Positions 1 through 63,515 of a stretch of 63,515 nt of DNA are shown here, piece by piece. The stretch comes from Blautia sp. (GTDB lineage: Bacteria > Bacillota > Clostridia > Lachnospirales > Lachnospiraceae), in the NCBI GenBank assembly GCA_017463155.1, contig JAFTPT010000025.1, positions 1 through 63,515 of the forward strand. Direction: 5' to 3'. Numbering within the stretch: the stretch's first letter is position 1; the number at the start of each line of letters is the position of its first letter. The notes below the pieces were generated by a model, which was given only the letters and a program-made list of their open reading frames with translations, searched no databases and was not told the DNA's origin. A program made the position numbers and the translations under genes.

Positions 1-145
1 CCCTGTCCGATGTCAGTACATCTGTGCATGCAAGCATGCCCATCTGTCCTGCCGCCGTCCAGGAGCTTATCTGGCAGAATTTTCGAGAATCGTATGTGTT
101 TCACTGTTCAGTTATCAAGGTTCCTGTCTTTGCGACAGCTTATTT
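1..145 (-). other. Probable transcribed leader of a stable-RNA (rRNA) operon leaving the left edge
   Basis: This is non-coding sequence downstream (leftward) of a very strong promoter at 146-195. On the minus strand it carries a segment of the type CTTGATAACTGAACAGTG (about 100-118), which resembles the antitermination-like segments found in clostridial rRNA leaders and spacers. No open frame with a ribosome site is visible. The rRNA assignment is inference, because the mature RNA lies outside the window. Confidence 0.5.
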
Positions 146-195
146 AGATTAGCACAATCTCAAATGCTTGTCAACAACTTTTTTTAGTTTTTTTC
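146..195 (-). promoter_or_regulatory. Strong sigma-70 promoter with UP-like element, probably an rRNA operon promoter
   Basis: Read on the minus strand there is a perfect -35 TTGACA (174-169), a 17-base spacer and a -10 TAATCT (151-146). Directly upstream of the -35 lie A-tracts (about 175-195), as in an UP element. Perfect -35, ideal spacing and UP element together are typical of rRNA promoters. Transcription runs out of the window to the left. Confidence 0.7.
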
Positions 196-269
196 TGTCT
201 GTTTTGTCTTTGTTTTTCTGCTTTTGTAATAAGCCGTCTGGCTGTGTTCTCATTACATATTTTTGAACA

Positions 270-995
270 TCAAAGGCTCCTCAGCCAGGCCGCTACCTTC
301 GGTGCTGCCTTCGTCACATCGTCATCATAGACTTCGAGCGCGTTCTGACTCACGGCTGCCGTGGTAAACTGCTCCGTATCGGCCAGGGCATTTCCAAATT
401 TGCTGCCACCATGGGTCACAACGGAATACAGAGTCTTTCCGGATAGATCCACTTCCTTCAGGAACGTCTGTACCGGCTGCGGAAGCGTCCACCACCACAA
501 GGGATAGACCAGAATAATGCTGTCATATTCCGTCACATCCGGAAGTGCGCCTTCCAACTCTCTGATCTTTCCGCTCTTCATCTCCTCATCTGCTTCGGCC
601 ACTGTATCATTGTAGCTCGAAGAATAGAGATCTTTTACTCGAATATCATAGATATCAAATCCAGTCGCGTTCGAGACCATCTCCGCAAGAAGCTCACTGT
701 TTCCGACCAGTGATTCCACCTTGCCCGAGGTCTGTGCCCGTTCCGCATCGATCATCAGTGACGCACTGGACACGGCGTCCACGTCAGGTGCAAAATCCGT
801 ATTGCCGACGCGTGTAAAGCATACGATCAGCGCATTCATTCCGCCCATGTCCACAGACTCCGTGCGGGAAACCTCTGACCGGTTTATCCGGACCGGCTGG
901 TAATGCCTGCGGATATACGGCAGTCCGAACACACAGAACAGAGCTGCTGCAACGGCCAGCAGGATCCCGAGGATGATGAAAAGTCTTTTTTTCAA
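270..995 (-). CDS. Membrane-anchored flavodoxin family protein
   Basis: Predicted flavodoxin-fold protein of about 241 residues that would bind FMN and carry electrons at the membrane. One N-terminal hydrophobic segment (about residues 5-22) acts as anchor or uncleaved signal. The flavodoxin core follows: the NALIVCFTRVGNT phosphate-loop region, a central IILVYPLWWWTLPQPV strand-loop, and a C-terminal VTHGGS segment. The most convincing start is TTG at 995, because AAGGAG lies 7 bases upstream; an ATG at 1046 would overlap the preceding gene. The gene follows the AraC regulator within a base and is the last gene of the amylase-AraC-flavodoxin run. Its substrate or partner is unknown. Confidence 0.8.
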   Translation of the reverse strand: MKKRLFIILGILLAVAAALFCVFGLPYIRRHYQPVRINRSEVSRTESVDMGGMNALIVCFTRVGNTDFAPDVDAVSSASLMIDAERAQTSGKVESLVGNSELLAEMVSNATGFDIYDIRVKDLYSSSYNDTVAEADEEMKSGKIRELEGALPDVTEYDSIILVYPLWWWTLPQPVQTFLKEVDLSGKTLYSVVTHGGSKFGNALADTEQFTTAAVSQNALEVYDDDVTKAAPKVAAWLRSL

Positions 996-996
996 A

Positions 997-2100
997 TCAG
1001 TTCTCCTTAACCAGTTCGTTATATACCTCGTCACCCCAGAAAACATGGACGCTGTTCAGCAGGTATGTTTCATCCTTGTACCCGACCGCGTGGCAGATAT
1101 CCGGCAAAGAGACGCCCTTTTCCAAAAGCTCCCTTGCCTTTTCCATGCGCATCACACGGAGATACCGGCCGACGCTCATTCCCGTGGTCTTGCGGAAAAC
1201 AAACCCCAGGAATCCGGGCGCGATCGAGAATTCCCTGGAAAAATCCTCCCTCGTCAGGTCCTCCCCGTAGTGCTCTGAAATGTATTTTTTTATCTCCAGT
1301 ACTTTTTCTGTGGAGGCTTCCACCGATTTGTTCAGGAAGGCTTCATACTGGCGGATATTTTCCTCTGTGACGGCCAGGATCTGATCCATCTTCTCACAAT
1401 GATACAATCTCTCGATCTCTTCCCCTGGAGTCCGGAGCCCGACAAATTCATTCTCGGAATAAAGTTCCTGTATGACATTCGAAAAAACGAATTTTACATA
1501 CATCGCCGAGAACCGGGACATCTCCTCATACTTCTGGGTCAGGCAGTGATAGTGATACCACAGACGGCTCATGTCCTTACGGCTGATATCCTCCGAGATC
1601 CGCTGGACAAAATAGGAATCGAGCGTCTCCGTATTCAGCTTCAGTTCCGCTTCCGGGTTGGAAATATAGACATGCTCATCCGGGTGATAGTATTTCTCGT
1701 CGATCAGCTGCTCCAGCTGGCGCATGGCCGCGGGAAGGGTCTCCCAGGATTCGATCGGATCGCTCACCGCAAAATGAAGGCGTTCGGTATACAGACGCTT
1801 CAGGTATACATAGATATGGTTGGCGATCAGTTTGTAGTCGACTCCTTCATCTTTAAAAAGAAGAAGGGACTGGTGGATATTGATATTCAGATAATCAAAT
1901 TCTTTTGGAAGCACCTTACGGATCTCTTCTTTGAATTCGCTGCTCTTTTTATCCATGACAGGCTGATACACGTCGAGAAGGATCGCCGAGTGCCAGCATT
2001 CCCCGAATTCATCGCGAAGCGCAGCTGAAAGCTCTTCGGGAGAATCTCCTTCGCCGGAGAACAGGTATTTCTGAAGAAGATACTCTTTCTGATAGTCCAT
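997..2100 (-). CDS. AraC-family transcriptional regulator (YesN-like, no receiver domain)
   Basis: A 367-residue regulator with a long N-terminal sensing region and a C-terminal helix-turn-helix domain (about residues 265-350; EIKKYISEHYGEDLTREDF, then SVGRYLRVMRMEKARELL and ICHAVGYKDETYL). The central region resembles that of YesN-like regulators, but no CheY-type receiver precedes it. The second HTH ends abnormally: after GYKDETYL the usual F-K-x-x-x-G-x-S-P-x-x-Y-R pattern is missing and the chain ends in 22 atypical residues, so a frameshift near 1030-1060 is possible. It sits 18 bases downstream of the GH13 gene, so it may regulate carbohydrate use. The target is inferred from position only. 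Confidence 0.8.
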   Translation of the reverse strand: MDYQKEYLLQKYLFSGEGDSPEELSAALRDEFGECWHSAILLDVYQPVMDKKSSEFKEEIRKVLPKEFDYLNINIHQSLLLFKDEGVDYKLIANHIYVYLKRLYTERLHFAVSDPIESWETLPAAMRQLEQLIDEKYYHPDEHVYISNPEAELKLNTETLDSYFVQRISEDISRKDMSRLWYHYHCLTQKYEEMSRFSAMYVKFVFSNVIQELYSENEFVGLRTPGEEIERLYHCEKMDQILAVTEENIRQYEAFLNKSVEASTEKVLEIKKYISEHYGEDLTREDFSREFSIAPGFLGFVFRKTTGMSVGRYLRVMRMEKARELLEKGVSLPDICHAVGYKDETYLLNSVHVFWGDEVYNELVKEN

Positions 2101-2118
2101 AGATATTCCTTTCCCGGA

Positions 2119-4224
2119 TCAGTTCTCCTCATGGTACAGGATCATGATCCCGAACGCGGGCATGGTAAATGAAGCCAGCCCTCCTTTGGCCGTATAATAG
2201 GCCGTTTCCTCTGTAAACCGCCTGCTGTCCGAGAGCATGATCCGCTCCAGCAGCGCGTCGGTATTCCTGCTGATCCCGGCTTTCCAGACGCCGATCTCCA
2301 CTTCCCGTTCCGTATCCTGGTTGTTAATGATCACGATCAGCTGCTCATCATAACTGAATCTGGCATACGCAAGGCCCTGATAATCATTCCACAGGAAAAC
2401 AAGCGACCCGCTGCTGATGATCCCGAACCTTTTGTGGATGCGTATCATCGCCTTGTGGAAATCCAGCATCTGCAGATCCTCCCGGCCCCAGGGGAACGTA
2501 CGCCGGTTGTCGGGATCCGTGAATCCGCAAAGACCGGCTTCGTCTCCGTAGTAGACCGTCGGGCAGCCCGGCCAGGTCATCTGAACGGCCACAGCTTCAC
2601 GCATGACGGCTGGATTGATCTCCTCCGATGCCGCCTGTGCTCCAAGCGATGCGACCCTTCCCACTTTGTGGTTGGTCCTTGTCAGAAACCTCGAATGATC
2701 GTGGTTTGACAGTTCATTCATCGCCGTGTAAAGCGCCTGCATATGCAGTGTCTGCATGTTCTGCCGCATGGCGCTGATAAAGGCCTCGCTGTTTCCGAAA
2801 AGATCCTCCCTGAATTCATCGGAATGCTTTTCCATCCCGGTGAGAAACCAGGTCAGCGGTTCCATGAACGCGTCATAGTTCATGACCGTGTCCCATTCGT
2901 CGCCGTGAAGCCAGCTCTCGGGGTTGCCATAATGCTCTGCAAGGATCACCGTGTCCGGATTGGCATTTCTGACAGCCCTGCGGAAGTCCTTCCAGAATTT
3001 GTGGTTGAACTGCTCGCTGTGTCCAAGATCGGCCGCTACATCGAGCCGCCATCCGTCAATATTATACGGCGGGGAGACCCATTTCCGTCCGATGTTGAGA
3101 ACATGGCGGTAAAGAGCCATGGAATCCTCATAGTTCAGTTTCGGCAGTGTGTTATGCCCCCACCAGCCGTCGTAGGTCGCATTGTAAGGCCATGCATATT
3201 CATTTTCAAACCGGAAATAATTCCGATAGGGACTTTCCGCGGAGACATACGCCCCGGCAGGGTACCCCTCCCGGTTTTCGTAGATTCGCTCCCTGTCCAT
3301 CCACTTGTTAAATGAACCGCAATGGTTGAATACGCCGTCAAGAATGATCTTCATCCCTCTTCGGTGGATCTCCTCCACGAGGCGGACAAAGAGTTCGTTG
3401 CTGGCTTCCAGGTTCCTTGGGTCTGTTACCCTGGCAATATATTTGTACGCATGGGTATTATCCTGGTCCCCGTCCTGAAGAAGCCGGTCATCATCAGCCA
3501 CGATCTTCCCGAAATGCGGGTCCACAGCCTCGTAGTCCTGGCAATCATATTTGTGGTTGCTGGGCGAAACAAAGATCGGATTCAGATACAGGACTTCTAC
3601 CCCCAGTTCCTGCAGATAATCAAGCTTGTTCATGATCCCCTGCAGGTCACCGCCGTAGAATTCCCTGATATCGACCTCGGCCGGCGTCGCGTTCCAGTCC
3701 TGCACGCGCGTGCTCCAGCCCTCGATATACGCATATTCTCCCGTCTCGACATCGTTCGTCGGATCTCCGTTGCAGAACCTGTCCGGAAAGATCTGGTACA
3801 TGACCTTTCCCCTGAACCACTCCGGAGTATCAAAATCAGGATAGATGACAAAATCCATCCTCGGGTCTCTCTCGCCCGCAAAGCCGGCTGCCTGGTAATA
3901 ATACGTGTTCCAGCCGAACATGATCTCAAAATAATAGGAAACCGGGTTCTCCCCGATGGTCAGTACCGCTTCGTAATAATCGAACCCGTTCCGGCTCATG
4001 ACCACCTTCATGGGATATCGCTCCCTGTCTGCCACAAGCATAGCCCCGTCGATGTTATTTCGGGCTGTCCGGATCCGGATATGCACTTCATCACCTGACT
4101 TTGGCGTCACCGGGCTACGGAAATACTCGGATCCGTCGCTGTAGATGGCAGAACGGTTGAGGATCGGACGCATGTTCAGCATGTACTGCATCTTTCTGTT
4201 GGCGATCGTTCTTTCGAAATCCAT
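2119..4224 (-). CDS. GH13 alpha-amylase/neopullulanase family glycosidase
   Basis: A 701-residue enzyme expected to hydrolyse alpha-glucans or maltodextrins. The first ~130 residues look like a CBM34-type N-domain, as in neopullulanase and cyclomaltodextrinase. The (beta/alpha)8 barrel carries the GH13 motifs in order: DGVFNHCG (region I), GWRLDVAAD with the nucleophile Asp (II), ILAEHYG with the acid Glu (III) and ELSNHDHSRFL with the transition-state Asp (IV). There is no signal peptide, so it is probably cytoplasmic and acts on imported oligosaccharides. It has its own promoter and is followed by the AraC regulator and flavodoxin genes. Exact linkage preference cannot be read from the sequence. 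Confidence 0.92.
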   Translation of the reverse strand: MDFERTIANRKMQYMLNMRPILNRSAIYSDGSEYFRSPVTPKSGDEVHIRIRTARNNIDGAMLVADRERYPMKVVMSRNGFDYYEAVLTIGENPVSYYFEIMFGWNTYYYQAAGFAGERDPRMDFVIYPDFDTPEWFRGKVMYQIFPDRFCNGDPTNDVETGEYAYIEGWSTRVQDWNATPAEVDIREFYGGDLQGIMNKLDYLQELGVEVLYLNPIFVSPSNHKYDCQDYEAVDPHFGKIVADDDRLLQDGDQDNTHAYKYIARVTDPRNLEASNELFVRLVEEIHRRGMKIILDGVFNHCGSFNKWMDRERIYENREGYPAGAYVSAESPYRNYFRFENEYAWPYNATYDGWWGHNTLPKLNYEDSMALYRHVLNIGRKWVSPPYNIDGWRLDVAADLGHSEQFNHKFWKDFRRAVRNANPDTVILAEHYGNPESWLHGDEWDTVMNYDAFMEPLTWFLTGMEKHSDEFREDLFGNSEAFISAMRQNMQTLHMQALYTAMNELSNHDHSRFLTRTNHKVGRVASLGAQAASEEINPAVMREAVAVQMTWPGCPTVYYGDEAGLCGFTDPDNRRTFPWGREDLQMLDFHKAMIRIHKRFGIISSGSLVFLWNDYQGLAYARFSYDEQLIVIINNQDTEREVEIGVWKAGISRNTDALLERIMLSDSRRFTEETAYYTAKGGLASFTMPAFGIMILYHEEN

Positions 4225-4259
4225 ATCTGACCTGCTTTCTGTCTGTTATGTATCTTTTT

Positions 4260-4288
4260 ATTTTATCTTAAATTACCGGAATTGGCAA
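4260..4288 (-). promoter_or_regulatory. Promoter of the GH13-AraC-flavodoxin run
   Basis: Minus-strand -35 TTGCCA (4288-4283), 17-base spacer, -10 TAAAAT (4265-4260), about 35 bases upstream of the GH13 start. Confidence 0.65.
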
Positions 4289-4310
4289 CAACCTAAAAAT
4301 ACCGGCACAG

Positions 4311-4340
4311 AAAAAAGGCGGCCTGGAGAGCCGCCTTTTT
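4311..4340. terminator. Rho-independent terminator downstream of ftsH
   Basis: GGCGGC and GCCGCC (4317-4322 and 4330-4335) form a GC-rich stem, flanked by an A-run on the left and a T-run on the right, so it can act in either direction. It closes the leftward divIC-tilS-hpt-ftsH run. The interval 4342-4474 holds no gene; see findings for its complementary segments. Confidence 0.8.
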
Positions 4341-4474
4341 CCAAGAAGGTACTACTTCTTAATGGGGTGTAGCAACAATTTCATAAAGAAATCGGGTACA
4401 TATATATAATACCACACTGCGCCCCTTAACGCTACACAAAGTTCACAAAATTAGTCTTTCATTTTTGTGCACTA

Positions 4475-6313
<1,839 letters not shown>

Positions 6314-6328
6314 TTGCTACGGCTCCTT

Positions 6329-6859
6329 TCACTCCTCCGAGAACTCTACCACTCCTATATAGGGCAGGTTCCGGTATCTCTGTGCATAATCCAGACCATA
6401 CCCTACCACGAACTCATCGGGGATCTCAAAGCAGGTGTAGTCCACCTTCACATCCACGACCCTTCGCGATGGTTTGTCGAGCAGCGTACAAAGCTGTACG
6501 GAGGCCGGATTCCTGTCACGGATGATCTGCAGCAGATAGCTCAGCGTCCTGCCCGAGTCAATGATATCCTCGACCACAAGTACATCTTTCCCCTCCAGAG
6601 GCTGATCCAGATCCTTCACGATCCTGACCACACCGCTGGATTTCGTGTCGTCTCCGTAGCTGGAAACCGACATAAAGTCCAATGATACGGGAACACGGAT
6701 CCGCTTGGCCAGCTCACACATAAAGAACACACCGCCCTTGAGGACGCCGATCATATGGATCTGCCTTCCCTCATAGCTTTTGTTGATCTGCTCTGCGATC
6801 TCCTGGATCCTGGCATCCACCTGCTCCTCCGGAATCATTACCCTGATATTCTCTTTCAT
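6329..6859 (-). CDS. hpt: Hypoxanthine phosphoribosyltransferase
   Basis: Purine salvage enzyme converting hypoxanthine or guanine plus PRPP to IMP or GMP; about 176 residues and cytoplasmic. The PRPP-binding signature VLVVEDIIDSGRTL is intact, as is the flexible-loop region containing MSVSSYGD. It sits between tilS and ftsH, a conserved neighbourhood in Firmicutes. Two in-frame ATG codons compete for the start, at 6871 and 6859. The second is preferred because the first lies only one base after the GAAAGG element, although spacing to the second is long. Confidence 0.95.
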   Translation of the reverse strand: MKENIRVMIPEEQVDARIQEIAEQINKSYEGRQIHMIGVLKGGVFFMCELAKRIRVPVSLDFMSVSSYGDDTKSSGVVRIVKDLDQPLEGKDVLVVEDIIDSGRTLSYLLQIIRDRNPASVQLCTLLDKPSRRVVDVKVDYTCFEIPDEFVVGYGLDYAQRYRNLPYIGVVEFSEE

Positions 6860-6885
6860 ATGCCCGTGCATTCCTTTCTCGTGTA

Positions 6886-8301
6886 TTATTCTCCGAAGCT
6901 GATCTCAAGGACCCTCCGGGTTGCTGCATTGATCCTTCCGGTCAGTCCGAGCCGTCCGCCGGCGATCCACAGGACCTCGTCCCCGGATGCCAGGACCGGT
7001 ATCGTATCACGGAAACGCCTCGGGATCTTATCGTCGATCATGACTCTGGACAGGCTTTTCTGCCTTCCGTCCGCAGAGATCACCATATGATCGTCCGCTC
7101 TCCGGCATCTGATCTCAAGACTGTTTTCTATTGTATCATAATCCAGCCATTTCGTGTACCTTTTTTCGACAATCTTCTGTCCCTGGTACGGAAACAGGCG
7201 GAAATGCCATTCTCCGATGGTCATTTGTCCTGCCGTGAGCAGTTCTTCCTTCCGGAAGCGGGCCATGAAAGGCTCCGGCTCCATTCGATCCTTCTCCCCG
7301 GATATCTCCGTTCTCCAAAGACGAATGCCTTCGTAAACCCGTTCGGCCCGGAGTCCGTAGGGAAGGTCCGCAAAGCGTCCGGGCTGGTTCTTAAGAAGCT
7401 TCCGGATCTCGTCCACATGCCTTCTCGTAAAGTCCTGCTGCCGGCCGCTCAGTTCCTTCATGGCCAGCATGAGTGCCGAGGACTGCTCCGCAGGATCCGC
7501 GGTCGTAAAAGCCTCTCCGAGAAGGAACCCGTCGTCCTCTCTCCCGCAGGATTCCAGAACCATCCTGCCCCTGCGCAGAAGAAAATCCGAAGCCTCCGAA
7601 AGGATGCCGGAGGTCTCGGCGATATGCTCCACAGCCCGGGCATTGACCGAACGGCAGTAGACAGGGATCAGCTGATGGCGGATCCTGTTGCGTGTGTAGT
7701 CGTCCGATCCGTTTGTGCTGTCTGTGACAAACGAAAGGCCGCAGTCACGCTGGTATTCGGCCAGCTCGTCTCTCGTGAACTTCAGGACCGGGCGGATCAC
7801 ATCTCCATCCACGGAGCGCATGGAACAAAGCCCCTGAAGCCCCGTACCTCTTCCCAGGTGATGAAGCACCGTCTCGGCCAGATCGTTCCGGTTATGTGCA
7901 AGGGCGGTATGATATCCGGTCCCGGGCTTTTGAATACGCTGCTTTTCTTCCTCAAAAGCCTGCTTCCGCACGTTTCTCCCTGCCTCCTCAAGACCGATGC
8001 CCTCCCGCGCAGCGATCTCCGGAACAGAAAAACGCCGGATCCTGCAGGGGATCTGCCAGGCTTCGCACAGCTTCCTGACAAACGTCTCGTCATCTTCCGC
8101 TTCCCGGCCCCGGATCCCGTGATTGACATGGAGTACGGACAAGGTGAACCCGAGCCGGACACTGAGGCCCTGCAGCATATGCAGCATGACAACCGAATCC
8201 AGTCCGCCGGAAACGCCTGCCGTAACATGATCCCCTCTGCGGATCATCTCATATTCTTCTATATCCCTGTACATCCGTTCCCGGAGGCTCTCTCCCTCCA
8301 T
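6886..8301 (-). CDS. tilS: tRNA(Ile)-lysidine synthase TilS
   Basis: Enzyme that ligates lysine onto C34 of tRNA-Ile(CAU), changing it to read AUA; essential in most bacteria. The N-terminal ATP-pyrophosphatase loop is SGGLDSVVML, followed by HVNHGIRG and HNRNDLAETV motifs typical of the family. The C-terminal third contains the substrate-binding and TilS C-domain region. Length is about 471 residues, normal for full-length TilS. The start is set at ATG 8301 because AAGGAG lies 5-6 bases upstream. It lies between divIC and hpt. Confidence 0.95.
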   Translation of the reverse strand: MEGESLRERMYRDIEEYEMIRRGDHVTAGVSGGLDSVVMLHMLQGLSVRLGFTLSVLHVNHGIRGREAEDDETFVRKLCEAWQIPCRIRRFSVPEIAAREGIGLEEAGRNVRKQAFEEEKQRIQKPGTGYHTALAHNRNDLAETVLHHLGRGTGLQGLCSMRSVDGDVIRPVLKFTRDELAEYQRDCGLSFVTDSTNGSDDYTRNRIRHQLIPVYCRSVNARAVEHIAETSGILSEASDFLLRRGRMVLESCGREDDGFLLGEAFTTADPAEQSSALMLAMKELSGRQQDFTRRHVDEIRKLLKNQPGRFADLPYGLRAERVYEGIRLWRTEISGEKDRMEPEPFMARFRKEELLTAGQMTIGEWHFRLFPYQGQKIVEKRYTKWLDYDTIENSLEIRCRRADDHMVISADGRQKSLSRVMIDDKIPRRFRDTIPVLASGDEVLWIAGGRLGLTGRINAATRRVLEISFGE

Positions 8302-8323
8302 TTTATCTCCTTTGTACAAACAA

Positions 8324-8360
8324 GCCATGCCCCGCGCTCTTTCGAAAGCGAAGGCATGGC
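8324..8360 (-). terminator. Inverted repeat between divIC and tilS, weak terminator or processing hairpin
   Basis: GCCATGCC at 8324-8331 is complementary to GGCATGGC at 8353-8360, and TTCGC/GCGAA-type pairing continues inside. On the minus strand the stem is followed by TTGTTTG rather than a long T-run, so termination would be partial. It may tune tilS expression relative to divIC. Confidence 0.4.
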
Positions 8361-8370
8361 CTGGACTTTG

Positions 8371-8694
8371 CTATTGTATGGTTTTCTGTTCCTGGAAAAC
8401 GATCTCATTTTCTTTGACAAGACCGAGCCTGTTCCGCGCGATCTCCTCTGCATACTGGTCGGTATTCATATACTTTTTGAGGTTGTCGATCTCCTCGGTA
8501 CGGGCGATCTCTTCCTCGATGCGCTCCTCAAGTGTCTCCGCCTTGTTGTTATACAGTGTAAGCCGGTTTTCGAGCCTCCGGCTCTGCATCGCAGAAATAC
8601 CAAGCAGCATAAGAACGACCAGCGCTATGGCAAGCATACCGAGACGGTTGTAATTCAGCGCCCGCTTCTTGTTGGTGCGTTTTGCTTTCTTCAA
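8371..8694 (-). CDS. divIC: Septum formation initiator family protein (DivIC/FtsB-like)
   Basis: A 107-residue bitopic membrane protein expected to act in the divisome with FtsL and DivIB. It has a short basic cytoplasmic tail (KKAKRTNKKRALNYN), one membrane helix (about residues 18-36) and an extracytoplasmic coiled coil (residues about 40-75, many E/L/K heptads), then the conserved NTDQYAEEIARNRLGLV segment that marks the FtsB/DivIC family. The start is TTG. It lies upstream of tilS, the conserved order in Firmicutes. Whether it is DivIC or a paralogue cannot be settled from sequence alone. Confidence 0.88.
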   Translation of the reverse strand: MKKAKRTNKKRALNYNRLGMLAIALVVLMLLGISAMQSRRLENRLTLYNNKAETLEERIEEEIARTEEIDNLKKYMNTDQYAEEIARNRLGLVKENEIVFQEQKTIQ

Positions 8695-8831
8695 TTTGTT
8701 TACCCCTCATACCCCTGTTCTTGTAAATCATCTATCTCCCCAGATTGATTTACATAAGAATTGTACACCCGCTCTCGGGAAATGGCAACAGTTTTCTGCG
8801 ATTTTGTCATTTTGTCATTGACAGGTTTGTT

Positions 8832-9071
8832 TTACAGACACCTGTACAGTGATTCCGTCTCTTCCTTTCGAACGGTCTCCTTGACGTCGAGGACCTCGAC
8901 CCGGACATTCCGGCTGCCGAACTGGATCTCGATGATATCCCCCGGCTTCACCTGCACCGAGGCCTTGGCCGGCCTGTCATTCACCATGACGCGCCCGGCG
9001 TCACAGGCTTCATTGGCGACCGTCCGTCTTTTGATCAGTCTTGTGATCTTCAGATATTTATCAAGCCGCAT
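8832..9071 (-). CDS. rqcP: S4-domain RNA-binding protein, RqcP-like
   Basis: A 79-residue protein made almost entirely of one S4 domain (MRLDKYLKITRLIKRRTVAN at the N-terminus, then GRVMVNDRPAKASVQVKPGD). Proteins of this size and type (RqcP, formerly YlmH/YabO-like or Hsp15-like) bind tRNA-ribosome complexes in the 50S quality-control pathway and assist RqcH in alanine tailing. A good AAGGAG site precedes the ATG. It lies between the HU gene and divIC, like yabO between hup and the divIC region of Bacillus. Confidence 0.85.
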   Translation of the reverse strand: MRLDKYLKITRLIKRRTVANEACDAGRVMVNDRPAKASVQVKPGDIIEIQFGSRNVRVEVLDVKETVRKEETESLYRCL

Positions 9072-9083
9072 GTGCTGCTCCTT

Positions 9084-9118
9084 TTTTTAAAAAAGAAGGG
9101 GAAACTTTCGTTTCCCCC
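9084..9118 (-). terminator. Terminator of the HU gene
   Basis: GGGGAAAC (9098-9105) pairs with GTTTCCCC (9110-9117). On the minus strand the stem is followed by a T-rich tract (9096-9084), directly ahead of the rqcP ribosome site. Some read-through would supply rqcP. Confidence 0.8.
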
Positions 9119-9128
9119 GTGAAATCAT

Positions 9129-9404
9129 TTATGCATTTACGCTGTCCTTCAGAGCCTTGCCGGCTTTGAACTTCGGAGCCTTGGAAGCTTTGATCTTCAT
9201 GGTAGCGCCGGTCTGCGGATTTCTGCCTTCTCTTGCTGCTCTCTCGGATACTTCGAAAGTACCGAAGCCAACCAGCTGAACCTTACCGCCGTCTTTAAGC
9301 TCTTTGGAAACGACATCAACGAAAGATTTAAGAACTGCTTCAACATCCTTTTTGGAAAGCTTGGTTTCTTTTGCCATTGCTTCAACTAATTCGGTTTTAT
9401 TCAT
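9129..9404 (-). CDS. hup: HU-family DNA-binding protein
   Basis: A 91-residue histone-like nucleoid protein that bends DNA as a dimer. The fold is readable in full: MNKTELVEAMAKETKLSKKD helices, GKVQLVGFGTFEVSERAAR, and the DNA-arm signature GRNPQTGATMKI ending in the basic KAPKFKAGKALKD tail. The start is ATG 9404, preceded by GGAGGAG. It has its own consensus promoter and its own terminator, as expected for an abundant protein. Confidence 0.97.
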   Translation of the reverse strand: MNKTELVEAMAKETKLSKKDVEAVLKSFVDVVSKELKDGGKVQLVGFGTFEVSERAAREGRNPQTGATMKIKASKAPKFKAGKALKDSVNA

Positions 9405-9482
9405 TTTGTTTCTCCTCCAAAAAATATACTGACGATGCCGAAAGCCCGCAAAACAGGGCGCTTTCAAGCACTATACCTCTAC

Positions 9483-9511
9483 TTTATATAACATTCGGCA
9501 GGTCTTGTCAA
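9483..9511 (-). promoter_or_regulatory. Promoter of the HU gene
   Basis: Minus-strand -35 TTGACA (9511-9506), 17-base spacer, -10 TATAAA (9488-9483). It is one of the best matches to consensus in the window, which fits a highly expressed nucleoid protein. Confidence 0.8.
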
Positions 9512-9576
9512 GCCCTTTTCATCGCATGTCAGGGTGCCTGCGGATCAATTGGCTTCTGCCGCCCGGAAGCAAGCGT

Positions 9577-11310
9577 TCAGGACATGGCCTCAACCATCTC
9601 AAGTACGGCCTTGCCCATGGAGGCAGACTTTTCGTCCGCGTCTGCAAGAGAGGTGCCTTTGACGCCGTAGTAGAACTTGACCTTGGGTTCTGTTCCGGAA
9701 GGTCTGACGCAGAGCCATGCATCGTTTTCCAGGTCGAAATACAGAACATTGGAGGTCGGAAGCCCTGTCGGTCTTGTCTCTCCGGTCACAAGATCCTTGA
9801 TCGTATCCATCTTGTAATCACGGAAGGAAAGGACCTTCAGTCCGTCGAAGGACGTAGGCGGATTCTGACGCAGCGTATCCATAATCTCCTGGATCTTCTG
9901 CAGTCCCTCGATTCCCTTCATGGTCACGGACTGGATCGCGTCCTTATAGTAGCCGTAGGCTTCGTACATATCGATCATGGCATCCCAGAGCGTCTTGCCC
10001 TGAGTCTTGTAGTAAGCCGCAGCCTCGCAGAGCGCCATCGTCGCCACGATCGCGTCCTTGTCTCTCGCATAGGTTCCGATCAGGCAGCCGTAGCTTTCCT
10101 CAAAGCCAAACAGGTAGGTTCCCTTTCCACTGTTCTCAAAGCCGAGGATCTGCTGTCCGATATACTTGAAGCCTGTCAGCACTTCACAGAGCTTTACGCC
10201 ATGATCCTTGGCGATCGCATCCGCCAGATTGGTGGTCACGATGGTCTTGATCAGTACGCCGTCCTCCGGAAGCTTTCCGTTCACGGCCTTTCGCTGGGTC
10301 AGTTCATAATTAGCCAGCAGGCAGCCGGACATATTGCCGGTGAGATCGTGGTATTCCCCGTTCTTGTCCTTGACGCGGACGCCGAGCCGGTCTGCGTCCG
10401 GGTCCGTGGCGAGCACCAGATCCGCATCGACCTCTTTGGCCAGCTTGAGTCCAAGCTCAAAGGCCTCGGCTGCTTCCGGGTTGGGATAGCTGACCGTCGG
10501 GAAATCGCCGTCCGGCAGTTCCTGTTCTTTGACCACATAGACGTTCTCAAATCCAAGTTCCCGGAGGATCCGTCTGGCCGGGATATTTCCGGTCCCGTGC
10601 AGAGGTGTATAGACAACCTTCAGGTTCTTGCCCTCCTGCCGGATGGAATCCATGTGGATGACCTGCTTTTTCAGTTCTTCCATGTAATCATCGTCGACAG
10701 CTTTGCCGATCACCTCAAAGAGGCCGGCATCGATGGCTGCCTGGCGGTCCATGGTCTTCACGGTGTTCCAGTCGGAGATGGCCTTGACCTCTGCCATGAT
10801 ACCGGTATCATGCGGCGGCGTGATCTGGGCGCCGTCCTCCCAGTAGACCTTGTAGCCGTTGTACTCAGATGGATTGTGGCTGGCCGTCACGTTGATCCCG
10901 GCGGTGCAGCCCAGATGGCGGACCGCATAGGAAAGCTCCGGGGTCGGACGGAGGGATTCAAAGATAAAGGCCTTGATCCCGTTCGCTGCCAGGCAGAGTG
11001 CTGCCTCCGTCGCAAACTCGGGAGACATGTGCCTGGAATCAAAGGCGATCGCCACGCCCTGGCTCTGTTTTCCGACCTTGCAGATATAGTTGGCCAGTCC
11101 CTGTGTTGCTCTTCTGACCACATAGATGTTCATGCGGTTCGTTCCGGCGCCGATGATCCCGCGAAGGCCGGCGGTACCGAATTCCAGATCCATATAGAAC
11201 CGTTCCTGGATCTCCTTGTCGTCTCCGGAGATCGCCTGCAGCTCCCTGCGGGTCTCCTCGTCAAAATATGGATTTGTAAGCCACTGCTCATAAACCATCT
11301 TGTAATCCAT
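9577..11310 (-). CDS. pgcA: Phosphohexomutase (phosphoglucomutase/phosphomannomutase)
   Basis: A 577-residue alpha-D-phosphohexomutase interconverting glucose-1-P and glucose-6-P (or the mannose equivalents), linking glycolysis with glycan precursor synthesis. Motifs: GTAGLRGIIGAGTNRMN at the N-terminus, the phosphoserine loop TASHNPSEYNGYK, the metal loop ATDPDADRLGVRV, the sugar-binding GFEESYG and the phosphate-binding RPSGTEPKVKFY near the C-terminus. Length matches the long PgcA group of Firmicutes rather than GlmM. It is downstream of cca with a ~90-base gap. Specificity between glucose and mannose is not readable. Confidence 0.92.
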   Translation of the reverse strand: MDYKMVYEQWLTNPYFDEETRRELQAISGDDKEIQERFYMDLEFGTAGLRGIIGAGTNRMNIYVVRRATQGLANYICKVGKQSQGVAIAFDSRHMSPEFATEAALCLAANGIKAFIFESLRPTPELSYAVRHLGCTAGINVTASHNPSEYNGYKVYWEDGAQITPPHDTGIMAEVKAISDWNTVKTMDRQAAIDAGLFEVIGKAVDDDYMEELKKQVIHMDSIRQEGKNLKVVYTPLHGTGNIPARRILRELGFENVYVVKEQELPDGDFPTVSYPNPEAAEAFELGLKLAKEVDADLVLATDPDADRLGVRVKDKNGEYHDLTGNMSGCLLANYELTQRKAVNGKLPEDGVLIKTIVTTNLADAIAKDHGVKLCEVLTGFKYIGQQILGFENSGKGTYLFGFEESYGCLIGTYARDKDAIVATMALCEAAAYYKTQGKTLWDAMIDMYEAYGYYKDAIQSVTMKGIEGLQKIQEIMDTLRQNPPTSFDGLKVLSFRDYKMDTIKDLVTGETRPTGLPTSNVLYFDLENDAWLCVRPSGTEPKVKFYYGVKGTSLADADEKSASMGKAVLEMVEAMS

Positions 11311-11401
11311 CTTCTATTCCTCCTGTCACTCAGAGTGATTTACTGCTTCCTGTACATTTCATTATAGGGTATCGGGGCCAAAAGTCAAGAATCCCGCATG
11401 A

Positions 11402-12751
11402 TCACTGTACTGTGTTCTCAGCGTCTCCGGAGCTTTCTGCCAGCCGGAGAAGGATCTCTTTCCGGTTGTCCTCCGGATGATCCAGCACATGGTCAAGCAG
11501 CCGGGAAAGGGTCTCTCCCATCTGTCTGCCCGGCGCAAACCCGGCTTCGATCAGATCCCTGCCGTTCACGGCCAGCGTCTTCAGGGACACGCAGTCCCCG
11601 TCGCGGAGGATCTTTTCATAGCATTCCCTGACGTCGGCAAGCCGTTTCTTTTTTTCATCCCTTTTATAAAGGCTCTGGGCCAGCATGTCCGCCTCCTGCA
11701 CCTGAAGGAACAGGGGGAACATCTCCTCCCCGATCAGGTTCACGGCTTTCCGGACCGCCTTCATCTCGCCCGCCGGACGGTAATCATGCCACCTGATCAG
11801 CCATGTGACCATGCGGATCGTCTCGTTGTCCAGCTTCAGCCTCCTGAGGATCCCTTCGGCAAGCTTTTCCCCGGCCGGGCCGTGCTGCTTGAAGTGATCC
11901 CGTCCGGTATCGTCGGTCGTCCGCACCGCTGGCTTGCCGATATCGTGGAGAAGCATGGTGTACCTGAGGACTTTGTCGGAAGGGACCTCCCGAAGTGCCG
12001 CCAGCGTGTGCTCTCCCACCGTGTAGCAGTGATGCGGTGTATTCTGCGGCGTTTCCATGCAGCGGTCGAATTCCGGAAGGATCACGGCCGTGATGCCTTC
12101 TTCGTACGCTGTCCGAAGATAATCCGGATGTCCGGACACAAGAAGCTTTGTGAGCTCCGTCTGGATCCGTTCCGCGCTCACCGCCTTCAGATTCGGGGCC
12201 ATCGCACGGATCGCCTCCGCCGTTTTTTCTTCAATTGAAAAGCCCAGCTGAGCCGAAAAGCGGACAGCCCGCATCATGCGAAGAGCATCCTCGCCGAACC
12301 GTTCCGCCGGTTCTCCGACACAGCGGATCCTGCCTTCCCACAGGTCCGTTTGTCCTCCGAACAGATCCACAAGGCCTCTCACGGGATGATACGCCATGGC
12401 GTTGATCGTAAAATCGCGCCTTTTCAGGTCCTCCAGAAGGCTCCCGGTAAAGGTCACCCGGCTCGGATGCCGGCTGTCCTCGTAGTCGCCGTCCAGCCTG
12501 TAGGTCGTCACCTCAAAGCCGTCCGTACCGAGCATCACCGTTACGGTTCCATGCTGGATGCCGGTATCGATCGTACGCCGGAACAGACGCTTGACCTCCT
12601 GCGGCGTCGCGGAGGTGGTTATATCCCAGTCACCCGGTCTTCTCCCGAGGATCGAGTCCCGGACGCAGCCCCCGACGACATAGGCTTCAAAGCCGGCCTC
12701 TTCGATCTTCTGTATGATCTGCTTTGCCTTTTCCGGTATTAAAAGCTGCAT
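11402..12751 (-). CDS. cca: CCA tRNA nucleotidyltransferase
   Basis: A 449-residue enzyme that adds or repairs the 3' CCA of tRNAs. The class II nucleotidyltransferase head is clear: YVVGGCVRDSILGRRPGDWDITTSATP contains the catalytic GG...DxD, followed by RRDFTINAMAY and ERIQTELTKLL. The C-terminal half carries an HD phosphohydrolase-like region (RYTMLLHDIGKP). The start is taken as ATG 12751, one base after the proS stop; upstream in-frame codons lie inside proS. The two genes are probably translationally coupled. Confidence 0.95.
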   Translation of the reverse strand: MQLLIPEKAKQIIQKIEEAGFEAYVVGGCVRDSILGRRPGDWDITTSATPQEVKRLFRRTIDTGIQHGTVTVMLGTDGFEVTTYRLDGDYEDSRHPSRVTFTGSLLEDLKRRDFTINAMAYHPVRGLVDLFGGQTDLWEGRIRCVGEPAERFGEDALRMMRAVRFSAQLGFSIEEKTAEAIRAMAPNLKAVSAERIQTELTKLLVSGHPDYLRTAYEEGITAVILPEFDRCMETPQNTPHHCYTVGEHTLAALREVPSDKVLRYTMLLHDIGKPAVRTTDDTGRDHFKQHGPAGEKLAEGILRRLKLDNETIRMVTWLIRWHDYRPAGEMKAVRKAVNLIGEEMFPLFLQVQEADMLAQSLYKRDEKKKRLADVRECYEKILRDGDCVSLKTLAVNGRDLIEAGFAPGRQMGETLSRLLDHVLDHPEDNRKEILLRLAESSGDAENTVQ

Positions 12752-12752
12752 A

Positions 12753-14192
12753 TTAATAAGCTCTTCCCCAGTAAACCATCTTTTTGGCCGGCTTGCCGCA
12801 GCAGACGCAGACATCCGAAATATGCTCCTGCTCGAATGGCATGCAGCGGGACGTTGCCTGCACATCCTCCTTGATGCGGTCTTCACACTCCTGATCGCCG
12901 CACCACATGGCCTTGACAAAGCCCGGCTTGTTGACGATCGTGTCCTTGAAGGACTCGTAATCCACAGCCGTATAGGTATGCTCGTCCCTGTGTCTGCGGG
13001 CTCTCTCGAGCATCTCCTTCTGCATCAGGTCAAGGATCTCCTGCACCTTTGTGCCAAGCTCCGCGAACGCGACCGTGTATTTCTCTCTTGTATCACGACG
13101 GCAGATCACTGCCTGCCCGTTTTCGATATCCTTGGGACCGCACTCGATCCGGACCGGGATCCCGCGCATCTCCTGCTCGGCGAATTTGAAGCCGGGGCTC
13201 TTGTCCGCATCATCCAGGCGGGCACGGATGCCGGCGTTCTTAAGGATGGCCAGAAGCTCTTCCGCCTTCTCGAGCACGCCCTCCTTGCGCTGCTGGATGG
13301 GGATAACGACAGCCTGTATCGGAGCGATCATGGGCGGAAGCACCAGCCCGCTGTTGTCGCCGTGGACCATGATCAGGGCGCCGATCATACGGGTCGAAAA
13401 GCCCCAGGAGGTCTGATGGACATATTTCAGTGTGTTGTCCTTGTCGGTATACTGGATGCCGAAAGCCCTGGCGAAGCCATCGCCGAAATTGTGGCTGGTG
13501 CCCGACTGCAGGGCCTTGCCGTCATGCATAAGGGCTTCGATGGTGTAGGTGGACTCGGCTCCCGCGAATTTTTCCTTGTCGGTCTTCTGCCCCTTGATCA
13601 CCGGGATCGCCAGCACTTCCTCGCAGAAATCCGCGTAAACGTTCAGCATCTGGATCGTACGCTCCTCTGCCTCCTCCGCCGTGGCATGTGCGGTGTGGCC
13701 TTCCTGCCACAGGAATTCCCTGGAACGCAGGAACGGGCGTGTCGTTTTTTCCCAGCGCACGACAGAACACCACTGGTTGTATACCTTCGGAAGATCTCTG
13801 TGGGACTGGATATCCTTCTCATAAAAATCGCAGAACAGCGTCTCGGAGGTCGGACGGACGCAGATGCGCTCCTGCAGAGGCTCCAGCCCGCCGTGCGTGA
13901 CCCAGGCCACCTCGGGCGCAAAGCCTTCCACATGATCCTTCTCCTTCTGAAGCAGGGATTCCGGGATAAAGAGCGGCATGTACACATTCTGTACGCCGGT
14001 CTCCTTAAAGCGCCTGTCCAGCTCTTTCTGGATATTCTCCCAGATCGCGTAGCCGGCCGGCTTGATCACCATGCATCCCTTGACGCTCGTGTATCCGCAG
14101 AGCTCTGCCTTTTTGACCACATCGGTATACCACTGGGCGAAATCGTCCTCCATCGCTGTGATCTGTTCAACCAGTTTCTTGTCCTTAGCCAT
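12753..14192 (-). CDS. proS: Prolyl-tRNA synthetase, short archaeal/eukaryotic type
   Basis: A 479-residue class II aminoacyl-tRNA synthetase charging tRNA-Pro. Motif 2 ([33 protein letters not shown]) and motif 3 are present. It lacks the large editing insertion of the usual bacterial ProRS and instead has the C-terminal cysteine-containing domain ([11 protein letters not shown]) ending in a Tyr, the hallmark of the archaeal/eukaryotic form. Because the cis-editing domain is missing, Ala-tRNA-Pro correction would need a free-standing factor elsewhere. It is followed immediately by cca. Confidence 0.96.
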
Positions 14193-14242
14193 ATTCCTGT
14201 TCTCCTCGTAAATAGTTAATAAAATGCGTTTGCTGTCACCGG

Positions 14243-14734
14243 TCAGAGCGTAAAGCTGATCTCCCGGCCGGTGCGGTTATAACGATAGTACCGGACGCCG
14301 GCTGCATCCAGCATCCGTTTTGAAGCGATCACCGACGGGGTATCGGCATATTTGTCGCTGTCGTAGATCACGGTCCTGATGCCAGCCTGGATGATCGCCT
14401 TGGCACACTCGTTGCACGGAAACAGCGATACATAAAGCTTGGCGCCCTCGAGGCTGCCGCCCCGGTAATTCAGGATGGCGTTCAGTTCGCTGTGCGTGAC
14501 GTACAGATATTTTGTGTTCAGCGGCTCCCCTTCCCTGGCCCAGGGGAATTCATCATCGGAGCAGCCCATCGGAAAACCGTTGTAGCCCATGGACAGGATC
14601 TTGTTGTCCTGGCTCACGATGCAGGCGCCGACCTGTGAATTCGGATCCTTGGAGCGCATTCCCGCGAGGACGGCGACCCCCATAAAATACTCGTCCCAGG
14701 AAAGATATCCGCTTCGTTTCATATTCTTATCCAT
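14243..14734 (-). CDS. dCMP/cytidine deaminase family protein (ComEB-like)
   Basis: A 163-residue zinc-dependent deaminase, expected to convert dCMP to dUMP for thymidylate synthesis. Zinc-site motifs are HSELNAIL (His plus catalytic Glu) and [10 protein letters not shown] (the Cys pair). The N-terminal [10 protein letters not shown] and the [10 protein letters not shown]-type segment match the dCMP deaminase group. It sits 5 bases downstream of the TsaC-RpiB gene. A role in DNA uptake, as the name comEB suggests, is not implied. Confidence 0.92.
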
Positions 14735-14739
14735 TCTGT

Positions 14740-16254
14740 TCAGTCCTCGTCGATCTCCAGTTCGTGGATCTTGCGGATCCTGCGTGCATGTCTTTCTTCC
14801 CCGCTGAACGGCGTCTGCAGGAAGGTGTCAACGATCTTGCATCCGAGTCCCGGGCCTACGACTCTGCCGCCCATGGCAAGAATGTTCGCGTCATTGTGCA
14901 GACGCGTCGCTTCCGCCGAGAAGCAGTCGCTGCAGTGGGCTGCCCGGATCCCCTTGAATTTGTTCGCCGCGATGGAGATGCCAATCCCCGTCCCGCAGAT
15001 CAGGATCCCTTTGTCGGCTTCTCCGGAAAGGATCGCCTTTGCGACCTTGGCCGCATACTCCGGATAATCCACGGAAGCCGTGTCATAGCTTCCGTAATCC
15101 TTGTATTCCACACCCTGCTCGTCAAGATGCTTCAGGATCTCCTGCTTCAGTTCGAAACCGCCCTGATCACTTCCAATTGCTACCATCATTTTCTCCTTTC
15201 TTTTATCCAGGTTGATCACTTTATGTCCGGCCGCCTTTAACAGGCGGTTCATGATCGCATGGCCCATCCGGGGCGTATGGAACGCCTCCGAATAGATCAC
15301 ATCCGCTTCACTTTCATCAAACCCGCGCAGGACCTTGTAGAGGGCGTGCGCGATCGTTTCCTCCTCCCGCCTGGAACCGATGCTGACAACGATTCCCTCC
15401 TTGTAGCGGTCCTTTGTCTCCTCCGTGGCGATGATGCCCGGCGTTCTGCCATCGGCAAGTGCCTCCGCGGCCAGGGTGCGGATCTTGTCGACAACGTCCT
15501 GCTCGTCCCCTTCAATGATGATCAGCTCGGCGCGGGGCGCGTAGTGTCTGTATTTCATGCCGGGCGCCTTCGGCTTTACATTGCTGTTGTCCGGGATCAG
15601 CCCCGGATCCATCCGGACTTCCCCCAGCACCTCCCGAAGCATATCCAGGCTGATATAGCCTGGACGAAGCACGACGGGGACTTCCTCCGTAAAGTCGACG
15701 ATCGTGGATTCCAGCCCGATCCCGACCGGCCCGCCGTCCAGGATCATGTCGATCCGGTCCCCCAGATCCTCGATCACATGGGCGGCCGTCGTCGGACTCG
15801 GTCTTCCGGACGCGTTCGCGCTCGGTGCAGCCACATAGCCACCGGACCTCCGGATCAGTTCCCGGGCGATCGGATCGCTCGGAAAACGGACAGCCACGGT
15901 AGTGAGGCCGCCGGTCGTCTCCATCGGGACGATATCCGCCTTTGGAAGGATCATGGTCAGCGGGCCCGGCCAGAACCTTTCCGCAAGTTTCCGGGCTTTG
16001 TCCGGCACCTCCCGGACGATGGCGTCCAGTTTTTCAATCTCGGCAATATGGATGATCAGCGGATTGTCGGAAGGCCTGCCCTTTGCCGCGTATATCTTCC
16101 GGGAAGCCTCCGGATCGAGGGCGTTTCCGCCGAGTCCGTAGACGGTCTCGGTCGGGAAAGCCACCAGCCCCCCCTCCTTCAGGATCCGGCCGGCCCTCTC
16201 AAGCGCCGGAATGTCCGGTGCCCCGGCTGTCATCGAAACAATTTCTGCTTTCAT
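14740..16254 (-). CDS. Fusion: threonylcarbamoyl-AMP synthase (TsaC/Sua5) and ribose-5-phosphate isomerase B
   Basis: A 504-residue open frame joining two enzymes. Residues 1 to about 350 are a full Sua5-type protein (AFPTETVYGLG, KGRPSDNPLIIHI, SANASGRPSPT, then the Sua5 C-domain), making L-threonylcarbamoyl-AMP for t6A tRNA modification. The last ~149 residues are RpiB (AIGSDQGGFELK, ILICGTGIG with the catalytic Cys, RLHNDANILAMGGR), interconverting ribose-5-P and ribulose-5-P. The usual SDH of RpiB is SDQ here. At the junction there is an AAAGGAG site followed by tandem ATG codons in frame, so RpiB may also be made separately. Gene order with the dCMP deaminase suggests a nucleotide and translation theme. 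Confidence 0.9.
   Translation of the reverse strand: MKAEIVSMTAGAPDIPALERAGRILKEGGLVAFPTETVYGLGGNALDPEASRKIYAAKGRPSDNPLIIHIAEIEKLDAIVREVPDKARKLAERFWPGPLTMILPKADIVPMETTGGLTTVAVRFPSDPIARELIRRSGGYVAAPSANASGRPSPTTAAHVIEDLGDRIDMILDGGPVGIGLESTIVDFTEEVPVVLRPGYISLDMLREVLGEVRMDPGLIPDNSNVKPKAPGMKYRHYAPRAELIIIEGDEQDVVDKIRTLAAEALADGRTPGIIATEETKDRYKEGIVVSIGSRREEETIAHALYKVLRGFDESEADVIYSEAFHTPRMGHAIMNRLLKAAGHKVINLDKRKEKMMVAIGSDQGGFELKQEILKHLDEQGVEYKDYGSYDTASVDYPEYAAKVAKAILSGEADKGILICGTGIGISIAANKFKGIRAAHCSDCFSAEATRLHNDANILAMGGRVVGPGLGCKIVDTFLQTPFSGEERHARRIRKIHELEIDED
15184..15200 (-). promoter_or_regulatory. Internal ribosome site and start for RpiB inside the fusion
   Basis: On the minus strand AAAGGAG (about 15199-15193) stands 3 and 6 bases before two consecutive in-frame ATG codons (15189-15187 and 15186-15184). 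The second has near-ideal spacing. This would release a free RpiB of 148-149 residues from the same frame as the fusion. Confidence 0.55.
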
Positions 16255-16264
16255 AAACCAGTCT

Positions 16265-18538
16265 CTACCGGACCTTGACGATAAAGGTACCGCTCCCGCT
16301 GTCCTCAAACACGACGCTGCCTAGCGTTTTTAAATAGTCCGGTTTCAATCTTTCTTCGTATTTTTCTTTTTCTTTGGAGCCCACAAAAATATAGGTCACA
16401 TCATACTCCGTCAGAAGCTTCCGCACGGAGTCCTCCCCGGATGTGTAGATCGTCTCCACGTCCGCGGCCTTCCGGTTCAGGTCGTCGGTGTCATTCCGCC
16501 ACAGCCACTCATGGACATACCAGCCCAGGATCGTGGGAAGCCCCGTCGAGGAGGAGACCCGCCCGAAGCCTGAGTAGCTGTCGCCGTTTGCCTCCAGCAC
16601 CACGGATACATCTTTTACATTGTCCTGCAGCCAGTGGATCGCGGCGGCATCTTCGGCAAAATCCGTCTCCAGAAAACGCTGCGCGTTAAGTCCCTTTCGG
16701 CCGGAAACATCCAGCACATTCCCATACCAGCTGTGCACACTGTTTCCGAGATAACCGACGGTCCAGAGCAGGAAAAACAACGCGACGTACGAAAGCAGCC
16801 TCACGATCAAGGATCTTGACAGCATCGCGAGCCGGAAGATGCCATAACCCATGACGATACCGAACATGATGTAGGACTGGTACGTCAGCTTGAACATCGT
16901 GTTCGCCCGGGCATAGCCGTTTTCATAGATATCCCGCACATAGACGAGCTCCGTGATCAGGATCAGGCCCATAGCGCAGAGCGCCAGGATCGCCGCAAAG
17001 AAATCCGGCGTGTGAAGCGCGGCCAGAAAAGCGCTGAAGCCCTTCTGTGCCTTCTGCTTATGTGCTTCCCGGAAGCTGCCGACAATCAGCAGCACCGATA
17101 CAAGGATCGGAAGTCCCCACAGGACAGCCAGCTGGTACGGCAGCGAATGATGCTCCGCGATGCCTACCCCCTGCATCATGGTCGTGAATTTCAGGGTAAA
17201 TGGAAGGATCACGAGCGTCGACACCGCCGCCATCTCTATGGCATGGATCAGCGTGGCGCCGAAAACACGCCCCGGCTTCCCGTCAAAGCGGATCACATTG
17301 GTGAACAGGAACACACCTCCCGCCACCACAAAATAGATCACGAAATCCCAGTAGTTGGTCCACTGGTAGATTCCCAGAAGGAAGCTCACCAGCAGGACAT
17401 GGGGATGCAGTGCTTCCCGGAGGACAAAGTCCCTCGTATTGAAAACAGACTCCTCCCCCTCTTCCGGCAAGGCCTTCTTCTGTTCGTGCATGCGCCTGGT
17501 CCAGGCGTAAAGGAGCCCCAGAAGCAGCAGCACGAAGATGATGTTGCACACATGCGCGTGCAGATCCCCGAGCACAAAAGAGTAGGATGGAAATTCATGG
17601 ATCGTCTTGTCGGGCACGTCCGGATTGTAGCCGATATACCGGGTCGCATCCGGGAACCAGTACCCGGCTGCTTCCTCCCCGCGGAGCTTCTGAAGAAGCG
17701 GAATGATCTGTCCGTAGATCACGTAATGCATGTTTCCGGCGAGCGACACCGCGGTTCCGCCAAGAAGTCCTCCAAGTGCCGGGACCAGTGCTTTCCCTTT
17801 TTCCTGCAGACGGTCCTTCAGAAGCTGGAAGACCAGCGAAAACGGGATCGCAAAGGCGAAGGCGGCTACAAAAGCACGCATCAGGTTGTAGGTGACGGCG
17901 ATCCGGGTGCCGCTCAGCTTGGTCAGGAACACCGCGAAATACTGGCCGCCGTAATAATAATTGATCGTTCCTTCCGAATACCACAGGTCTCGGGCCTGCA
18001 TGACGTCGCTTCGCATCATGGCTTCCATGAAACCATAGTCCATGAATTTTTCCGTTCCGTAGGCGGCCGGATTAAATCCGGCGAAGTACGCCCACAAAAG
18101 GAACGCCGCCAGAAACACAAGTTCCTCCCATACGACCAGCGTCAGGTCCCCCGACGGGAAGAATTCGATCCCGTTCCGGTTCAGTTTTTTCATTCTGAAG
18201 AAGCAAAGCGCGGCCAGAACGATGCACACGCCCACGCAGGAGGCGGTGCCGAACCGGATGATCCCGCATGCGGTCAGGAACCAGGTCGCGAAACCGCTGA
18301 CCGCGATCGCCAATAGTTTGGAAAATAGATATCCTTTGTCCAGAAATCCCTCAAAAAGGCATCCTGTGAAGGGCATCGCCGCCATTCCCAGGACAAACGC
18401 GAGAAGACCCCAGCACCAGTAGGACAGCGCGTCCTCCCGAAGAAGGAACAGCGATAAAAAGATCAGTATAAGAAACCCTGCCCCCGGCAGAGCCCATTTT
18501 TTCACCTTCGGAAGCATAACCGACGCATCTCCTGTCAT
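16265..18538 (-). CDS. Polytopic membrane protein, DUF2298 (Chlor_Arch_YYY) family, GT-C-like
   Basis: A 757-residue integral membrane protein with more than ten hydrophobic segments. It contains the family hallmarks EKFMDYGFMEAMMRS, INYYYGGQY and the GDLHAHV loop, which resemble the acidic and aromatic extracytoplasmic loops of GT-C glycosyltransferases that use lipid-linked sugars. A ~120-residue soluble tail follows. It overlaps the GT2 gene by ATGA, indicating translational coupling. Likely role: transfer of a sugar from polyprenyl phosphate onto a surface polymer or protein. The function of this family is not established. Confidence 0.8.
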   Translation of the reverse strand: MTGDASVMLPKVKKWALPGAGFLILIFLSLFLLREDALSYWCWGLLAFVLGMAAMPFTGCLFEGFLDKGYLFSKLLAIAVSGFATWFLTACGIIRFGTASCVGVCIVLAALCFFRMKKLNRNGIEFFPSGDLTLVVWEELVFLAAFLLWAYFAGFNPAAYGTEKFMDYGFMEAMMRSDVMQARDLWYSEGTINYYYGGQYFAVFLTKLSGTRIAVTYNLMRAFVAAFAFAIPFSLVFQLLKDRLQEKGKALVPALGGLLGGTAVSLAGNMHYVIYGQIIPLLQKLRGEEAAGYWFPDATRYIGYNPDVPDKTIHEFPSYSFVLGDLHAHVCNIIFVLLLLGLLYAWTRRMHEQKKALPEEGEESVFNTRDFVLREALHPHVLLVSFLLGIYQWTNYWDFVIYFVVAGGVFLFTNVIRFDGKPGRVFGATLIHAIEMAAVSTLVILPFTLKFTTMMQGVGIAEHHSLPYQLAVLWGLPILVSVLLIVGSFREAHKQKAQKGFSAFLAALHTPDFFAAILALCAMGLILITELVYVRDIYENGYARANTMFKLTYQSYIMFGIVMGYGIFRLAMLSRSLIVRLLSYVALFFLLWTVGYLGNSVHSWYGNVLDVSGRKGLNAQRFLETDFAEDAAAIHWLQDNVKDVSVVLEANGDSYSGFGRVSSSTGLPTILGWYVHEWLWRNDTDDLNRKAADVETIYTSGEDSVRKLLTEYDVTYIFVGSKEKEKYEERLKPDYLKTLGSVVFEDSGSGTFIVKVR

Positions 18539-19245
18539 ATCCTGCGGCGAAGAACGCCGAAATCCGCGAGCGCTTTCCGGCCGATCCGGAAGATCCGCCT
18601 GAGGTTGATGGAATTGACGCCTCCCTGGCGCGGCCGGAAGGTGATCGGGATAAATGTGATCCCCAGGCCGTGCTTCTTGTAAATCACGGACATCAGGACG
18701 TTCGGAAGATCATAGTTTTCCGGAATCTTCTTCAGGACCTTTTTCAGCTGGAAAGCATTCATCAGGCGGAACGGCGTATTGGCATCCTCCACCCACACGC
18801 CGAAGCGCAGCAGGATCACCAGGCGCAGCACCCTTGTCACAAAGATCCGGGACAGCCCGTCCTCCCGTTTAACCCTGCTGCCGATCAGCAGGCCGCATTC
18901 GTTCCTGCGGTTCCAGAACTGCCGGAATTCCTCCGGCAGGGTCTGCCCGTCCGAATCCGTCTGAAAGACATAGTCGGCTCCGCAGTGGATCGCGTACCGG
19001 TATCCGCCGAGCACGGTGGGACCGTGCCCTTCGTTCTTCTTGGTGATCGCCACAAGCCTTGGATATTGTGCCCTCAGTTCCTTCAGTATCTCTCCCGTCC
19101 GGTCCCTGCTTCCGTCATTCAGGATCACGAGCCGGCTTTCGCCCCCGGTCTCCTTCACGACCGGATACCACATCCGGACGACTTCTTCGATATTTGCCTC
19201 CTCATTGTAGGCAGGCATGACAATATACAGTTTATCTTGTTTCAT
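18535..19245 (-). CDS. GT2-family glycosyltransferase (polyprenyl-phosphate sugar transferase type)
   Basis: A 236-residue GT-A fold enzyme. The N-terminal LYIVMPAYNEEANI, the VILNDGSRDRTGEIL region and the QTDSDGQTLPEEF DxD motif are typical of dolichol-phosphate-mannose synthase-like proteins that load a sugar onto polyprenyl phosphate. It has no clear C-terminal membrane helices. The start is ATG 19245, overlapping the end of the upstream membrane protein gene; the GGAGAG element is about 9 bases upstream. Placement between two GT-C-like proteins suggests it makes their lipid-linked donor. Confidence 0.9.
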   Translation of the reverse strand: MKQDKLYIVMPAYNEEANIEEVVRMWYPVVKETGGESRLVILNDGSRDRTGEILKELRAQYPRLVAITKKNEGHGPTVLGGYRYAIHCGADYVFQTDSDGQTLPEEFRQFWNRRNECGLLIGSRVKREDGLSRIFVTRVLRLVILLRFGVWVEDANTPFRLMNAFQLKKVLKKIPENYDLPNVLMSVIYKKHGLGITFIPITFRPRQGGVNSINLRRIFRIGRKALADFGVLRRRI

Positions 19246-21208
19246 AGATACGTACTCTCCCGTTCTCCGCCTCGTAGACAAGCGGATATACCGAGGCGAT
19301 CACATCCTCGCGGCATTCCATGTCGTCGATCGTCATCCCCTCATCATAAAGAATAAAGCCGATCTTCTCCCTGTCAACGGTTTCCGCAAGTTCCTCCGGA
19401 TCGTCCGTCCCGTAGATCAGCTTTTCCTGATCGTTCCGGTAATAAGTATCATAGCCGGCTGACCACGGATAATACGGCCATCCCATGTACATCATGCAGC
19501 CGGACATCGTCACTTCATTGATGCTGTACTGGGGCGTCAGCACCAGATCCTCCGAAGTCACGTTCTCTGCAAGCCAGGCTGTCAGATCACTGTCCAGATC
19601 CACGCCGATCCGGTGCCCCTCATCATTGTCCCGGACGATGATCACAAAATCATAGATTCCCGTCGCCGTCAGGCATACGACGACCAGGAGCGCCAGCAGC
19701 CGGTCCGGGATCCCTCCCGTACAGAGGTGCGCGACGATCCCTCCCCAGATCACGGAAAGAAAAGCCATCGCGATCATGATGTATTTGTGGTTCACAGTCA
19801 CATCCGGTGTCAGTGAACAGGTAAACGCAAAGCATACCGGGATCAGGAACGCGATCACAAGGAAACGCCGGTTCCCTTTCAGGATGAACAAAAGGAAGAC
19901 CGCCCCCAGGATCGCAAAGCCGCTGATCGCGGTGAGGTACAGGAGCACGCCGGCCGGGCTTTTGTTCTCGCTGATGAAGCCCCAGTAAAAGGAAAGCGAA
20001 AAAGCTTTTCCGCTGATAAAGACCTTCGTCTGCAGCTCGGAAAGAATGATCGTCACAAGCGCCATCAGCGCATAGTCGAGCTTGCCGTCCGAAAACAGCG
20101 CCATGCCCGCGAGGATCAGAAGCGCACCGATGACGGCGGCACCGTTCCAGAATGAGCAAAGTCCAAGAAGCACGCCGGATACAAGCGCTGTTCCGGCATT
20201 CCTCGGACGCCATGCCTCAGCGGAAAACAGCCTCCCGCGAAGCCAGGATAAGCCCTTTTCCTCATGGGCACACCCGGCATCCAGCCAGTCCATGAAGATC
20301 CAGACCAGCACGGCCGCGGCCAGAAGTCCCAGACATAAATGCCGCTGATTCAGATACACGTTATAATTCCAGAGTCCCCAGTTCTCATTGGGGGTATACC
20401 CGATAAAGGTCGTATTGTCGCGAAGCGTCTCCCACAGGTCTCCCGCCTGAAGATGTTCCGCCGCGAACCGGAAAAATGCAGTCCCGCTGCGGAACACGAA
20501 AAAGACGACGATCCAGACCTTTGCCATGAAGCTGCCGAACAGTCTCCCCGTGAGCTGGCACAGGACCATCAGGAACCCGGTCAGGCTGAGCGCCGAGGCC
20601 AGATTATAAGCCAGATCGATCCTGAGTCCCAGATACTCCAGGTTGCCCGTCAGGAACTGGAACATGAAGTGATACTTTACGTCCTCCCCGCCGAAATGCG
20701 GATACTGTGTCGGGTAATTGGCGCCAAGCGAAAACGAACGGATCATCGCCGTATGGGGCGCGTAATCACTGAAAACGGTAAGTCCCGCATGCAGGACCCG
20801 GTCCTTCACCTGAAAGACATAGGTCATCGTCAGAAGCGCGAACAGAAATACCACAATATAGAGGACCACTTCTTTTTTGAAGCCGGCGTGGTCTTCCACC
20901 ATCTGTCCGGTCAGAGCCCGCCATCCGGCGGTCCTGTCCTTCCGGCAGAACCAGATGACAAAGGCAAACAGGCACCCTGCCATTACGATCCCGTCGGCAT
21001 ACCGGAGCGGATCCCCGACCCGGCACATGACATGCAGGATCCAGGCCAGCACATAGGTGACCCAGGTCACTGTCACGACGCCGGCCAGAAAGGCCGTCGG
21101 CCAGAAGATCCAGCACAGATTGCCCTGCCCCTGCTTTTTCCTGATCAGAAAGGACGCCAGGTGCATCCCCGGAAACAAAGCCAGGAACAGGTAAACAATT
21201 CCAAGCAT
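19232..21208 (-). CDS. Large polytopic membrane protein, GT-C-like, unknown
   Basis: A 658-residue membrane protein with about a dozen hydrophobic helices. A luminal-type loop FSDYAPHTAMIRSF and the segments PHFGGEDVKYHFMF and YNVYLNQRHLCLGLL are rich in aromatic, His and acidic residues. This layout resembles its neighbour at 16265-18538 and points to a GT-C-type polyprenyl-linked sugar transferase. The last ~120 residues form a soluble domain. It overlaps the GT2 gene by 14 bases and follows the GH18 gene by 25. I do not recognise a named family. Confidence 0.7.
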   Translation of the reverse strand: MLGIVYLFLALFPGMHLASFLIRKKQGQGNLCWIFWPTAFLAGVVTVTWVTYVLAWILHVMCRVGDPLRYADGIVMAGCLFAFVIWFCRKDRTAGWRALTGQMVEDHAGFKKEVVLYIVVFLFALLTMTYVFQVKDRVLHAGLTVFSDYAPHTAMIRSFSLGANYPTQYPHFGGEDVKYHFMFQFLTGNLEYLGLRIDLAYNLASALSLTGFLMVLCQLTGRLFGSFMAKVWIVVFFVFRSGTAFFRFAAEHLQAGDLWETLRDNTTFIGYTPNENWGLWNYNVYLNQRHLCLGLLAAAVLVWIFMDWLDAGCAHEEKGLSWLRGRLFSAEAWRPRNAGTALVSGVLLGLCSFWNGAAVIGALLILAGMALFSDGKLDYALMALVTIILSELQTKVFISGKAFSLSFYWGFISENKSPAGVLLYLTAISGFAILGAVFLLFILKGNRRFLVIAFLIPVCFAFTCSLTPDVTVNHKYIMIAMAFLSVIWGGIVAHLCTGGIPDRLLALLVVVCLTATGIYDFVIIVRDNDEGHRIGVDLDSDLTAWLAENVTSEDLVLTPQYSINEVTMSGCMMYMGWPYYPWSAGYDTYYRNDQEKLIYGTDDPEELAETVDREKIGFILYDEGMTIDDMECREDVIASVYPLVYEAENGRVRIYETR

Positions 21209-21233
21209 ACTGATTACCTCGTCGAATCTGTCA

Positions 21234-22886
21234 TTACCGGAAAAGGTTTTCCGTGATCACCTGCCATACGCTGTCTGCCTCGAGGCCGAGCTTCCAGGAG
21301 GCCACACCGGCAAGACCGTAATTGGCTGCCAGCCCGGTCTTTTCTGCCAGGGACCGGTCGTCCTCCAGCCAGATCTGATACTCGGCGCCTTCGCTCTCGT
21401 AGGAGGCCACGTTCTGGCAGACGTTCGTATCCCAGTACGTCTCCGCCTTGTTTTTGGCCACCAGGTCAAGTGCCTCCTGCATACCGATGGCTTCGGTTGA
21501 CAGCGTACCGGCGAGTGTCTTCCAGACTCTCGTATAGAAAGGCATTGCGTTGATCACGCGTTCGGCCGGAACTGCCTCCAGCGTATCCTGGATTCCTTTC
21601 TCCACCCAGGGCAAAGAAGCGACCGAACCTGCTCCTTCGCTTCCGGCATAATGCTCGTCATATCCCATGATGATGACATAGTCCACGACCTTGCCCTGTT
21701 CTTTACGGTTATAATGGCTGGTAAAATCCTCCGGGACAGGGTTGTCCACAGACAGGATCAGGCCGTTTTTGTGGGTCTCGATGGACAGCTCCCGCAGGAA
21801 CTGAAGGAAAGGCCTGGCGCTGTCTTCGATGAGACTTTCAAAATCAATATTGATCCCGTCGAGGCCGACGGCCACCGCGGAATTCACCAGCTGCGTGATC
21901 AGGTTCCGGCGTGCCTCCGTATTGCTGAGGATTTCGTATGTGGAGATGAACTGGGAAAAGTTGTCGATGAGTCCCCAGACCTTCAGGCCTTTTTCATGTG
22001 CCTTCGCCACATAGTCGGCCGACGACAGATCCAGAATATTCCCGTCGTTGTCCGAGATTGAATACCAGGTCGGGCTGATGACGTTGACGCCGCTCATCGC
22101 GGCCGTCATCTCATCCAGCGTCGCATTCGCCTCCCGGATCGTCACCTGGTGCCAGACCAGGTTGATCTTTTCATCCATAAGAAGATACTGGTAGTCCTCC
22201 TCGTGGAAATCCCTTTCTTCCGTATATTCCACAGGCTCCGAAACGTCATTTTTGGCTACAAAGCCGATATACCCGTCCATTGTGGAGACCTGGTACCAAT
22301 CCTCATACTCCTCCAGAAGGACCATGTTTTCATCGACTTCCGCTTCCTTCAGGATCTCGGACTTGATACCGCCGCGGTACCGGACAGCTGCATTTCGTCT
22401 GGCCGTTACCACCGTCTGATCGCTGAAGGCAGTGCGGATCGCCAGTCTGCCGGGACTGTCATACAGGAATGTGTCAAGATCGGTGTGCGCCTGCACGAAC
22501 GGAAGGCTTACAAAGACCTGGTCACCGCTCACCCAGACTTCACTGCCCGGGGTGACATCCGCCGCCGTCTCCTGCACCTCCGTCGGAGTGGCGTACAGGA
22601 TCCGGGACGCAGGCGCGTCCCAGTAGAATCGTTCATTCAGCTTTTCATTGACGATCCCGATCGGCAGGTAGACCGTGCCGCCTTCCAGCCGTCCTCTGTC
22701 CTCCAGAGGCTCCCCGTCCACGATCAGGAGCAGTTCTCCCTCCGGGACCTCCCCGTAATACTCCGTAAGATCCATCCTGGTACTGGATGGCATATATTTG
22801 TAAACAAAATGTGTTGCGAGACCGACGACCGCCAGAAGGATCACAAGAAGCACGACGATCAGCGGTTTTGCTGTTTTTTTCCTCAT
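21234..22886 (-). CDS. Membrane-anchored GH18-type glycosidase with SH3 domain
   Basis: A 550-residue secreted or anchored protein. It has an N-terminal membrane helix (about residues 8-28), a region like the copper-amine-oxidase N-domain used for wall binding (about 50-150), an SH3-type domain (about 170-235, VVTARRNAAVRYRGG ... DGYIGFVAKNDV), and a GH18 barrel with the catalytic segment LDGINIDFESL whose final Glu is the acid. Such proteins cleave N-acetylglucosamine polymers or act as spore and wall lytic enzymes. It is first in the run with the two membrane proteins and GT2, which suggests a shared surface-glycan job. Confidence 0.88.
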   Translation of the reverse strand: MRKKTAKPLIVVLLVILLAVVGLATHFVYKYMPSSTRMDLTEYYGEVPEGELLLIVDGEPLEDRGRLEGGTVYLPIGIVNEKLNERFYWDAPASRILYATPTEVQETAADVTPGSEVWVSGDQVFVSLPFVQAHTDLDTFLYDSPGRLAIRTAFSDQTVVTARRNAAVRYRGGIKSEILKEAEVDENMVLLEEYEDWYQVSTMDGYIGFVAKNDVSEPVEYTEERDFHEEDYQYLLMDEKINLVWHQVTIREANATLDEMTAAMSGVNVISPTWYSISDNDGNILDLSSADYVAKAHEKGLKVWGLIDNFSQFISTYEILSNTEARRNLITQLVNSAVAVGLDGINIDFESLIEDSARPFLQFLRELSIETHKNGLILSVDNPVPEDFTSHYNRKEQGKVVDYVIIMGYDEHYAGSEGAGSVASLPWVEKGIQDTLEAVPAERVINAMPFYTRVWKTLAGTLSTEAIGMQEALDLVAKNKAETYWDTNVCQNVASYESEGAEYQIWLEDDRSLAEKTGLAANYGLAGVASWKLGLEADSVWQVITENLFR

Positions 22887-22919
22887 ACATTATATCCTTT
22901 CAAAAATACTATCCACAGC

Positions 22920-22929
22920 ATTATAACAC
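22920..22929 (-). promoter_or_regulatory. Extended -10 promoter ahead of the GH18 gene
   Basis: Minus-strand TG-T-TATAAT, with the -10 TATAAT at 22925-22920. The -35 is poor (AGTACA at ideal distance), consistent with an extended -10 promoter. It lies about 35 bases upstream of the start. Confidence 0.6.
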
Positions 22930-22979
22930 ATTTTCTCTGCATTGTACTGTAAAATCGGTTTTTTTATCATTGTATATAC

Positions 22980-23054
22980 CGAAAAGAAAAGAAGCCTTCC
23001 CGGTCAGGTCTGTATGAGCGTAGGGTATCCTGCCGCATACCGGAAAGGCTTCTC
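22980..23054 (-). terminator. Terminator of the small gene at 23061
   Basis: AGAAGCCTTCCCGGT (22990-23004) pairs with ACCGGAAAGGCTTCT (23039-23053). On the minus strand the stem ends in TTTCTTTTC, giving a rho-independent terminator just upstream of the GH18 promoter. Confidence 0.75.
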
Positions 23055-23060
23055 TTTACT

Positions 23061-23300
23061 TCAGTGCCGCGGATCCTCCAGGATATAGTCAAAATCCACC
23101 CTGGCGACGTTTCCGTCGGCATCTACCGTGTAGTCCCGCATATAGGCGCCGTCCTCCGCCAGCTGACAGGCTCTTGCGATCCTGTCCGGAGAGCTCCGGC
23201 GGCCTTCCAGGTAGAGAGAGATCCCTTTCTTCTCATATTCCTCGAGCTCCTTCGTGAGCTTTCTGCGGGACACAAAGTACTTGCTTTTTGCCTGTGATAT
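23061..23300 (-). CDS. Small hypothetical protein, about 79 residues, start uncertain
   Basis: A short basic-then-acidic protein with SRRKLTKELEEYEKKGISLYL (a probable helix) followed by SPDRIARACQLAEDG and DADGNVARVDFDYIL. I do not recognise the family. The coding frame is convincing in its last ~75 codons, but no ATG, GTG or TTG lies at a good distance from the AAGGA element. A rare ATA codon at 23300 sits 9 bases after it, and the frame is open upstream to 23444. The gene ends just before a good terminator and has no obvious operon partner. Confidence 0.55.
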   Translation of the reverse strand: MSQAKSKYFVSRRKLTKELEEYEKKGISLYLEGRRSSPDRIARACQLAEDGAYMRDYTVDADGNVARVDFDYILEDPRH

Positions 23301-23673
23301 ATGATTCAGTCCTTCTTTCGTTGTCCGATTCTCCTTTCGTGTGCAGAAAACACCTGTAATTAAGGAACACGGATCCGTGACGGAGTATGGATTTCTTCTG
23401 GTGGGAAAGGATTCACCGCCGGCGGCCGGAATGCCGCAGAACAATTGGCGGGACTTCTGATGTAATCTGACGTAAATAAAAAAGAATGGTTATGGTCGTT
23501 TTCGGCTTCTGTCACTGTATAACCCCGTTACAGGATCTGCCCCTCGTCCTTATCATATAGCAACTTATGGATGGATGCAAGAGAAAAAATCCATTTTTTA
23601 TCCATGTTTTCTTTGCATTTGCTCTCATGGTATGCTATTATATATTCTGAATACACACAGGGGATGTGATGAC
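23301..23673. other. Intergenic interval holding the mecA promoter
   Basis: No convincing gene is seen here apart from a possible upstream extension of the small leftward frame to 23444. The right half carries the rightward mecA promoter and its leader. The sequence at 23510-23540 holds a short inverted repeat (CTGTATAACCCCGTTACAG). Confidence 0.5.
23613..23641 (+). promoter_or_regulatory. mecA promoter
   Basis: The -35 TTGCAT (23613-23618), a 17-base spacer and the -10 TATTAT (23636-23641) lie about 32 bases ahead of the start. Confidence 0.65.
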
Positions 23674-24420
23674 ATGAAAATCGAAAAGATCAACGACAAT
23701 CAGATTCGCTGCACATTGACAAGACAAGACCTTGAAAACCATCAGATCCATCTGAGCGAGCTGGCCTATGGCTCCGAAAAGACCAAACAGCTTTTCCGCG
23801 ATATGATGCAGCAGGCACAGATCCAGTTCGGTTTTGAGGCAGATAATATCCCACTTATGATCGAGGCGATCCCGGTCAGCACGGAGAGCATCATCCTGAT
23901 CATCACCAAGGTGGAGGATCCGGAGGAGCTGGATACCCGTTTCTCCAAGTTTACTCCGTTCAAGGGGAACTCCTCTTCGGATGTTCTGCAGTTCGACGGG
24001 GCCGACAACATCCTGGACCTGTTCCAGAAGATCCGCGAGGCCAAGGAGCGCGCCATGGCAAGGAAGGCCGGCAGCGACGAGGCCGTCGAGGTGCCGGAGG
24101 ATGCTTCCCAGTCAAGCGGAACGTCCGTCAGCCTGATCCGGATGTACTCCTTCTCCACGCTTGACAATGTGGTCGGAGCCGCCCACAGCCTGGCCGGCTT
24201 CTACGACGGGGCCAACGCGCTGTACCGTGATCCCCAGACGGGTGAATACTGTCTGATCGTTCACCAGAGCGGATGCACGCCCGAGGAATTCAACAAGGTC
24301 TGCAATATCTTATCCGAATATGGCAGCGGCCGTTCCTTTACGGAATCCGGCGAGGCCTACTTCCAGGAGCATGGAGAGCTCATCTCCCGGAATGCCCTGC
24401 AGCTGCTGGTACAGCTGTAA
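23674..24420 (+). CDS. mecA: Adaptor protein MecA
   Basis: A 248-residue adaptor that delivers substrates to the ClpC-ClpP protease and promotes ClpC hexamer assembly. The N-terminal substrate-binding domain begins MKIEKINDNQIRCTLTRQDL, as in MecA/YpbH proteins. An acidic and serine-rich linker (about residues 145-165) leads to the C-terminal ClpC-binding domain (YSFSTLDNVVGAAHSLAGFY ... GSGRSFTESGEAYFQEHG). The start is ATG 23674 with a GGGG element upstream. It is monocistronic, with its own promoter and terminator. Confidence 0.92.
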   Translation: MKIEKINDNQIRCTLTRQDLENHQIHLSELAYGSEKTKQLFRDMMQQAQIQFGFEADNIPLMIEAIPVSTESIILIITKVEDPEELDTRFSKFTPFKGNSSSDVLQFDGADNILDLFQKIREAKERAMARKAGSDEAVEVPEDASQSSGTSVSLIRMYSFSTLDNVVGAAHSLAGFYDGANALYRDPQTGEYCLIVHQSGCTPEEFNKVCNILSEYGSGRSFTESGEAYFQEHGELISRNALQLLVQL

Positions 24421-24431
24421 GAATATGTGAG

Positions 24432-24468
24432 AATCAAAAAAAGGATCCGGAAGGATCCTTTTTTGATT
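24432..24468. terminator. Bidirectional terminator between mecA and the DUF1858 gene
   Basis: AAAAAGGATCC (24438-24448) pairs with GGATCCTTTTT (24453-24463). A- and T-runs on either side serve mecA (rightward) and the DUF1858 gene (leftward). Confidence 0.85.
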
Positions 24469-24489
24469 CTTATAGACAATCTGCCCGGT

Positions 24490-24693
24490 TTACTCCGCGG
24501 AGAGAAAATCGTTGATCTGGCTGACGAGCAGCTCCGGATCAAGGCCGTGCACCTGCGCGGCTTCCTCCAGAGATTCCATCTGGGAAGCGGGGCAGCCGAG
24601 GCAGTGCATGCCTGCTCTCATCAGAATAGGAGCTACGTTCGGATTTATCGCCATCAGCTGGCCGATCAGCATATCTTTTGTCACCTGTGCCAT
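24490..24693 (-). CDS. DUF1858 redox-disulfide domain protein
   Basis: A 67-residue single-domain protein of the DUF1858 type, which often occurs near hybrid-cluster proteins. It carries one CxxC pair ([10 protein letters not shown]) preceded by [12 protein letters not shown] and followed by [13 protein letters not shown], the usual layout of this family. The presumed role is thiol redox sensing or electron transfer. The gene has a GGAGG ribosome site and faces the mecA terminator. Ferredoxin lies divergently upstream across a 275-base gap. Confidence 0.85.
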
Positions 24694-24890
24694 GTTCGTT
24701 CCTCCTTTGTCACATGGTTGTCTTCTTGTTTATGTATCTGCTATTATAATACGAAATTCATCATGTTTCAACCATCAAAATCAGGTGCTTTTTCAGACTC
24801 AATTCGCATTATTATTTGAATAATCGTCCCAGCTACAATATTTATCTGTTAGTTTGTTTTGTTTAACATTTTTTGTATAAAAATTAGTAC

Positions 24891-24919
24891 TTGCAATCCT
24901 TCATTGGATATATTAGAAT
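24891..24919 (+). promoter_or_regulatory. Ferredoxin promoter
   Basis: The -35 TTGCAA (24891-24896), a 17-base spacer and the -10 TAGAAT (24914-24919), with AT-rich sequence upstream. An AAGGAGG ribosome site follows before the ferredoxin ATG. Confidence 0.7.
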
Positions 24920-24950
24920 CAATACAAAGAAATGAGTTATATCACTTTAA

Positions 24951-25139
<189 letters not shown>

Positions 25140-25160
25140 TCAAAACAGCATAAGAACACC

Positions 25161-25194
25161 AAAAAGGTTCCGGATCATTCCGGAACCTTTTTTA
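25161..25194. terminator. Bidirectional terminator between ferredoxin and dnaB
   Basis: AAAAGGTTCCGG pairs with CCGGAACCTTTT across a 6-base loop, with T-runs usable in both directions. Its right end touches the dnaB stop codon. Confidence 0.88.
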
Positions 25195-26532
25195 TTGTCT
25201 CAGGTTTACGAACTGTGTATATCTCGGCAGCCAGGCCAGCTCCACCGTCCCGATGGGGCCGTTTCGCTGTTTGGCGATGATGATCTCCGCCACGCCGGGC
25301 TTTTCGGAGTCCTTATGATAATAATCATCGCGGTAGATGAACATGACCACGTCCGCATCCTGCTCGATGGCGCCGGATTCACGAAGATCCGACAGCATAG
25401 GCCGGTGATCGGGCCGCTGCTCCACGGCACGGCTCAGCTGCGAAAGAGCGATGACCGGGACCTCCAGTTCCCTGGCGATCGCCTTGAGCGACCGGGAGAT
25501 CTCCGAGATCTCCTGCTGCCGGGATTCGGTGCGTCCGCTTCCGTTCATCAGCTGCAGATAATCGATCATGATGATGTCCAGGTCATGCTCCAGCTTGTAC
25601 TTGCGGCATTTTGACCGCAGCTCCGCCACCGTGATGCCAGGGGTATCGTCGATGATCAGCTTGGATCTGCCGATGATGTTGGCGCCTTCCACGAGTCTTG
25701 CCCAGTCGTCTCCCTCAAGGCTCCCTGTCCGCAGCTTCTGGGAATCCACATGGCACTCCATGGCCAGCAGACGGTTCATCAGCTGTTCCTTGGACATTTC
25801 CAGGCTGAAGACGGCCACCGCGGCATCCTTCCGGAAGGCCATGTGCTGGGCGATATTCAGAACGAAAGCCGTCTTGCCCATCGAAGGGCGGGCCGCGATC
25901 AGCACCAGATCCGACGGATGCAGGCCGGATGTCTTATAGTCCAGGTCCGCAAAGCCCGTCGGGATCCCGGTCACGGTTCCCTTGACCCGGGAGGCTTTCT
26001 CGATATTATCCACCGTATTCAGGACGATCTGCCGGATCGGAACGAAATCATCGGTGTTCCTGCGCTGCAGGACCTTGAACAGGTCCCGTTCCGCGTCCTC
26101 CAGAATCACGTCCGTGGAATCCTTTTCGAGGTAGCAGGTATTGATGACCTCCTCGCCGGTCCTGATCAGACGGCGCAGCGCCGCCTTATCACTGACGATC
26201 TCCGCATAATAGCGTACGTTGGCGGAGGTCGGAACGGCAGCCAGAAGCTCCCGCACGTACTCCATATTGCTGATATCCGGAGGAAGATCCTTTTCCTTCA
26301 GACGGTTCTGCAGGGTAACAAGGTCCACCGGTTTGTCTTCATTACACAATTCCACCATGGCATCAAAGATGATCCCGTACTGTCTCTGGTAAAAATCATC
26401 GCTGGTCAGGATCTCCGACGCCACCAGGATCGCGTCGCGGCTCATGATCATGGCACCGATCACCGACTGCTCCGCCTCCATGCTGTGCGGAAGGATCCGT
26501 TTAAGCAAAGCCTCTTCCATGGTTTCCTCCAA
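25192..26532 (-). CDS. dnaB: Replicative DNA helicase DnaB
   Basis: A 446-residue hexameric helicase that unwinds DNA ahead of the replisome. The N-terminal domain (PHSMEAEQSVIGAMI ...) is followed by the RecA-like motor with Walker A ARPSMGKTAF, VAVFSLEMSKEQL, Walker B DIIMIDYLQLM and the C-terminal LSDLRESGAIEQDADVVMFIYR. It is downstream of rplI and gdpP, the conserved gdpP-rplI-dnaB order of Firmicutes. Confidence 0.97.
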   Translation of the reverse strand: MEETMEEALLKRILPHSMEAEQSVIGAMIMSRDAILVASEILTSDDFYQRQYGIIFDAMVELCNEDKPVDLVTLQNRLKEKDLPPDISNMEYVRELLAAVPTSANVRYYAEIVSDKAALRRLIRTGEEVINTCYLEKDSTDVILEDAERDLFKVLQRRNTDDFVPIRQIVLNTVDNIEKASRVKGTVTGIPTGFADLDYKTSGLHPSDLVLIAARPSMGKTAFVLNIAQHMAFRKDAAVAVFSLEMSKEQLMNRLLAMECHVDSQKLRTGSLEGDDWARLVEGANIIGRSKLIIDDTPGITVAELRSKCRKYKLEHDLDIIMIDYLQLMNGSGRTESRQQEISEISRSLKAIARELEVPVIALSQLSRAVEQRPDHRPMLSDLRESGAIEQDADVVMFIYRDDYYHKDSEKPGVAEIIIAKQRNGPIGTVELAWLPRYTQFVNLRQ

Positions 26533-26541
26533 ATAAGATCG

Positions 26542-26991
26542 TTACTTTTCTTCCTCGACGACCACCTTCAGGCTGCCCGTCACCTTCGGGTGAAGGCGTA
26601 TCGGCACGTCCGTCACGCCCAGGCTCTTGATCGGGCCGTCCATCTGGAATTTCTTCTTGTCAAGATCCAGGCCCAGCTGCTCCCTGGCAGCTTCGGAGAT
26701 CTCCTTGGCGGAGATGGAGCCGAACAGTTTACCGCCTTCTCCCGCTTTCAGCGTCAGGACTACCTTCTTGTCAGAGAGATCCTTCGCAAAGGCCTGTGCC
26801 GCCTCCAGGTTTTCCTGTGCCACCTTCTCCGCGTTGGCCTTCTGAAGCTTCAGGTCGTTCAGATTTTTGGGCGTCGCTTCCACACCGAGCTTTTTTGGCA
26901 GGATCATATTCCGCGCGTAACCGTCGCTCACATTGACGATCTCACCCTTCTTTCCCAGAGATTTTACATCCTCAAGCAAAATTACCTTCAT
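26542..26991 (-). CDS. rplI: 50S ribosomal protein L9
   Basis: A 149-residue ribosomal protein that binds 23S rRNA near the L1 stalk. The conserved N-domain [19 protein letters not shown] and the [17 protein letters not shown] signature are present. A long helix then leads to the C-domain ([15 protein letters not shown]). It lies between gdpP and dnaB with short gaps, probably in one transcript. Confidence 0.97.
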
Positions 26992-27016
26992 CTATCAAAT
27001 CCTCCTGTAATTATGA

Positions 27017-29074
27017 TCATTCGCTCTCCTGTACCGCGTCTGCCGCCATCTCATCGATGACTTCCTTCAGGATCTTTTCGGCTTCCTCCATCGATCCCTG
27101 CACCTGGGCACCGGCGATATTGATATGTCCGCCCCCGCCCATCTTCTCCATCATGATCTGGACGTTCACCTCATCGATGGCACGAGCGCTGACATATACT
27201 TCATTGTTGTAGGCCGTCAGGACAAACGACGCCTTCACGCCCGCTATATTGAGAAGCTCATTGGCCGCCTGGGCACCCACCACCGTCGGGCTCTCAAGGC
27301 CCTCGCCGGGACACCGTCCGATCGCAAAGCACCCCTTGTAGATCTCGGCGCTCCGTACCGCTTCGGCCCGGGCTTTGTAGGAATCGATATTGTCACGCAG
27401 CATCTTGCGGACCCGGGTCACATCCGCCCCGCTCCTGCGAAGGAAAGCAGCCGCTTCGAAGGTGCGGACGCCGGATCTTGTCGTAAAGTTGTTCGTATCG
27501 ATCAGGATACCCGCGTACAGACAATCGGCTTCCAGATTCCGCAGCTTCAGATCCTCCGAGAAATACTGAAGGATCTCGGACACCATCTCGCAGGTGGAGG
27601 ATGCATAGGGCTCCACATACGAGAGGACCGCGTTTTCGATCACCTCATTGCCTCTGCGGTGATGATCCAGCACGATGATCGTTTTGGTCAGCTGCAGCAG
27701 ATCGGGACATTCCGTATAACTGGGTTTGTTGGTATCTACGACGACGACCGCCGTGTTGTTGTCCACCAGGCTACGGGCCGTTTCGCTGTCCACGAACATG
27801 GAGGGCTCGTACTCCGGATTGTCGAGATATCCTGCGATCAGCGGCTTGATGGACGTGGTCGGATCGTTCACCACGATGTGGACCGGCTTCCCTACCGTTT
27901 TACCCGCCCGGTAGATACCGATCGCGGCACCCAGGGCATCCACGTCCGTGATCTTGTGTCCCATGACCACGACCCGGTCCCGGCTGCTCATGAATTCCAT
28001 CAACGCCTGGGCCTTGACCCTGGCCTTGACCCGCGTGTTTTTCTCCATCTGGGCCGTCTTGCCGCCAAAGTAGCTGATATTGCTTCCATCCTTGACGACA
28101 GCCTGGTCGCCGCCGCGCCCGAGCGCCATCTCGATGGCCGTATGCGCATATCCATAGTCCTGCAGATAGCCGCTGCCGTTCAGGCCGACGCCGATGCTGA
28201 GCGTCAGGGCCATATCGTTGCCGATGTTGACGGTCTTGACGTCCTCCAGGATGGGGAATTTCTCGTCCATCAGGATATCCAGCGATTCTTTACGCATGAT
28301 CAGCAGGTATTTGTCTTTTTCGAGCTTGTTTACAAGTCCGTCAATATTGGAAAAATACTTGGTGATCTTCCGGTCGATCAGTGCAGTGAGGAGTGATCTC
28401 CGGACATCCTCGACACTCTGCAGTGCCTCATCGTAGTTGTCAAGATAAGCCAGAGCGACGACAAGCTTCTCATCCTCGTTTTTCTGGATATAAGCCTGCA
28501 GTTCTGTCTCATCGAACAGATACAGCGCGATCAGGTCGACCTCCGAAGCCACATTCTCGAGGATCTCCGTCTGGTTGATCACCTCACGCAGGATCATTTT
28601 TTTCATGTGAACACGGAAGATCCGGTCCTCATACTGGATCTCCGCCTCGGACTCACCGCCTTCTTCCCAGGATGGAAGCCGTACGCTCGCCAGCTCAGGA
28701 AACACGATCCCCAGATTCTTATGGTAGGGAACGCTCTTGCCGATCATCCGGGAAAACTCCTGATTGAACCAGACGAGCGTTCCGTCCGTATCCAGCACCG
28801 CGTACGGAAGGACCATCTCGTCGAGCATGCGTTTCTCCAGCGTCTCATACTCGCTGGCGAAGCCCACCAGATCCCGCAGGATATTCCGATTGTGAAGCCT
28901 GACCACGATCAGGGCGGTGATGATATATACAACGATCCCTGCCGCGGCAGCCATCCCTGCTTTGGTATCGAAATACCAGGCGGCCGCAGCGGCCGCGATC
29001 AGTGGAAGCAGAAGGTACAGAGGCCATCGCATGTACCGCTTCAGGGCTCCGTTGAATTTCAGTTTCTCTTTCAT
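27017..29074 (-). CDS. gdpP: Cyclic-di-AMP phosphodiesterase GdpP
   Basis: A 685-residue membrane enzyme hydrolysing c-di-AMP to pApA, controlling potassium and osmotic balance. It has two N-terminal membrane helices (residues about 12-55), a PAS-like domain with VLDTDGTLVWFNQEFSRMIG, a degenerate GGDEF domain (about 170-310) and a DHH/DHHA1 catalytic unit with GHKITDVDALGAAIG, VVVDTNKPS, VLDHHRRGN and the C-terminal GGGGHINIAGAQ. It starts the gdpP-rplI-dnaB run. Confidence 0.95.
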   Translation of the reverse strand: MKEKLKFNGALKRYMRWPLYLLLPLIAAAAAAWYFDTKAGMAAAAGIVVYIITALIVVRLHNRNILRDLVGFASEYETLEKRMLDEMVLPYAVLDTDGTLVWFNQEFSRMIGKSVPYHKNLGIVFPELASVRLPSWEEGGESEAEIQYEDRIFRVHMKKMILREVINQTEILENVASEVDLIALYLFDETELQAYIQKNEDEKLVVALAYLDNYDEALQSVEDVRRSLLTALIDRKITKYFSNIDGLVNKLEKDKYLLIMRKESLDILMDEKFPILEDVKTVNIGNDMALTLSIGVGLNGSGYLQDYGYAHTAIEMALGRGGDQAVVKDGSNISYFGGKTAQMEKNTRVKARVKAQALMEFMSSRDRVVVMGHKITDVDALGAAIGIYRAGKTVGKPVHIVVNDPTTSIKPLIAGYLDNPEYEPSMFVDSETARSLVDNNTAVVVVDTNKPSYTECPDLLQLTKTIIVLDHHRRGNEVIENAVLSYVEPYASSTCEMVSEILQYFSEDLKLRNLEADCLYAGILIDTNNFTTRSGVRTFEAAAFLRRSGADVTRVRKMLRDNIDSYKARAEAVRSAEIYKGCFAIGRCPGEGLESPTVVGAQAANELLNIAGVKASFVLTAYNNEVYVSARAIDEVNVQIMMEKMGGGGHINIAGAQVQGSMEEAEKILKEVIDEMAADAVQESE

Positions 29075-29171
29075 TTTTTTATTCTTTCCGCCAATGACTT
29101 ATGCCCTGCACGCAGGACAATGAAACAACGTATGTAACGATTATAACAGATATCAGCGGATTTTGCTATAA

Positions 29172-29232
29172 AAAAAGAAAAGCCCGTTTTTGGGGGGCCG
29201 GAATCTCTTCCACCCCCGCAAAAGCGGGCTCA
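29172..29232 (-). terminator. Terminator of the iol-tkt cluster
   Basis: On the minus strand AGCCCGCTTTTGCGGGGG pairs imperfectly with CCCCCCAAAAACGGGCT and is followed by TTTCTTTTTTT. It lies just past the transketolase C-half and marks the end of the leftward catabolic cluster. Confidence 0.8.
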
Positions 29233-29244
29233 TTTACACAAAGC

Positions 29245-30210
29245 TCATTTACGGCTTACAGCCTTTTTGACCTTCTCTACGATGTGCTCTGCGGTCAGGC
29301 CGAATCTCTTTTCGAGATAATCCTGGGGACCGACTTCACCGAAGATATCCTCAACGGCCACATACTCGACGGGCGTGGGACGCTTCGCAGCCAGTACATC
29401 CGCGACAGCGCTGTACAGACCACCGATCTTGTTGTGGTTCTCCGCCGTCACGATCACGCCGGTCTCCTCGGCGCATTTGACGACCAGGTCCTCATCGAGA
29501 GGCTTGATCGTGAACATGTCAACAACCTTGACCTTGATGCCTTCCTGTGCAAGCGTCTCCGCAGCTTCCATGGCCATGGCCACCATAAGACCGCAGGCGA
29601 TGATGGTCGCGTCATTTCCGTTATCCTTGACAACGATGCCCTTGCCGATCTCAAAATGAGAGCCGGACTCGTACATCTTCTTGTTGTTCTTTCTGCCGGA
29701 ACGGATGTATTTGACGCCGTGGATGTTGACACACTGTGTAAGGATGTCTTCCATCATGGCCGCATCTGTGATATCAAAGACATAAGCGCCCGGGATCGCT
29801 CTGTACAGAGCCATATCCTCAAAGGGCATATGGGTTCCACCGTTGTAGGCCGCCGTCACGCCGGCGTCCGTACCGATAACGGTGAGGGAGTTCTTTGCGT
29901 ATCCGCCGGAAAGGAATACCTGGTCAAAGACACGGCGGGACGCGAACGGTCCGAAGGTGTGCACGATCGGCTTGAATCCCACGGAGGAAAGGCCCGCCGC
30001 GATACCGATCATGTTGGCCTCGGCGATACCGCAGTCGATGCCGCGTTCCGGATGGGCAGCTGCCCATTTGCCGGTGTTGATGCAGTTCATCAGGTCCGCA
30101 TCCAGATAGATGACTCTGTCGTCCTCTCCGGACAGACGCGGAATGGTATTTCCAAGAACTTCCTTGAAGGCTGTATCCTTTTCGCCATTATAAACAACGT
30201 TCATCTTCAT
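29245..30210 (-). CDS. Transketolase, C-terminal subunit
   Basis: A 321-residue protein corresponding to the pyrimidine-binding and C-terminal domains of transketolase. Visible segments are DCGIAEANMIGIAAGLSSVG (the Glu that activates thiamine diphosphate), AYNGGTHMPFEDMALYRAIPG, and a C-terminal Rossmann-like region (IVTAENHNKIGGLYSAV). Together with the N-half it transfers two-carbon ketol units between sugar phosphates. It overlaps the N-half gene by 4 bases, so the two are coupled. Split transketolases also act in apulose-4-phosphate and sulfosugar pathways, so the natural substrate here is open. Confidence 0.9.
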   Translation of the reverse strand: MKMNVVYNGEKDTAFKEVLGNTIPRLSGEDDRVIYLDADLMNCINTGKWAAAHPERGIDCGIAEANMIGIAAGLSSVGFKPIVHTFGPFASRRVFDQVFLSGGYAKNSLTVIGTDAGVTAAYNGGTHMPFEDMALYRAIPGAYVFDITDAAMMEDILTQCVNIHGVKYIRSGRKNNKKMYESGSHFEIGKGIVVKDNGNDATIIACGLMVAMAMEAAETLAQEGIKVKVVDMFTIKPLDEDLVVKCAEETGVIVTAENHNKIGGLYSAVADVLAAKRPTPVEYVAVEDIFGEVGPQDYLEKRFGLTAEHIVEKVKKAVSRK

Positions 30211-31049
30211 ACCTCCCCTTCAAGTGCATCCAGTTCGCTGTGCAGCTCCGCAAGCCAGCGGTCATACGTCTCCTGCGGCATGGTCAGCGAATGGTTGTTC
30301 ATGGTTTCCTCGACCTCGCGGACGCCTGCGCCCTTGACCGTATCCAGAACGATCGCACGCGGCTTGTCGCCGATCGGAGCGGTGATCGCCTCGTAGACCT
30401 GCTCGACGTCGTTGCCGTTCACGCGTACGGCGTCAAATCCGAAGGCCTTGAATTTTGCCACAAAATCACCCTGGTTGATGATGTTGCTGGTATAGCCGTC
30501 CAGCTGCTTCTTGTTCTCATCGATGAGCCAGATCAGGTTGGTGATCTTCTTGGCGCCGGTGAACATGGCAGCTTCCCAGACCTGTCCTTCATCGGACTCA
30601 CCGTCGCCGACGATCAGGAAGGTGCGGCTGTCCAGCCCTTTCAGCTTATCGCCGAGAGCGATGCCGACGGCCAGGGACGTACCCTGTCCAAGCGAACCCG
30701 TGGTCATGTCCACGCCCGGGGTCTTGTTCCGGTCGCAGTGGCTCGGGAAGTTGGTTCCGGGAACATTCAGCGTCTTGATATCTTCGTAGGGGAAGAAGCC
30801 CTTGATGGCCAGCGTCGCATAGACAGCCGGGCCGGCATGCCCCTTGGAGCAGACCAGCTTGTCACGGTCTTCCATCTTCGGATTCTTGGGATCGACCTTC
30901 ATGACGGCTCCGTACAGGACAGCCAGCGCATCGGTGATACTTAAGGAACCGCCGATATGGCCGAAGCCCAGTGCCTTGAACTCTTCGATCTCGGCAATAC
31001 GGATCTTCAAGGCCAGCTTCTGTAAGTCTTTTTTCAGTTCTGGATTCAT
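30207..31049 (-). CDS. Transketolase, N-terminal subunit
   Basis: A 280-residue protein matching the diphosphate-binding half of transketolase. It has GHIGGSLSITDALAVLYG, the ThDP-binding GDGESDEGQVWEAAMFTGAKKITNLIWLIDENK motif (GDG ... N), and KGHAGPAVYATLA. The C-half follows with an ATGA overlap. As the distal part of the iolDBE cluster, it could rearrange pentose or tetrose phosphates formed during sugar or polyol breakdown. No other pentose-phosphate gene adjoins it. Confidence 0.9.
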   Translation of the reverse strand: MNPELKKDLQKLALKIRIAEIEEFKALGFGHIGGSLSITDALAVLYGAVMKVDPKNPKMEDRDKLVCSKGHAGPAVYATLAIKGFFPYEDIKTLNVPGTNFPSHCDRNKTPGVDMTTGSLGQGTSLAVGIALGDKLKGLDSRTFLIVGDGESDEGQVWEAAMFTGAKKITNLIWLIDENKKQLDGYTSNIINQGDFVAKFKAFGFDAVRVNGNDVEQVYEAITAPIGDKPRAIVLDTVKGAGVREVEETMNNHSLTMPQETYDRWLAELHSELDALEGEV

Positions 31050-31087
31050 GATACCTCTTTTCCGGCCATCAGGCCAAAATGATATAG

Positions 31088-32260
31088 TTACTGTTTCGCA
31101 ACACCGCTTCTGATCGCAGCTTCGGCAACGGCCTTGGCAACTGCCGGGGCCACGCGCTCATCAAATGCTGCCGGGATGATGTAGTCCGCGCTCAGCTCCT
31201 CATCGCTGACAAGCTCTGCCAGTGCATGGGCGGCGGCGATCTTCATCTCATCGTTGATATCGCTTGCATGTACGTCGAAGGTTCCGCGGAAGATGCCCGG
31301 GAACGCGAGCACGTTATTGATCTGGTTCGGGAAGTCGCTTCTGCCGGTCGCGATGACGGCCGCGCCTGCTTCCTTCGCCTCATCCGGGAAGATCTCAGGC
31401 GTCGGGTTCGCACATGCGAATACGATGGCATCCTTGTTCATGCTGGCAACCATCTCCTTGGTCACAAGGCCGGGAGCGCTGACGCCGATAAACACGTCCG
31501 CACCGACCATGGCGTCGGCCAGGGAGCCCGGCTTCTTCTCAAGGTTGGTGATCTTTGCCATCTCTTCCTTGATCCAGTTGAGGCCTTCACGTCCCTCGTA
31601 GATCGCGCCTTTCCGGTCGCAGATGGTCAGATGCTTGACGCCGCTCGAAAGAAGGAGCTTGGAGATGGCGATCGAGGCTGCGCCTGCGCCGCTCATGACG
31701 ACTTTGATCTCGTCCATCTTCTTGCCGACGACCTTCAGCGCGTTGATAAGACCCGCCAGGGAGATGACAGCGGTACCGTGCTGGTCATCATGGAAGATCG
31801 GGATGTCACATTTTTCTTTGAGCTTCTTTTCGATCTCAAAGCAGCGGGGCGCGGAGATATCCTCAAGGTTTACGCCGCCGAAGCTTCCGGAGATCTGGTA
31901 GATGGTCTCAACGATCGTATCCACATCGTTGCTCTTGATGCAGAGCGGGAAGGCGTCCACATCACCGAAGGATTTGAAAAGGACGCATTTGCCTTCCATG
32001 ACGGGCATGCCGGCCAGGCCGCCGATATCGCCAAGGCCGAGGACAGCCGAACCGTCCGTGACCACCAGCGCCATGTTGTGACGGCGGGTCAGGGTATAGC
32101 TCTTCTCCGGATCCTTCTGGATCTCAAGGCAGGGCTGTGCAACGCCGGGAGTATAGGCAAGGGAAAGGTCTTCCTTGCTCTTGACAGGCACGGTGCTGAT
32201 GACTTCGATCTTGCCCTTCCACTCCGCATGCTTCTTCAATGATTCTTTTGCGTAGTCCAT
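31088..32260 (-). CDS. NAD(P)-dependent malic enzyme, short bacterial form
   Basis: A 390-residue enzyme that oxidatively decarboxylates L-malate to pyruvate, yielding NAD(P)H. Motifs: LAYTPGVAQPCLEI, VVTDGSAVLGLGDIGGLAGMPVMEGK, FHDDQHGTAVI (metal-binding Asp pair) and the nucleotide fold VVMSGAGAASIAISKLLL. It lacks the phosphotransacetylase-like tail of MaeB, so it is the short type. It is directly downstream of the LarA homologue, which suggests that gene may supply or remove the malate enantiomer. Confidence 0.94.
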   Translation of the reverse strand: MDYAKESLKKHAEWKGKIEVISTVPVKSKEDLSLAYTPGVAQPCLEIQKDPEKSYTLTRRHNMALVVTDGSAVLGLGDIGGLAGMPVMEGKCVLFKSFGDVDAFPLCIKSNDVDTIVETIYQISGSFGGVNLEDISAPRCFEIEKKLKEKCDIPIFHDDQHGTAVISLAGLINALKVVGKKMDEIKVVMSGAGAASIAISKLLLSSGVKHLTICDRKGAIYEGREGLNWIKEEMAKITNLEKKPGSLADAMVGADVFIGVSAPGLVTKEMVASMNKDAIVFACANPTPEIFPDEAKEAGAAVIATGRSDFPNQINNVLAFPGIFRGTFDVHASDINDEMKIAAAHALAELVSDEELSADYIIPAAFDERVAPAVAKAVAEAAIRSGVAKQ

Positions 32261-32312
32261 AGTTTTTCCTCTTTCCGGTCCATTGACCTTAAACCTTTAC
32301 ACGTTACTGCGC

Positions 32313-33563
32313 TTAGCTCTTTTCCACCGGAAGCGTAGATCCGCCGTAGGGCATGACGATCACGGACGCCTGCCCGCCTTTCAGGCGGAAAGCCTCGTCC
32401 AGAGCTTCCTGCATAGAGGTAAAGGGCGTCATGAAGATGTCCTTTACCAGTTCGGGATCCATCTCGGAAACCATGAAGATGTCGGCTTTCTGCCGCACCA
32501 TGGCGATGGCGGCGGCTTTGTGCCCGCCGAGCCTGAATTCCCTGTGGATCCGTTCAACCAGTGCATCCGGCGTTTCGGCCTCCCTCATCCAGGATTCGAA
32601 CACGGGATTTCCGAGTCCTTCCCGGCAGGAGCCGACCAGGATCACAACGCCACCGTCCTTTACGGCATGCTTGGCATTGTCCAGGGCTTTCTGCGTCTGG
32701 TAGAGATTCAGGTCCTTCGGAGCGCCTCCCTGAGAGACGACAACGATGTCCGCTCTCTTTTCGATCTTCACCTGATACAGAGCGTCCAGGAAACGGCATC
32801 CCTCGCGGTGCGCTTCCGTAATATCTCCGGCGACCGCCTTGATGATCTTTTTGTGTTCATCGAGCACTACATTCAGGATGAAGTCCGCTCCTACGATCGC
32901 GGCCGCCTCCTCAATGTCCTTGCGGATGGGGTTGGTCGCGATATTTCCCGCGTGGGCTCCTTCCCTGATCATCATGCTGTGATTGGCCTGGATCGCGTTC
33001 CAGGTCGACACGCCCGGCATGATCGCCTTGGCGCCGCCTGAATATCCGGCAAAGTAATGATACTCGATATTGCCAAGCAGGATCCGGCGGTCCGCTTCTA
33101 CAACGGTCCTCACGATATCGACCGGAGTTCCGCTGGAAGTCTGCCCCAAGTGTACCACATCTTCAGGATCTCCGTCAATGCACCGGATCTCCTTGTACGC
33201 CCGCTCTCCTGCCAGATGTTCTTTTTCTTCTTCCGTATGCTTGCGATGGCTGCCCAGCGCAAAGACCAGTGTGATATCCTCCCTGCTGACTCCGGCTGCG
33301 TACAGCTCATCCAGCAGCACCGGCATCACCGTGTAGGTAGGCATAGGTCTCGTGATATCGCTGGTGATGATCACGATCTTTTCTCCGGGCTTCACGATCT
33401 CGCAAAGCGCCGGCGACCCGATCGGATGCTTCAGTGCGTAGGCGACCTCCTCGGCTCCCATCCGCTCATAGGAGACCTGGTTCGGCAGAAGCACCTGCTG
33501 CAGGTTTTCGTCGGGAAGCTCTGCTGTCTGTACGGTATTTCCAAATCCGACCTCTATTTTCAT
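32313..33563 (-). CDS. larA: LarA-family nickel-pincer racemase/epimerase (DUF2088)
   Basis: A 416-residue homologue of lactate racemase, which uses a nickel-pincer nucleotide covalently bound to a lysine to move a hydride on 2-hydroxyacids. The residues equivalent to the cofactor and catalytic set are present: GSHRKHT (His about 106 and 109), NIEYHYFAGYSGGAKAIMPG (His about 169, Lys about 179) and NHSMM (His about 195). The family includes racemases or epimerases for lactate, malate and other hydroxyacids. The cofactor makers LarB, LarC and LarE are not in the window. The start is placed at ATG 33563 from the usual MKI N-terminus; a longer start at 33593 exists. Malic enzyme follows, so malate is a reasonable candidate substrate. 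Confidence 0.85.
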   Translation of the reverse strand: MKIEVGFGNTVQTAELPDENLQQVLLPNQVSYERMGAEEVAYALKHPIGSPALCEIVKPGEKIVIITSDITRPMPTYTVMPVLLDELYAAGVSREDITLVFALGSHRKHTEEEKEHLAGERAYKEIRCIDGDPEDVVHLGQTSSGTPVDIVRTVVEADRRILLGNIEYHYFAGYSGGAKAIMPGVSTWNAIQANHSMMIREGAHAGNIATNPIRKDIEEAAAIVGADFILNVVLDEHKKIIKAVAGDITEAHREGCRFLDALYQVKIEKRADIVVVSQGGAPKDLNLYQTQKALDNAKHAVKDGGVVILVGSCREGLGNPVFESWMREAETPDALVERIHREFRLGGHKAAAIAMVRQKADIFMVSEMDPELVKDIFMTPFTSMQEALDEAFRLKGGQASVIVMPYGGSTLPVEKS

Positions 33564-33694
33564 GATCGTCCGGTTCTCCTCATCAATAATCAAAATATTC
33601 TATATATGCGCTTACGGGCCAAAAGGCCGGGAGCCCGATATCATATCAGGTCTTCCGTCCTTCTGACCCTGTTGTCATACCTGGTCCGGTTTTC

Positions 33695-34945
33695 TTAAAC
33701 CGGGATCTTTGAACCGTGACGGAGTGCCTTGACTACAGGCAGCTCTTCTCCCGTAAGGAAGCGGATCAGAGCACCGCCGCCGGTACAGATATAGGAAATC
33801 TGTTTTGTCTTTCCGTATTTGGTGGTGGCGGTGATGCTGTCGCCGCCGCCGATCACTGTGTAAGCCGCTGTATCGCCGAGAGCCTCCCACACCATCTTTG
33901 TGCCGAGTTCGGTGGGCTCTTCCTCAAAGATGCCCATCGGGCCGTTGACAAACACGGTCTTGGAGCTGCGGATGATCTCCTGATAGGCTTTGGCAGTCTC
34001 CGTTCCGATATCGACAGCGCCGATGTTTTCCGGAATGCTGCCCAGCGCGGCTTCTTTACGCTGTCCGTCCTCGACATAGGCCAGGTCGGTCGGGGTCACG
34101 ATCTTGTCGCCGTACTGTGCCAGAAGGTTCTTTGCCGTTTCAAAGAACTCCGCATAGTTGGATTTCACGATAAAATCATAGCTGCCCTTGCCGATGTTCT
34201 CGCCTTTGGCGATCAGGACGATGTTGGCGACGACGCCGCCGGTCAGGATACGGTCCGCAGAGCCGCTCTTCAGCACGGTCTCCATCATCAGGAACGCGTC
34301 GGAGATCTTGGCACCGCCGAGAACGAAGGTGCAGGGACGCTCCGGAGCCTCCATCAGTTCGGAGATCACGCAGTACTCTTTTTCGAACAGGCGGCCCATG
34401 GCTGACGGCAGTACCTCTTCAAAACCGCAGAGAGACGGCTGGTCCCTGTGCGCGGCCGCGAAGGCGTCGCAGATGTACAGGTCGCCGAGCGGGGCAAGCT
34501 TCCTGACGAGAAGCGTCTGGGCCTGCTGCTCATGGCTCAGGCAGAGCTTCATCTCAAAAAGCGTCTGTTCCTCGGACATAAAACGGACGTTGTCCAAAAG
34601 AAGGATCTCGCCGTCCTTCAGGGAGCGGATCTTCTCCTGCGCGGCGGGCCCGCACACATCCGGGATAAACTGCACTTCTCTCTCAAGCAGGGAAGAAAGC
34701 ACCTTGCTGTGAGGTTCCGTGGTGTAAAAATTCTTGTATTCGATGTCGCTGCCCTGGTGAGCCATCAGGACGACCTTTGCGCCTTTGTCGGACAGTTCAC
34801 GGATCGTGGGCACGCAGGCCTCGATCCTGGCCGTGCTCTTCAGGGTTCCCTTCTCCCTGTCGACCGGCTGGTTGATATCCACACGGCAAAGGACGGTCTT
34901 GCCCTTCACATCGACTTCATCTAATGTACGGATTCCGAATCGCAT
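33695..34945 (-). CDS. pgk: Phosphoglycerate kinase, archaeal-like type
   Basis: A 416-residue kinase converting 1,3-bisphosphoglycerate and ADP to 3-phosphoglycerate and ATP. The signature is VLCRVDINQPVD, where typical bacterial enzymes read VDFN-P. The AAAHRDQPSLCGF segment, the LLLDNVRFMSEE segment and the length also match archaeal enzymes. The nucleotide loops VFVNGPMGIFEEEP and VIGGGDSITAT are intact. It lies 30 bases downstream of an archaeal-type GAPDH, so the pair forms one functional step. A canonical bacterial pgk would be expected elsewhere in the genome; this cannot be checked here. Confidence 0.88.
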   Translation of the reverse strand: MRFGIRTLDEVDVKGKTVLCRVDINQPVDREKGTLKSTARIEACVPTIRELSDKGAKVVLMAHQGSDIEYKNFYTTEPHSKVLSSLLEREVQFIPDVCGPAAQEKIRSLKDGEILLLDNVRFMSEEQTLFEMKLCLSHEQQAQTLLVRKLAPLGDLYICDAFAAAHRDQPSLCGFEEVLPSAMGRLFEKEYCVISELMEAPERPCTFVLGGAKISDAFLMMETVLKSGSADRILTGGVVANIVLIAKGENIGKGSYDFIVKSNYAEFFETAKNLLAQYGDKIVTPTDLAYVEDGQRKEAALGSIPENIGAVDIGTETAKAYQEIIRSSKTVFVNGPMGIFEEEPTELGTKMVWEALGDTAAYTVIGGGDSITATTKYGKTKQISYICTGGGALIRFLTGEELPVVKALRHGSKIPV

Positions 34946-34975
34946 AATTCTTTACCCACCTTGCTTCCCGAGGGA

Positions 34976-36016
34976 TTACAGTCCAAGGCCCTTGAAAAGG
35001 CCGATCTTCAGATATTCGTTGGTCTTCGCGGTACCTTCCGCGCTGGTCGCCTGCATGCCCATGGCTGCACGGATACCATCCATGGTCTCCGGAATGGTGA
35101 CGGACTCCTGCGGGATGTTGATCGCGAACATGATGTCGTTGCCGCTCTCTACGATGCTGTCTTCCCAGAGGCCGATCTCATACATATCTCCACGGGTGTG
35201 GCCAAGGTCTCTTGCATACTTGAACAGGGAAGCATTGCCCTTGAAGCCGTCGTCGATGCGCACGACGCGGATACGCGGATGCTTCTGGAAGGCTTCCAGA
35301 GCCATCTCCTTGGTGATCTTCTGCTTGCCGGTGGCAACGACCGTGATGATGTGGCCGTGGGTGACAGGCGTATGGACCAGGATACCGGTCGCTTCCACAT
35401 GCGGCATGATGGTCATAAGGTCGACCGCCTGATGGGACGGAGCCTTGTCGATCTGCAGAGCGTTGGTAAGTCCACGATGATAATCACCCGGGTCTGCGAC
35501 ACGGCGGATGATGGTGATGGCAACCTTGTCAACACCGTAAGCACGGTCCAGGCAGTCAACGGCACGGATCAGGCCGGTGGTGTTGCAGCTGGTCAGCTTC
35601 AGGAAATCCTTGCCGACACCCTTTTCATAGTTTGCATAGCCATGGAAGAATACGTCTGCGACGGAGTTCTTCTCGCCGCCCTGGAAGATCGCCTTGATGC
35701 CGGCCTTCTCATACAGGACCTTGTTCTTGGCGCCGATGCCGGCGGGAGCGGAATCCAGCATGATGTCGACTTTTCCGAGCAGATCCTGGAACGTTCCGGC
35801 TACCGGGATGCCGAGCTTGTCAAATTCGCCCTTGTCGGCGCCGTCTACCAGATACAGGTCATAGGGCATTCCTTTTTCATAAAGAGCACGGATCGCAAGA
35901 GTGGGGGCCATATCGGCAACACCAACCAGCTCCATATCCTCCTGAAGAGCAACGCCGTCCGCAAGTCTCTGTCCGATCGTACCATAACCAGCTACACCTA
36001 CTCTAACTTTACCCAT
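34976..36016 (-). CDS. Type II (archaeal-type) glyceraldehyde-3-phosphate dehydrogenase
   Basis: A 346-residue phosphorylating aldehyde dehydrogenase of the archaeal GAPDH class. The nucleotide fold is VGVAGYGTIGQRLAD, the catalytic cysteine is Cys144 in LTSCNTTGL, and a PSHQAVDL segment occupies the position of the archaeal active-site histidine region (first His kept, second replaced by Gln). The expected reaction is glyceraldehyde-3-P to 1,3-bisphosphoglycerate with NAD(P). The ribosome site GGAGAAC precedes the ATG. Position between iolE and the archaeal-type pgk suggests a dedicated module, though another phosphorylated aldehyde is possible. Confidence 0.9.
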   Translation of the reverse strand: MGKVRVGVAGYGTIGQRLADGVALQEDMELVGVADMAPTLAIRALYEKGMPYDLYLVDGADKGEFDKLGIPVAGTFQDLLGKVDIMLDSAPAGIGAKNKVLYEKAGIKAIFQGGEKNSVADVFFHGYANYEKGVGKDFLKLTSCNTTGLIRAVDCLDRAYGVDKVAITIIRRVADPGDYHRGLTNALQIDKAPSHQAVDLMTIMPHVEATGILVHTPVTHGHIITVVATGKQKITKEMALEAFQKHPRIRVVRIDDGFKGNASLFKYARDLGHTRGDMYEIGLWEDSIVESGNDIMFAINIPQESVTIPETMDGIRAAMGMQATSAEGTAKTNEYLKIGLFKGLGL

Positions 36017-36086
36017 TTTGTTCTCCTTTCATGCTTTCGCTTTTATATATGTTTTTTATTGGTTTTCACTATTTGCTTATACCGGA

Positions 36087-36986
36087 TCAAAGGCCGGTCT
36101 TCTCGGCAATGAATTTTCTGGCCGTGATGGCATACTTAAGCGGATTTGCCTTGGCGGGATCCTGCTCGGCCTCGACGACCATGTAGCCGGCGTAATCAGC
36201 TTCCTCAAGGGTCTTGAAGATCGGGTCGAAATCGATGCAGCCATCGCCCGGGATCGTGAAGGCGCCTGCGCGGACGCCGTCCAGGAAGCTCATGTTCTCA
36301 GCCTTGACGCGCTCCACGACGTCCTTGCGGATGTCCTTCAGATGCACGTGTTTGATACGGGAGATGTACTTCTTGACCATGGCCGTGGGATCTTCGCCCG
36401 CATAGGCAAAATGGCCGGAATCGAACAGCAGGGAAACATATTCCGGATCGGTGCCGTTCATCAGCTTCTCGGTCTCCTCGTCGCTCTGTACGACGGTGCC
36501 CATGTGATGATGGAAGGTCAGGCTGATGCCGTACTCTTCCTTCGCGATCTTGCCGAGCTTGTTGAGCCCCTCGCAGAGGACCTTCCACTCGTCGTCGTTC
36601 AGCACATACTTGTGGCCGAAGATCGGGGTCTCAAGCTGTCCCTGTACGCTGTAGCTCTGCTCGGAAAAGCCGATGATCTTCGAGCCCATGGCCTTCAGAA
36701 ATGCCAGCTGGTCGCGTGCAGCCTTTTCCACTTCCTCGAAGGACTGCGTAAGAAGGAAGGAGGAGAACCACTGGTTGCAGATCTCTACGCCGCGAAGCTC
36801 CAGCGCGGGTTTCAGAACCGCGGGATCCTTCGGGTACTTGTTTCCGACCTCGGAACCGGTAAAGCCTGCCAGTGCCATCTCGGATACGCACTGTTCGAAG
36901 GTGTTTTCGCTTCCCAGATCCGGCATATCATCGTTGGTCCATGCGATCGGGGCGATCCCCAGTTTGACTTTGTCTTTGTTCAGCAT
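36087..36986 (-). CDS. iolE: Myo-inosose-2 dehydratase
   Basis: A 299-residue TIM-barrel enzyme that dehydrates scyllo-inosose to 3D-trihydroxycyclohexane-1,2-dione in inositol breakdown. Typical features are the N-terminal GIAPIAWTNDDMPDLG, EVGNKYP, LTFHHHMGTVVQ, the LLFDSGHFAYAGEDP metal region, HVHLKDIR and a C-terminal VVEAEQDP. The order with iolB and iolD (short gaps) supports the call strongly. IolG, which makes its substrate, is not in the window. Confidence 0.95.
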   Translation of the reverse strand: MLNKDKVKLGIAPIAWTNDDMPDLGSENTFEQCVSEMALAGFTGSEVGNKYPKDPAVLKPALELRGVEICNQWFSSFLLTQSFEEVEKAARDQLAFLKAMGSKIIGFSEQSYSVQGQLETPIFGHKYVLNDDEWKVLCEGLNKLGKIAKEEYGISLTFHHHMGTVVQSDEETEKLMNGTDPEYVSLLFDSGHFAYAGEDPTAMVKKYISRIKHVHLKDIRKDVVERVKAENMSFLDGVRAGAFTIPGDGCIDFDPIFKTLEEADYAGYMVVEAEQDPAKANPLKYAITARKFIAEKTGL

Positions 36987-37004
36987 CTTTTTCTCCTCCG
37001 TTTT

Positions 37005-37796
37005 TTATTCAAACTTTGCATCATGCAGCCATACGTACCGCTCATCCTCGCAGCGGTCCGTCTGAAGCCAGGGATTTCCATCGAGATGACGGATCATCCA
37101 GACGGTGTACATCTGATAGCCCGGCGCCACGGCCTGGGGATGAAGCTCACCGCCCGGGATCGCCGAAAAGCTGTTGTCAACACTCTTGTATACCTGATCG
37201 CCGATGAAGCTGGCGCCAAATCCTTCCGGATGGTCGAACTTGAAGTAGTAGGTCTCCGGCTGCGGATGTCTGTGCGGCAGATAGCCGGACCAGTTGCCGG
37301 GATCATTGAGCACTTCGCCGAGCACCATGTTGGAATCCGGGTTGATATCATGATCGAAGATCGTATTCACGCGGCGCTTGGCCACATTCCCGAATTTGCC
37401 GACGCTCGAGTAGCCCCAGGGGGCGTCCTCCGGCGCATAGAGCTTTGAAGCGAACGTCTTGTCGTTCTTCGTGCACTGCAGAAGGATCTCGCTGTCCGCC
37501 TTAGCGGTTACTTCAACCTTGACGTCTGTGGCAACATGAATCGCCCAGGGACCCCCGGTGAAGACGCTCTCGCGGGTCACTTCCTTTTCGCTGCCTTCCC
37601 ACTTGAAGACGATATCGCCGGACATAAGAAGGACCGCCAGCTCTTCGCCGGTCCGCTCGAAGGAGCGGGTCTCGCCGGCCTTCATGCGGTAGACACGAAT
37701 ATCCATCAGCATGTCACGGTACTCGTTCTCGTAAGTGGTCAGGATCTCTTCGCCGTTTGCGTCAAATTCCGGATAACCGAATACTTTTTTCTCCAT
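37005..37796 (-). CDS. iolB: 5-deoxy-glucuronate isomerase
   Basis: A 263-residue cupin-type enzyme isomerising 5-deoxy-D-glucuronate to 2-deoxy-5-keto-gluconate. The C-terminal cupin carries the metal-binding pattern WSGYLPHRHPQPETYYFKFDHPEGF, followed by GELHPQAVAPGYQMY and IRHLDGNPW, all typical of IolB. It is 18 bases from iolD and 18 from iolE, in one transcript. The next enzymes (IolC, IolJ, IolA) are not encoded nearby. Confidence 0.95.
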   Translation of the reverse strand: MEKKVFGYPEFDANGEEILTTYENEYRDMLMDIRVYRMKAGETRSFERTGEELAVLLMSGDIVFKWEGSEKEVTRESVFTGGPWAIHVATDVKVEVTAKADSEILLQCTKNDKTFASKLYAPEDAPWGYSSVGKFGNVAKRRVNTIFDHDINPDSNMVLGEVLNDPGNWSGYLPHRHPQPETYYFKFDHPEGFGASFIGDQVYKSVDNSFSAIPGGELHPQAVAPGYQMYTVWMIRHLDGNPWLQTDRCEDERYVWLHDAKFE

Positions 37797-37814
37797 TTTA
37801 CGCTGTCTCCTTTA

Positions 37815-39746
37815 TCAATACTTTCTGGCTGCCGCACGATGGTCCCTGACCTCCTGTGCCGCCTCGCGTACGCTGCCTCTCTTCGACTCCATGGCGATAC
37901 CTACGTTCCACCAGGAATCGTAGCCGTCGGTCATGGTCTTGGGCATGATCTTGAGGTCGAACAGGCAGGCGACCGTCTGCTTGCGGGAATCCAGGATGGC
38001 TTCCTTCAGTTCCTCCGCGGAACGGCAGGAATAGCTCTTCATGCCATAGGCTTCACCGATCTTGGTGTAATCCATCCGGATCAGGTCGCCGGTGGGCTTC
38101 ATGCCGTCGGTGTAACGGAACTCGGTGGCCAGGCTGCCGATGCCGTGACCCATCTCCAGGTTGTTAATGCAGCCGAAACCGCAGTTGTCGAAGACCAGGA
38201 TGTTGGTCTTGATCCTCTCCTGCATGATGGTCCCGAGCTCACTGCTGAGCATCTGGAAGCCGGCATCACCGACCACGGTGTACTCCTCGACATCCGGCTC
38301 CGCCATCTTGACGCCCATGGATCCGCCGATCTCATAGCCCATGCAGGAGTAGCCGTATTCCACATGGTATCCGCCGCGCTTGTTGGTCTTCCACATTCTC
38401 TGCAGGTCGCTGGGAAGGGAGCCGCCGGCTGTCAGGACGATGTCATCCTCGCCGATCGTAGCGCGAAGGACCGCGAGGGCCTGGGTCTGGGTGAGTGTCG
38501 TTCCGAACATCTTGAAGAACTCCGGTACGGTACGCGGATCTCTCGCCTTGATCATCGGCTCGAAGTCCTCGCCGGTCACGGAGATGCCGCCCAGGCGGGC
38601 CAGCTCTTCATCCCATTCCCTGCGGGCTTCTTCGATCTCGTTTGTATAAGAGGACTTGTAGCCGCGGGCCGAAAGCTCTTCCGTCAGGGCCAGGAGCGTA
38701 GCCTTCGCATCGCCGACAGCCTTGACCGCGTCATATTTGTAAGCATGATAACGATTGTTGTTGATGGTCACGAATTTCACGTCCGGGTTGCGGAACAGCC
38801 ACTTGGAGCTGGTGGTGAAATCCGTCAGTCTGGTTCCGACAGCGATCACGCAGTCCGCTTCGGGTGCCAGCTTGTTGGAGGCGGAGGTTCCGGTCACGCC
38901 GATACCGCCCAGGCAGTACGGGCTGTCGGAACGGCAGGCGCTCTTTCCTGCCTGGCTCTCGCCGAAGGGGATATTGAATTTCTCGCAGAAGGCTTCCATC
39001 GCTTCACCGGCCAGGGAATAACGGACGCCGCCGCCCACAACGACGATCGGCTTTTTGCTGGCAGCGATCACATCCGCGATATCCTGGATCTCTTCCTGCA
39101 CGGCGGCAGGTCTCGTGATCCTGTGCACTCTCTTGTTGAAGAAGTATTCCGGATAGTCAAAAGCTTCACCTTCCACATCCTGCGGAAGCGCGATGCATAC
39201 GGCGCCGGTCTCGGCCGGGTCGGTCAGGACACGCATGGCGTTGATCAGAGCGGTCATGAGCTGTTCCGGTCTCTGGATACGGTCCCAGTATTTTACGACC
39301 GGCTTGAACGCGTCATTGGTCGTGGTCGCAAGGCTCGTGCTCTGCTCAAGCTGCTGCAGCACGGGGTCGGGCTGTCTGGAAGCATAGGTGTCGGACGGGA
39401 ACACGAGCAGCGGGATGTTGTTGACCGTGGCAGTCGCGCAGGCGACGACCATGTTGGCCGCTCCGGGTCCGATGGAAGATGCGCAGGGGATGATCTTTTT
39501 ACGGTCATTCTGCTTTGCATACGCGATCGCACAGTGGCACATGCCCTGCTCATTACGTCCCTGCATGACCTTGATGCTGCCATTATCGGTGTCCAGTGCT
39601 TCGCCGAGGCCTACGGCGATCCCATGGCCGAACAAGGTGAAAAACGCTTCCACAAACTTGGTTTCTTCTCCATCCATGGAGACATACTGCTGATCCAGGA
39701 ATTTTACGATTGCCTGTGCAGTTGTCAATCTGATCGTTTTTTCCAT
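37815..39746 (-). CDS. iolD: 3D-(3,5/4)-trihydroxycyclohexane-1,2-dione acylhydrolase
   Basis: A 643-residue thiamine-diphosphate enzyme opening the inositol ring to 5-deoxy-glucuronate. The N-terminal pyrimidine domain begins MEKTIRLTTAQAIVKFL with the activating Glu in EALDTDN-type sequence, a central domain follows, and the diphosphate domain carries VVGDAGFQMLSSELGT and FDNCGFGCINNLEM (GDG-like motif ending in N). It is the first gene of the iol-gap-pgk-lar-mae-tkt run, with a clear promoter 80 bases upstream and LacI encoded just behind. Confidence 0.95.
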   Translation of the reverse strand: MEKTIRLTTAQAIVKFLDQQYVSMDGEETKFVEAFFTLFGHGIAVGLGEALDTDNGSIKVMQGRNEQGMCHCAIAYAKQNDRKKIIPCASSIGPGAANMVVACATATVNNIPLLVFPSDTYASRQPDPVLQQLEQSTSLATTTNDAFKPVVKYWDRIQRPEQLMTALINAMRVLTDPAETGAVCIALPQDVEGEAFDYPEYFFNKRVHRITRPAAVQEEIQDIADVIAASKKPIVVVGGGVRYSLAGEAMEAFCEKFNIPFGESQAGKSACRSDSPYCLGGIGVTGTSASNKLAPEADCVIAVGTRLTDFTTSSKWLFRNPDVKFVTINNNRYHAYKYDAVKAVGDAKATLLALTEELSARGYKSSYTNEIEEARREWDEELARLGGISVTGEDFEPMIKARDPRTVPEFFKMFGTTLTQTQALAVLRATIGEDDIVLTAGGSLPSDLQRMWKTNKRGGYHVEYGYSCMGYEIGGSMGVKMAEPDVEEYTVVGDAGFQMLSSELGTIMQERIKTNILVFDNCGFGCINNLEMGHGIGSLATEFRYTDGMKPTGDLIRMDYTKIGEAYGMKSYSCRSAEELKEAILDSRKQTVACLFDLKIMPKTMTDGYDSWWNVGIAMESKRGSVREAAQEVRDHRAAARKY

Positions 39747-39827
39747 TTTCTTCTCCTTATCAATGACTGCGTTGTCGTGTGCTTTTGCGTGCTAAAATGT
39801 TCCATTTTTCTGTTTCAGGTCCTTTTT

Positions 39828-39856
39828 ATTGTAACATTCCATGTGCATTATTGCAA
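39828..39856 (-). promoter_or_regulatory. Promoter of the iolD cluster
   Basis: Minus-strand -35 TTGCAA (39856-39851), a 17-base spacer and the -10 TACAAT (39833-39828). The spacer contains ACATGGAATGT, a short dyad that could bind the adjacent LacI-type regulator. Confidence 0.7.
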
Positions 39857-39946
39857 GCGAATTCTCGGGAAAAAAGTATTTTTCGCGCTTTTACCAAATT
39901 CTCCCCACGGTTTTTGTGCAAGAGTATATGTGTGCTTTCCATGTGC
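39837..39946. repeat. Paired TTCCATGTGC direct repeats, 100 bases apart, candidate operators
   Basis: The same 10-base word occurs at 39837-39846, inside the iolD promoter spacer, and at 39937-39946, upstream. Spacing is exactly 100 bases, compatible with a looping repressor. Assignment to the neighbouring LacI-family regulator is inference. Confidence 0.45.
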
Positions 39947-39985
39947 TTTGTATGGACGTCCGGATCTGACGCCCGTCTGTCCGGT

Positions 39986-41089
39986 TTACTGCGGCGTGCC
40001 TGTCTCGGGTATCTCGGGCGAAGTGTACTTTGTCCGTACCGTAATGTCTGTATACAGATATTCCTGTTCCGGCTCCCGAAGGCTGGCCAGCAGGTCCACG
40101 AGGGACATCACGGCCCGGAGGCCCTGGTTGTATCCGTCCTGGTCGATGACAAAGTCCACAAGATCCTGCCCCAGGAGCGTACGGTTCCGCGGGGTCAGGT
40201 CATAGATGATGATGTAGGGTCTTCTCCCGTCCTCCCGGGTGGCAAGCAGGCTCTTTACCTCCGGATCCTCCAGCGCGTCACGGATCCCCAGCTGTCCGCT
40301 GGACACCATGAAGATCCCGCCCAGGTCCGGATGGCTTTTCAGCGAATTCCGGATGATCGAAGCCACTTCCTCCTGCCGGTCCATGCTGGGGCTGATCCCG
40401 ATCAGCGAGATATCCGGAAAGCTCCTCGCCAGTTCCTCTGAAAACCCGTCCAGGCGGAGCAGGCTCGTGCTGTTGGAGAAGCTCCCGATCACGCCCAGGA
40501 CACTCCCGCGCCCGTGCATCAGAATCCCGAGAAGCCCTGCCGCGGTCCTGCCGCCCTGGCGGTTGTCCATTCCGACGAACGCGGTCCTTCTGGTCCCGAT
40601 GATATCCGTATTGAAGGTGATCACCCGGACGTCAAGATCCCGGATCATGTGCCGGAGACGATCCCGGACTCCGTCGCATTCGACCGGCATGATGGCCAGC
40701 CCGTCCACGCCAAGCTCTTCCAGCTCATCCAGCGCTTCGCACTGCTGTTCTTCGTCCACACCCGGGCATTCCTTGATGACGACCTCGATCCCGTAGGCCT
40801 GCGCATCCTTTTTTGCCTCTTCCAGGCCCTTCCGGATCGACAGCATGAAGGAGGCTCCCGAGAGCTGCGTCACCACACCGATCCTCCGGACCGGACGCAG
40901 TCCTCTTTCCCTGTCCTGCTTCAGCAGTTCTTTTCTCTCTGTCTTGGTCTTATATCCGATCTGGCGGGCTGCTTCCCGGACGCGTACAGCCACTTCCGGA
41001 TTGACTCTTCCCCGATTGTTCAGCACGCGGTCGACCGTTCCCCTCGAAACGCCTGAAAGCTCCGCGATCTGTTTCATTGTGCCTGCCAT
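39986..41089 (-). CDS. LacI-family transcriptional regulator
   Basis: A 367-residue repressor-type protein. The N-terminal HTH and hinge are clear (MKQIAELSGVSRGTVDRVLNNRGRV), followed by a periplasmic-binding-protein-like sensor domain (RIGVVTQLSGASFM, GVDGLAIMPVE, VGMDNRQGGRTAAGLL). This is the group that senses free sugars or polyols. An AGGAGG-type site precedes the ATG. It is encoded directly upstream of the iolD promoter in the same direction, and head to head with the T-box operon. Inositol or an inositol derivative is the natural guess for the inducer. Confidence 0.92.
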   Translation of the reverse strand: MAGTMKQIAELSGVSRGTVDRVLNNRGRVNPEVAVRVREAARQIGYKTKTERKELLKQDRERGLRPVRRIGVVTQLSGASFMLSIRKGLEEAKKDAQAYGIEVVIKECPGVDEEQQCEALDELEELGVDGLAIMPVECDGVRDRLRHMIRDLDVRVITFNTDIIGTRRTAFVGMDNRQGGRTAAGLLGILMHGRGSVLGVIGSFSNSTSLLRLDGFSEELARSFPDISLIGISPSMDRQEEVASIIRNSLKSHPDLGGIFMVSSGQLGIRDALEDPEVKSLLATREDGRRPYIIIYDLTPRNRTLLGQDLVDFVIDQDGYNQGLRAVMSLVDLLASLREPEQEYLYTDITVRTKYTSPEIPETGTPQ

Positions 41090-41119
41090 AATAACGTCCT
41101 CCCGTTAATGCACACTAAA

Positions 41120-41141
41120 AACACACTATGTGTTCATTGTA
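41120..41141 (-). promoter_or_regulatory. lacI -10 element with overlapping palindrome, candidate autoregulatory operator
   Basis: On the minus strand the -10 TACAAT (41141-41136) is followed by AACACATAGTGTGTT (41134-41120), whose arms AACACA and TGTGTT are exact complements around a 3-base centre. A LacI-type dimer bound here would block the transcription start. The -35 (TTGCTT at 18 bases) is weak. Confidence 0.5.
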
Positions 41142-41203
41142 ACGGATAAAAGTCCAAAAAGCAACATAAAAGTCACGCAAAAGCACCCATCGGTAAAAAA
41201 AAC

Positions 41204-41233
41204 TTGACAACAGCAAAGGCTGCATGGTATAAA
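41204..41233 (+). promoter_or_regulatory. Promoter of the T-box operon
   Basis: A perfect -35 TTGACA (41204-41209), an 18-base spacer and the -10 TATAAA (41228-41233). It faces away from lacI and starts the long untranslated leader that carries the T-box. Confidence 0.8.
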
Positions 41234-41239
41234 TGATAA

Positions 41240-41541
41240 AACTGCATATGGTCATAAAAGCGATGACGAAGAATGGCCCAGGTGATAAAACAGCAAAGAG
41301 AGCCGGCGGCTGGTGTGAGCCGGTATGTAAAAGCCTCTGTCCTCTGACTTCCGAGCTGGAAGCCTGAAGCGTCCGGAAATCCTGTTTTCCGCACGTGCGT
41401 AGGGTGCCCCGAGAATGCTGCGTAAGTGCAAAGAAGTTGATTGACTTCACCGAGGTGGCAGATATTTTTCTGCAATTTGAGTGGTACCGCGAGTATAACG
41501 ATTATGCCCGTCTCAAAGTAATGTGCTTTGAGGCGGTTTTT
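41240..41541 (+). ncRNA. T-box riboswitch leader with intrinsic terminator
   Basis: An untranslated leader of about 300 bases with the hallmarks of a tRNA-sensing T-box. The stem I distal part is AGAGAGCCGG ... TGGTGTGAGCCGG (about 41297-41323). The T-box core is GTGGTACCGCG (41481-41491) and includes the TGGT that pairs with an uncharged tRNA end having discriminator A. The terminator stem is CCGTCTCAAAG (41508-41518) with CTTTGAGGCGG (41526-41536), then TTTTT. The specifier codon could not be fixed by hand: the candidate loop at about 41338-41356 holds Leu codons (CTC, CTG, CTT) and Phe TTC. Leu is favoured by the downstream LeuA-like gene. Confidence 0.9.
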
Positions 41542-41633
41542 CTGTTGTCTGAAAACGCGGCTTAAAGCAGTCCGAGTACCGGAGATCTTTCTCCATGACA
41601 CAGCAGGATCAGAATTTGAACAGGAGTGACAAA

Positions 41634-43043
41634 ATGAAAACGATCAAATTAATCGACATGACGCTGAGAGAATCCGCAAATATCAAGGGCAGCAATCTCT
41701 CCTTCAAGGAGAAGCTCGAGATCGCACGTATCCTGGACCGCCTGAAGGTGGACATCATCGAACTGCCCTCCATCACCGGCGGAAAGGCCGACCAGCTGTC
41801 GAACAAGACGATTGCCTCGATGGTCAACACCGCCATCACGGCTGCGGTCGATATAATAGGAAGTGATATTGAAGAAACCTGGGAAAGCATCAAAAGCGCC
41901 GGCAAGCCCAGGCTGAACGTCGTAGCGCCCGTATCTCCCGTCCAGATGGAATACAACGCGCACAAAAAAGCGCCGGCCATGCTGGAGCTGATCACGGAAA
42001 AGGTCAAGCAGGCCCGCTTCTACTGTGAGACCGTCGAATTTACCGCCGCCGACGCGACCCGGGCAGAGCTTTCCTTCCTCTGCAGCGCCATTCAGGCCGC
42101 CATCGACGCAGGCGCCGGAAAGATCACCCTCTGCGATACCGCAGGCATCTATCTTCCGGATGAATTCGCCCATTTCCTGGACGCGGTCCGGGCACAGGTC
42201 CCCGCTCTCGAAAACGTACAGCTCTACGTGGAACTCAAGGATGAGATGAATATGAGCGTCGCCTGTGCGGCCGCCGCCATAAAAAGAGGTGTGGACGGGA
42301 TCAAATGTACGGCTGTCCCCTCCGGCTATCCGACCCTGGAACAGCTGATGCGGTTCGTGCAGATCAAAGGCTCTGCCATGGACATCAGTTCCGGACTCCG
42401 CTCTACCGAGCTCGGCCGTGCCGTCAGCCAGCTGGGATTTGTCCTGAAGCCCAGGGAGGAAGAATCCACCTTCGGAAACATCGCCATGGGTGAATCCATC
42501 AGCAACATCTGCCTGGATATCAACGACGAGATCTCCGAGGTGATCAAGGTGGTCCGCCAGCTCGGCTATGACCTGAGCGATGAGGACAATGCCCGCGTGT
42601 ACGAGGCTTTCCGCCGTGTTGCGCTCAAAAAGCAGTTCGTCGGCAGCCGTGAGCTGGACGCCATCGTCGCAAGCTCCGCCATGCAGGTGCCCGCTGCCTA
42701 CCGGATCGAGAATTATGTGATCAACAGCGGAAATATCATCACCGCCACCGCCAACATCCTCCTGGAAAAGGACGGACAGAAACAGCGCGGCGTCGGTGTC
42801 GGCGACGGTCCCATCGATGCCGCCTTCGTGGCGATCGAGCAGATCATCGGCCATCACTATGAGCTGGACGATTTCCAGATCCAGACCGTCACCGAAGGCA
42901 GAGACGCCATGGGCAGCGCCCTTGTAAAGCTCCGCGCCGACGGCCGTGTCTATTCCGGCACCGGGATCTCCACCGACATCATCGGTGCATCGATCCGTGC
43001 CTATATCAGCGCACTCAACAAGATCGTCTATGAGCAGGCTTGA
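41634..43043 (+). CDS. LeuA/CimA-like DRE-TIM protein with LeuA dimer domain, metal site altered
   Basis: A 469-residue protein related to 2-isopropylmalate and citramalate synthases. The barrel begins IDMTLRESANIKGS, then VEFTAADATRAE (Glu about 135) and LCDTAGIYLPDEF. The LeuA regulatory/dimer domain fills the C-terminus (VGVGDGPIDAAF). The metal ligands of true synthases look replaced: TLRDG is TLRES, the HxHND motif is LYVELKDE (about 197-204), and the later Asn-containing motif is not seen. The chemistry is therefore uncertain; it could be a divergent synthase, a new lyase or a regulator. The start is ATG 41634 with AGGAG; an upstream ATG at 41595 has no good site. It is the first gene after the T-box. 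Confidence 0.8.
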   Translation: MKTIKLIDMTLRESANIKGSNLSFKEKLEIARILDRLKVDIIELPSITGGKADQLSNKTIASMVNTAITAAVDIIGSDIEETWESIKSAGKPRLNVVAPVSPVQMEYNAHKKAPAMLELITEKVKQARFYCETVEFTAADATRAELSFLCSAIQAAIDAGAGKITLCDTAGIYLPDEFAHFLDAVRAQVPALENVQLYVELKDEMNMSVACAAAAIKRGVDGIKCTAVPSGYPTLEQLMRFVQIKGSAMDISSGLRSTELGRAVSQLGFVLKPREEESTFGNIAMGESISNICLDINDEISEVIKVVRQLGYDLSDEDNARVYEAFRRVALKKQFVGSRELDAIVASSAMQVPAAYRIENYVINSGNIITATANILLEKDGQKQRGVGVGDGPIDAAFVAIEQIIGHHYELDDFQIQTVTEGRDAMGSALVKLRADGRVYSGTGISTDIIGASIRAYISALNKIVYEQA

Positions 43044-43057
43044 GAGGAGGAACCGGT

Positions 43058-45556
43058 TTGAAGCTTTCATATTCCATCCAGAACTGGGCAGGCCTCGACT
43101 GGGCCGGGCTGTTAAACGCCGCCACCGAGACGCGCCTTTCCGGCATCGAATTATATGACATCAGCAGTCCTGTATTCCGCGGAAAAAGCAGCCCCACCAA
43201 TCCGGAGCTCTCCGCTTCCACCAGAAGGCATCTGGTAAACCAGGGGCTTTCGATCCCCTGCCTGGATACCGATCCCGACCTTACGGATCCCTCCTTTCTT
43301 CCGGTCCTGGAAGAGAGCCTCACGGCAGCCGTGAATCTGGGGATCCCGTACGTCAGCATCCACACGGACTGCACCGACCACGGGCTCTGTATCGCGAAGG
43401 TCCGGGAAGCGCTGGAGCAGATCGGAACGCGCCCCGTGACCATCCTGATCAATACCACCGGGGCCTACCAGGATACCGGCCTTCTGCGCGACCTTCTGAA
43501 CACCTTTGCCGACGACCATCTCGGCGCGTGCTGGGATATGTTCGGCTCCTACGCCCTCGGCGGTGAGGACGCGGAGACGACCATCACAAACCTGGGCGCT
43601 TATGTCCGCCATGTACATATCCATGATTTCCGCAAGGAAGACGGCCAGGTCGTTCCCGAGCTCATGGGAGACGGGCGGCTTCCCATCGGCGATATGATGA
43701 ACGCGCTCCGTTCCGTCAATTACGACGGCTTTATCTCGCTTCTGTGGGATCCCGAATGGATCCCGGAGCTTTCCGATATCGAGATCATCCTGACGCATTT
43801 TGCCAGCTGCATGAGTCATTTTGAGGAGACCCGCCGCAACCGCCGGCATCTCTACTGGAACAACCGCCACACCGGCCGTTATGTATGGAAGAAGGAGTCC
43901 CTGATCGACAAGACCTTCCCCCAGGTGCTGGACACGATGGTGGAGAACTTCCCCGACCAGCTGGCCGTCAAGTTTACGACGCTCGACTATACCAGGACCT
44001 ACAGCCAGTTCCGGGACGATGTGGACGAATTCGCCCGTGTTCTGATCTCCCTGGGCGTACGGGCCGGTTCCAAGGTCACCATCTGGGCCACCAACGTACC
44101 GCAATGGTTCCTGACCTTCTGGGCAACCACCAAGATCGGCGCGGTCCTGGTCACTATGAACACCGCCTACAAGATCCACGAGGCCGAATACCTGCTTCGC
44201 CAGTCCGATATGCACACGCTGGTCATGATCGAAGGCTACCGGGACTCCAATTACCGTGAGATCATGAATGAGCTCTGCCCGGAGCTTGCAAAGACCAGGG
44301 CAGGACAGCCGCTGCATGCCAAACGGCTTCCCTTCCTCCGCAACATCATCACCGTGGGCTTCCGCATGCCCGGCGCCATGACCTGGGAGGAGACCCTCCC
44401 CTACGCCGAGCGTACGCCCATCGAGGAGGTCCGGCGCATGGCCTCGGCCGTGGATGTCAATGACGTCTGCAACATGCAGTATACCTCCGGAACGACCGGC
44501 TTCCCCAAGGGCGTCATGCTGACCCACTACAATATCGTAAACGACGGAAAATGCATCGGTGACGGCATGGATCTCTCCACCGCGGACCGGATGATGATCC
44601 AGGTCCCCATGTTCCACTGCTTCGGCATGGTACTGGCCATGACGGCCACCATGACCCACGGCGGGACGATCCTGCCCCTTCCGTATTTTTCACCGAAATC
44701 CTCGCTGGCGTGCATCAACAACGAGCGGATCACGGCGTTCCACGGAGTGCCTACCATGTTCATTGCCATGCTCTCCCACCCGGATTTCGAAAAGACCGAC
44801 TTCAGCCACATGCGCACAGGCATCATGGCCGGAAGCCCCTGTCCCATCGCTGTCATGCGTGACGTCGTCGACAAGATGAACATGAAGGAGATCGTGATCG
44901 TCTACGGCCAGACCGAGGCTTCGCCCGGATGTACCATGAGCCGGACCACCGATTCTCTTGAGGTCCGTGTCACCACCGTAGGCTCCGCCTTCCCCGAGAT
45001 CGAGTGCAAGATCGTTGATCCCGAGACCGGCGAGGACTGCCCGGATGAAGTGATCGGAGAATTTGTCGCCAGAGGCTACAATATCATGAAGGGCTACTAC
45101 AAGATGCCCAAGGCCACCGCCTCCGCGATCGACAAGGACGGATGGCTTCACACCGGCGACCTGGCCTGCCGTACACCGGAGGGCAATTACAGGATCACGG
45201 GGCGTCTGAAGGATATGATCATCCGCGGCGGCGAGAACATCTACCCCAAGGAGATCGAGGAATTCATCTACACCCACCCGAAGGTCAGCGATGTACAGGT
45301 CATCGGGGTGCCTGACAAGGCCATGGGCGAAGAGATCATGGCCTGCATCATCCTGAAGGAAGGCGAGACCATGACCGTGGAGGAAATGAAAAAGTACGTG
45401 CTGGATCACATGGCCAAGCACAAGGTCCCGAAGTACATCGATTTTGTCGATGGCTTCCCCATGAACGATGCCGGCAAGATCCAGAAATACAAAATGCGCG
45501 AGCAGGCCATCGAAAAGCTCGGTCTGCAGACGGATGCAAGCATCGAGACAGCCTGA
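43058..45556 (+). CDS. Fusion: sugar-isomerase-like TIM barrel and AMP-forming acyl-CoA synthetase
   Basis: An 832-residue two-domain protein. Residues 1-260 resemble IolE/xylose-isomerase-type TIM barrels (LSYSIQNWAGLDW; HVHIHDFRK). The metal Glu positions read Asn (ILINTTG, about 132) and Leu (ISLLWDPEW, about 229), so the barrel may not isomerise. Residues about 285-830 form a complete acyl-CoA synthetase: MQYTSGTTGFPKGVMLTH P-loop (about 475-485), YGQTEASPGCT, GWLHTGDL, GRLKDMIIRGGENIYPKEIE and the C-terminal catalytic Lys in DAGKIQKYK. The start is TTG 43058, 7 bases after GAGGAGG and 14 bases past the preceding stop. The acid substrate is unknown. Confidence 0.85.
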   Translation: MKLSYSIQNWAGLDWAGLLNAATETRLSGIELYDISSPVFRGKSSPTNPELSASTRRHLVNQGLSIPCLDTDPDLTDPSFLPVLEESLTAAVNLGIPYVSIHTDCTDHGLCIAKVREALEQIGTRPVTILINTTGAYQDTGLLRDLLNTFADDHLGACWDMFGSYALGGEDAETTITNLGAYVRHVHIHDFRKEDGQVVPELMGDGRLPIGDMMNALRSVNYDGFISLLWDPEWIPELSDIEIILTHFASCMSHFEETRRNRRHLYWNNRHTGRYVWKKESLIDKTFPQVLDTMVENFPDQLAVKFTTLDYTRTYSQFRDDVDEFARVLISLGVRAGSKVTIWATNVPQWFLTFWATTKIGAVLVTMNTAYKIHEAEYLLRQSDMHTLVMIEGYRDSNYREIMNELCPELAKTRAGQPLHAKRLPFLRNIITVGFRMPGAMTWEETLPYAERTPIEEVRRMASAVDVNDVCNMQYTSGTTGFPKGVMLTHYNIVNDGKCIGDGMDLSTADRMMIQVPMFHCFGMVLAMTATMTHGGTILPLPYFSPKSSLACINNERITAFHGVPTMFIAMLSHPDFEKTDFSHMRTGIMAGSPCPIAVMRDVVDKMNMKEIVIVYGQTEASPGCTMSRTTDSLEVRVTTVGSAFPEIECKIVDPETGEDCPDEVIGEFVARGYNIMKGYYKMPKATASAIDKDGWLHTGDLACRTPEGNYRITGRLKDMIIRGGENIYPKEIEEFIYTHPKVSDVQVIGVPDKAMGEEIMACIILKEGETMTVEEMKKYVLDHMAKHKVPKYIDFVDGFPMNDAGKIQKYKMREQAIEKLGLQTDASIETA

Positions 45557-45571
45557 CAGAGCGGAAAAACC

Positions 45572-46489
45572 ATGACTGACAAGTATCATTTTATTGCCGA
45601 CAATCCAAATGCGGATTATTATAGAAAATGTGAACGTGATTATCACATCGGGGACAGACCCGCTTCGAAAGTGTTTGACAGCCACTGCCACATCTATCCG
45701 GACGGGATCGCCCCGAAGGCCGTCATCGCCATCGACCGGTTTTACAAGGATCTCCCTCCTTCCCATCACGATGGTACGGCGTCCACGCTTTTGAAGGAAG
45801 GACGCGAACAGGGGATCTCCCATTTCATCGTCCATTCCGTCGCCACCACGCCCGCCCAGGTAACGGTGATCAACCATTTCATCACCCGGGCCGCAGCAGA
45901 GTCCGGAGGAGCCTTTACGGGAATGGGGACCATGCATCCGGACAGCCCGGACCCCCGGAAGGATTTTGAGGAGCTGTGCTCCCTGGGGCTGAAAGGCGTA
46001 AAGCTTCACCCGGATATCCAGCGTTTTGATGCGGATTGTCCCTGGGCCATGAGCGTCTATGAAATGTGCGAGGATGCAGGCCTTCCCGTCTGTGTCCATA
46101 CGGGGGATTACCGGTATGACTATTCCAATCCGGAACGGATCGCCGGGATCCTGAAGCGTTTCCCGCGCCTTACCTTTATCGGGGCGCACTTCGGAGGCTG
46201 GAGCGTCTGGGATGACGCCGCCCGGCTCCTGCCGGACTATCCAAACCTGGTCGTTGACACATCCTCCAGTTTTTACTGGCTTGAACCCGGGAACGCCAAA
46301 GAACTGATCCGGGCCTTCGGATCGGAACGGGTCATGTTCGGGACGGATTATCCCATGTTTCCCCGGGAACCGGAGCTTGAATACCTGAGACGGCTTGCAC
46401 TTTCGTCCCGGGAATATGAAGATATATGCTGGCGGACCTGCAGCAGGGTCTTCGGAATCGCACAGAGCAAAGGAGAAGCAAATGTCTGA
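45572..46489 (+). CDS. Amidohydrolase family protein (COG2159, ACMSD-like)
   Basis: A 305-residue metal-dependent TIM-barrel enzyme. The metal set is intact: FDSHCHIYP (HxH), GVKLHPDIQ, CVHTGDYRYD, IGAHFGGWS and MFGTDYPMF with the final Asp. Members of this group hydrolyse amides or lactones, or decarboxylate aromatic and unsaturated acids. It lies 15 bases after the acyl-CoA synthetase fusion and overlaps the next gene by 8 bases. In this operon a decarboxylase or lactonase role on an organic acid is more likely than amide cleavage, but nothing in the sequence fixes it. Confidence 0.85.
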   Translation: MTDKYHFIADNPNADYYRKCERDYHIGDRPASKVFDSHCHIYPDGIAPKAVIAIDRFYKDLPPSHHDGTASTLLKEGREQGISHFIVHSVATTPAQVTVINHFITRAAAESGGAFTGMGTMHPDSPDPRKDFEELCSLGLKGVKLHPDIQRFDADCPWAMSVYEMCEDAGLPVCVHTGDYRYDYSNPERIAGILKRFPRLTFIGAHFGGWSVWDDAARLLPDYPNLVVDTSSSFYWLEPGNAKELIRAFGSERVMFGTDYPMFPREPELEYLRRLALSSREYEDICWRTCSRVFGIAQSKGEANV

Positions 46490-49400
46490 GAAAAACAAAA
46501 CCTACGTAACGATGGACGGCAACGAGGCTGCTGCCTATATTGCCTACGCCTTTACCGAGATCGCGGCCATCTATCCCATCACTCCCTCGTCTCCCATGGC
46601 AGGAAAGACGGACGTCTGGTCCGCAAAGGGCAAAAAGAACCTGTTCGGCCAGACCGTACAGCTTGTCGAGATGCAGTCGGAGGCCGGCGCCATTGCCGCC
46701 GTCCACGGAGCCCTGGAGACCGGGGCCCTGGCGACCAGCTTCACCTCCTCGCAGGGACTCATGCTGATGATCCCCGTCATGCACAGGATCGCGGGACAGC
46801 GGCATCCCGGCGTTCTTCATGTGGCATCCCGTACGGTGGGAACACACGCACTGTCCATTTTCGGAGACCACTCGGACGTCATGAACTGCCGCCAGACCGG
46901 CTTTGCCCTTCTCTCCACGGGAAGCGTGCAGGAGGTCATGGACCTGGCCGGCGTGGCGCACCTTTCCGCCATCAAGGGAAGGATCCCGTTCCTTCATTTC
47001 TTCGATGGCTTCCGTACCTCGCATGAGATCAACAAGGTGGAGCAGATCGACTATGAAGACCTGAAGGGAATGCTCGATACGGAGGCGCTGGACGCCTTCC
47101 GCGCCCATGCCCTGAACCCGGAGCATCCCTATCTTCGTTCCACCGTCCAGAACCCGGATATCTTCTTCCAGGTACGTGAGGCAAACAACACGGCCTATGC
47201 CGTTCTCCCCGATATCGTGGAAGATTACATGCAGAAGATCAATGCTCTGACCGGCAGGGATTACCATCTGTTCAACTATTATGGCGCGCCGGATGCTGAA
47301 CGCGTGATCGTGGCCATGGGCTCCGTCAGCGGCTGCGTGCAGGAGGTCGTCGACTACCTGAACGCCCGCGGTGAAAAGGTCGGCTATGTCCAGGTCCATC
47401 TGTTCCGTCCCTTCGATATGAAGCGCTTTGCCGCCGCATTCCCGGATACGGTCCGCTCCATCGCGGTCCTCGACCGTACCAAGGAGATGGGCAGCGCCGG
47501 CGACCCGCTCTACCAGGATGTATGTACCGCCTTCCGCGGACGCTCCGATCTTGTGATCGTCGGCGGACGCTACGGGCTTTCCTCCAAGGATACCACGCCC
47601 GCGCAGATCCTTGCGGTCTACGAGAACCTGAAGGCTGAAAAGCCGCTGAACAGCTTCAGCATCGGCATCGTGGACGATGTGACCCACCTTTCCCTTCCGG
47701 AGCCGGCTCCTCTGTATCCCGACGGGGACGGTGTCGTCAGCTGCAAGTTCTGGGGGCTTGGCTCCGACGGTACGGTCGGCGCCAACAAGAACACGGTGGA
47801 GATCATCAATTCCCACACGTCCAAATTTGCCCAGGCCTACTTTGAGTACGACGCCAAGAAATCCTACGGCGTCACCAAGAGCCATCTGCGGTTCGGCAGC
47901 AGTCCCATCCGCTCGTCCTACTATGTCAAATACGCGGATTTTATCGCCGTCCATAATTCGACCTACATCGAGAATTTCGACATCGTCTCCGAGATCAAGC
48001 CCGGAGGGACTCTGCTTCTCAACTGTCCCTGGGACGATCAGGAGCTTGCCGCACATCTGCCGGCGAAGGCCAAACAGCAGATCGCAAAGAACAAGATTCA
48101 TGTGTACACCATCGATGCCGTGAAGATCGCCGGCGAGCTGGGACTCGGCAGCCATTTCAACATGCTGCTCCAGTCCGCGTTCTTCCACCTGATGCCCGTG
48201 ATCCCCGTCGAGGAATCCATCGGCTACATGAAGGACGCCGCCGCAAAGACCTACTTTGCCAAGGGTGAGGAGGTCGTGGCCCGGAACCTTGCCGCGATCG
48301 ACGCCGGCAAGGACGGTCTGCACGAGGTCAGCGTACCGGCAGAGTGGCTGACCGCCGAGGATGCACCGGCTCCGGAGCGCAATGTTCCGGAGGTTGTCAC
48401 AAAGATTCTTGATCCCATCAACCTTCAGAAGGGCGATGATCTTCCGGTCAGCACCTTCGCAGGCTACGAGGACGGCATCATGGACATGGGCCTGACCGCC
48501 TACGAGAAGCGCGGCATCGCCACACAGGTGCCGGTCTGGGATCCGGACAGATGTATCCAGTGCAACAAGTGCAGCTATGTATGTCCCCACGCGGTGATCC
48601 GTCCTTATCTTCTCACGGAGGAAGAAAAGAACGCGGCTCCGGCCGGTATGAAGATCGTTCCCGCCAAGGGAAGACAGGCGGAAGGCCTGTACTTCACCAT
48701 GCAGGTCAGCACCCTCGACTGTACCGGCTGCGGCAGCTGCGAAAACTGCTGTCCGGCCAAAGAAAAGGCACTGACGATGCGTCCGGCCTCGGAGGTTCCG
48801 GATAATCTGGATCTATGGAACTACGCCCTCTCCCTTTCCGACAAGGGCGATCTGTTCGATCCATATACCGTCAAGGGAAGCCAGTTCCGCCAGCCCCTGC
48901 TCGAGTTCTCGGCCGCCTGTGCAGGCTGCGGGGAAACGCCCTATGCAAAGCTCCTGACCCAGCTGTACGGCGACCGGGTCTTCTGGGCCAACGCCACCGG
49001 CTGTTCCCAGGCCTGGGGCGGCGCGATGCCCGGGATCCCCTACACGGTCGATAAAAAAGGACATGGTCCCGCCTGGTCCAACTCCCTGTTCGAAAACAAC
49101 GCGGAATTCAGCCTGGGCATGGTCCTCTCCGTCCGTCAGCAGCGGGAAGCCCAGAAAGCCCGTCTTCTGTCCTACAAGGACTCCTGCGGCGATCCTGCGG
49201 TCTGCGACGCGATCGACAGATGGCTGGAAACCTACGATGACTTTGACGCCTCCGCCGGCGCCAGCAAAGACCTGATCGACCTGCTCCTTACAAAGGATGA
49301 TCCGGACGCCGCTGTGATCCTGCGGTACCGTGACCAGCTTTCCAAAAAGACCTTCTGGATGTACGGAGGCGATGGCTGGGCATACGATATCGGCTTCGGC

Positions 49401-49976
49401 GGACTGGACCACGTGATCGCCAGCGGTGAAAACGTCAACGTCCTGATCGTGGATACCGAGATCTATTCCAATACCGGCGGACAATCCTCCAAGGCAACGC
49501 CCATCGGCGCTGTCGCGCAGTTCGCGTCGTCCGGCAAAAAGCGTCCCAAGAAGGATCTGGGCGGCATGCTGATGACCTACGGCAATGTCTACGTCGCGCA
49601 GGTCGCCATGGGCGCCGACAACGCACAGCTGGTCAAGGCTCTCCATGAGGCAGAGTCCTTCAACGGCCCCAGTGTCGTGATCGCCTATGCGCCGTGCCAG
49701 TCCCACGGGCTTCGCTGCGGTATGGCAAAGGTGCAGGATGAGATGAAGCGTGCCGTGGAAGCCGGTTACTGGCATCTGTACCGCTATAATCCGACCGCGG
49801 AGCCGGCCTTCCAGCTCGACTCCAAGGCGCCGAGCCTGCCCTATGAGGAGTTCCTGGACGGGGAAGTCCGTTATGCTTCCCTGAAGCGCACGTTCCCGGA
49901 GAACGCAGAGAAGCTGTTCGCCGAAGGCGCCCGCCAGGCTCAGGAACGCTACGAGCAGCTGAAGAACCGCAGATAA
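46482..49976 (+). CDS. nifJ: Pyruvate:ferredoxin (flavodoxin) oxidoreductase
   Basis: A 1164-residue single-chain enzyme interconverting pyruvate plus CoA with acetyl-CoA, CO2 and reduced ferredoxin. Domains in order: the pyrimidine domain (AIYPITPSSPMA), a CoA/transketolase-like domain, the gamma-type domain (GLGSDGTVGANKN), a 2[4Fe-4S] insert (CIQCNKCSYVCPH and CTGCGSCENCCP), and the ThDP domain (ACAGCGETPYAKL, GGDGWAYDIGFGGLDHV, NTGGQSSKATP). The start is ATG 46482 with AAAGGAG, inside the end of the amidohydrolase gene. Being last in a T-box operon is unusual; it may run as pyruvate synthase or accept another acyl-CoA. Confidence 0.96.
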   Translation: MSEKNKTYVTMDGNEAAAYIAYAFTEIAAIYPITPSSPMAGKTDVWSAKGKKNLFGQTVQLVEMQSEAGAIAAVHGALETGALATSFTSSQGLMLMIPVMHRIAGQRHPGVLHVASRTVGTHALSIFGDHSDVMNCRQTGFALLSTGSVQEVMDLAGVAHLSAIKGRIPFLHFFDGFRTSHEINKVEQIDYEDLKGMLDTEALDAFRAHALNPEHPYLRSTVQNPDIFFQVREANNTAYAVLPDIVEDYMQKINALTGRDYHLFNYYGAPDAERVIVAMGSVSGCVQEVVDYLNARGEKVGYVQVHLFRPFDMKRFAAAFPDTVRSIAVLDRTKEMGSAGDPLYQDVCTAFRGRSDLVIVGGRYGLSSKDTTPAQILAVYENLKAEKPLNSFSIGIVDDVTHLSLPEPAPLYPDGDGVVSCKFWGLGSDGTVGANKNTVEIINSHTSKFAQAYFEYDAKKSYGVTKSHLRFGSSPIRSSYYVKYADFIAVHNSTYIENFDIVSEIKPGGTLLLNCPWDDQELAAHLPAKAKQQIAKNKIHVYTIDAVKIAGELGLGSHFNMLLQSAFFHLMPVIPVEESIGYMKDAAAKTYFAKGEEVVARNLAAIDAGKDGLHEVSVPAEWLTAEDAPAPERNVPEVVTKILDPINLQKGDDLPVSTFAGYEDGIMDMGLTAYEKRGIATQVPVWDPDRCIQCNKCSYVCPHAVIRPYLLTEEEKNAAPAGMKIVPAKGRQAEGLYFTMQVSTLDCTGCGSCENCCPAKEKALTMRPASEVPDNLDLWNYALSLSDKGDLFDPYTVKGSQFRQPLLEFSAACAGCGETPYAKLLTQLYGDRVFWANATGCSQAWGGAMPGIPYTVDKKGHGPAWSNSLFENNAEFSLGMVLSVRQQREAQKARLLSYKDSCGDPAVCDAIDRWLETYDDFDASAGASKDLIDLLLTKDDPDAAVILRYRDQLSKKTFWMYGGDGWAYDIGFGGLDHVIASGENVNVLIVDTEIYSNTGGQSSKATPIGAVAQFASSGKKRPKKDLGGMLMTYGNVYVAQVAMGADNAQLVKALHEAESFNGPSVVIAYAPCQSHGLRCGMAKVQDEMKRAVEAGYWHLYRYNPTAEPAFQLDSKAPSLPYEEFLDGEVRYASLKRTFPENAEKLFAEGARQAQERYEQLKNRR

Positions 49977-49981
49977 CACAC

Positions 49982-50027
49982 AAAAAAGAGCCGCCGTTCG
50001 ATCATCCGCGAACGGCAGCTCTTTTTT
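49982..50027. terminator. Terminator of the T-box operon
   Basis: AGAGCCGCCGTTCG pairs with CGAACGGCAGCTCT, with a 6-A run before and TTTTTT after. It ends the nifJ transcript and can work in both directions. Confidence 0.85.
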
Positions 50028-50043
50028 GCTGACCTGAAAGCAA

Positions 50044-50066
50044 ACGGCCGCGCAATGCGCGGCCGT
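50044..50066 (-). terminator. Terminator of the rpsF-ssb-rpsR operon
   Basis: A perfect 10-base-pair stem ACGGCCGCGC (50044-50053) with GCGCGGCCGT (50057-50066) around a 3-base loop. On the minus strand it is followed by TTTGCTTTC, downstream of the rpsR stop. Confidence 0.75.
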
Positions 50067-50077
50067 ACGTTTTCATA

Positions 50078-50344
50078 TTATTCCTGGATATAGGGCATCA
50101 GGGACAGATGACGCGCTCTCTTGACTGCGATCGTCAGAGCTCTCTGGTGCTTGGCGCAGTTGCCGGTGATCCTTCTGGGAAGGATCTTGCCTCTCTCGGA
50201 GACATACTTGCGAAGCTTTGCTACATCCTTGTAATCCAGTTCGTTGTTCTCTTTTCCGCAGAATACGCAAACTTTTTTTCTTCTGCGTCCGCCTCTCCTC
50301 TTCATCGGAGAATCGGGTCTTTCACCTCTATTACCGTAAGCCAT
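50078..50344 (-). CDS. rpsR: 30S ribosomal protein S18
   Basis: An 88-residue small-subunit protein that pairs with S6 on the platform. The conserved core [36 protein letters not shown] is split here only by normal variation, and the C-terminal [26 protein letters not shown] is diagnostic. The N-terminus is Arg/Gly-rich. It is the last gene of the rpsF-ssb-rpsR operon. Confidence 0.97.
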
Positions 50345-50365
50345 GATGGTTTCCTCCTGTTTTTG

Positions 50366-50821
50366 TTAATTAAAAGGCAGTTCTTCGTCAATGCCGTCCG
50401 GGATGTTCATAAAATCACCGGTCGACGCCGTATCGGGGCTCGGCATGGACGGAGCAGGTTCACTGTGCTGCGGACGGCTGGCCGCGTAGCTGTCGCTGGC
50501 CGATTTGCTTTCCGCAAACTCCTGTTCTTCTACGACCACTTCCGTGGTATATACCTTCTGACCCTCCCGGTTTGTATAGCTGCCTGTCTGAATGCGGCCG
50601 GTCACGGCGATCTTCAGTCCCTGGCGGAAATACTTTTCGGCAAATTCAGCCGTACGTCCGAAGCTCACGCAGCTGATAAAATCAGCCGTTGCTTCCCCGT
50701 CCCTGCGGAACCTGCGGTCAACCGCCAAGGTGTATCTTGCAATGGCCAGTGCGTTCTCTCCTGCAGAATAACGAACCTCAGGATCTCTTGTCAAGCGTCC
50801 CATTAATATAACCTTATTCAT
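50366..50821 (-). CDS. ssb: Single-stranded DNA-binding protein
   Basis: A 151-residue SSB: an OB-fold of about 105 residues (MNKVILMGRLTRDPEVRY ... GRIQTGSYTNREGQKVYTTEVV), a Ser/Pro-rich linker and the acidic tip EELPFN that recruits replication and repair proteins. The tip has one extra Asn after the usual terminal Phe. It lies between rpsF and rpsR, the standard Firmicutes order. Confidence 0.96.
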   Translation of the reverse strand: MNKVILMGRLTRDPEVRYSAGENALAIARYTLAVDRRFRRDGEATADFISCVSFGRTAEFAEKYFRQGLKIAVTGRIQTGSYTNREGQKVYTTEVVVEEQEFAESKSASDSYAASRPQHSEPAPSMPSPDTASTGDFMNIPDGIDEELPFN

Positions 50822-50889
50822 TCCATTTACCTCTCTTGCAGTTTTTGTGAATGATTCTTAATGGTGCTTTCTGCAGACTCGTATAAGGA

Positions 50890-51177
50890 TCAGTCTTCTT
50901 TCTTGAGGATCAGATATCTTAATACGTTATCCATGATACGCACATGGCTCTCGATCTCAGCCGGAGCAGTTCCATCTGCCTCAAACTGGATGAAATAGTA
51001 GAAACCTTCATGCATCTTCTGAATTTCGTAAGCCAATCTTTTCTTACCCCATTCTTCGACTTCAGTGATGACACCATTGTAACGAGTAATGTAGCCTTTT
51101 GCCTTTTCGACAACGGCGTCACGTACTTCGTCCTCAACCTTGGCGCTCACCACCAATGCCAGTTCGTACTTGTTCAT
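50890..51177 (-). CDS. rpsF: 30S ribosomal protein S6
   Basis: A 95-residue protein of the 30S platform. The MNKYELALVVSAKVEDEV start, the EEWGKKRLAYEIQKMHEGFYYFIQFEAD core and the DNVLRYLILKKED end are typical. It begins the rpsF-ssb-rpsR operon, which in many bacteria is autoregulated by an S6:S18 complex binding the leader; the 80-base leader here was not resolved. Confidence 0.96.
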   Translation of the reverse strand: MNKYELALVVSAKVEDEVRDAVVEKAKGYITRYNGVITEVEEWGKKRLAYEIQKMHEGFYYFIQFEADGTAPAEIESHVRIMDNVLRYLILKKED

Positions 51178-51254
51178 TCGTTTCTTACCTCCTTATGGTC
51201 TTTTGGCCCTTGTCTTTCAAAGAGCAAGGATTGAAAAATATATCACAATCGAAG

Positions 51255-51283
51255 ATTTTATCATATTTATCTCCGTTTGTAAA
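51255..51283 (-). promoter_or_regulatory. Promoter of the rpsF operon
   Basis: Minus-strand -35 TTTACA (51283-51278), a 17-base spacer and the -10 TAAAAT (51260-51255), placed immediately after the DUF951 stop codon. Confidence 0.65.
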
Positions 51284-51285
51284 CC

Positions 51286-51477
51286 CTATTTTCCCCTTTT
51301 GGAAAGGCTTTTCGTGCTTTTCTCGACCTGCCTGCGCGGAAGCATGACCTGGTGTCCACAGCCGCTGCATTTAAGCCGGAAGTCCGCTCCGACCCGCAGG
51401 ATCTCCCAGTCGTGGCTCCCGCAGGGGTGGCTTTTTTTAAGGGTGACCACATCCCCCACCTCATACAGAAATCCCAT
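51286..51477 (-). CDS. DUF951 family small zinc-ribbon-like protein
   Basis: A 63-residue protein of the DUF951 family, common in Firmicutes near rpsF and often annotated only as conserved hypothetical. It reads MGFLYEVGDVVTLKKSHPCG, then SHDWEILRVGADFRLKCSGCGHQVMLPR. The Cys at HPCG and the CSGCG pair suggest a small metal-binding fold of nucleic-acid-binding type. The start is ATG 51477, two bases after the sirtuin stop, so the pair is probably co-translated. Confidence 0.88.
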   Translation of the reverse strand: MGFLYEVGDVVTLKKSHPCGSHDWEILRVGADFRLKCSGCGHQVMLPRRQVEKSTKSLSKRGK

Positions 51478-51479
51478 GG

Positions 51480-52211
51480 TCAGCTTCCTTTGACACGGAT
51501 CTGGGAGAACACCTGCCCGATGGGCTCCTTGATCAGCAGGTCCGCATGGGAGTCCCTCGGCGTGGAGGACTTGTTGATCACGACCAGGCTCTTTCCGCGG
51601 AAATAATCGATCAGGCCGGCGGCCGGATAGACGGCCAGGGAAGTGCCTCCGATGATCAGCACCTCGGCGTTTGCGATTGCCTGCACGGACTCGCTGATCA
51701 CCTGGTTGTCGAGCCCCTCCTCGTAGAGGACGACATCCGGCTTGATGATCCCGCCGCACTCACATCTGGGAACGCCCTGGGATGCTTTTATATGGGCGAA
51801 GTTGTAGAATTTCCCGCATTTCATGCAGTAGTTCCTGTAGACGCTTCCGTGAAGCTCCAGGACTTTTTTACTGCCCGCCATCTGATGAAGATTATCGATA
51901 TTCTGGGTGATCACAGCCTTCAGCTTGCCGGCCTTTTCAAGCTCCGCGAGCTTCAGATGCGCCGCATTCGGCCTGGCGGTATCGCAGAGCATCTTGTCCC
52001 GGTAGAATTTGTAGAACTCCTCCGGGCGCTGCATGAAGAAGGTGTGACTCAGGATCGTTTCGGGCGGATAATCATATTTCTGGTGATACAGCCCGTCCTG
52101 GCTCCGGAAGTCCGGAATGCCGCTCTCCGTCGAAACGCCTGCTCCTCCGAAAAAAACAATGTTGTCATACCTGTCGACCAGTTCCTGAAGCTTTTCGATC
52201 TCGTTTCCCAT
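51480..52211 (-). CDS. cobB: NAD-dependent protein deacylase, sirtuin family
   Basis: A 243-residue sirtuin removing acyl groups from lysines using NAD. It has GAGVSTESGIPDFRS (NAD loop), TQNIDNLHQMAG, the catalytic His in ELHGSVYRNYC, a zinc-binding set of CMKC and CECG, and GTSLAVYPAAGLI. In the class typical of Firmicutes it would act on acetylated metabolic enzymes such as acetyl-CoA synthetase. A sirtuin gene and an AMP-forming acyl-CoA synthetase gene lie within 7 kb of each other. Confidence 0.94.
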   Translation of the reverse strand: MGNEIEKLQELVDRYDNIVFFGGAGVSTESGIPDFRSQDGLYHQKYDYPPETILSHTFFMQRPEEFYKFYRDKMLCDTARPNAAHLKLAELEKAGKLKAVITQNIDNLHQMAGSKKVLELHGSVYRNYCMKCGKFYNFAHIKASQGVPRCECGGIIKPDVVLYEEGLDNQVISESVQAIANAEVLIIGGTSLAVYPAAGLIDYFRGKSLVVINKSSTPRDSHADLLIKEPIGQVFSQIRVKGS

Positions 52212-52278
52212 GATTCTCCTCCTCTCACTGCTTTCCTGTCTGTCATCACTGCATTCGTAGCATTACCATCCTGTCAGG

Positions 52279-53109
52279 TCAATTGGTGATCGTGTCCACT
52301 CGCACGCCCTGCACCACGTACCTGGTGGAATAATCGCCGGTACAGGTGGAAAGCGTCACGATCTTGTCCATGATATCCGGCTCCTTGTCGGGCTTTCCCT
52401 GTTCCGGGATCTGCGAATAGGAGCGGATCTTTGTCAGATATTCTTCGAATTCGCTGCCCGGTCCCTTGAACAGGGTGTACGTATCACTGTCCACCGCCGT
52501 CGTGTAGGCGGAGATGATCTCGTAGCGGTAGGACGCCTCCGGCGTAAAGATCCAAAAATATTTGCTCTTTTTGTATGTCTCGGCCGTCGTGGTAAAGCGC
52601 TTCAGCTGTCCGAACATGGAGCCGTTCTTCATGTTATGGCCGTAAATGATGGTATTGCAGTCGCTGAAATCGCGCTTGTTCTCAAAATCCAGAAAGATCG
52701 TGCCGGCAAAGTTATAGTTTTTTTCATAGGTCATGTGCAGATAGTAGCTGTTGTCCTCACCGCGCACCATGGGATAATTGACCCCGTCCAGCGCTTCGAC
52801 ATAGATCCAGCCGCACACATCGCCGTTCACCTGCTGAAGCTTTTCAAAATCGACGATCATGGGCGGAACGAGCCTGCTGCCTCCGTTCTCGTTCGCCGGC
52901 GTCTCCTCCGGCACCTCCTCGTCAGGCGCACGCTCGGTCACGGCCATCTCCGCGATCGTATTGTATTCATCGACACCCTTCTTATACTCCAGATAGATGT
53001 TGATCAGATAATAGGCTGCGTAGCAGAACACGGCGACCGCAGCGATCAGGATGATCGTCAGGAGGTAGTCAACAAAGGTTTTTTTCTTTTTTGGTTTTTG
53101 TTTTCCCAT
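52279..53109 (-). CDS. srtB: Class B sortase
   Basis: A 276-residue membrane-anchored transpeptidase that attaches proteins to the cell wall or builds pili. It has a basic N-terminus, one membrane helix (about residues 14-36), a Glu/Pro-rich linker, and the sortase barrel with catalytic His in IIYGHNMKNGSMFGQL, Cys in VTLSTCTGD and Arg in TRYVVQGVRV. The YGHN and TLSTC spacing matches class B. No LPxTG- or NPxTN-type substrate gene is visible in the window, so its targets lie elsewhere. Confidence 0.94.
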   Translation of the reverse strand: MGKQKPKKKKTFVDYLLTIILIAAVAVFCYAAYYLINIYLEYKKGVDEYNTIAEMAVTERAPDEEVPEETPANENGGSRLVPPMIVDFEKLQQVNGDVCGWIYVEALDGVNYPMVRGEDNSYYLHMTYEKNYNFAGTIFLDFENKRDFSDCNTIIYGHNMKNGSMFGQLKRFTTTAETYKKSKYFWIFTPEASYRYEIISAYTTAVDSDTYTLFKGPGSEFEEYLTKIRSYSQIPEQGKPDKEPDIMDKIVTLSTCTGDYSTRYVVQGVRVDTITN

Positions 53110-53155
53110 GAAAAGGCCTTCCTTTCCCGTTTATTCGCAAAAGTGTGCCGGACTA

Positions 53156-53184
53156 TTCTCATTTCCGGCAGAATATGATATAAT
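53156..53184 (+). promoter_or_regulatory. Promoter of the PPi-phosphofructokinase gene
   Basis: The -10 TATAAT (53179-53184), a 17-base spacer and a moderate -35 TTCTCA (53156-53161). An AGGAGG site follows, 7-8 bases before the ATG. Confidence 0.6.
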
Positions 53185-53234
53185 CGGTGCATATAAACCG
53201 AATTATCAATCATGATACCACAGGAGGTACGCAC

Positions 53235-54467
53235 ATGTGTAAAAAGAATCTGATCGCCGGTCAGTCCGGCGGTCCCACCGCCGTCATCAACAGCAGTCTT
53301 TACGGCATCGTCTCCGAAGCCCGCCGGCATGAAGACCGCATCGGCAAGGTCTACGGCATGGTCAACGGAATCGAAGGTTTCCTCGCCGGCCGCACGCTCG
53401 ACTTTGACGAAGCGCTCCCCGGTGACGCCCTGGAAGGCCTGAAGATCACTCCCGGCGCTTACCTCGGCTCCTGCCGCTGCAAGCTTCCGGAATCTCTGGA
53501 TGATCCCATGTATCCGGAGATCTTCCGCCGTTTCGAAGAGATGAACATCGGCTGGTTCTTCTATGTGGGCGGCAATGATTCCATGGATACCGTCAGCAAG
53601 CTCTCCCGCTATGCGGAAAAGATCGGCAGCGATATCCGCGTGATCGGTGAGCCCAAGACCATCGACAACGACCTGGTCCTGACGGACCATACGCCCGGAT
53701 ACGGAAGTGCGGCACGCTATGTCGCCCAGACTGTCCGCGAGATCGTCCTGGATGCCAATGTCTATGAAAAGCCCTCCGTCACGATCCTCGAGATCATGGG
53801 CCGTCATGCCGGATGGCTCACCGCAGCAGGCGCGCTGGCCCGCAAATACAAGGGCGACAACCCCATGCTGATCTATCTTCCCGAGACCGCCTTTGATGAG
53901 GAGGCGTTCCTTCAGAGTGTCAAAAACTGCCTCGAGAAAAACTGCAACGTCGTCGTCTGCGTATCCGAAGGCATTCACGACAAGGAAGGAACCTTTATCT
54001 GTGAGTATGACAGCTCCGTGGGCACCGACAATTTCGGCCACAAGATGCTGGCCGGCTGTGGCAAATACCTGGAGAACCTGGTACGCAGCCGTCTGAATAT
54101 CAAGGCCCGTTCCGTCGAATTCAACGTCAGCCAGAGATGCTCTGCCGCCATGCTCTCCGCCACCGATCAGGCCGAAGCCGTCATGGCAGGTGAATTCGGC
54201 GTACGTGCCGCACTCGACGGCGTGACCGGCAGGATGGTCTCCTTCGTCCGCAAAGAGGATGCCGACGGCTCCGTCCACATGGAATGCGGCCTGGAGGACG
54301 TCAACGACATCTGCAACAAGGAGAAGACCGTTCCGGCCGAGTGGATCACGGCTGACGGCACGGACGTGACGGATGATTTCATCCGCTATGCAGCTCCGCT
54401 GATCCAGGGTGTTGTCACGGTTCCCATGGGTGAGGACGGGCTTCCGCTCTTCGTCTCCCGCAAATGA
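53235..54467 (+). CDS. pfp: 6-phosphofructokinase, pyrophosphate-dependent type
   Basis: A 410-residue phosphofructokinase. The glycine loop reads VGGNDSMDT (about 111-119) instead of the GGDGS of ATP enzymes, and the substrate loop is PKTIDND (about 140-146), with Lys where ATP-dependent forms have Gly. These are the known markers of PPi use. The long 410-residue form is frequent in Lachnospiraceae. The reaction is fructose-6-P plus PPi to fructose-1,6-bisphosphate. The start is ATG 53235 with AGGAGGT. Its 3' end overlaps the convergent lgt gene by 53 bases. Confidence 0.92.
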   Translation: MCKKNLIAGQSGGPTAVINSSLYGIVSEARRHEDRIGKVYGMVNGIEGFLAGRTLDFDEALPGDALEGLKITPGAYLGSCRCKLPESLDDPMYPEIFRRFEEMNIGWFFYVGGNDSMDTVSKLSRYAEKIGSDIRVIGEPKTIDNDLVLTDHTPGYGSAARYVAQTVREIVLDANVYEKPSVTILEIMGRHAGWLTAAGALARKYKGDNPMLIYLPETAFDEEAFLQSVKNCLEKNCNVVVCVSEGIHDKEGTFICEYDSSVGTDNFGHKMLAGCGKYLENLVRSRLNIKARSVEFNVSQRCSAAMLSATDQAEAVMAGEFGVRAALDGVTGRMVSFVRKEDADGSVHMECGLEDVNDICNKEKTVPAEWITADGTDVTDDFIRYAAPLIQGVVTVPMGEDGLPLFVSRK

Positions 54468-55197
54468 CCAGCAGGAGGATCCCTCCCGCCAGTGTAAAGA
54501 CCGACAGGAACTGTGAGGTGGACAGCATGCCGATGCTTCCGCGGTTTTCATCACCCCGCAGGAATTCAAGGCAGAAACGTCCGATACTGTAAAAGATCAG
54601 ATAGCAGGCGGCCACCTGGCCGTCTGCTTTTTTGTGCCTTGCGATGACAAGAAGCACCATGAAATGCAGCAGATCCAATGCGCAGGAATACAGCTGCGTC
54701 GGGATCAGATGCACGCCGTTCGGTGCAAAGTCGGAATCGTGAAAGACAACGGACAGGCGGCAGGAGGTTTCACGGCCGTAACAGCAGCCGGCCAGAAAGC
54801 AGCCGATCCGCCCGATCCCCTGCGCCAGCGCGATGGACGGCATGACCAGGTCAAAGCACGCCAGGAACGGCAGGCCCTGCTTCCTGCAGTACAGGTATCC
54901 CGTCAGGATCCCGCCCAGGATCCCGCCGAACACCACAAATCCATCGGAAACATTCTGAAGATAATACAGCGGATCCTCCAGGACCCCTTTCCACTCCGTG
55001 ATGAGAAACAGGACCTTTGCCCCGGCAAATCCGCCTGCCACACACAGGATCACGAGCCAGAAGGCCTTTTCCGTGTCTATTTTCTGTTTGCCGGCCCTGT
55101 ACATGATCGTCCCGTAGGCCGCCAGGATCGCCATCGCGATCATGAAGCCATACCCGTAGACGGTAAACGGGCCGATGGTCAGCAGTTCATTCTTCAT
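54415..55197 (-). CDS. lgt: Prolipoprotein diacylglyceryl transferase
   Basis: A 260-residue membrane enzyme that adds diacylglycerol to the lipobox cysteine of prolipoproteins. It has about seven membrane helices. The Lgt signature is present in GQGIGRIGCFLAGCCYG, preceded by FVVFGGILGGILTGYLYCRKQ and followed by HLIPTQLYS. The start is ATG 55197, preceded by AAGGAG; upstream codons lie in the arginase-like gene. It is downstream of that gene with an 11-base overlap. Its C-terminal codons overlap the 3' end of the phosphofructokinase gene on the other strand. Confidence 0.95.
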   Translation of the reverse strand: MKNELLTIGPFTVYGYGFMIAMAILAAYGTIMYRAGKQKIDTEKAFWLVILCVAGGFAGAKVLFLITEWKGVLEDPLYYLQNVSDGFVVFGGILGGILTGYLYCRKQGLPFLACFDLVMPSIALAQGIGRIGCFLAGCCYGRETSCRLSVVFHDSDFAPNGVHLIPTQLYSCALDLLHFMVLLVIARHKKADGQVAACYLIFYSIGRFCLEFLRGDENRGSIGMLSTSQFLSVFTLAGGILLLVICGRRRAEARPHPWEP

Positions 55198-56029
55198 AGT
55201 CTGCTCCTTCTTGCGTCCACAGAACGCTTCCTGCCGCCCATTCCGCAAGAAGCCGGTTGGCTTCCCGGTTGATCCGCATACCCCCGGTATCGTCCGGGTC
55301 ACATTCCCCGCACACGTCCACGCCAAGCAGAGGGATCCTGTTCTCCTTCATCTGTTCCTCCAGAAGCTTCAGCATAGATAGCAGCTCCGGGAGGCTCATG
55401 TCCCCCTGGCTCCAGCCGGTCCTGGCAAAGGCAGGCGAGAGCACATCCTTATCGATGGAGATGTATAAGGGCCGGCCTGCGGAAAATCCCCGGCAGCGTT
55501 CCCGGAAAAGCCCGGAAAGCGCGTTCTCCTGCCTGGCTCCGGCCAGTTCTTCCCGGCTCAGAAGGCATACCCTTGCTTTTCCGTCCGGATCCGCCTCGGA
55601 ATAGGCTTTCTCATCCGGTCCTGCCAGCAGTACCTTTTCAAGACACGGCACACCGTTCAATGCATCCGCAAGCCATCCTCCACAGGAGAGAAGTCCGCCG
55701 AAAGCAGGCGGCTGCATGTCCGTATGATTGTCAAAGACCAGCAGCTGAAAAGGAGCCTTCAAAAACGAGAGCCACAGCCTGCTGATATAATGATAATTGC
55801 CGCTGTCAATAAAGTGTACCCCCTTCACGGGGCAGCTTTCCATACGCGCGGCAAGCTTTTTCACCGCATCTTCGTCACAATAACAATTCGTGCCGGAAAT
55901 ATCCCGGCACGAAATATAAGTCTCCCGGCCTGTACACGGACGGCCGGTCTCTTTCTGTTCCTGCGTATACCGCCTGTCCGCATATACGCCCGTAAAATCC
56001 ATCCATACCGTCGTCGGTATCCTGTGCAT
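55187..56029 (-). CDS. Arginase/ureohydrolase-fold protein
   Basis: A 280-residue metal hydrolase of the arginase fold. The metal ligands are readable: His in SGNYHYIS, DNHTD (DxHxD) and SIDKDVLSP (SxDxD). The final Asp of the usual SxDxDxxDP is Ser, and the substrate loop differs from true arginase or agmatinase, so the amidine substrate is uncertain. The start is ATG 56029, one base before the end of the preceding DUF308 gene, and the gene overlaps lgt. The tight run DUF308-arginase-like-lgt implies co-transcription but no obvious shared pathway. Confidence 0.82.
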   Translation of the reverse strand: MHRIPTTVWMDFTGVYADRRYTQEQKETGRPCTGRETYISCRDISGTNCYCDEDAVKKLAARMESCPVKGVHFIDSGNYHYISRLWLSFLKAPFQLLVFDNHTDMQPPAFGGLLSCGGWLADALNGVPCLEKVLLAGPDEKAYSEADPDGKARVCLLSREELAGARQENALSGLFRERCRGFSAGRPLYISIDKDVLSPAFARTGWSQGDMSLPELLSMLKLLEEQMKENRIPLLGVDVCGECDPDDTGGMRINREANRLLAEWAAGSVLWTQEGADYEE

Positions 56030-56030
56030 G

Positions 56031-56849
56031 TCAGTCCTGCCACTCCTCGAGCGGCCCTTTCTCCTCGATAATGACCTCATTTGAACCGGCATCGCCTTCC
56101 TCCAGGTGAAGTTCCGGCCGCGTCACGATAAAATCATCCGCGGTCTCGATGTAATGGCTGTCCGGCTTCTTTTCCAGGCTGTCCGGTTCAGCGGTTTCCC
56201 GGGCAGGTTCCGCGCCTTCACCGTTGTCCTGGTGCCAGGCGTCGTAGGAAGGATATTCTTCGGTTTCCTGCCCTTCCATGGAATCCTCCGCAGATTCCTC
56301 CGCGGGGTTCGGATTTCCGAGCTTTTTCCTGCGAAGAACATAAAGGACAATATCAGAAGCGCCGTTCAGCAGATAGATGATCCCGGCAAAGATCACGGTC
56401 TTCCGGACGGTCCCGAAAGGATTGATCATAAGCACGATACCGAAAATGACATCCAGAAGCGCCGCCACACCAAAGCCCTGCCAGAGTTCGATCCCTCTCT
56501 TGCGAAGCCGGAGGCCCGCACGGAAGATCCAGATACTGTCGATCAGGATCATGGCCCCCAGGAACAGCGGCAGCAGTTTGACGACAAGCTGCGGATTCAT
56601 GAACAGAAAACCGCCAAGCACAAGCACGATGACGCCGGTGAACATATCCAGCACCGACGTGTATTTTTTTTCGCTGATATAGGAGCTCAGGTAAAAGATC
56701 CCTGTCCCGGCAAGCACGAGGCTGAACAGGATCTTGCAGATCACATACATCGTCTGGGTCGGGAAAACCAGCAGGCACACGCCCAGAACGGCAAATATAA
56801 CAGAGGAAACGATCTCACTGTTCAATAATCGCATGATCTTCGTTTTCAT
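56031..56849 (-). CDS. DUF308 (HdeD-like) membrane protein
   Basis: A 272-residue protein with six short hydrophobic segments in the first ~180 residues (VISSVIFAVLGVCLLVF, LVLAGTGIFYLSSYI, VIVLVLGGFLFM and so on), the repeat layout of the DUF308/HdeD family. An acidic, disordered tail of about 90 residues follows, rich in Glu, Ser and Pro. HdeD proteins are linked to acid resistance in enterobacteria, but the role in Firmicutes is unknown. The start is ATG 56849, with GGAGGA upstream. It heads the DUF308-arginase-lgt run. Confidence 0.85.
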   Translation of the reverse strand: MKTKIMRLLNSEIVSSVIFAVLGVCLLVFPTQTMYVICKILFSLVLAGTGIFYLSSYISEKKYTSVLDMFTGVIVLVLGGFLFMNPQLVVKLLPLFLGAMILIDSIWIFRAGLRLRKRGIELWQGFGVAALLDVIFGIVLMINPFGTVRKTVIFAGIIYLLNGASDIVLYVLRRKKLGNPNPAEESAEDSMEGQETEEYPSYDAWHQDNGEGAEPARETAEPDSLEKKPDSHYIETADDFIVTRPELHLEEGDAGSNEVIIEEKGPLEEWQD

Positions 56850-56930
56850 AATACAGTCCTCCTGCTGTAAGTATAACCCTAATTTGTTCTTTCGTCCATA
56901 AAAAAATCTGCACGGAACGCCTGTTTTCAC

Positions 56931-56959
56931 TTGCAGTTTTATGTATACCACTTTATAAT
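56931..56959 (+). promoter_or_regulatory. Promoter of the O-acetylation cassette
   Basis: The -35 TTGCAG (56931-56936), a 17-base spacer and the -10 TATAAT (56954-56959). It is divergent from the DUF308 gene, whose own promoter (TATACT on the minus strand at about 56874) lies nearby. Confidence 0.7.
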
Positions 56960-56997
56960 GGAAACGATTGAATTATTCTTGAAAGAAGGAATCATCC

Positions 56998-57813
56998 TTG
57001 CAGACAAAAGCCCGAACAAAATCCCGGGGAAGCTCTTTCCCCGTTCTTCTTATCCCGGTCGCCCTTGTCGTGATCGGATTGATCTTATTTGCCGTATTTC
57101 GTGGCTTCGGCAGCAAAAGCGATCCCTGCGCGGAAACCGTCGCGCGTCTGGAGGCCATGGAAGCCGCCGATGTTTCACAGGTGGAAGCCGATCTTGACAA
57201 AGTGATCGAAGCCGCAGCGGCCGAGGAGGTCGACTCCCTGCAGGAGCAGATCCTGAGCGGGGAAGCCATTCTTGACAACGTTGCGATCCGTCAGGCCTTC
57301 TCCGGCACAGCCATCATCGGTGATTCCATCACGGAATCCATCTGGGAGTACGGCTATCTGGACCAGGACGTTGTGGTCAGCCACCGCGGACTCTCCGTTG
57401 CAAATGCGGACGAACAGATCGATACCGCCATTTCCCTGAGCCCCTATGTGGTCTTCATGGCCTTCGGCTCCAATGACCTCGAGACCTATGAGGAAAACTA
57501 TACTCCCTTTATCGACGCGTACAGGATCCAGATCCAGAAGCTGCAGGAGGCGCTTCCCGGCGTCCCGATCTATATCAACCTGATCCTGCCGATCCAGCAG
57601 TCCGCGATCGATGAGCGTCCGGCTCTGTCCTACTATCCGGAATACAACGAGGCGCTCAAATCCCTCTGCAGCGAGACCGGGTGCACCTATATCGATAATT
57701 CCTTTATCACGCAGGACAACCAGGAGCTGTACGAGCCTGACGGTGAGCATGTCATCATGGAATATTATCCCAAGTGGCTTTCCTATATGGCTGCGATCGC
57801 GGGACTTGTGTGA
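56998..57813 (+). CDS. SGNH/GDSL hydrolase family protein, membrane-anchored
   Basis: A 271-residue protein with one N-terminal membrane helix (about residues 15-34) and an extracytoplasmic SGNH domain. Block I is TAIIGDSITESIW (catalytic Ser), block III is FMAFGSNDLETYEENY, and the C-terminal Asp/His pair is in EPDGEHVIMEYY. Such domains remove or transfer acetyl groups on glycans. The start is TTG 56998, with AAGAAGGA upstream. It leads the run with DUF4358, MBOAT and DHHW genes. Confidence 0.88.
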   Translation: MQTKARTKSRGSSFPVLLIPVALVVIGLILFAVFRGFGSKSDPCAETVARLEAMEAADVSQVEADLDKVIEAAAAEEVDSLQEQILSGEAILDNVAIRQAFSGTAIIGDSITESIWEYGYLDQDVVVSHRGLSVANADEQIDTAISLSPYVVFMAFGSNDLETYEENYTPFIDAYRIQIQKLQEALPGVPIYINLILPIQQSAIDERPALSYYPEYNEALKSLCSETGCTYIDNSFITQDNQELYEPDGEHVIMEYYPKWLSYMAAIAGLV

Positions 57814-57838
57814 TCACCATAACATCGGAGGTTCCGTC

Positions 57839-58399
57839 ATGAAAGAAAGGACTGCCGTCCTTAAAAGATCAACGCAAAAAGAAAAACGAACGTCATCACG
57901 CGCCAAGGGCTCCGGCGGATCCTTCCGTGTCACGCCATCCCTGGTGATCAAGATCCTGCTTGTCGCCATACTGGCCGCCTATCTGGCCGCACTGTACATC
58001 TCCGATTACGCAAAGGACGTTTCCATGGATCAGATCACTTCCTCCATGGAAGCCTCCACCGGCATTGCCGAGATGCAGAAAAGGGGGCGCGGGGATCTCC
58101 GGCGCTTCTATTCGATCGAGGAAGACGAGACCCTGGGATATCTCTTTTACAAGGCCGTATCGCCCATGTCCGTCGACGAGTGCCTGATCGTAAAGGCCGC
58201 GAACAGCGCAGGTGCGGACAGCCTCTATGAGAGAGTGAACGCCCATCTGGACAGCCAGAAGAACGTCTTCGGAGGATACGGCACCGACCAGATGGCTCTT
58301 CTCGGCAACGCGTCCGTGGGCAAAAAAGGAAACTACGTCTACTATTTCTGCGGAGCCGGTTCCGATTCGGTCAGGGACGCCTTTTTTTCTCTGATCTGA
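57839..58399 (+). CDS. DUF4358 family membrane-anchored protein
   Basis: A 186-residue protein with a basic N-terminal tail, one membrane helix (about residues 40-56) and an extracytoplasmic domain of the DUF4358 type (VSPMSVDECLIVKA; ADSLYERVNAHLDSQKNVFGGYG; GNYVYYFCGAGSD). DUF4358 genes regularly accompany SGNH, MBOAT and DHHW genes in Firmicutes, so a helper role in surface-polymer acetylation is inferred. The start is ATG 57839, with GGAGG upstream. Confidence 0.85.
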   Translation: MKERTAVLKRSTQKEKRTSSRAKGSGGSFRVTPSLVIKILLVAILAAYLAALYISDYAKDVSMDQITSSMEASTGIAEMQKRGRGDLRRFYSIEEDETLGYLFYKAVSPMSVDECLIVKAANSAGADSLYERVNAHLDSQKNVFGGYGTDQMALLGNASVGKKGNYVYYFCGAGSDSVRDAFFSLI

Positions 58400-58479
58400 C
58401 ACCGCAGCAAATGATCTGATCCGCCGCATGCACGCGCAAGTGTCTGCAATGCGGCACTCAGGGAACGGAGCAATATCAT

Positions 58480-59868
58480 ATGGTATTCAGCAGCATATTC
58501 TTTATTTTCTATTTTCTGCCGGTCTTTATGCTTCTATACTACCTGGTACCCGGACGTGTGAAGGATATCGTCCTGGTCCTGGGAAGCATGGTCTTTTACG
58601 CCTGGGGCGAACCGGTCTATCTGGTTCTGATGCTGTTCTCCGCGGTCTTCAATTACTACATGGGCCTGGAGCTTGACCGGATCGAAGATCCTTCCCCGCG
58701 AAAGCGGAACCTGGTCTTCACGATCGTGATCAACCTTCTGATCCTGGGCTTTTTCAAGTACTACGGCTTCCTGCTCGATTCCGCCGGCAGTCTTTTCGGG
58801 ATCTCCATCCCGCATCCCGAGCTTGCTCTGCCCATCGGCATCAGCTTTTATACCTTCAAGAATCTTTCCTACATCTTTGACATATACAAGGGGAAGATCG
58901 CTGCCCAGCGGAACCTGCTCACCTTCGGTGTGTACAGCACCATGTTCCCGCACATGGCCGCAGGCCCGATCGTCCGCTACGCGGATATCGAGGAGCAGCT
59001 TCGAAGCCGTACCGTCAACCTGTCCAAAATGGGCATCGGTGTCGAGATCTTTATCAAGGGCCTTGCCAAAAAGGTGATCCTGGCAGACAATCTGGCCCTC
59101 ATCTACAACCAGATCCTGGCCACGGACGGCCGTATTTCGGTCCTCACCGCCTGGCTCGGCATTTTTGCCTATACCATGCAGATCTACTTTGATTTCAGCG
59201 GCTATTCCGACATGGCGATCGGCCTCGGCAAAATGCTCGGCTTCGATTTCCAGAAGAACTTTGACTACCCGTACACCTCCGGAAGCGTAAGCGAATTCTG
59301 GAGGCGCTGGCATATATCCCTGGGAAGCTGGTTCCGGGATTATGTGTACATCCCGCTCGGCGGAAACCGTGCCGGCACAGCCAGACATATCCGGAACATC
59401 CTGATCGTCTGGGCGCTGACAGGCCTCTGGCATGGCGCCAGCTGGAACTTCGTCCTCTGGGGCGTTTATTACGGCCTGCTGCTCCTTCTGGAGAAATATG
59501 TGCTGTCCAGGTTCCTTGGCGCTGCGCCTGCCCTTGTCCAGCGGCTGTACACCTTCCTGCTCGTGATGATCGGCTGGGTATTCTTCAGCATTCCCTCCTT
59601 CGGATCCATCGCGCATTACCTGGGGAGCATGTTCGGGGTCTCGGCCTCCGGCTTTCTGGACAGGTCCTTCCTGTATTATCTGCGAAGCGGGATCATCCTG
59701 TTCATCATCAGCATCCTGGCCTGCCAGCCGAACCTGCAGATCCGTTTCCGGCGTCTGATGCGCACCAGGCCGTGGGCCGCCATCCTGATCGACATACTCC
59801 TGTTCGTCATCGCGGTCGCCTACCTGGTATCCAGCTCGTATCACTCTTTCCTGTACCAGCAGTTTTAA
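58480..59868 (+). CDS. MBOAT family membrane-bound O-acyltransferase (AlgI-like)
   Basis: A 462-residue polytopic enzyme expected to move acetyl groups from a cytoplasmic donor across the membrane for polysaccharide O-acetylation. Family marks: the N-terminal FSSIFFIFYFLPVFMLLYY, FYTFKNLSYIFDIYKGKI, the SVSEFWRRWHISLGSWFRDYVYIPLGGNR block and the catalytic His in GLWHGASWNFVLWG. Length and helix count match AlgI/DltB-like proteins. A GGAG site precedes the ATG. The DHHW partner follows 33 bases later. Confidence 0.94.
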   Translation: MVFSSIFFIFYFLPVFMLLYYLVPGRVKDIVLVLGSMVFYAWGEPVYLVLMLFSAVFNYYMGLELDRIEDPSPRKRNLVFTIVINLLILGFFKYYGFLLDSAGSLFGISIPHPELALPIGISFYTFKNLSYIFDIYKGKIAAQRNLLTFGVYSTMFPHMAAGPIVRYADIEEQLRSRTVNLSKMGIGVEIFIKGLAKKVILADNLALIYNQILATDGRISVLTAWLGIFAYTMQIYFDFSGYSDMAIGLGKMLGFDFQKNFDYPYTSGSVSEFWRRWHISLGSWFRDYVYIPLGGNRAGTARHIRNILIVWALTGLWHGASWNFVLWGVYYGLLLLLEKYVLSRFLGAAPALVQRLYTFLLVMIGWVFFSIPSFGSIAHYLGSMFGVSASGFLDRSFLYYLRSGIILFIISILACQPNLQIRFRRLMRTRPWAAILIDILLFVIAVAYLVSSSYHSFLYQQF

Positions 59869-59889
59869 AAGCGGACAAGATCCGCTTTT
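59867..59889 (+). other. Hairpin between the MBOAT and DHHW genes
   Basis: AAAAGCGGA (59867-59875) pairs with TCCGCTTTT (59881-59889), starting within the MBOAT stop codon and ending just before the GGAGG site of the next gene. The T-run is short (4), so it is probably an attenuating or stabilising hairpin rather than a full terminator. Confidence 0.5.
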
Positions 59890-59901
59890 GGAGGATTTTC
59901 A

Positions 59902-61056
59902 ATGGTCAAACGCAGCTATAAACCCTTTTTCCGGAAGCTTTCCTATCTCTTTCCGGCAATTTTGTTTATCGTTCTGCTTCTGAATATCGTACTGCCCGAC
60001 CGGTCCTTTTCCGAAAAGGAAAACCGTGTCCTCGCTTCCAGGCCTGCATTGTCTGTGGACCAGATCCTCTCCGGCCAGGCAGAAACCAAATACGAAACGT
60101 ACGTGAACGACCAGTTCGTGCTTCGCGATCTCTGGGTCACGCTGAAGGCGGATTTTGACATCCTGCTTGGGAAAACCGAATCCAACGGCGTTTATCTTGG
60201 AAAAAGCGGCTATCTGCTTGAGAGCTTTACCCCGCCGGCCGATAAGCGCCTGACGGCGACCCTGGACGCGATCACCAGCTTTGCCCAGAGCCACACGGGC
60301 ATCCACCAGTACATGCTTCTGGCGCCCAATGCCGTCAATATCCTGAAGAGCCATCTTCCGTTTTCGGCACCCCAGGTAAACCAGGATCAGTACATCGACC
60401 GGGTCAAGGACACGGTCTCCTCCGCGGGCGTTACCTTTATCGATGTGCGGGATACGCTGCGCAACCACATGGATGAGCAGCTCTATTACAAGACCGACCA
60501 CCACTGGACGACACAGGCAGCCTACTATGCCTACCTGGCCGCCTCCGACCCGCTGGAGCTGAACACCGCGCAGGTCAGCTACGAAAAGCTGCCCGCCTCC
60601 GTTTCCTTCCAGGGAACGCTTTCCGCCAAGAGCGGCTTCCGCTCCTCCGCCAAGGATGAGCTGGACGTTTTCCTTCCCAAGAGCGATGTGGCCCCGGAAT
60701 TCGTCGTCAATTACGTCGAAGAACGCAAAAAAGTCGGCAGCTACTACGCCGCCGACCGACTGAAGACCCGTGATAAATACGCCATGTTCTTTGATGGAAA
60801 CCACGCGCAGATCAAGATCACCACACCCTCTGCCGAGGGCGGAAACCTTCTCATTCTGAAGGATTCGTACGCGAACTGCCTGATTCCCTTCCTGGCCCCG
60901 CATTACCGCAACATCGTCATGATCGATCCCAGATACTATTACGGCAATCTGGAGGACCTGATCGCGGCGGAGGATATCCGCGAGATCCTTTACATCTACA
61001 ATGCGAATACCTTTTTCGCTGATACCTCTCTGGAACTGACACTTGTACCACAATAA
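59902..61056 (+). CDS. DHHW family protein (AlgJ/AlgX-like acetyltransferase partner)
   Basis: A 384-residue protein with one N-terminal membrane helix (about residues 11-31) and an SGNH-like extracytoplasmic domain. It carries the defining motif KTDHHWTTQAAY and the LILKDSYANCLIPFLAPHY block with the catalytic Ser. With the MBOAT protein it would transfer acetyl onto an exported polysaccharide. A GGAGG site precedes the ATG. It is the last large gene of the cassette; a possible short peptide gene follows. Confidence 0.92.
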   Translation: MVKRSYKPFFRKLSYLFPAILFIVLLLNIVLPDRSFSEKENRVLASRPALSVDQILSGQAETKYETYVNDQFVLRDLWVTLKADFDILLGKTESNGVYLGKSGYLLESFTPPADKRLTATLDAITSFAQSHTGIHQYMLLAPNAVNILKSHLPFSAPQVNQDQYIDRVKDTVSSAGVTFIDVRDTLRNHMDEQLYYKTDHHWTTQAAYYAYLAASDPLELNTAQVSYEKLPASVSFQGTLSAKSGFRSSAKDELDVFLPKSDVAPEFVVNYVEERKKVGSYYAADRLKTRDKYAMFFDGNHAQIKITTPSAEGGNLLILKDSYANCLIPFLAPHYRNIVMIDPRYYYGNLEDLIAAEDIREILYIYNANTFFADTSLELTLVPQ

Positions 61057-61090
61057 CACGCCGGCTGTATGGAAAGGAGAAGAGACGAAC

Positions 61091-61177
61091 ATGAACATTC
61101 AGCGAAGACCCAAAAACAGACTGCTGACCTATGGGAGGCTGCTGGCTGCCATCCGTTTCTACAGCCTGCTGCACTGA
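61091..61177 (+). CDS. Possible 28-residue basic peptide
   Basis: A short frame starting at ATG 61091 behind a good AAGGAGAAG site, 34 bases after the DHHW stop and 16 bases before the terminator. The product is basic and partly amphipathic (MNIQRRPKNRLLTYGRL then LAAIRFYSLLH). The ribosome site and operon position support translation; no family is recognised. It could be a leader peptide or a real small protein. Confidence 0.45.
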   Translation: MNIQRRPKNRLLTYGRLLAAIRFYSLLH

Positions 61178-61192
61178 CCAGAACCGGACCGT

Positions 61193-61266
61193 AAGAAAGC
61201 GTCTGATGATCCTTGTGTATCGAAACGATTATCGATCGATGCACGGATCGTCAGACGCTTTCTTTT
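61193..61266. terminator. Long bidirectional terminator between the O-acetylation cassette and the HAD gene
   Basis: AAGAAAGCGTCTGA (61193-61206) pairs with TCAGACGCTTTCTTT (61251-61265), with further pairing inside (GATCC/GGATC). It serves the rightward cassette and the leftward HAD-PHP genes. Confidence 0.85.
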
Positions 61267-61287
61267 TGCGTTCCGTTTAAGTACGAT

Positions 61288-61947
61288 TTATGCTTCTTCC
61301 GCGAGATACGCCTTCACAGCCATCAGCGAGGGCAAGACAGCCACTGCGAGTTTTTTCATCTCCTCTGTCGGCTCCGCCAGATCCGGCACCATCAGCGGCA
61401 TCAATCCACCCGCAGACGCGGAGCGGATCCCGTTGTAAGAATCCTCCACTGCGTAGGCCTCCTCCGGCTTCACGCCCAGCTCCTCGCAGGCCTTCAGGAA
61501 GATGTCCGGAGCCGGTTTGCTCCTGCTCACCATATCGCCGCAGATGATCTTGTCAAAGAAGTCGATGATCCCGGCGTCTGAAAGCTCCTGCCGGACGATC
61601 TCGCTCCGCGTGGAGGAAGCCAGTGCCGTCCGTATCCGGTTCTCCCGAAGCCAGGAAAGAAGCTCCACAACGCCCGGCTTCAGCGGCAGCCTTCCCTCTC
61701 CATACCTTTCATGGAAAAGCGCCGAGCATTCCTTCTTGTATGTCTGGTATGGAAAGGAGGCACCGTACCGCTTCATCATGACCTCCTCCGTCGCTTCTCT
61801 CGTAAGCCCGAGGCAGTCATGACAGGCCGCTTCGATGTCGGGGATCCCGTATTTTTCCGCGACGATCTGCCAGCACTCCACGACCTTATTCTCCGAGTCA
61901 AAGATCACTCCATCCATATCAAATATGACTGCTTTATACTGTTTCAC
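61288..61947 (-). CDS. HAD-family hydrolase (beta-phosphoglucomutase-like phosphatase)
   Basis: A 219-residue haloacid-dehalogenase-type enzyme, subfamily IA. The nucleophile motif is VIFDMDGVIFDSE, motif II is TALASSTRS, motif III includes the Lys of RSKPAPDIFLKA and motif IV is AVEDSYNGIRSA. The helical cap between motifs I and II matches phosphatases of the PgmB/Gph type acting on small sugar phosphates. The start is GTG 61947, 7 bases after AGGAGG; an in-frame ATG at 61965 overlaps that site. It follows the PHP gene by about 50 bases. Confidence 0.9.
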   Translation of the reverse strand: MKQYKAVIFDMDGVIFDSENKVVECWQIVAEKYGIPDIEAACHDCLGLTREATEEVMMKRYGASFPYQTYKKECSALFHERYGEGRLPLKPGVVELLSWLRENRIRTALASSTRSEIVRQELSDAGIIDFFDKIICGDMVSRSKPAPDIFLKACEELGVKPEEAYAVEDSYNGIRSASAGGLMPLMVPDLAEPTEEMKKLAVAVLPSLMAVKAYLAEEA

Positions 61948-61997
61948 CTGCAAACCTCCTGTCATACCGGTCCTTATCTGACTGAACTGCCTGCTCC

Positions 61998-62795
61998 TCA
62001 GGCATTCCTGTTCCTTTGTCTTCCCTCTTCGTACACATCATCGACCAGCTTCAGATCATATTCCTCTGCCATCGCAAACGCTTTATGAAGTGCTTCCTCC
62101 GGAACCACCTTATCGGGACTGTGCGCATCCGAGCCGATCACGACCTTGTTCCCTTCCTCGCCGGCGACCCGCCAGAATTCCATCGTCGGATAATGTCTGT
62201 TCAGCCAGATCCCCTGCAGATTGATCTCCAGAGGAATGTCGAGCCTTTTGGCCGCACGGCAGAGTCTCTGCATTTCCTTGCGATAAACGGACGATCTCCC
62301 CGTAAAATGGATCAGGTCCGGGTGGGCCAGATACAAAAACCTGCCTGTTTCCATCCCCTGGATCGTCCGATCTACATAGATGCCAAGAAGCAGCGGATCC
62401 TTTGTCATACTTCCGCTGTAAAAATCATCCTTCTCATCGGTCAGAAAATGCTGCCCCAGGATCATGTAATCCAAAGGAAAGTCGTCCATAAAACGCAGCA
62501 GCCTCTCAAAATCACGAGGATAGTATTCCGCCTCCACGCCGAGCCGGATCGTAATGTCCCGCTCATATTCCTTTTTGAGGGAAAGCACGGACGACACATA
62601 GTCCTCCATCTGATCCAGCCGCATCCGGATATGCGACTCGTATCCATTCGAAAAAGGATACGGCGTATGGTCCGAAAAGCCCAGGGTCTTAAGCCCGCAC
62701 CGGATCGCGGATTCCACGTACGCACGGTCCTCCCCGTCCGCGTGATGGCATCTCCATGTATGGGTATGATAATTGTGAAGAAAAGAATCTCTCAT
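61998..62795 (-). CDS. hisK: PHP-family phosphatase (histidinol-phosphatase-like)
   Basis: A 265-residue trinuclear-metal phosphatase of the PHP fold. Metal motifs: NYHTHTWRCHHADG (HxH and the next His), GLKTLGFSDHTPYPF, GVEAEYYP, LGQHFL, LAHPDLIHF and VVIGSDAHSPDKV. Histidinol-phosphatase activity is usual for this group, but no other histidine gene is nearby, so another phosphoester is possible. It lies downstream of the tRNA terminator. Confidence 0.88.
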   Translation of the reverse strand: MRDSFLHNYHTHTWRCHHADGEDRAYVESAIRCGLKTLGFSDHTPYPFSNGYESHIRMRLDQMEDYVSSVLSLKKEYERDITIRLGVEAEYYPRDFERLLRFMDDFPLDYMILGQHFLTDEKDDFYSGSMTKDPLLLGIYVDRTIQGMETGRFLYLAHPDLIHFTGRSSVYRKEMQRLCRAAKRLDIPLEINLQGIWLNRHYPTMEFWRVAGEEGNKVVIGSDAHSPDKVVPEEALHKAFAMAEEYDLKLVDDVYEEGRQRNRNA

Positions 62796-62813
62796 CTACA
62801 GCCTCCCTGCCAT

Positions 62814-62848
62814 GAAAAAGAAAAAGTACCGATTTTACTCGGTACTTT
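62814..62848 (-). terminator. Terminator of the rRNA-tRNA transcript
   Basis: AAGTACCG (62824-62831) pairs with CGGTACTT (62840-62847). On the minus strand it is followed by TTTTTCTTTTTC, just after tRNA-Cys. Confidence 0.85.
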
Positions 62849-62855
62849 CACAAAG

Positions 62856-62926
62856 AGGTGCCACCCGGATTTGAACCGGGGATAGAGGTGTTGCAGACCT
62901 TTGCCTTACCACTTGGCTATGGCACC
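62856..62926 (-). tRNA. tRNA-Cys (anticodon GCA)
   Basis: A complete cloverleaf on the minus strand with acceptor GGTGCCA/TGGCACC, the T-arm GGTTCAAATCC and the anticodon loop CTGCAAC. The 3' CCA is not encoded. It is the last RNA of the operon. Confidence 0.95.
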
Positions 62927-62966
62927 ATACTTAAAAAAGGTACGCGCGCGTTTCTCGCGCACGAGA

Positions 62967-63038
62967 TGACTCCAAGGGGATTTGAACCCCTGTTACCGCC
63001 GTGAAAGGGCGGTGTCTTAACCACTTGACCATGGAGCC
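62967..63038 (-). tRNA. tRNA-Glu (anticodon TTC)
   Basis: A minus-strand cloverleaf with acceptor GGCTCCA/TGGAGTC, the T-arm GGTTCAAATCC and the anticodon loop CTTTCAC. The 3' CCA is not encoded. Confidence 0.95.
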
Positions 63039-63093
63039 GTATGTGTAACAACGGACTTCATGTCCCATCCCACGTACAGACGTGGTACAGAAG

Positions 63094-63166
63094 CTCCCCC
63101 TGTTGGACTCGAACCAACGACACCGCAGTTAACAGCCGCGTGCTCTACCGACTGAGCTAAGGAGGA
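63094..63166 (-). tRNA. tRNA-Asn (anticodon GTT)
   Basis: A minus-strand cloverleaf with acceptor TCCTCCT/AGGGGGA, D-arm AGCTCAGTCGGTAGAGCA, the anticodon loop CTGTTAA and the T-arm GGTTCGAGTCC. It is the first tRNA after the 23S gene. Confidence 0.95.
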
Positions 63167-63255
63167 ATAAAAAGGTCTGCACCTTCAAAACTACATACAT
63201 GTAAGACATTCCTTGAGAAAATCTTTTACCTGTGCACGCTACGACTCGCGGCGGT

Positions 63256-63344
63256 CATCTCGTGACTGCGTCACTCGATGTCCTTTGCTTCGCAAATGTC
63301 TGCCTCCTCCCGTTCAGGAACCTGAGTGCAAGCACTCGTTCCTG
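63256..63344 (-). repeat. Hairpin-rich spacer between 23S rRNA and tRNA-Asn
   Basis: Three stem-loops stand in a row: CATC-GTGAC/GTCAC-GATG (63256-63280), TTTGC/GCAAA (63284-63296) and CAGGAAC-GAGTGC/GCACTC-GTTCCTG (63315-63344). They probably guide RNase III-type processing. The whole spacer (about 63167-63377) contains no 5S rRNA sequence that I can recognise. Confidence 0.6.
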
Positions 63345-63377
63345 ACGTGCGGCGGCAGCCGCTCGTCTAAGCTTTTT

Positions 63378-63515
63378 GGTCAAGCCCTCACCCGATTAGT
63401 AGCAGTCAGCTGCACATGTTGCCATGCTTCCACCTCTGCCCTATCTACCTCGTCGTCTTCAAGGGGGTTTACTCCTAAGATGGGATAACTCATCTCGAGG
63501 GGGGCTTCACGCTTA
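63378..63515 (-). rRNA. rrl: 23S ribosomal RNA, 3' end (partial)
   Basis: On the minus strand the last ~138 bases match the end of bacterial 23S rRNA: the CTCGAGATGAG segment, the GGTAGATAGG segment and the terminal CTGCTACTAATCGG ... GGGCTTGACC. The rest of the gene lies beyond the right edge. The exact 3' end is estimated from the GCTTGACC sequence. Confidence 0.92.

Follow-up and report, generated by a model that had tools for sequence, protein, structure and literature searches.

A leucine T-box operon in Blautia that likely directs leucine synthesis from isovalerate

An operon in the Blautia genome studied here likely serves the synthesis of leucine from isovalerate, induced by leucine starvation. 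It lies in the window, the whole 63,515-nucleotide stretch of DNA that was analysed, and comprises a T-box leader followed by genes for a LeuA-like protein, a fusion of a TIM barrel and an acyl-CoA synthetase (TIM/ACS), an amidohydrolase, and a NifJ-type 2-oxoacid:ferredoxin oxidoreductase; we infer that isovalerate is the substrate, that flux runs towards leucine, and that the LeuA-like protein acts as a sensor. In the proposed mechanism, uncharged tRNA-Leu would allow RNA polymerase to transcribe past the terminator of the T-box, the ANL domain of TIM/ACS would convert isovalerate (3-methylbutyrate) into isovaleryl-CoA, and the NifJ paralog, its pocket presumably reshaped for the acyl side chain, would carboxylate isovaleryl-CoA to 2-ketoisocaproate with CO2 and electrons from reduced ferredoxin. 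Leucine would then be formed by a branched-chain aminotransferase; none is encoded within the window's operon, and the enzyme is expected elsewhere in the genome, as it is encoded in the cluster itself in other families. The LeuA-like protein would be a 2-isopropylmalate synthase that no longer catalyses and has been retained because one of its domains binds leucine, most likely to sense leucine for feedback on the new route, and the amidohydrolase would be an optional accessory.

Operon layout and the leucine T-box leader

Transcription would start at a promoter-like element on the plus strand (41204..41233), read by eye as TTGACA (41204–41209), an 18-nt spacer, and TATAAA (41228–41233); a stricter promoter scanner does not list it because it requires a final T. 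The T-box leader (41254..41518) and its terminator (41508..41536, from a terminator scan) precede the LeuA-like gene (41634..43043), whose conserved start among aligned relatives is 41634 and not 41595. The TIM/ACS gene (43058..45556), which encodes an AP_endonuc_2 TIM barrel fused to the proposed isovaleryl-CoA synthetase, begins with TTG after a 14-nt gap, the Amidohydro_2 gene (45572..46489) follows after 15 nt, and the nifJ gene (46482..49976), encoding the proposed 2-ketoisocaproate synthase, overlaps it by 8 nt, all on the plus strand. A rho-independent terminator of 20 pairs (49981..50028), listed on the minus strand and in a shorter form on the plus strand, closes the operon, so that the layout described in the first-pass annotation, with its T-box leader, four genes, gaps, and terminator, is borne out.

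The leader matches RF00230 with 81 bits (E 5.5e-18 over 601 bases), and the whole-window scan missed it because this lies below the Rfam gathering score of 93. Among seven related loci of the genus that were scanned, four carry a T-box above the gathering score (100–114 bits) and three (L004, L006, and L007) have none at E 0.01; the leader of L004 is short and lies at the end of a contig. As in other T-box leaders, stem I, an AGAGAG/GGCGG-GGTG distal loop, a specifier, the antiterminator GTGGTACCGCG, and a terminator are present, so both antiterminator and terminator can be read in the window; unlike other T-box leaders, this one would control an acid-to-amino-acid route that includes a probable pseudoenzyme. 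The 3' strand of the specifier loop spans eight nucleotides (41340–41347), above a lower stem in which GAAG (41268–41271) pairs with CUUC (41348–41351), and the specifier codon, assigned by its position in this loop, is CUG for leucine (41344..41346, plus strand); the alternative register, CUC (41342–41344), also specifies leucine.

This assignment recurs among the relatives. Specifiers were called by motif with a position check in 62 leaders with a recognisable core (the window and 61 of 80 loci; 60 distinct), and all 62 carry a leucine codon, CUC in 61 and CUG in the window; 59 match AGYCUC...GAG, while L148 and L153 are CUC by position. CUC was also read in four cases beyond this set (L197, L200, L202, and L008), and the same rule reads AUC in the L202 T-box ahead of ileS (974 bits), which serves as an internal control. 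Where TIM/ACS has no LeuA-like gene directly upstream, 8 of the 12 class loci scanned carry a CUC T-box. T-boxes with a leucine specifier switch genes on when leucine is scarce, and the amino acid left unnamed in the first-pass annotation can now be given as leucine.

The gene order is conserved as well. In 80 fetched Lachnospiraceae/Clostridia loci, many of them from ruminants, TIM/ACS directly follows the LeuA-like gene in 79 of 79 testable loci, NifJ lies downstream in 26 of the 29 with at least 7 kb of downstream sequence (the exceptions being L088, L100, and L109), and the amidohydrolase is present in 21 of the 38 with at least 3.7 kb; relatives of the layout also occur in other families. 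Within the 450 nt upstream, 60 of 75 loci have a T-box core; in the remaining 15, a fifth, none is recognisable, and cmscan of 7 of these 15 and of two loci with short leaders found no T-box. Loss of the T-box or separation of nifJ, either of which had been said to undo the proposed pathway, is thus seen in a minority of loci, and the order itself is conserved, with nifJ usually staying with the other genes. The leucine specifier, the conserved order, and the retention of nifJ support the earlier suggestion of a starvation-induced route from an acid through an acyl-CoA to a 2-oxoacid.

The LeuA-like protein and the loss of leuB and leuC

The LeuA-like protein shares with 2-isopropylmalate synthase its fold, by a predicted model and fold match, its HMGL-like and LeuA_dimer domains (the latter, which binds leucine, at 109.8 bits in Pfam), and the leucine-domain motifs GDG.hDA and G.STD, which are kept in 86 to 90 of 90 sequences per site. 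It differs in its length of about 470 aa, its deleted GER loop, and its missing metal ligands, and its best NCBIfam LeuA match, 299.8 bits, falls short of the 2-isopropylmalate synthase cut-off of 532. The ligand Asp of TLRDGEQ is replaced (TLRE, 41670..41672, plus strand) and occurs in none of the 90 sequences; HxH is replaced by ELK (42231..42239, plus strand), with H201 in 1 of 90 (L116) and H203 in none, and the catalytic GER loop is likewise absent from all 90. These sequences derive from 105 loci, of which L106 was removed for an internal stop and the other 104 were reduced to 90 by identity.

The LeuA-like protein is therefore a probable pseudoenzyme, judged by alignment, whose catalytic site is gone and whose leucine-binding domain is retained. 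It might instead catalyse a novel reaction that needs no metal and acts on the acyl-CoA made by the synthetase; the product of this reaction, and not leucine itself, would then be the aim of the operon. This is unlikely: beyond the loss of the canonical ligands and the GER loop, the replacement residues at the other sites differ among sequences (Glu, Gln, Ala, Asn, and others), and many invariant columns of the alignment fall in the leucine-binding domain. The loss of the metal ligands and GER loop, together with the absence of leuB and leuC from most carriers of the operon, also makes an isopropylmalate route downstream unlikely, and the onward LeuA/CimA-like step of the first-pass annotation does not hold up. 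A CimA route to isoleucine was rejected on the leucine specifier and the lost metal site of LeuA.

Within the genus, leuB exceeds its cut-off in 1 of 15 carriers, compared with 44 of 49 non-carriers (Fisher 3e-9, for one-genus carriers that are not independent), and in 0 of 6 versus 32 of 32 at a completeness of at least 90%. Carrier genomes reached through 50 of the 80 loci have it in 5 of 50, that is, 5 of 49 new ones, the genome of L085 being G070, already in the genus set; overall, leuB is kept in 6 of 64 carriers. For leuC, the genus counts are 3 of 15 carriers versus 47 of 49 non-carriers, with fragments and LeuC-like matches counted, and 6 of the 50 locus-derived genomes have it over the cut-off. 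A weaker LeuB-like gene (185–267 bits) occurs in 14 of these 50 and in 3 of the 15 genus carriers, and a LeuC-like gene (388–445 bits) in 7 further of the 50. In FE2018 (L082, G095), whose record carries no MAG label, the only matches are weak ones at the level of dehydrogenases (5.6e-7) and aconitases (6.2e-24). Across the class, 6 of 7 genomes with a LeuA-like gene (20 neighbourhoods) have no leuB at E 1e-100, the exception being G344. The idea that TIM/ACS alone accounts for the loss of leuB is unsupported class-wide, as many genomes with TIM/ACS alone do have leuB. Two carriers have incomplete LeuA-like genes, a 74-residue fragment in G079 and a partial gene in G068.

A wider pathway swap can be put forward tentatively. 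Lineages without leuB and leuC would use isovalerate made by other microbes, a dead but diffusible LeuA would shut the route allosterically, possibly docking on the TIM domain of the synthetase, and the same leucine-controlled synthetase would be widespread in the class.

The synthetase and the oxidoreductase

TIM/ACS scores 298.9 bits for the AMP-binding domain and 63 bits for the C-terminal domain in Pfam, which places it in the ANL family, and contains YTSGTTGFPKG and GKIQKYKMRE, which we take to be the ANL acyl-CoA synthetase core motifs; the comparison covered stop-free proteins of at least 780 of the 823 aa. These motifs are thus retained in the synthetase domain, whose inactivity would have undone the proposed pathway. 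Aryl acids were considered as substrates because L051 (G053) has unfused ACS and TIM genes beside IorA, IorB, PaaK, and a 147-aa protein; for the operon of the window, the leucine specifier argues against them.

The operon NifJ has the whole architecture and family score of a pyruvate:ferredoxin oxidoreductase (PFOR; 1707.6 bits against the TIGR02176 cut-off of 911.35). In PFOR, the methyl group of pyruvate lies in a narrow pocket formed by Leu121, Ala219, Ile843, Asn996, and Met1202 (PMC5020499). NifJ proteins of more than 1100 aa were compared, those more than 70% identical being counted as operon copies (30 rows with two duplicates, 28 distinct). Two of the four testable pocket residues are altered in all 28, the aligned chain ending near residue 1165, before Met1202: Val222 (47145..47147, plus strand) corresponds to Ala219 of the D. 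africanus enzyme, and Gln843-Ala844 (49008..49013, plus strand) places Ala at Ile843 and Gln at the adjacent Ser, whereas 19 of 20 other NifJ proteins have Ala and 19 of 20 have Ser-Ile. The carboxylate-binding residues and Asn996 are unchanged. With a second nifJ paralog in the genome (G000:C31), the altered pocket makes it likely that the operon NifJ is something other than an ordinary pyruvate enzyme.

In other families, a VorB-type oxidoreductase takes the place of NifJ beside the LeuA-like, TIM/ACS, and IlvE genes (L197, L200, and L201). Synthetase, ferredoxin oxidoreductase, and aminotransferase stand together under leucine control in L197, where a single run comprises a leucine T-box, CbiA-like, VorB, beta, gamma, IlvE, LeuA-like, TIM/ACS, and amidohydrolase; the clusters in L200 and L201 are similar. 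Unlike NifJ, the VorB-type enzymes are made of separate subunits, of which beta and gamma fall short of the curated thresholds for named families.

These data bear on the proposal that the operon supplies acetyl-CoA and pyruvate when leucine is short, the synthetase activating acetate and NifJ being an ordinary PFOR. The equivalog match and the retained pyruvate-carboxylate residues would fit, but the second nifJ, the altered methyl pocket, the VorB-type partner with its branched-chain aminotransferase, and the absence from most carriers of leuB and leuC, which are required to turn acetyl-CoA into leucine, make it decidedly improbable. Leucine fermentation, in which 2-ketoisocaproate would pass through isovaleryl-CoA to isovalerate by enzyme classes that work in the oxidative direction in organisms fermenting amino acids, is hardly credible for genes that a leucine T-box switches on under leucine scarcity and for carriers whose loss of leuB and leuC a leucine fermenter would not need.

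Relation to the known carboxylation route

Branched-chain acids are classic rumen growth factors, and it has been known for some sixty years that they are carboxylated to amino acids. The carboxylation of isovalerate to leucine in rumen bacteria was described by Allison and co-workers in 1962 and 1966 (cited in PMC7356843). The proposed synthesis of leucine from isovalerate shares with that pathway, as far as the cited account describes it, the addition of CO2 to the acid, the amination to leucine, and the rumen setting; that work was biochemical. No gene set for the pathway was found in the literature searched, in which subscription papers lay mostly outside the scope, and the operon probably represents the genes of this route described biochemically in the 1960s. 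A gene set marked by a T-box would make isovalerate cross-feeding legible from genomes and would predict isovalerate-dependent species, with a bearing on feed supplements, and an enzyme of biosynthesis reduced to sensing what it once helped to make would illustrate pseudoenzymes well. The window's genome (G000) retains an intact-looking leuA2 (776 bits), and, by synteny, the operon of G017 occupies the same flanking-gene interval as ilvN-ilvC-leuA2 of G000.

Operon layout and specifier codon

The T-box leader (41254-41518), the four genes and the terminator lie where the first-pass annotation placed them, as borne out by gene calls, reading and scans, and the start of the LeuA-like gene, which encodes a probable pseudoenzyme relative of 2-isopropylmalate synthase, is better set at 41634. 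The leader scores 81 bits in the covariance scan, under the Rfam gathering score. A LacI-type regulator gene (39986-41089, minus strand) lies divergent from the operon.

The specifier codon is a leucine codon in all 62 leaders with a T-box core (the window and 61 loci; 60 distinct). In 59 of the 62, AGYCUCN forms the 3' side of the specifier loop and a 4-nt stem strand comes directly after it; this stem strand has an exact 5' partner in 56 of those 59; by position, the specifier is CUG in the window and CUC in L148 and L153. As a control, the same rule reads AUC, as expected, in the T-box before ileS (974 bits vs a cut-off of 621) at L202.

Conservation and leucine-pathway genes in carriers

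Searches with eight LeuA-like proteins returned 416 stretches encoding some relative, probably including true LeuA as well, and the best 80 were analyzed. These are Lachnospiraceae/Clostridia records, mainly metagenome genomes, many with ruminant titles; FE2018, among them, is not marked as a MAG. The fusion of a TIM barrel with an acyl-CoA synthetase (TIM/ACS) directly follows LeuA-like in 79/79 testable loci, NifJ lies downstream in 26 of the 29 loci with at least 7 kb of downstream sequence, and the amidohydrolase is present in 21 of the 38 with at least 3.7 kb. A T-box core lies no more than 450 nt ahead of the operon in 60/75 loci; cmscan found no T-box in seven of the 15 core-less loci (L075, L123, L132, L136, L139, L142, and L149), nor in two short-leader loci. 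Among seven related genus loci scanned, four carry a T-box (100-114 bits) and three lack one.

In the genus set of 64 genomes, 15 encode LeuA-like (two as fragments only) and 49 do not. leuB exceeds its cut-off in 1/15 carriers vs 44/49 non-carriers, and leuC, with fragments and LeuC-like matches included, occurs in 3/15 vs 47/49 (Fisher tests, 3e-9 and 1e-8, ignoring kinship between genomes); at 90% completeness or above, leuB is found in 0/6 vs 32/32. Among 50 carriers reached via loci, 49 of them new (L085 lies in G070), leuB and leuC exceed their cut-offs in five and six, respectively. Against loss, however, stand a LeuB-like gene in some carriers (185-267 bits), including 14 of these 50 (192-267 bits), a LeuC-like gene of about 388-445 bits in seven further of the 50, and the window's genome, which retains leuA2 adjoining ilvN-ilvC. 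The operon of G017 shares flanking genes, including thrC, with this ilvN-ilvC-leuA2 cluster, and in FE2018 ilvN-ilvC lies upstream of the operon on the opposite strand.

NifJ pocket and the proposed route

The second nifJ of the window's genome (C31) is 57% identical to the operon copy and falls within the range of other genus members' copies. In Desulfovibrio africanus PFOR, whose residue numbering was checked for this comparison, the pyruvate methyl is surrounded by Leu121, Ala219, Ile843, Asn996, and Met1202, according to PMC5020499. The 28 distinct operon NifJ copies have Leu (15) or Met (13) at site 121 and invariant Val219, Ala843, and Asn996, vs Leu (19), Ala (19), Ile (19), and Asn (20) in 20 other NifJ proteins. 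These changes are consistent with a different acyl group. The sole exception at Ala219/Ile843 among the 20 (G052:C17; L163:9195-12725) has a Val/Gln/Ala pocket; no synthetase lies beside it, and its genome, 99% complete and outside the family, lacks leuB. Another NifJ with the Gln-Ala motif lies at a contig end in a carrier genome (L167:8877-11738).

The lines of evidence converge on a route in which leucine shortage would induce the operon, isovalerate would be activated to isovaleryl-CoA and this converted to 2-ketoisocaproate and then leucine, with the former LeuA probably retained as a sensor. Isovalerate is the acid suggested by leucine control together with the enzyme classes. The isovalerate-to-leucine biochemistry was already known from 1960s rumen work, as cited and discussed in PMC7356843; a literature search, beyond whose reach most subscription journals lay, found no paper naming these genes.

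The synthetase fusion in other families

TIM/ACS relatives occur in 159/391 Clostridia genomes (E up to 1e-150), some matching the ACS part only. LeuA-like is present in 7/20 neighbourhoods read, and a CUC T-box lies upstream in 8/12 further TIM/ACS loci. At L197, a single leucine T-box precedes CbiA-like, VorB, beta, gamma, IlvE, LeuA-like, TIM/ACS, and amidohydrolase genes; L200 has the same set plus a second T-box, a leucine one, ahead of LeuA-like, L201 has VorB and IlvE, and L199 has IlvE. Across 72 proteins, the TIM domain is far less conserved than ACS (mean major-residue fraction, 0.57 vs 0.86), and the glutamate of its LLVETNG motif is Asn in the window. Both halves also exist split next to another 2-oxoacid oxidoreductase at L051:2677-10885, where IorA, IorB, PaaK, and a 147-aa protein precede unfused ACS and TIM genes. 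At L200, a T-box reading GUA (Val) under the same rule (765-1005) is followed, upstream of the VorB genes, by a 762-aa HTH-cupin-AMP-binding fusion (1059-3347), a possible isobutyrate-to-valine counterpart.
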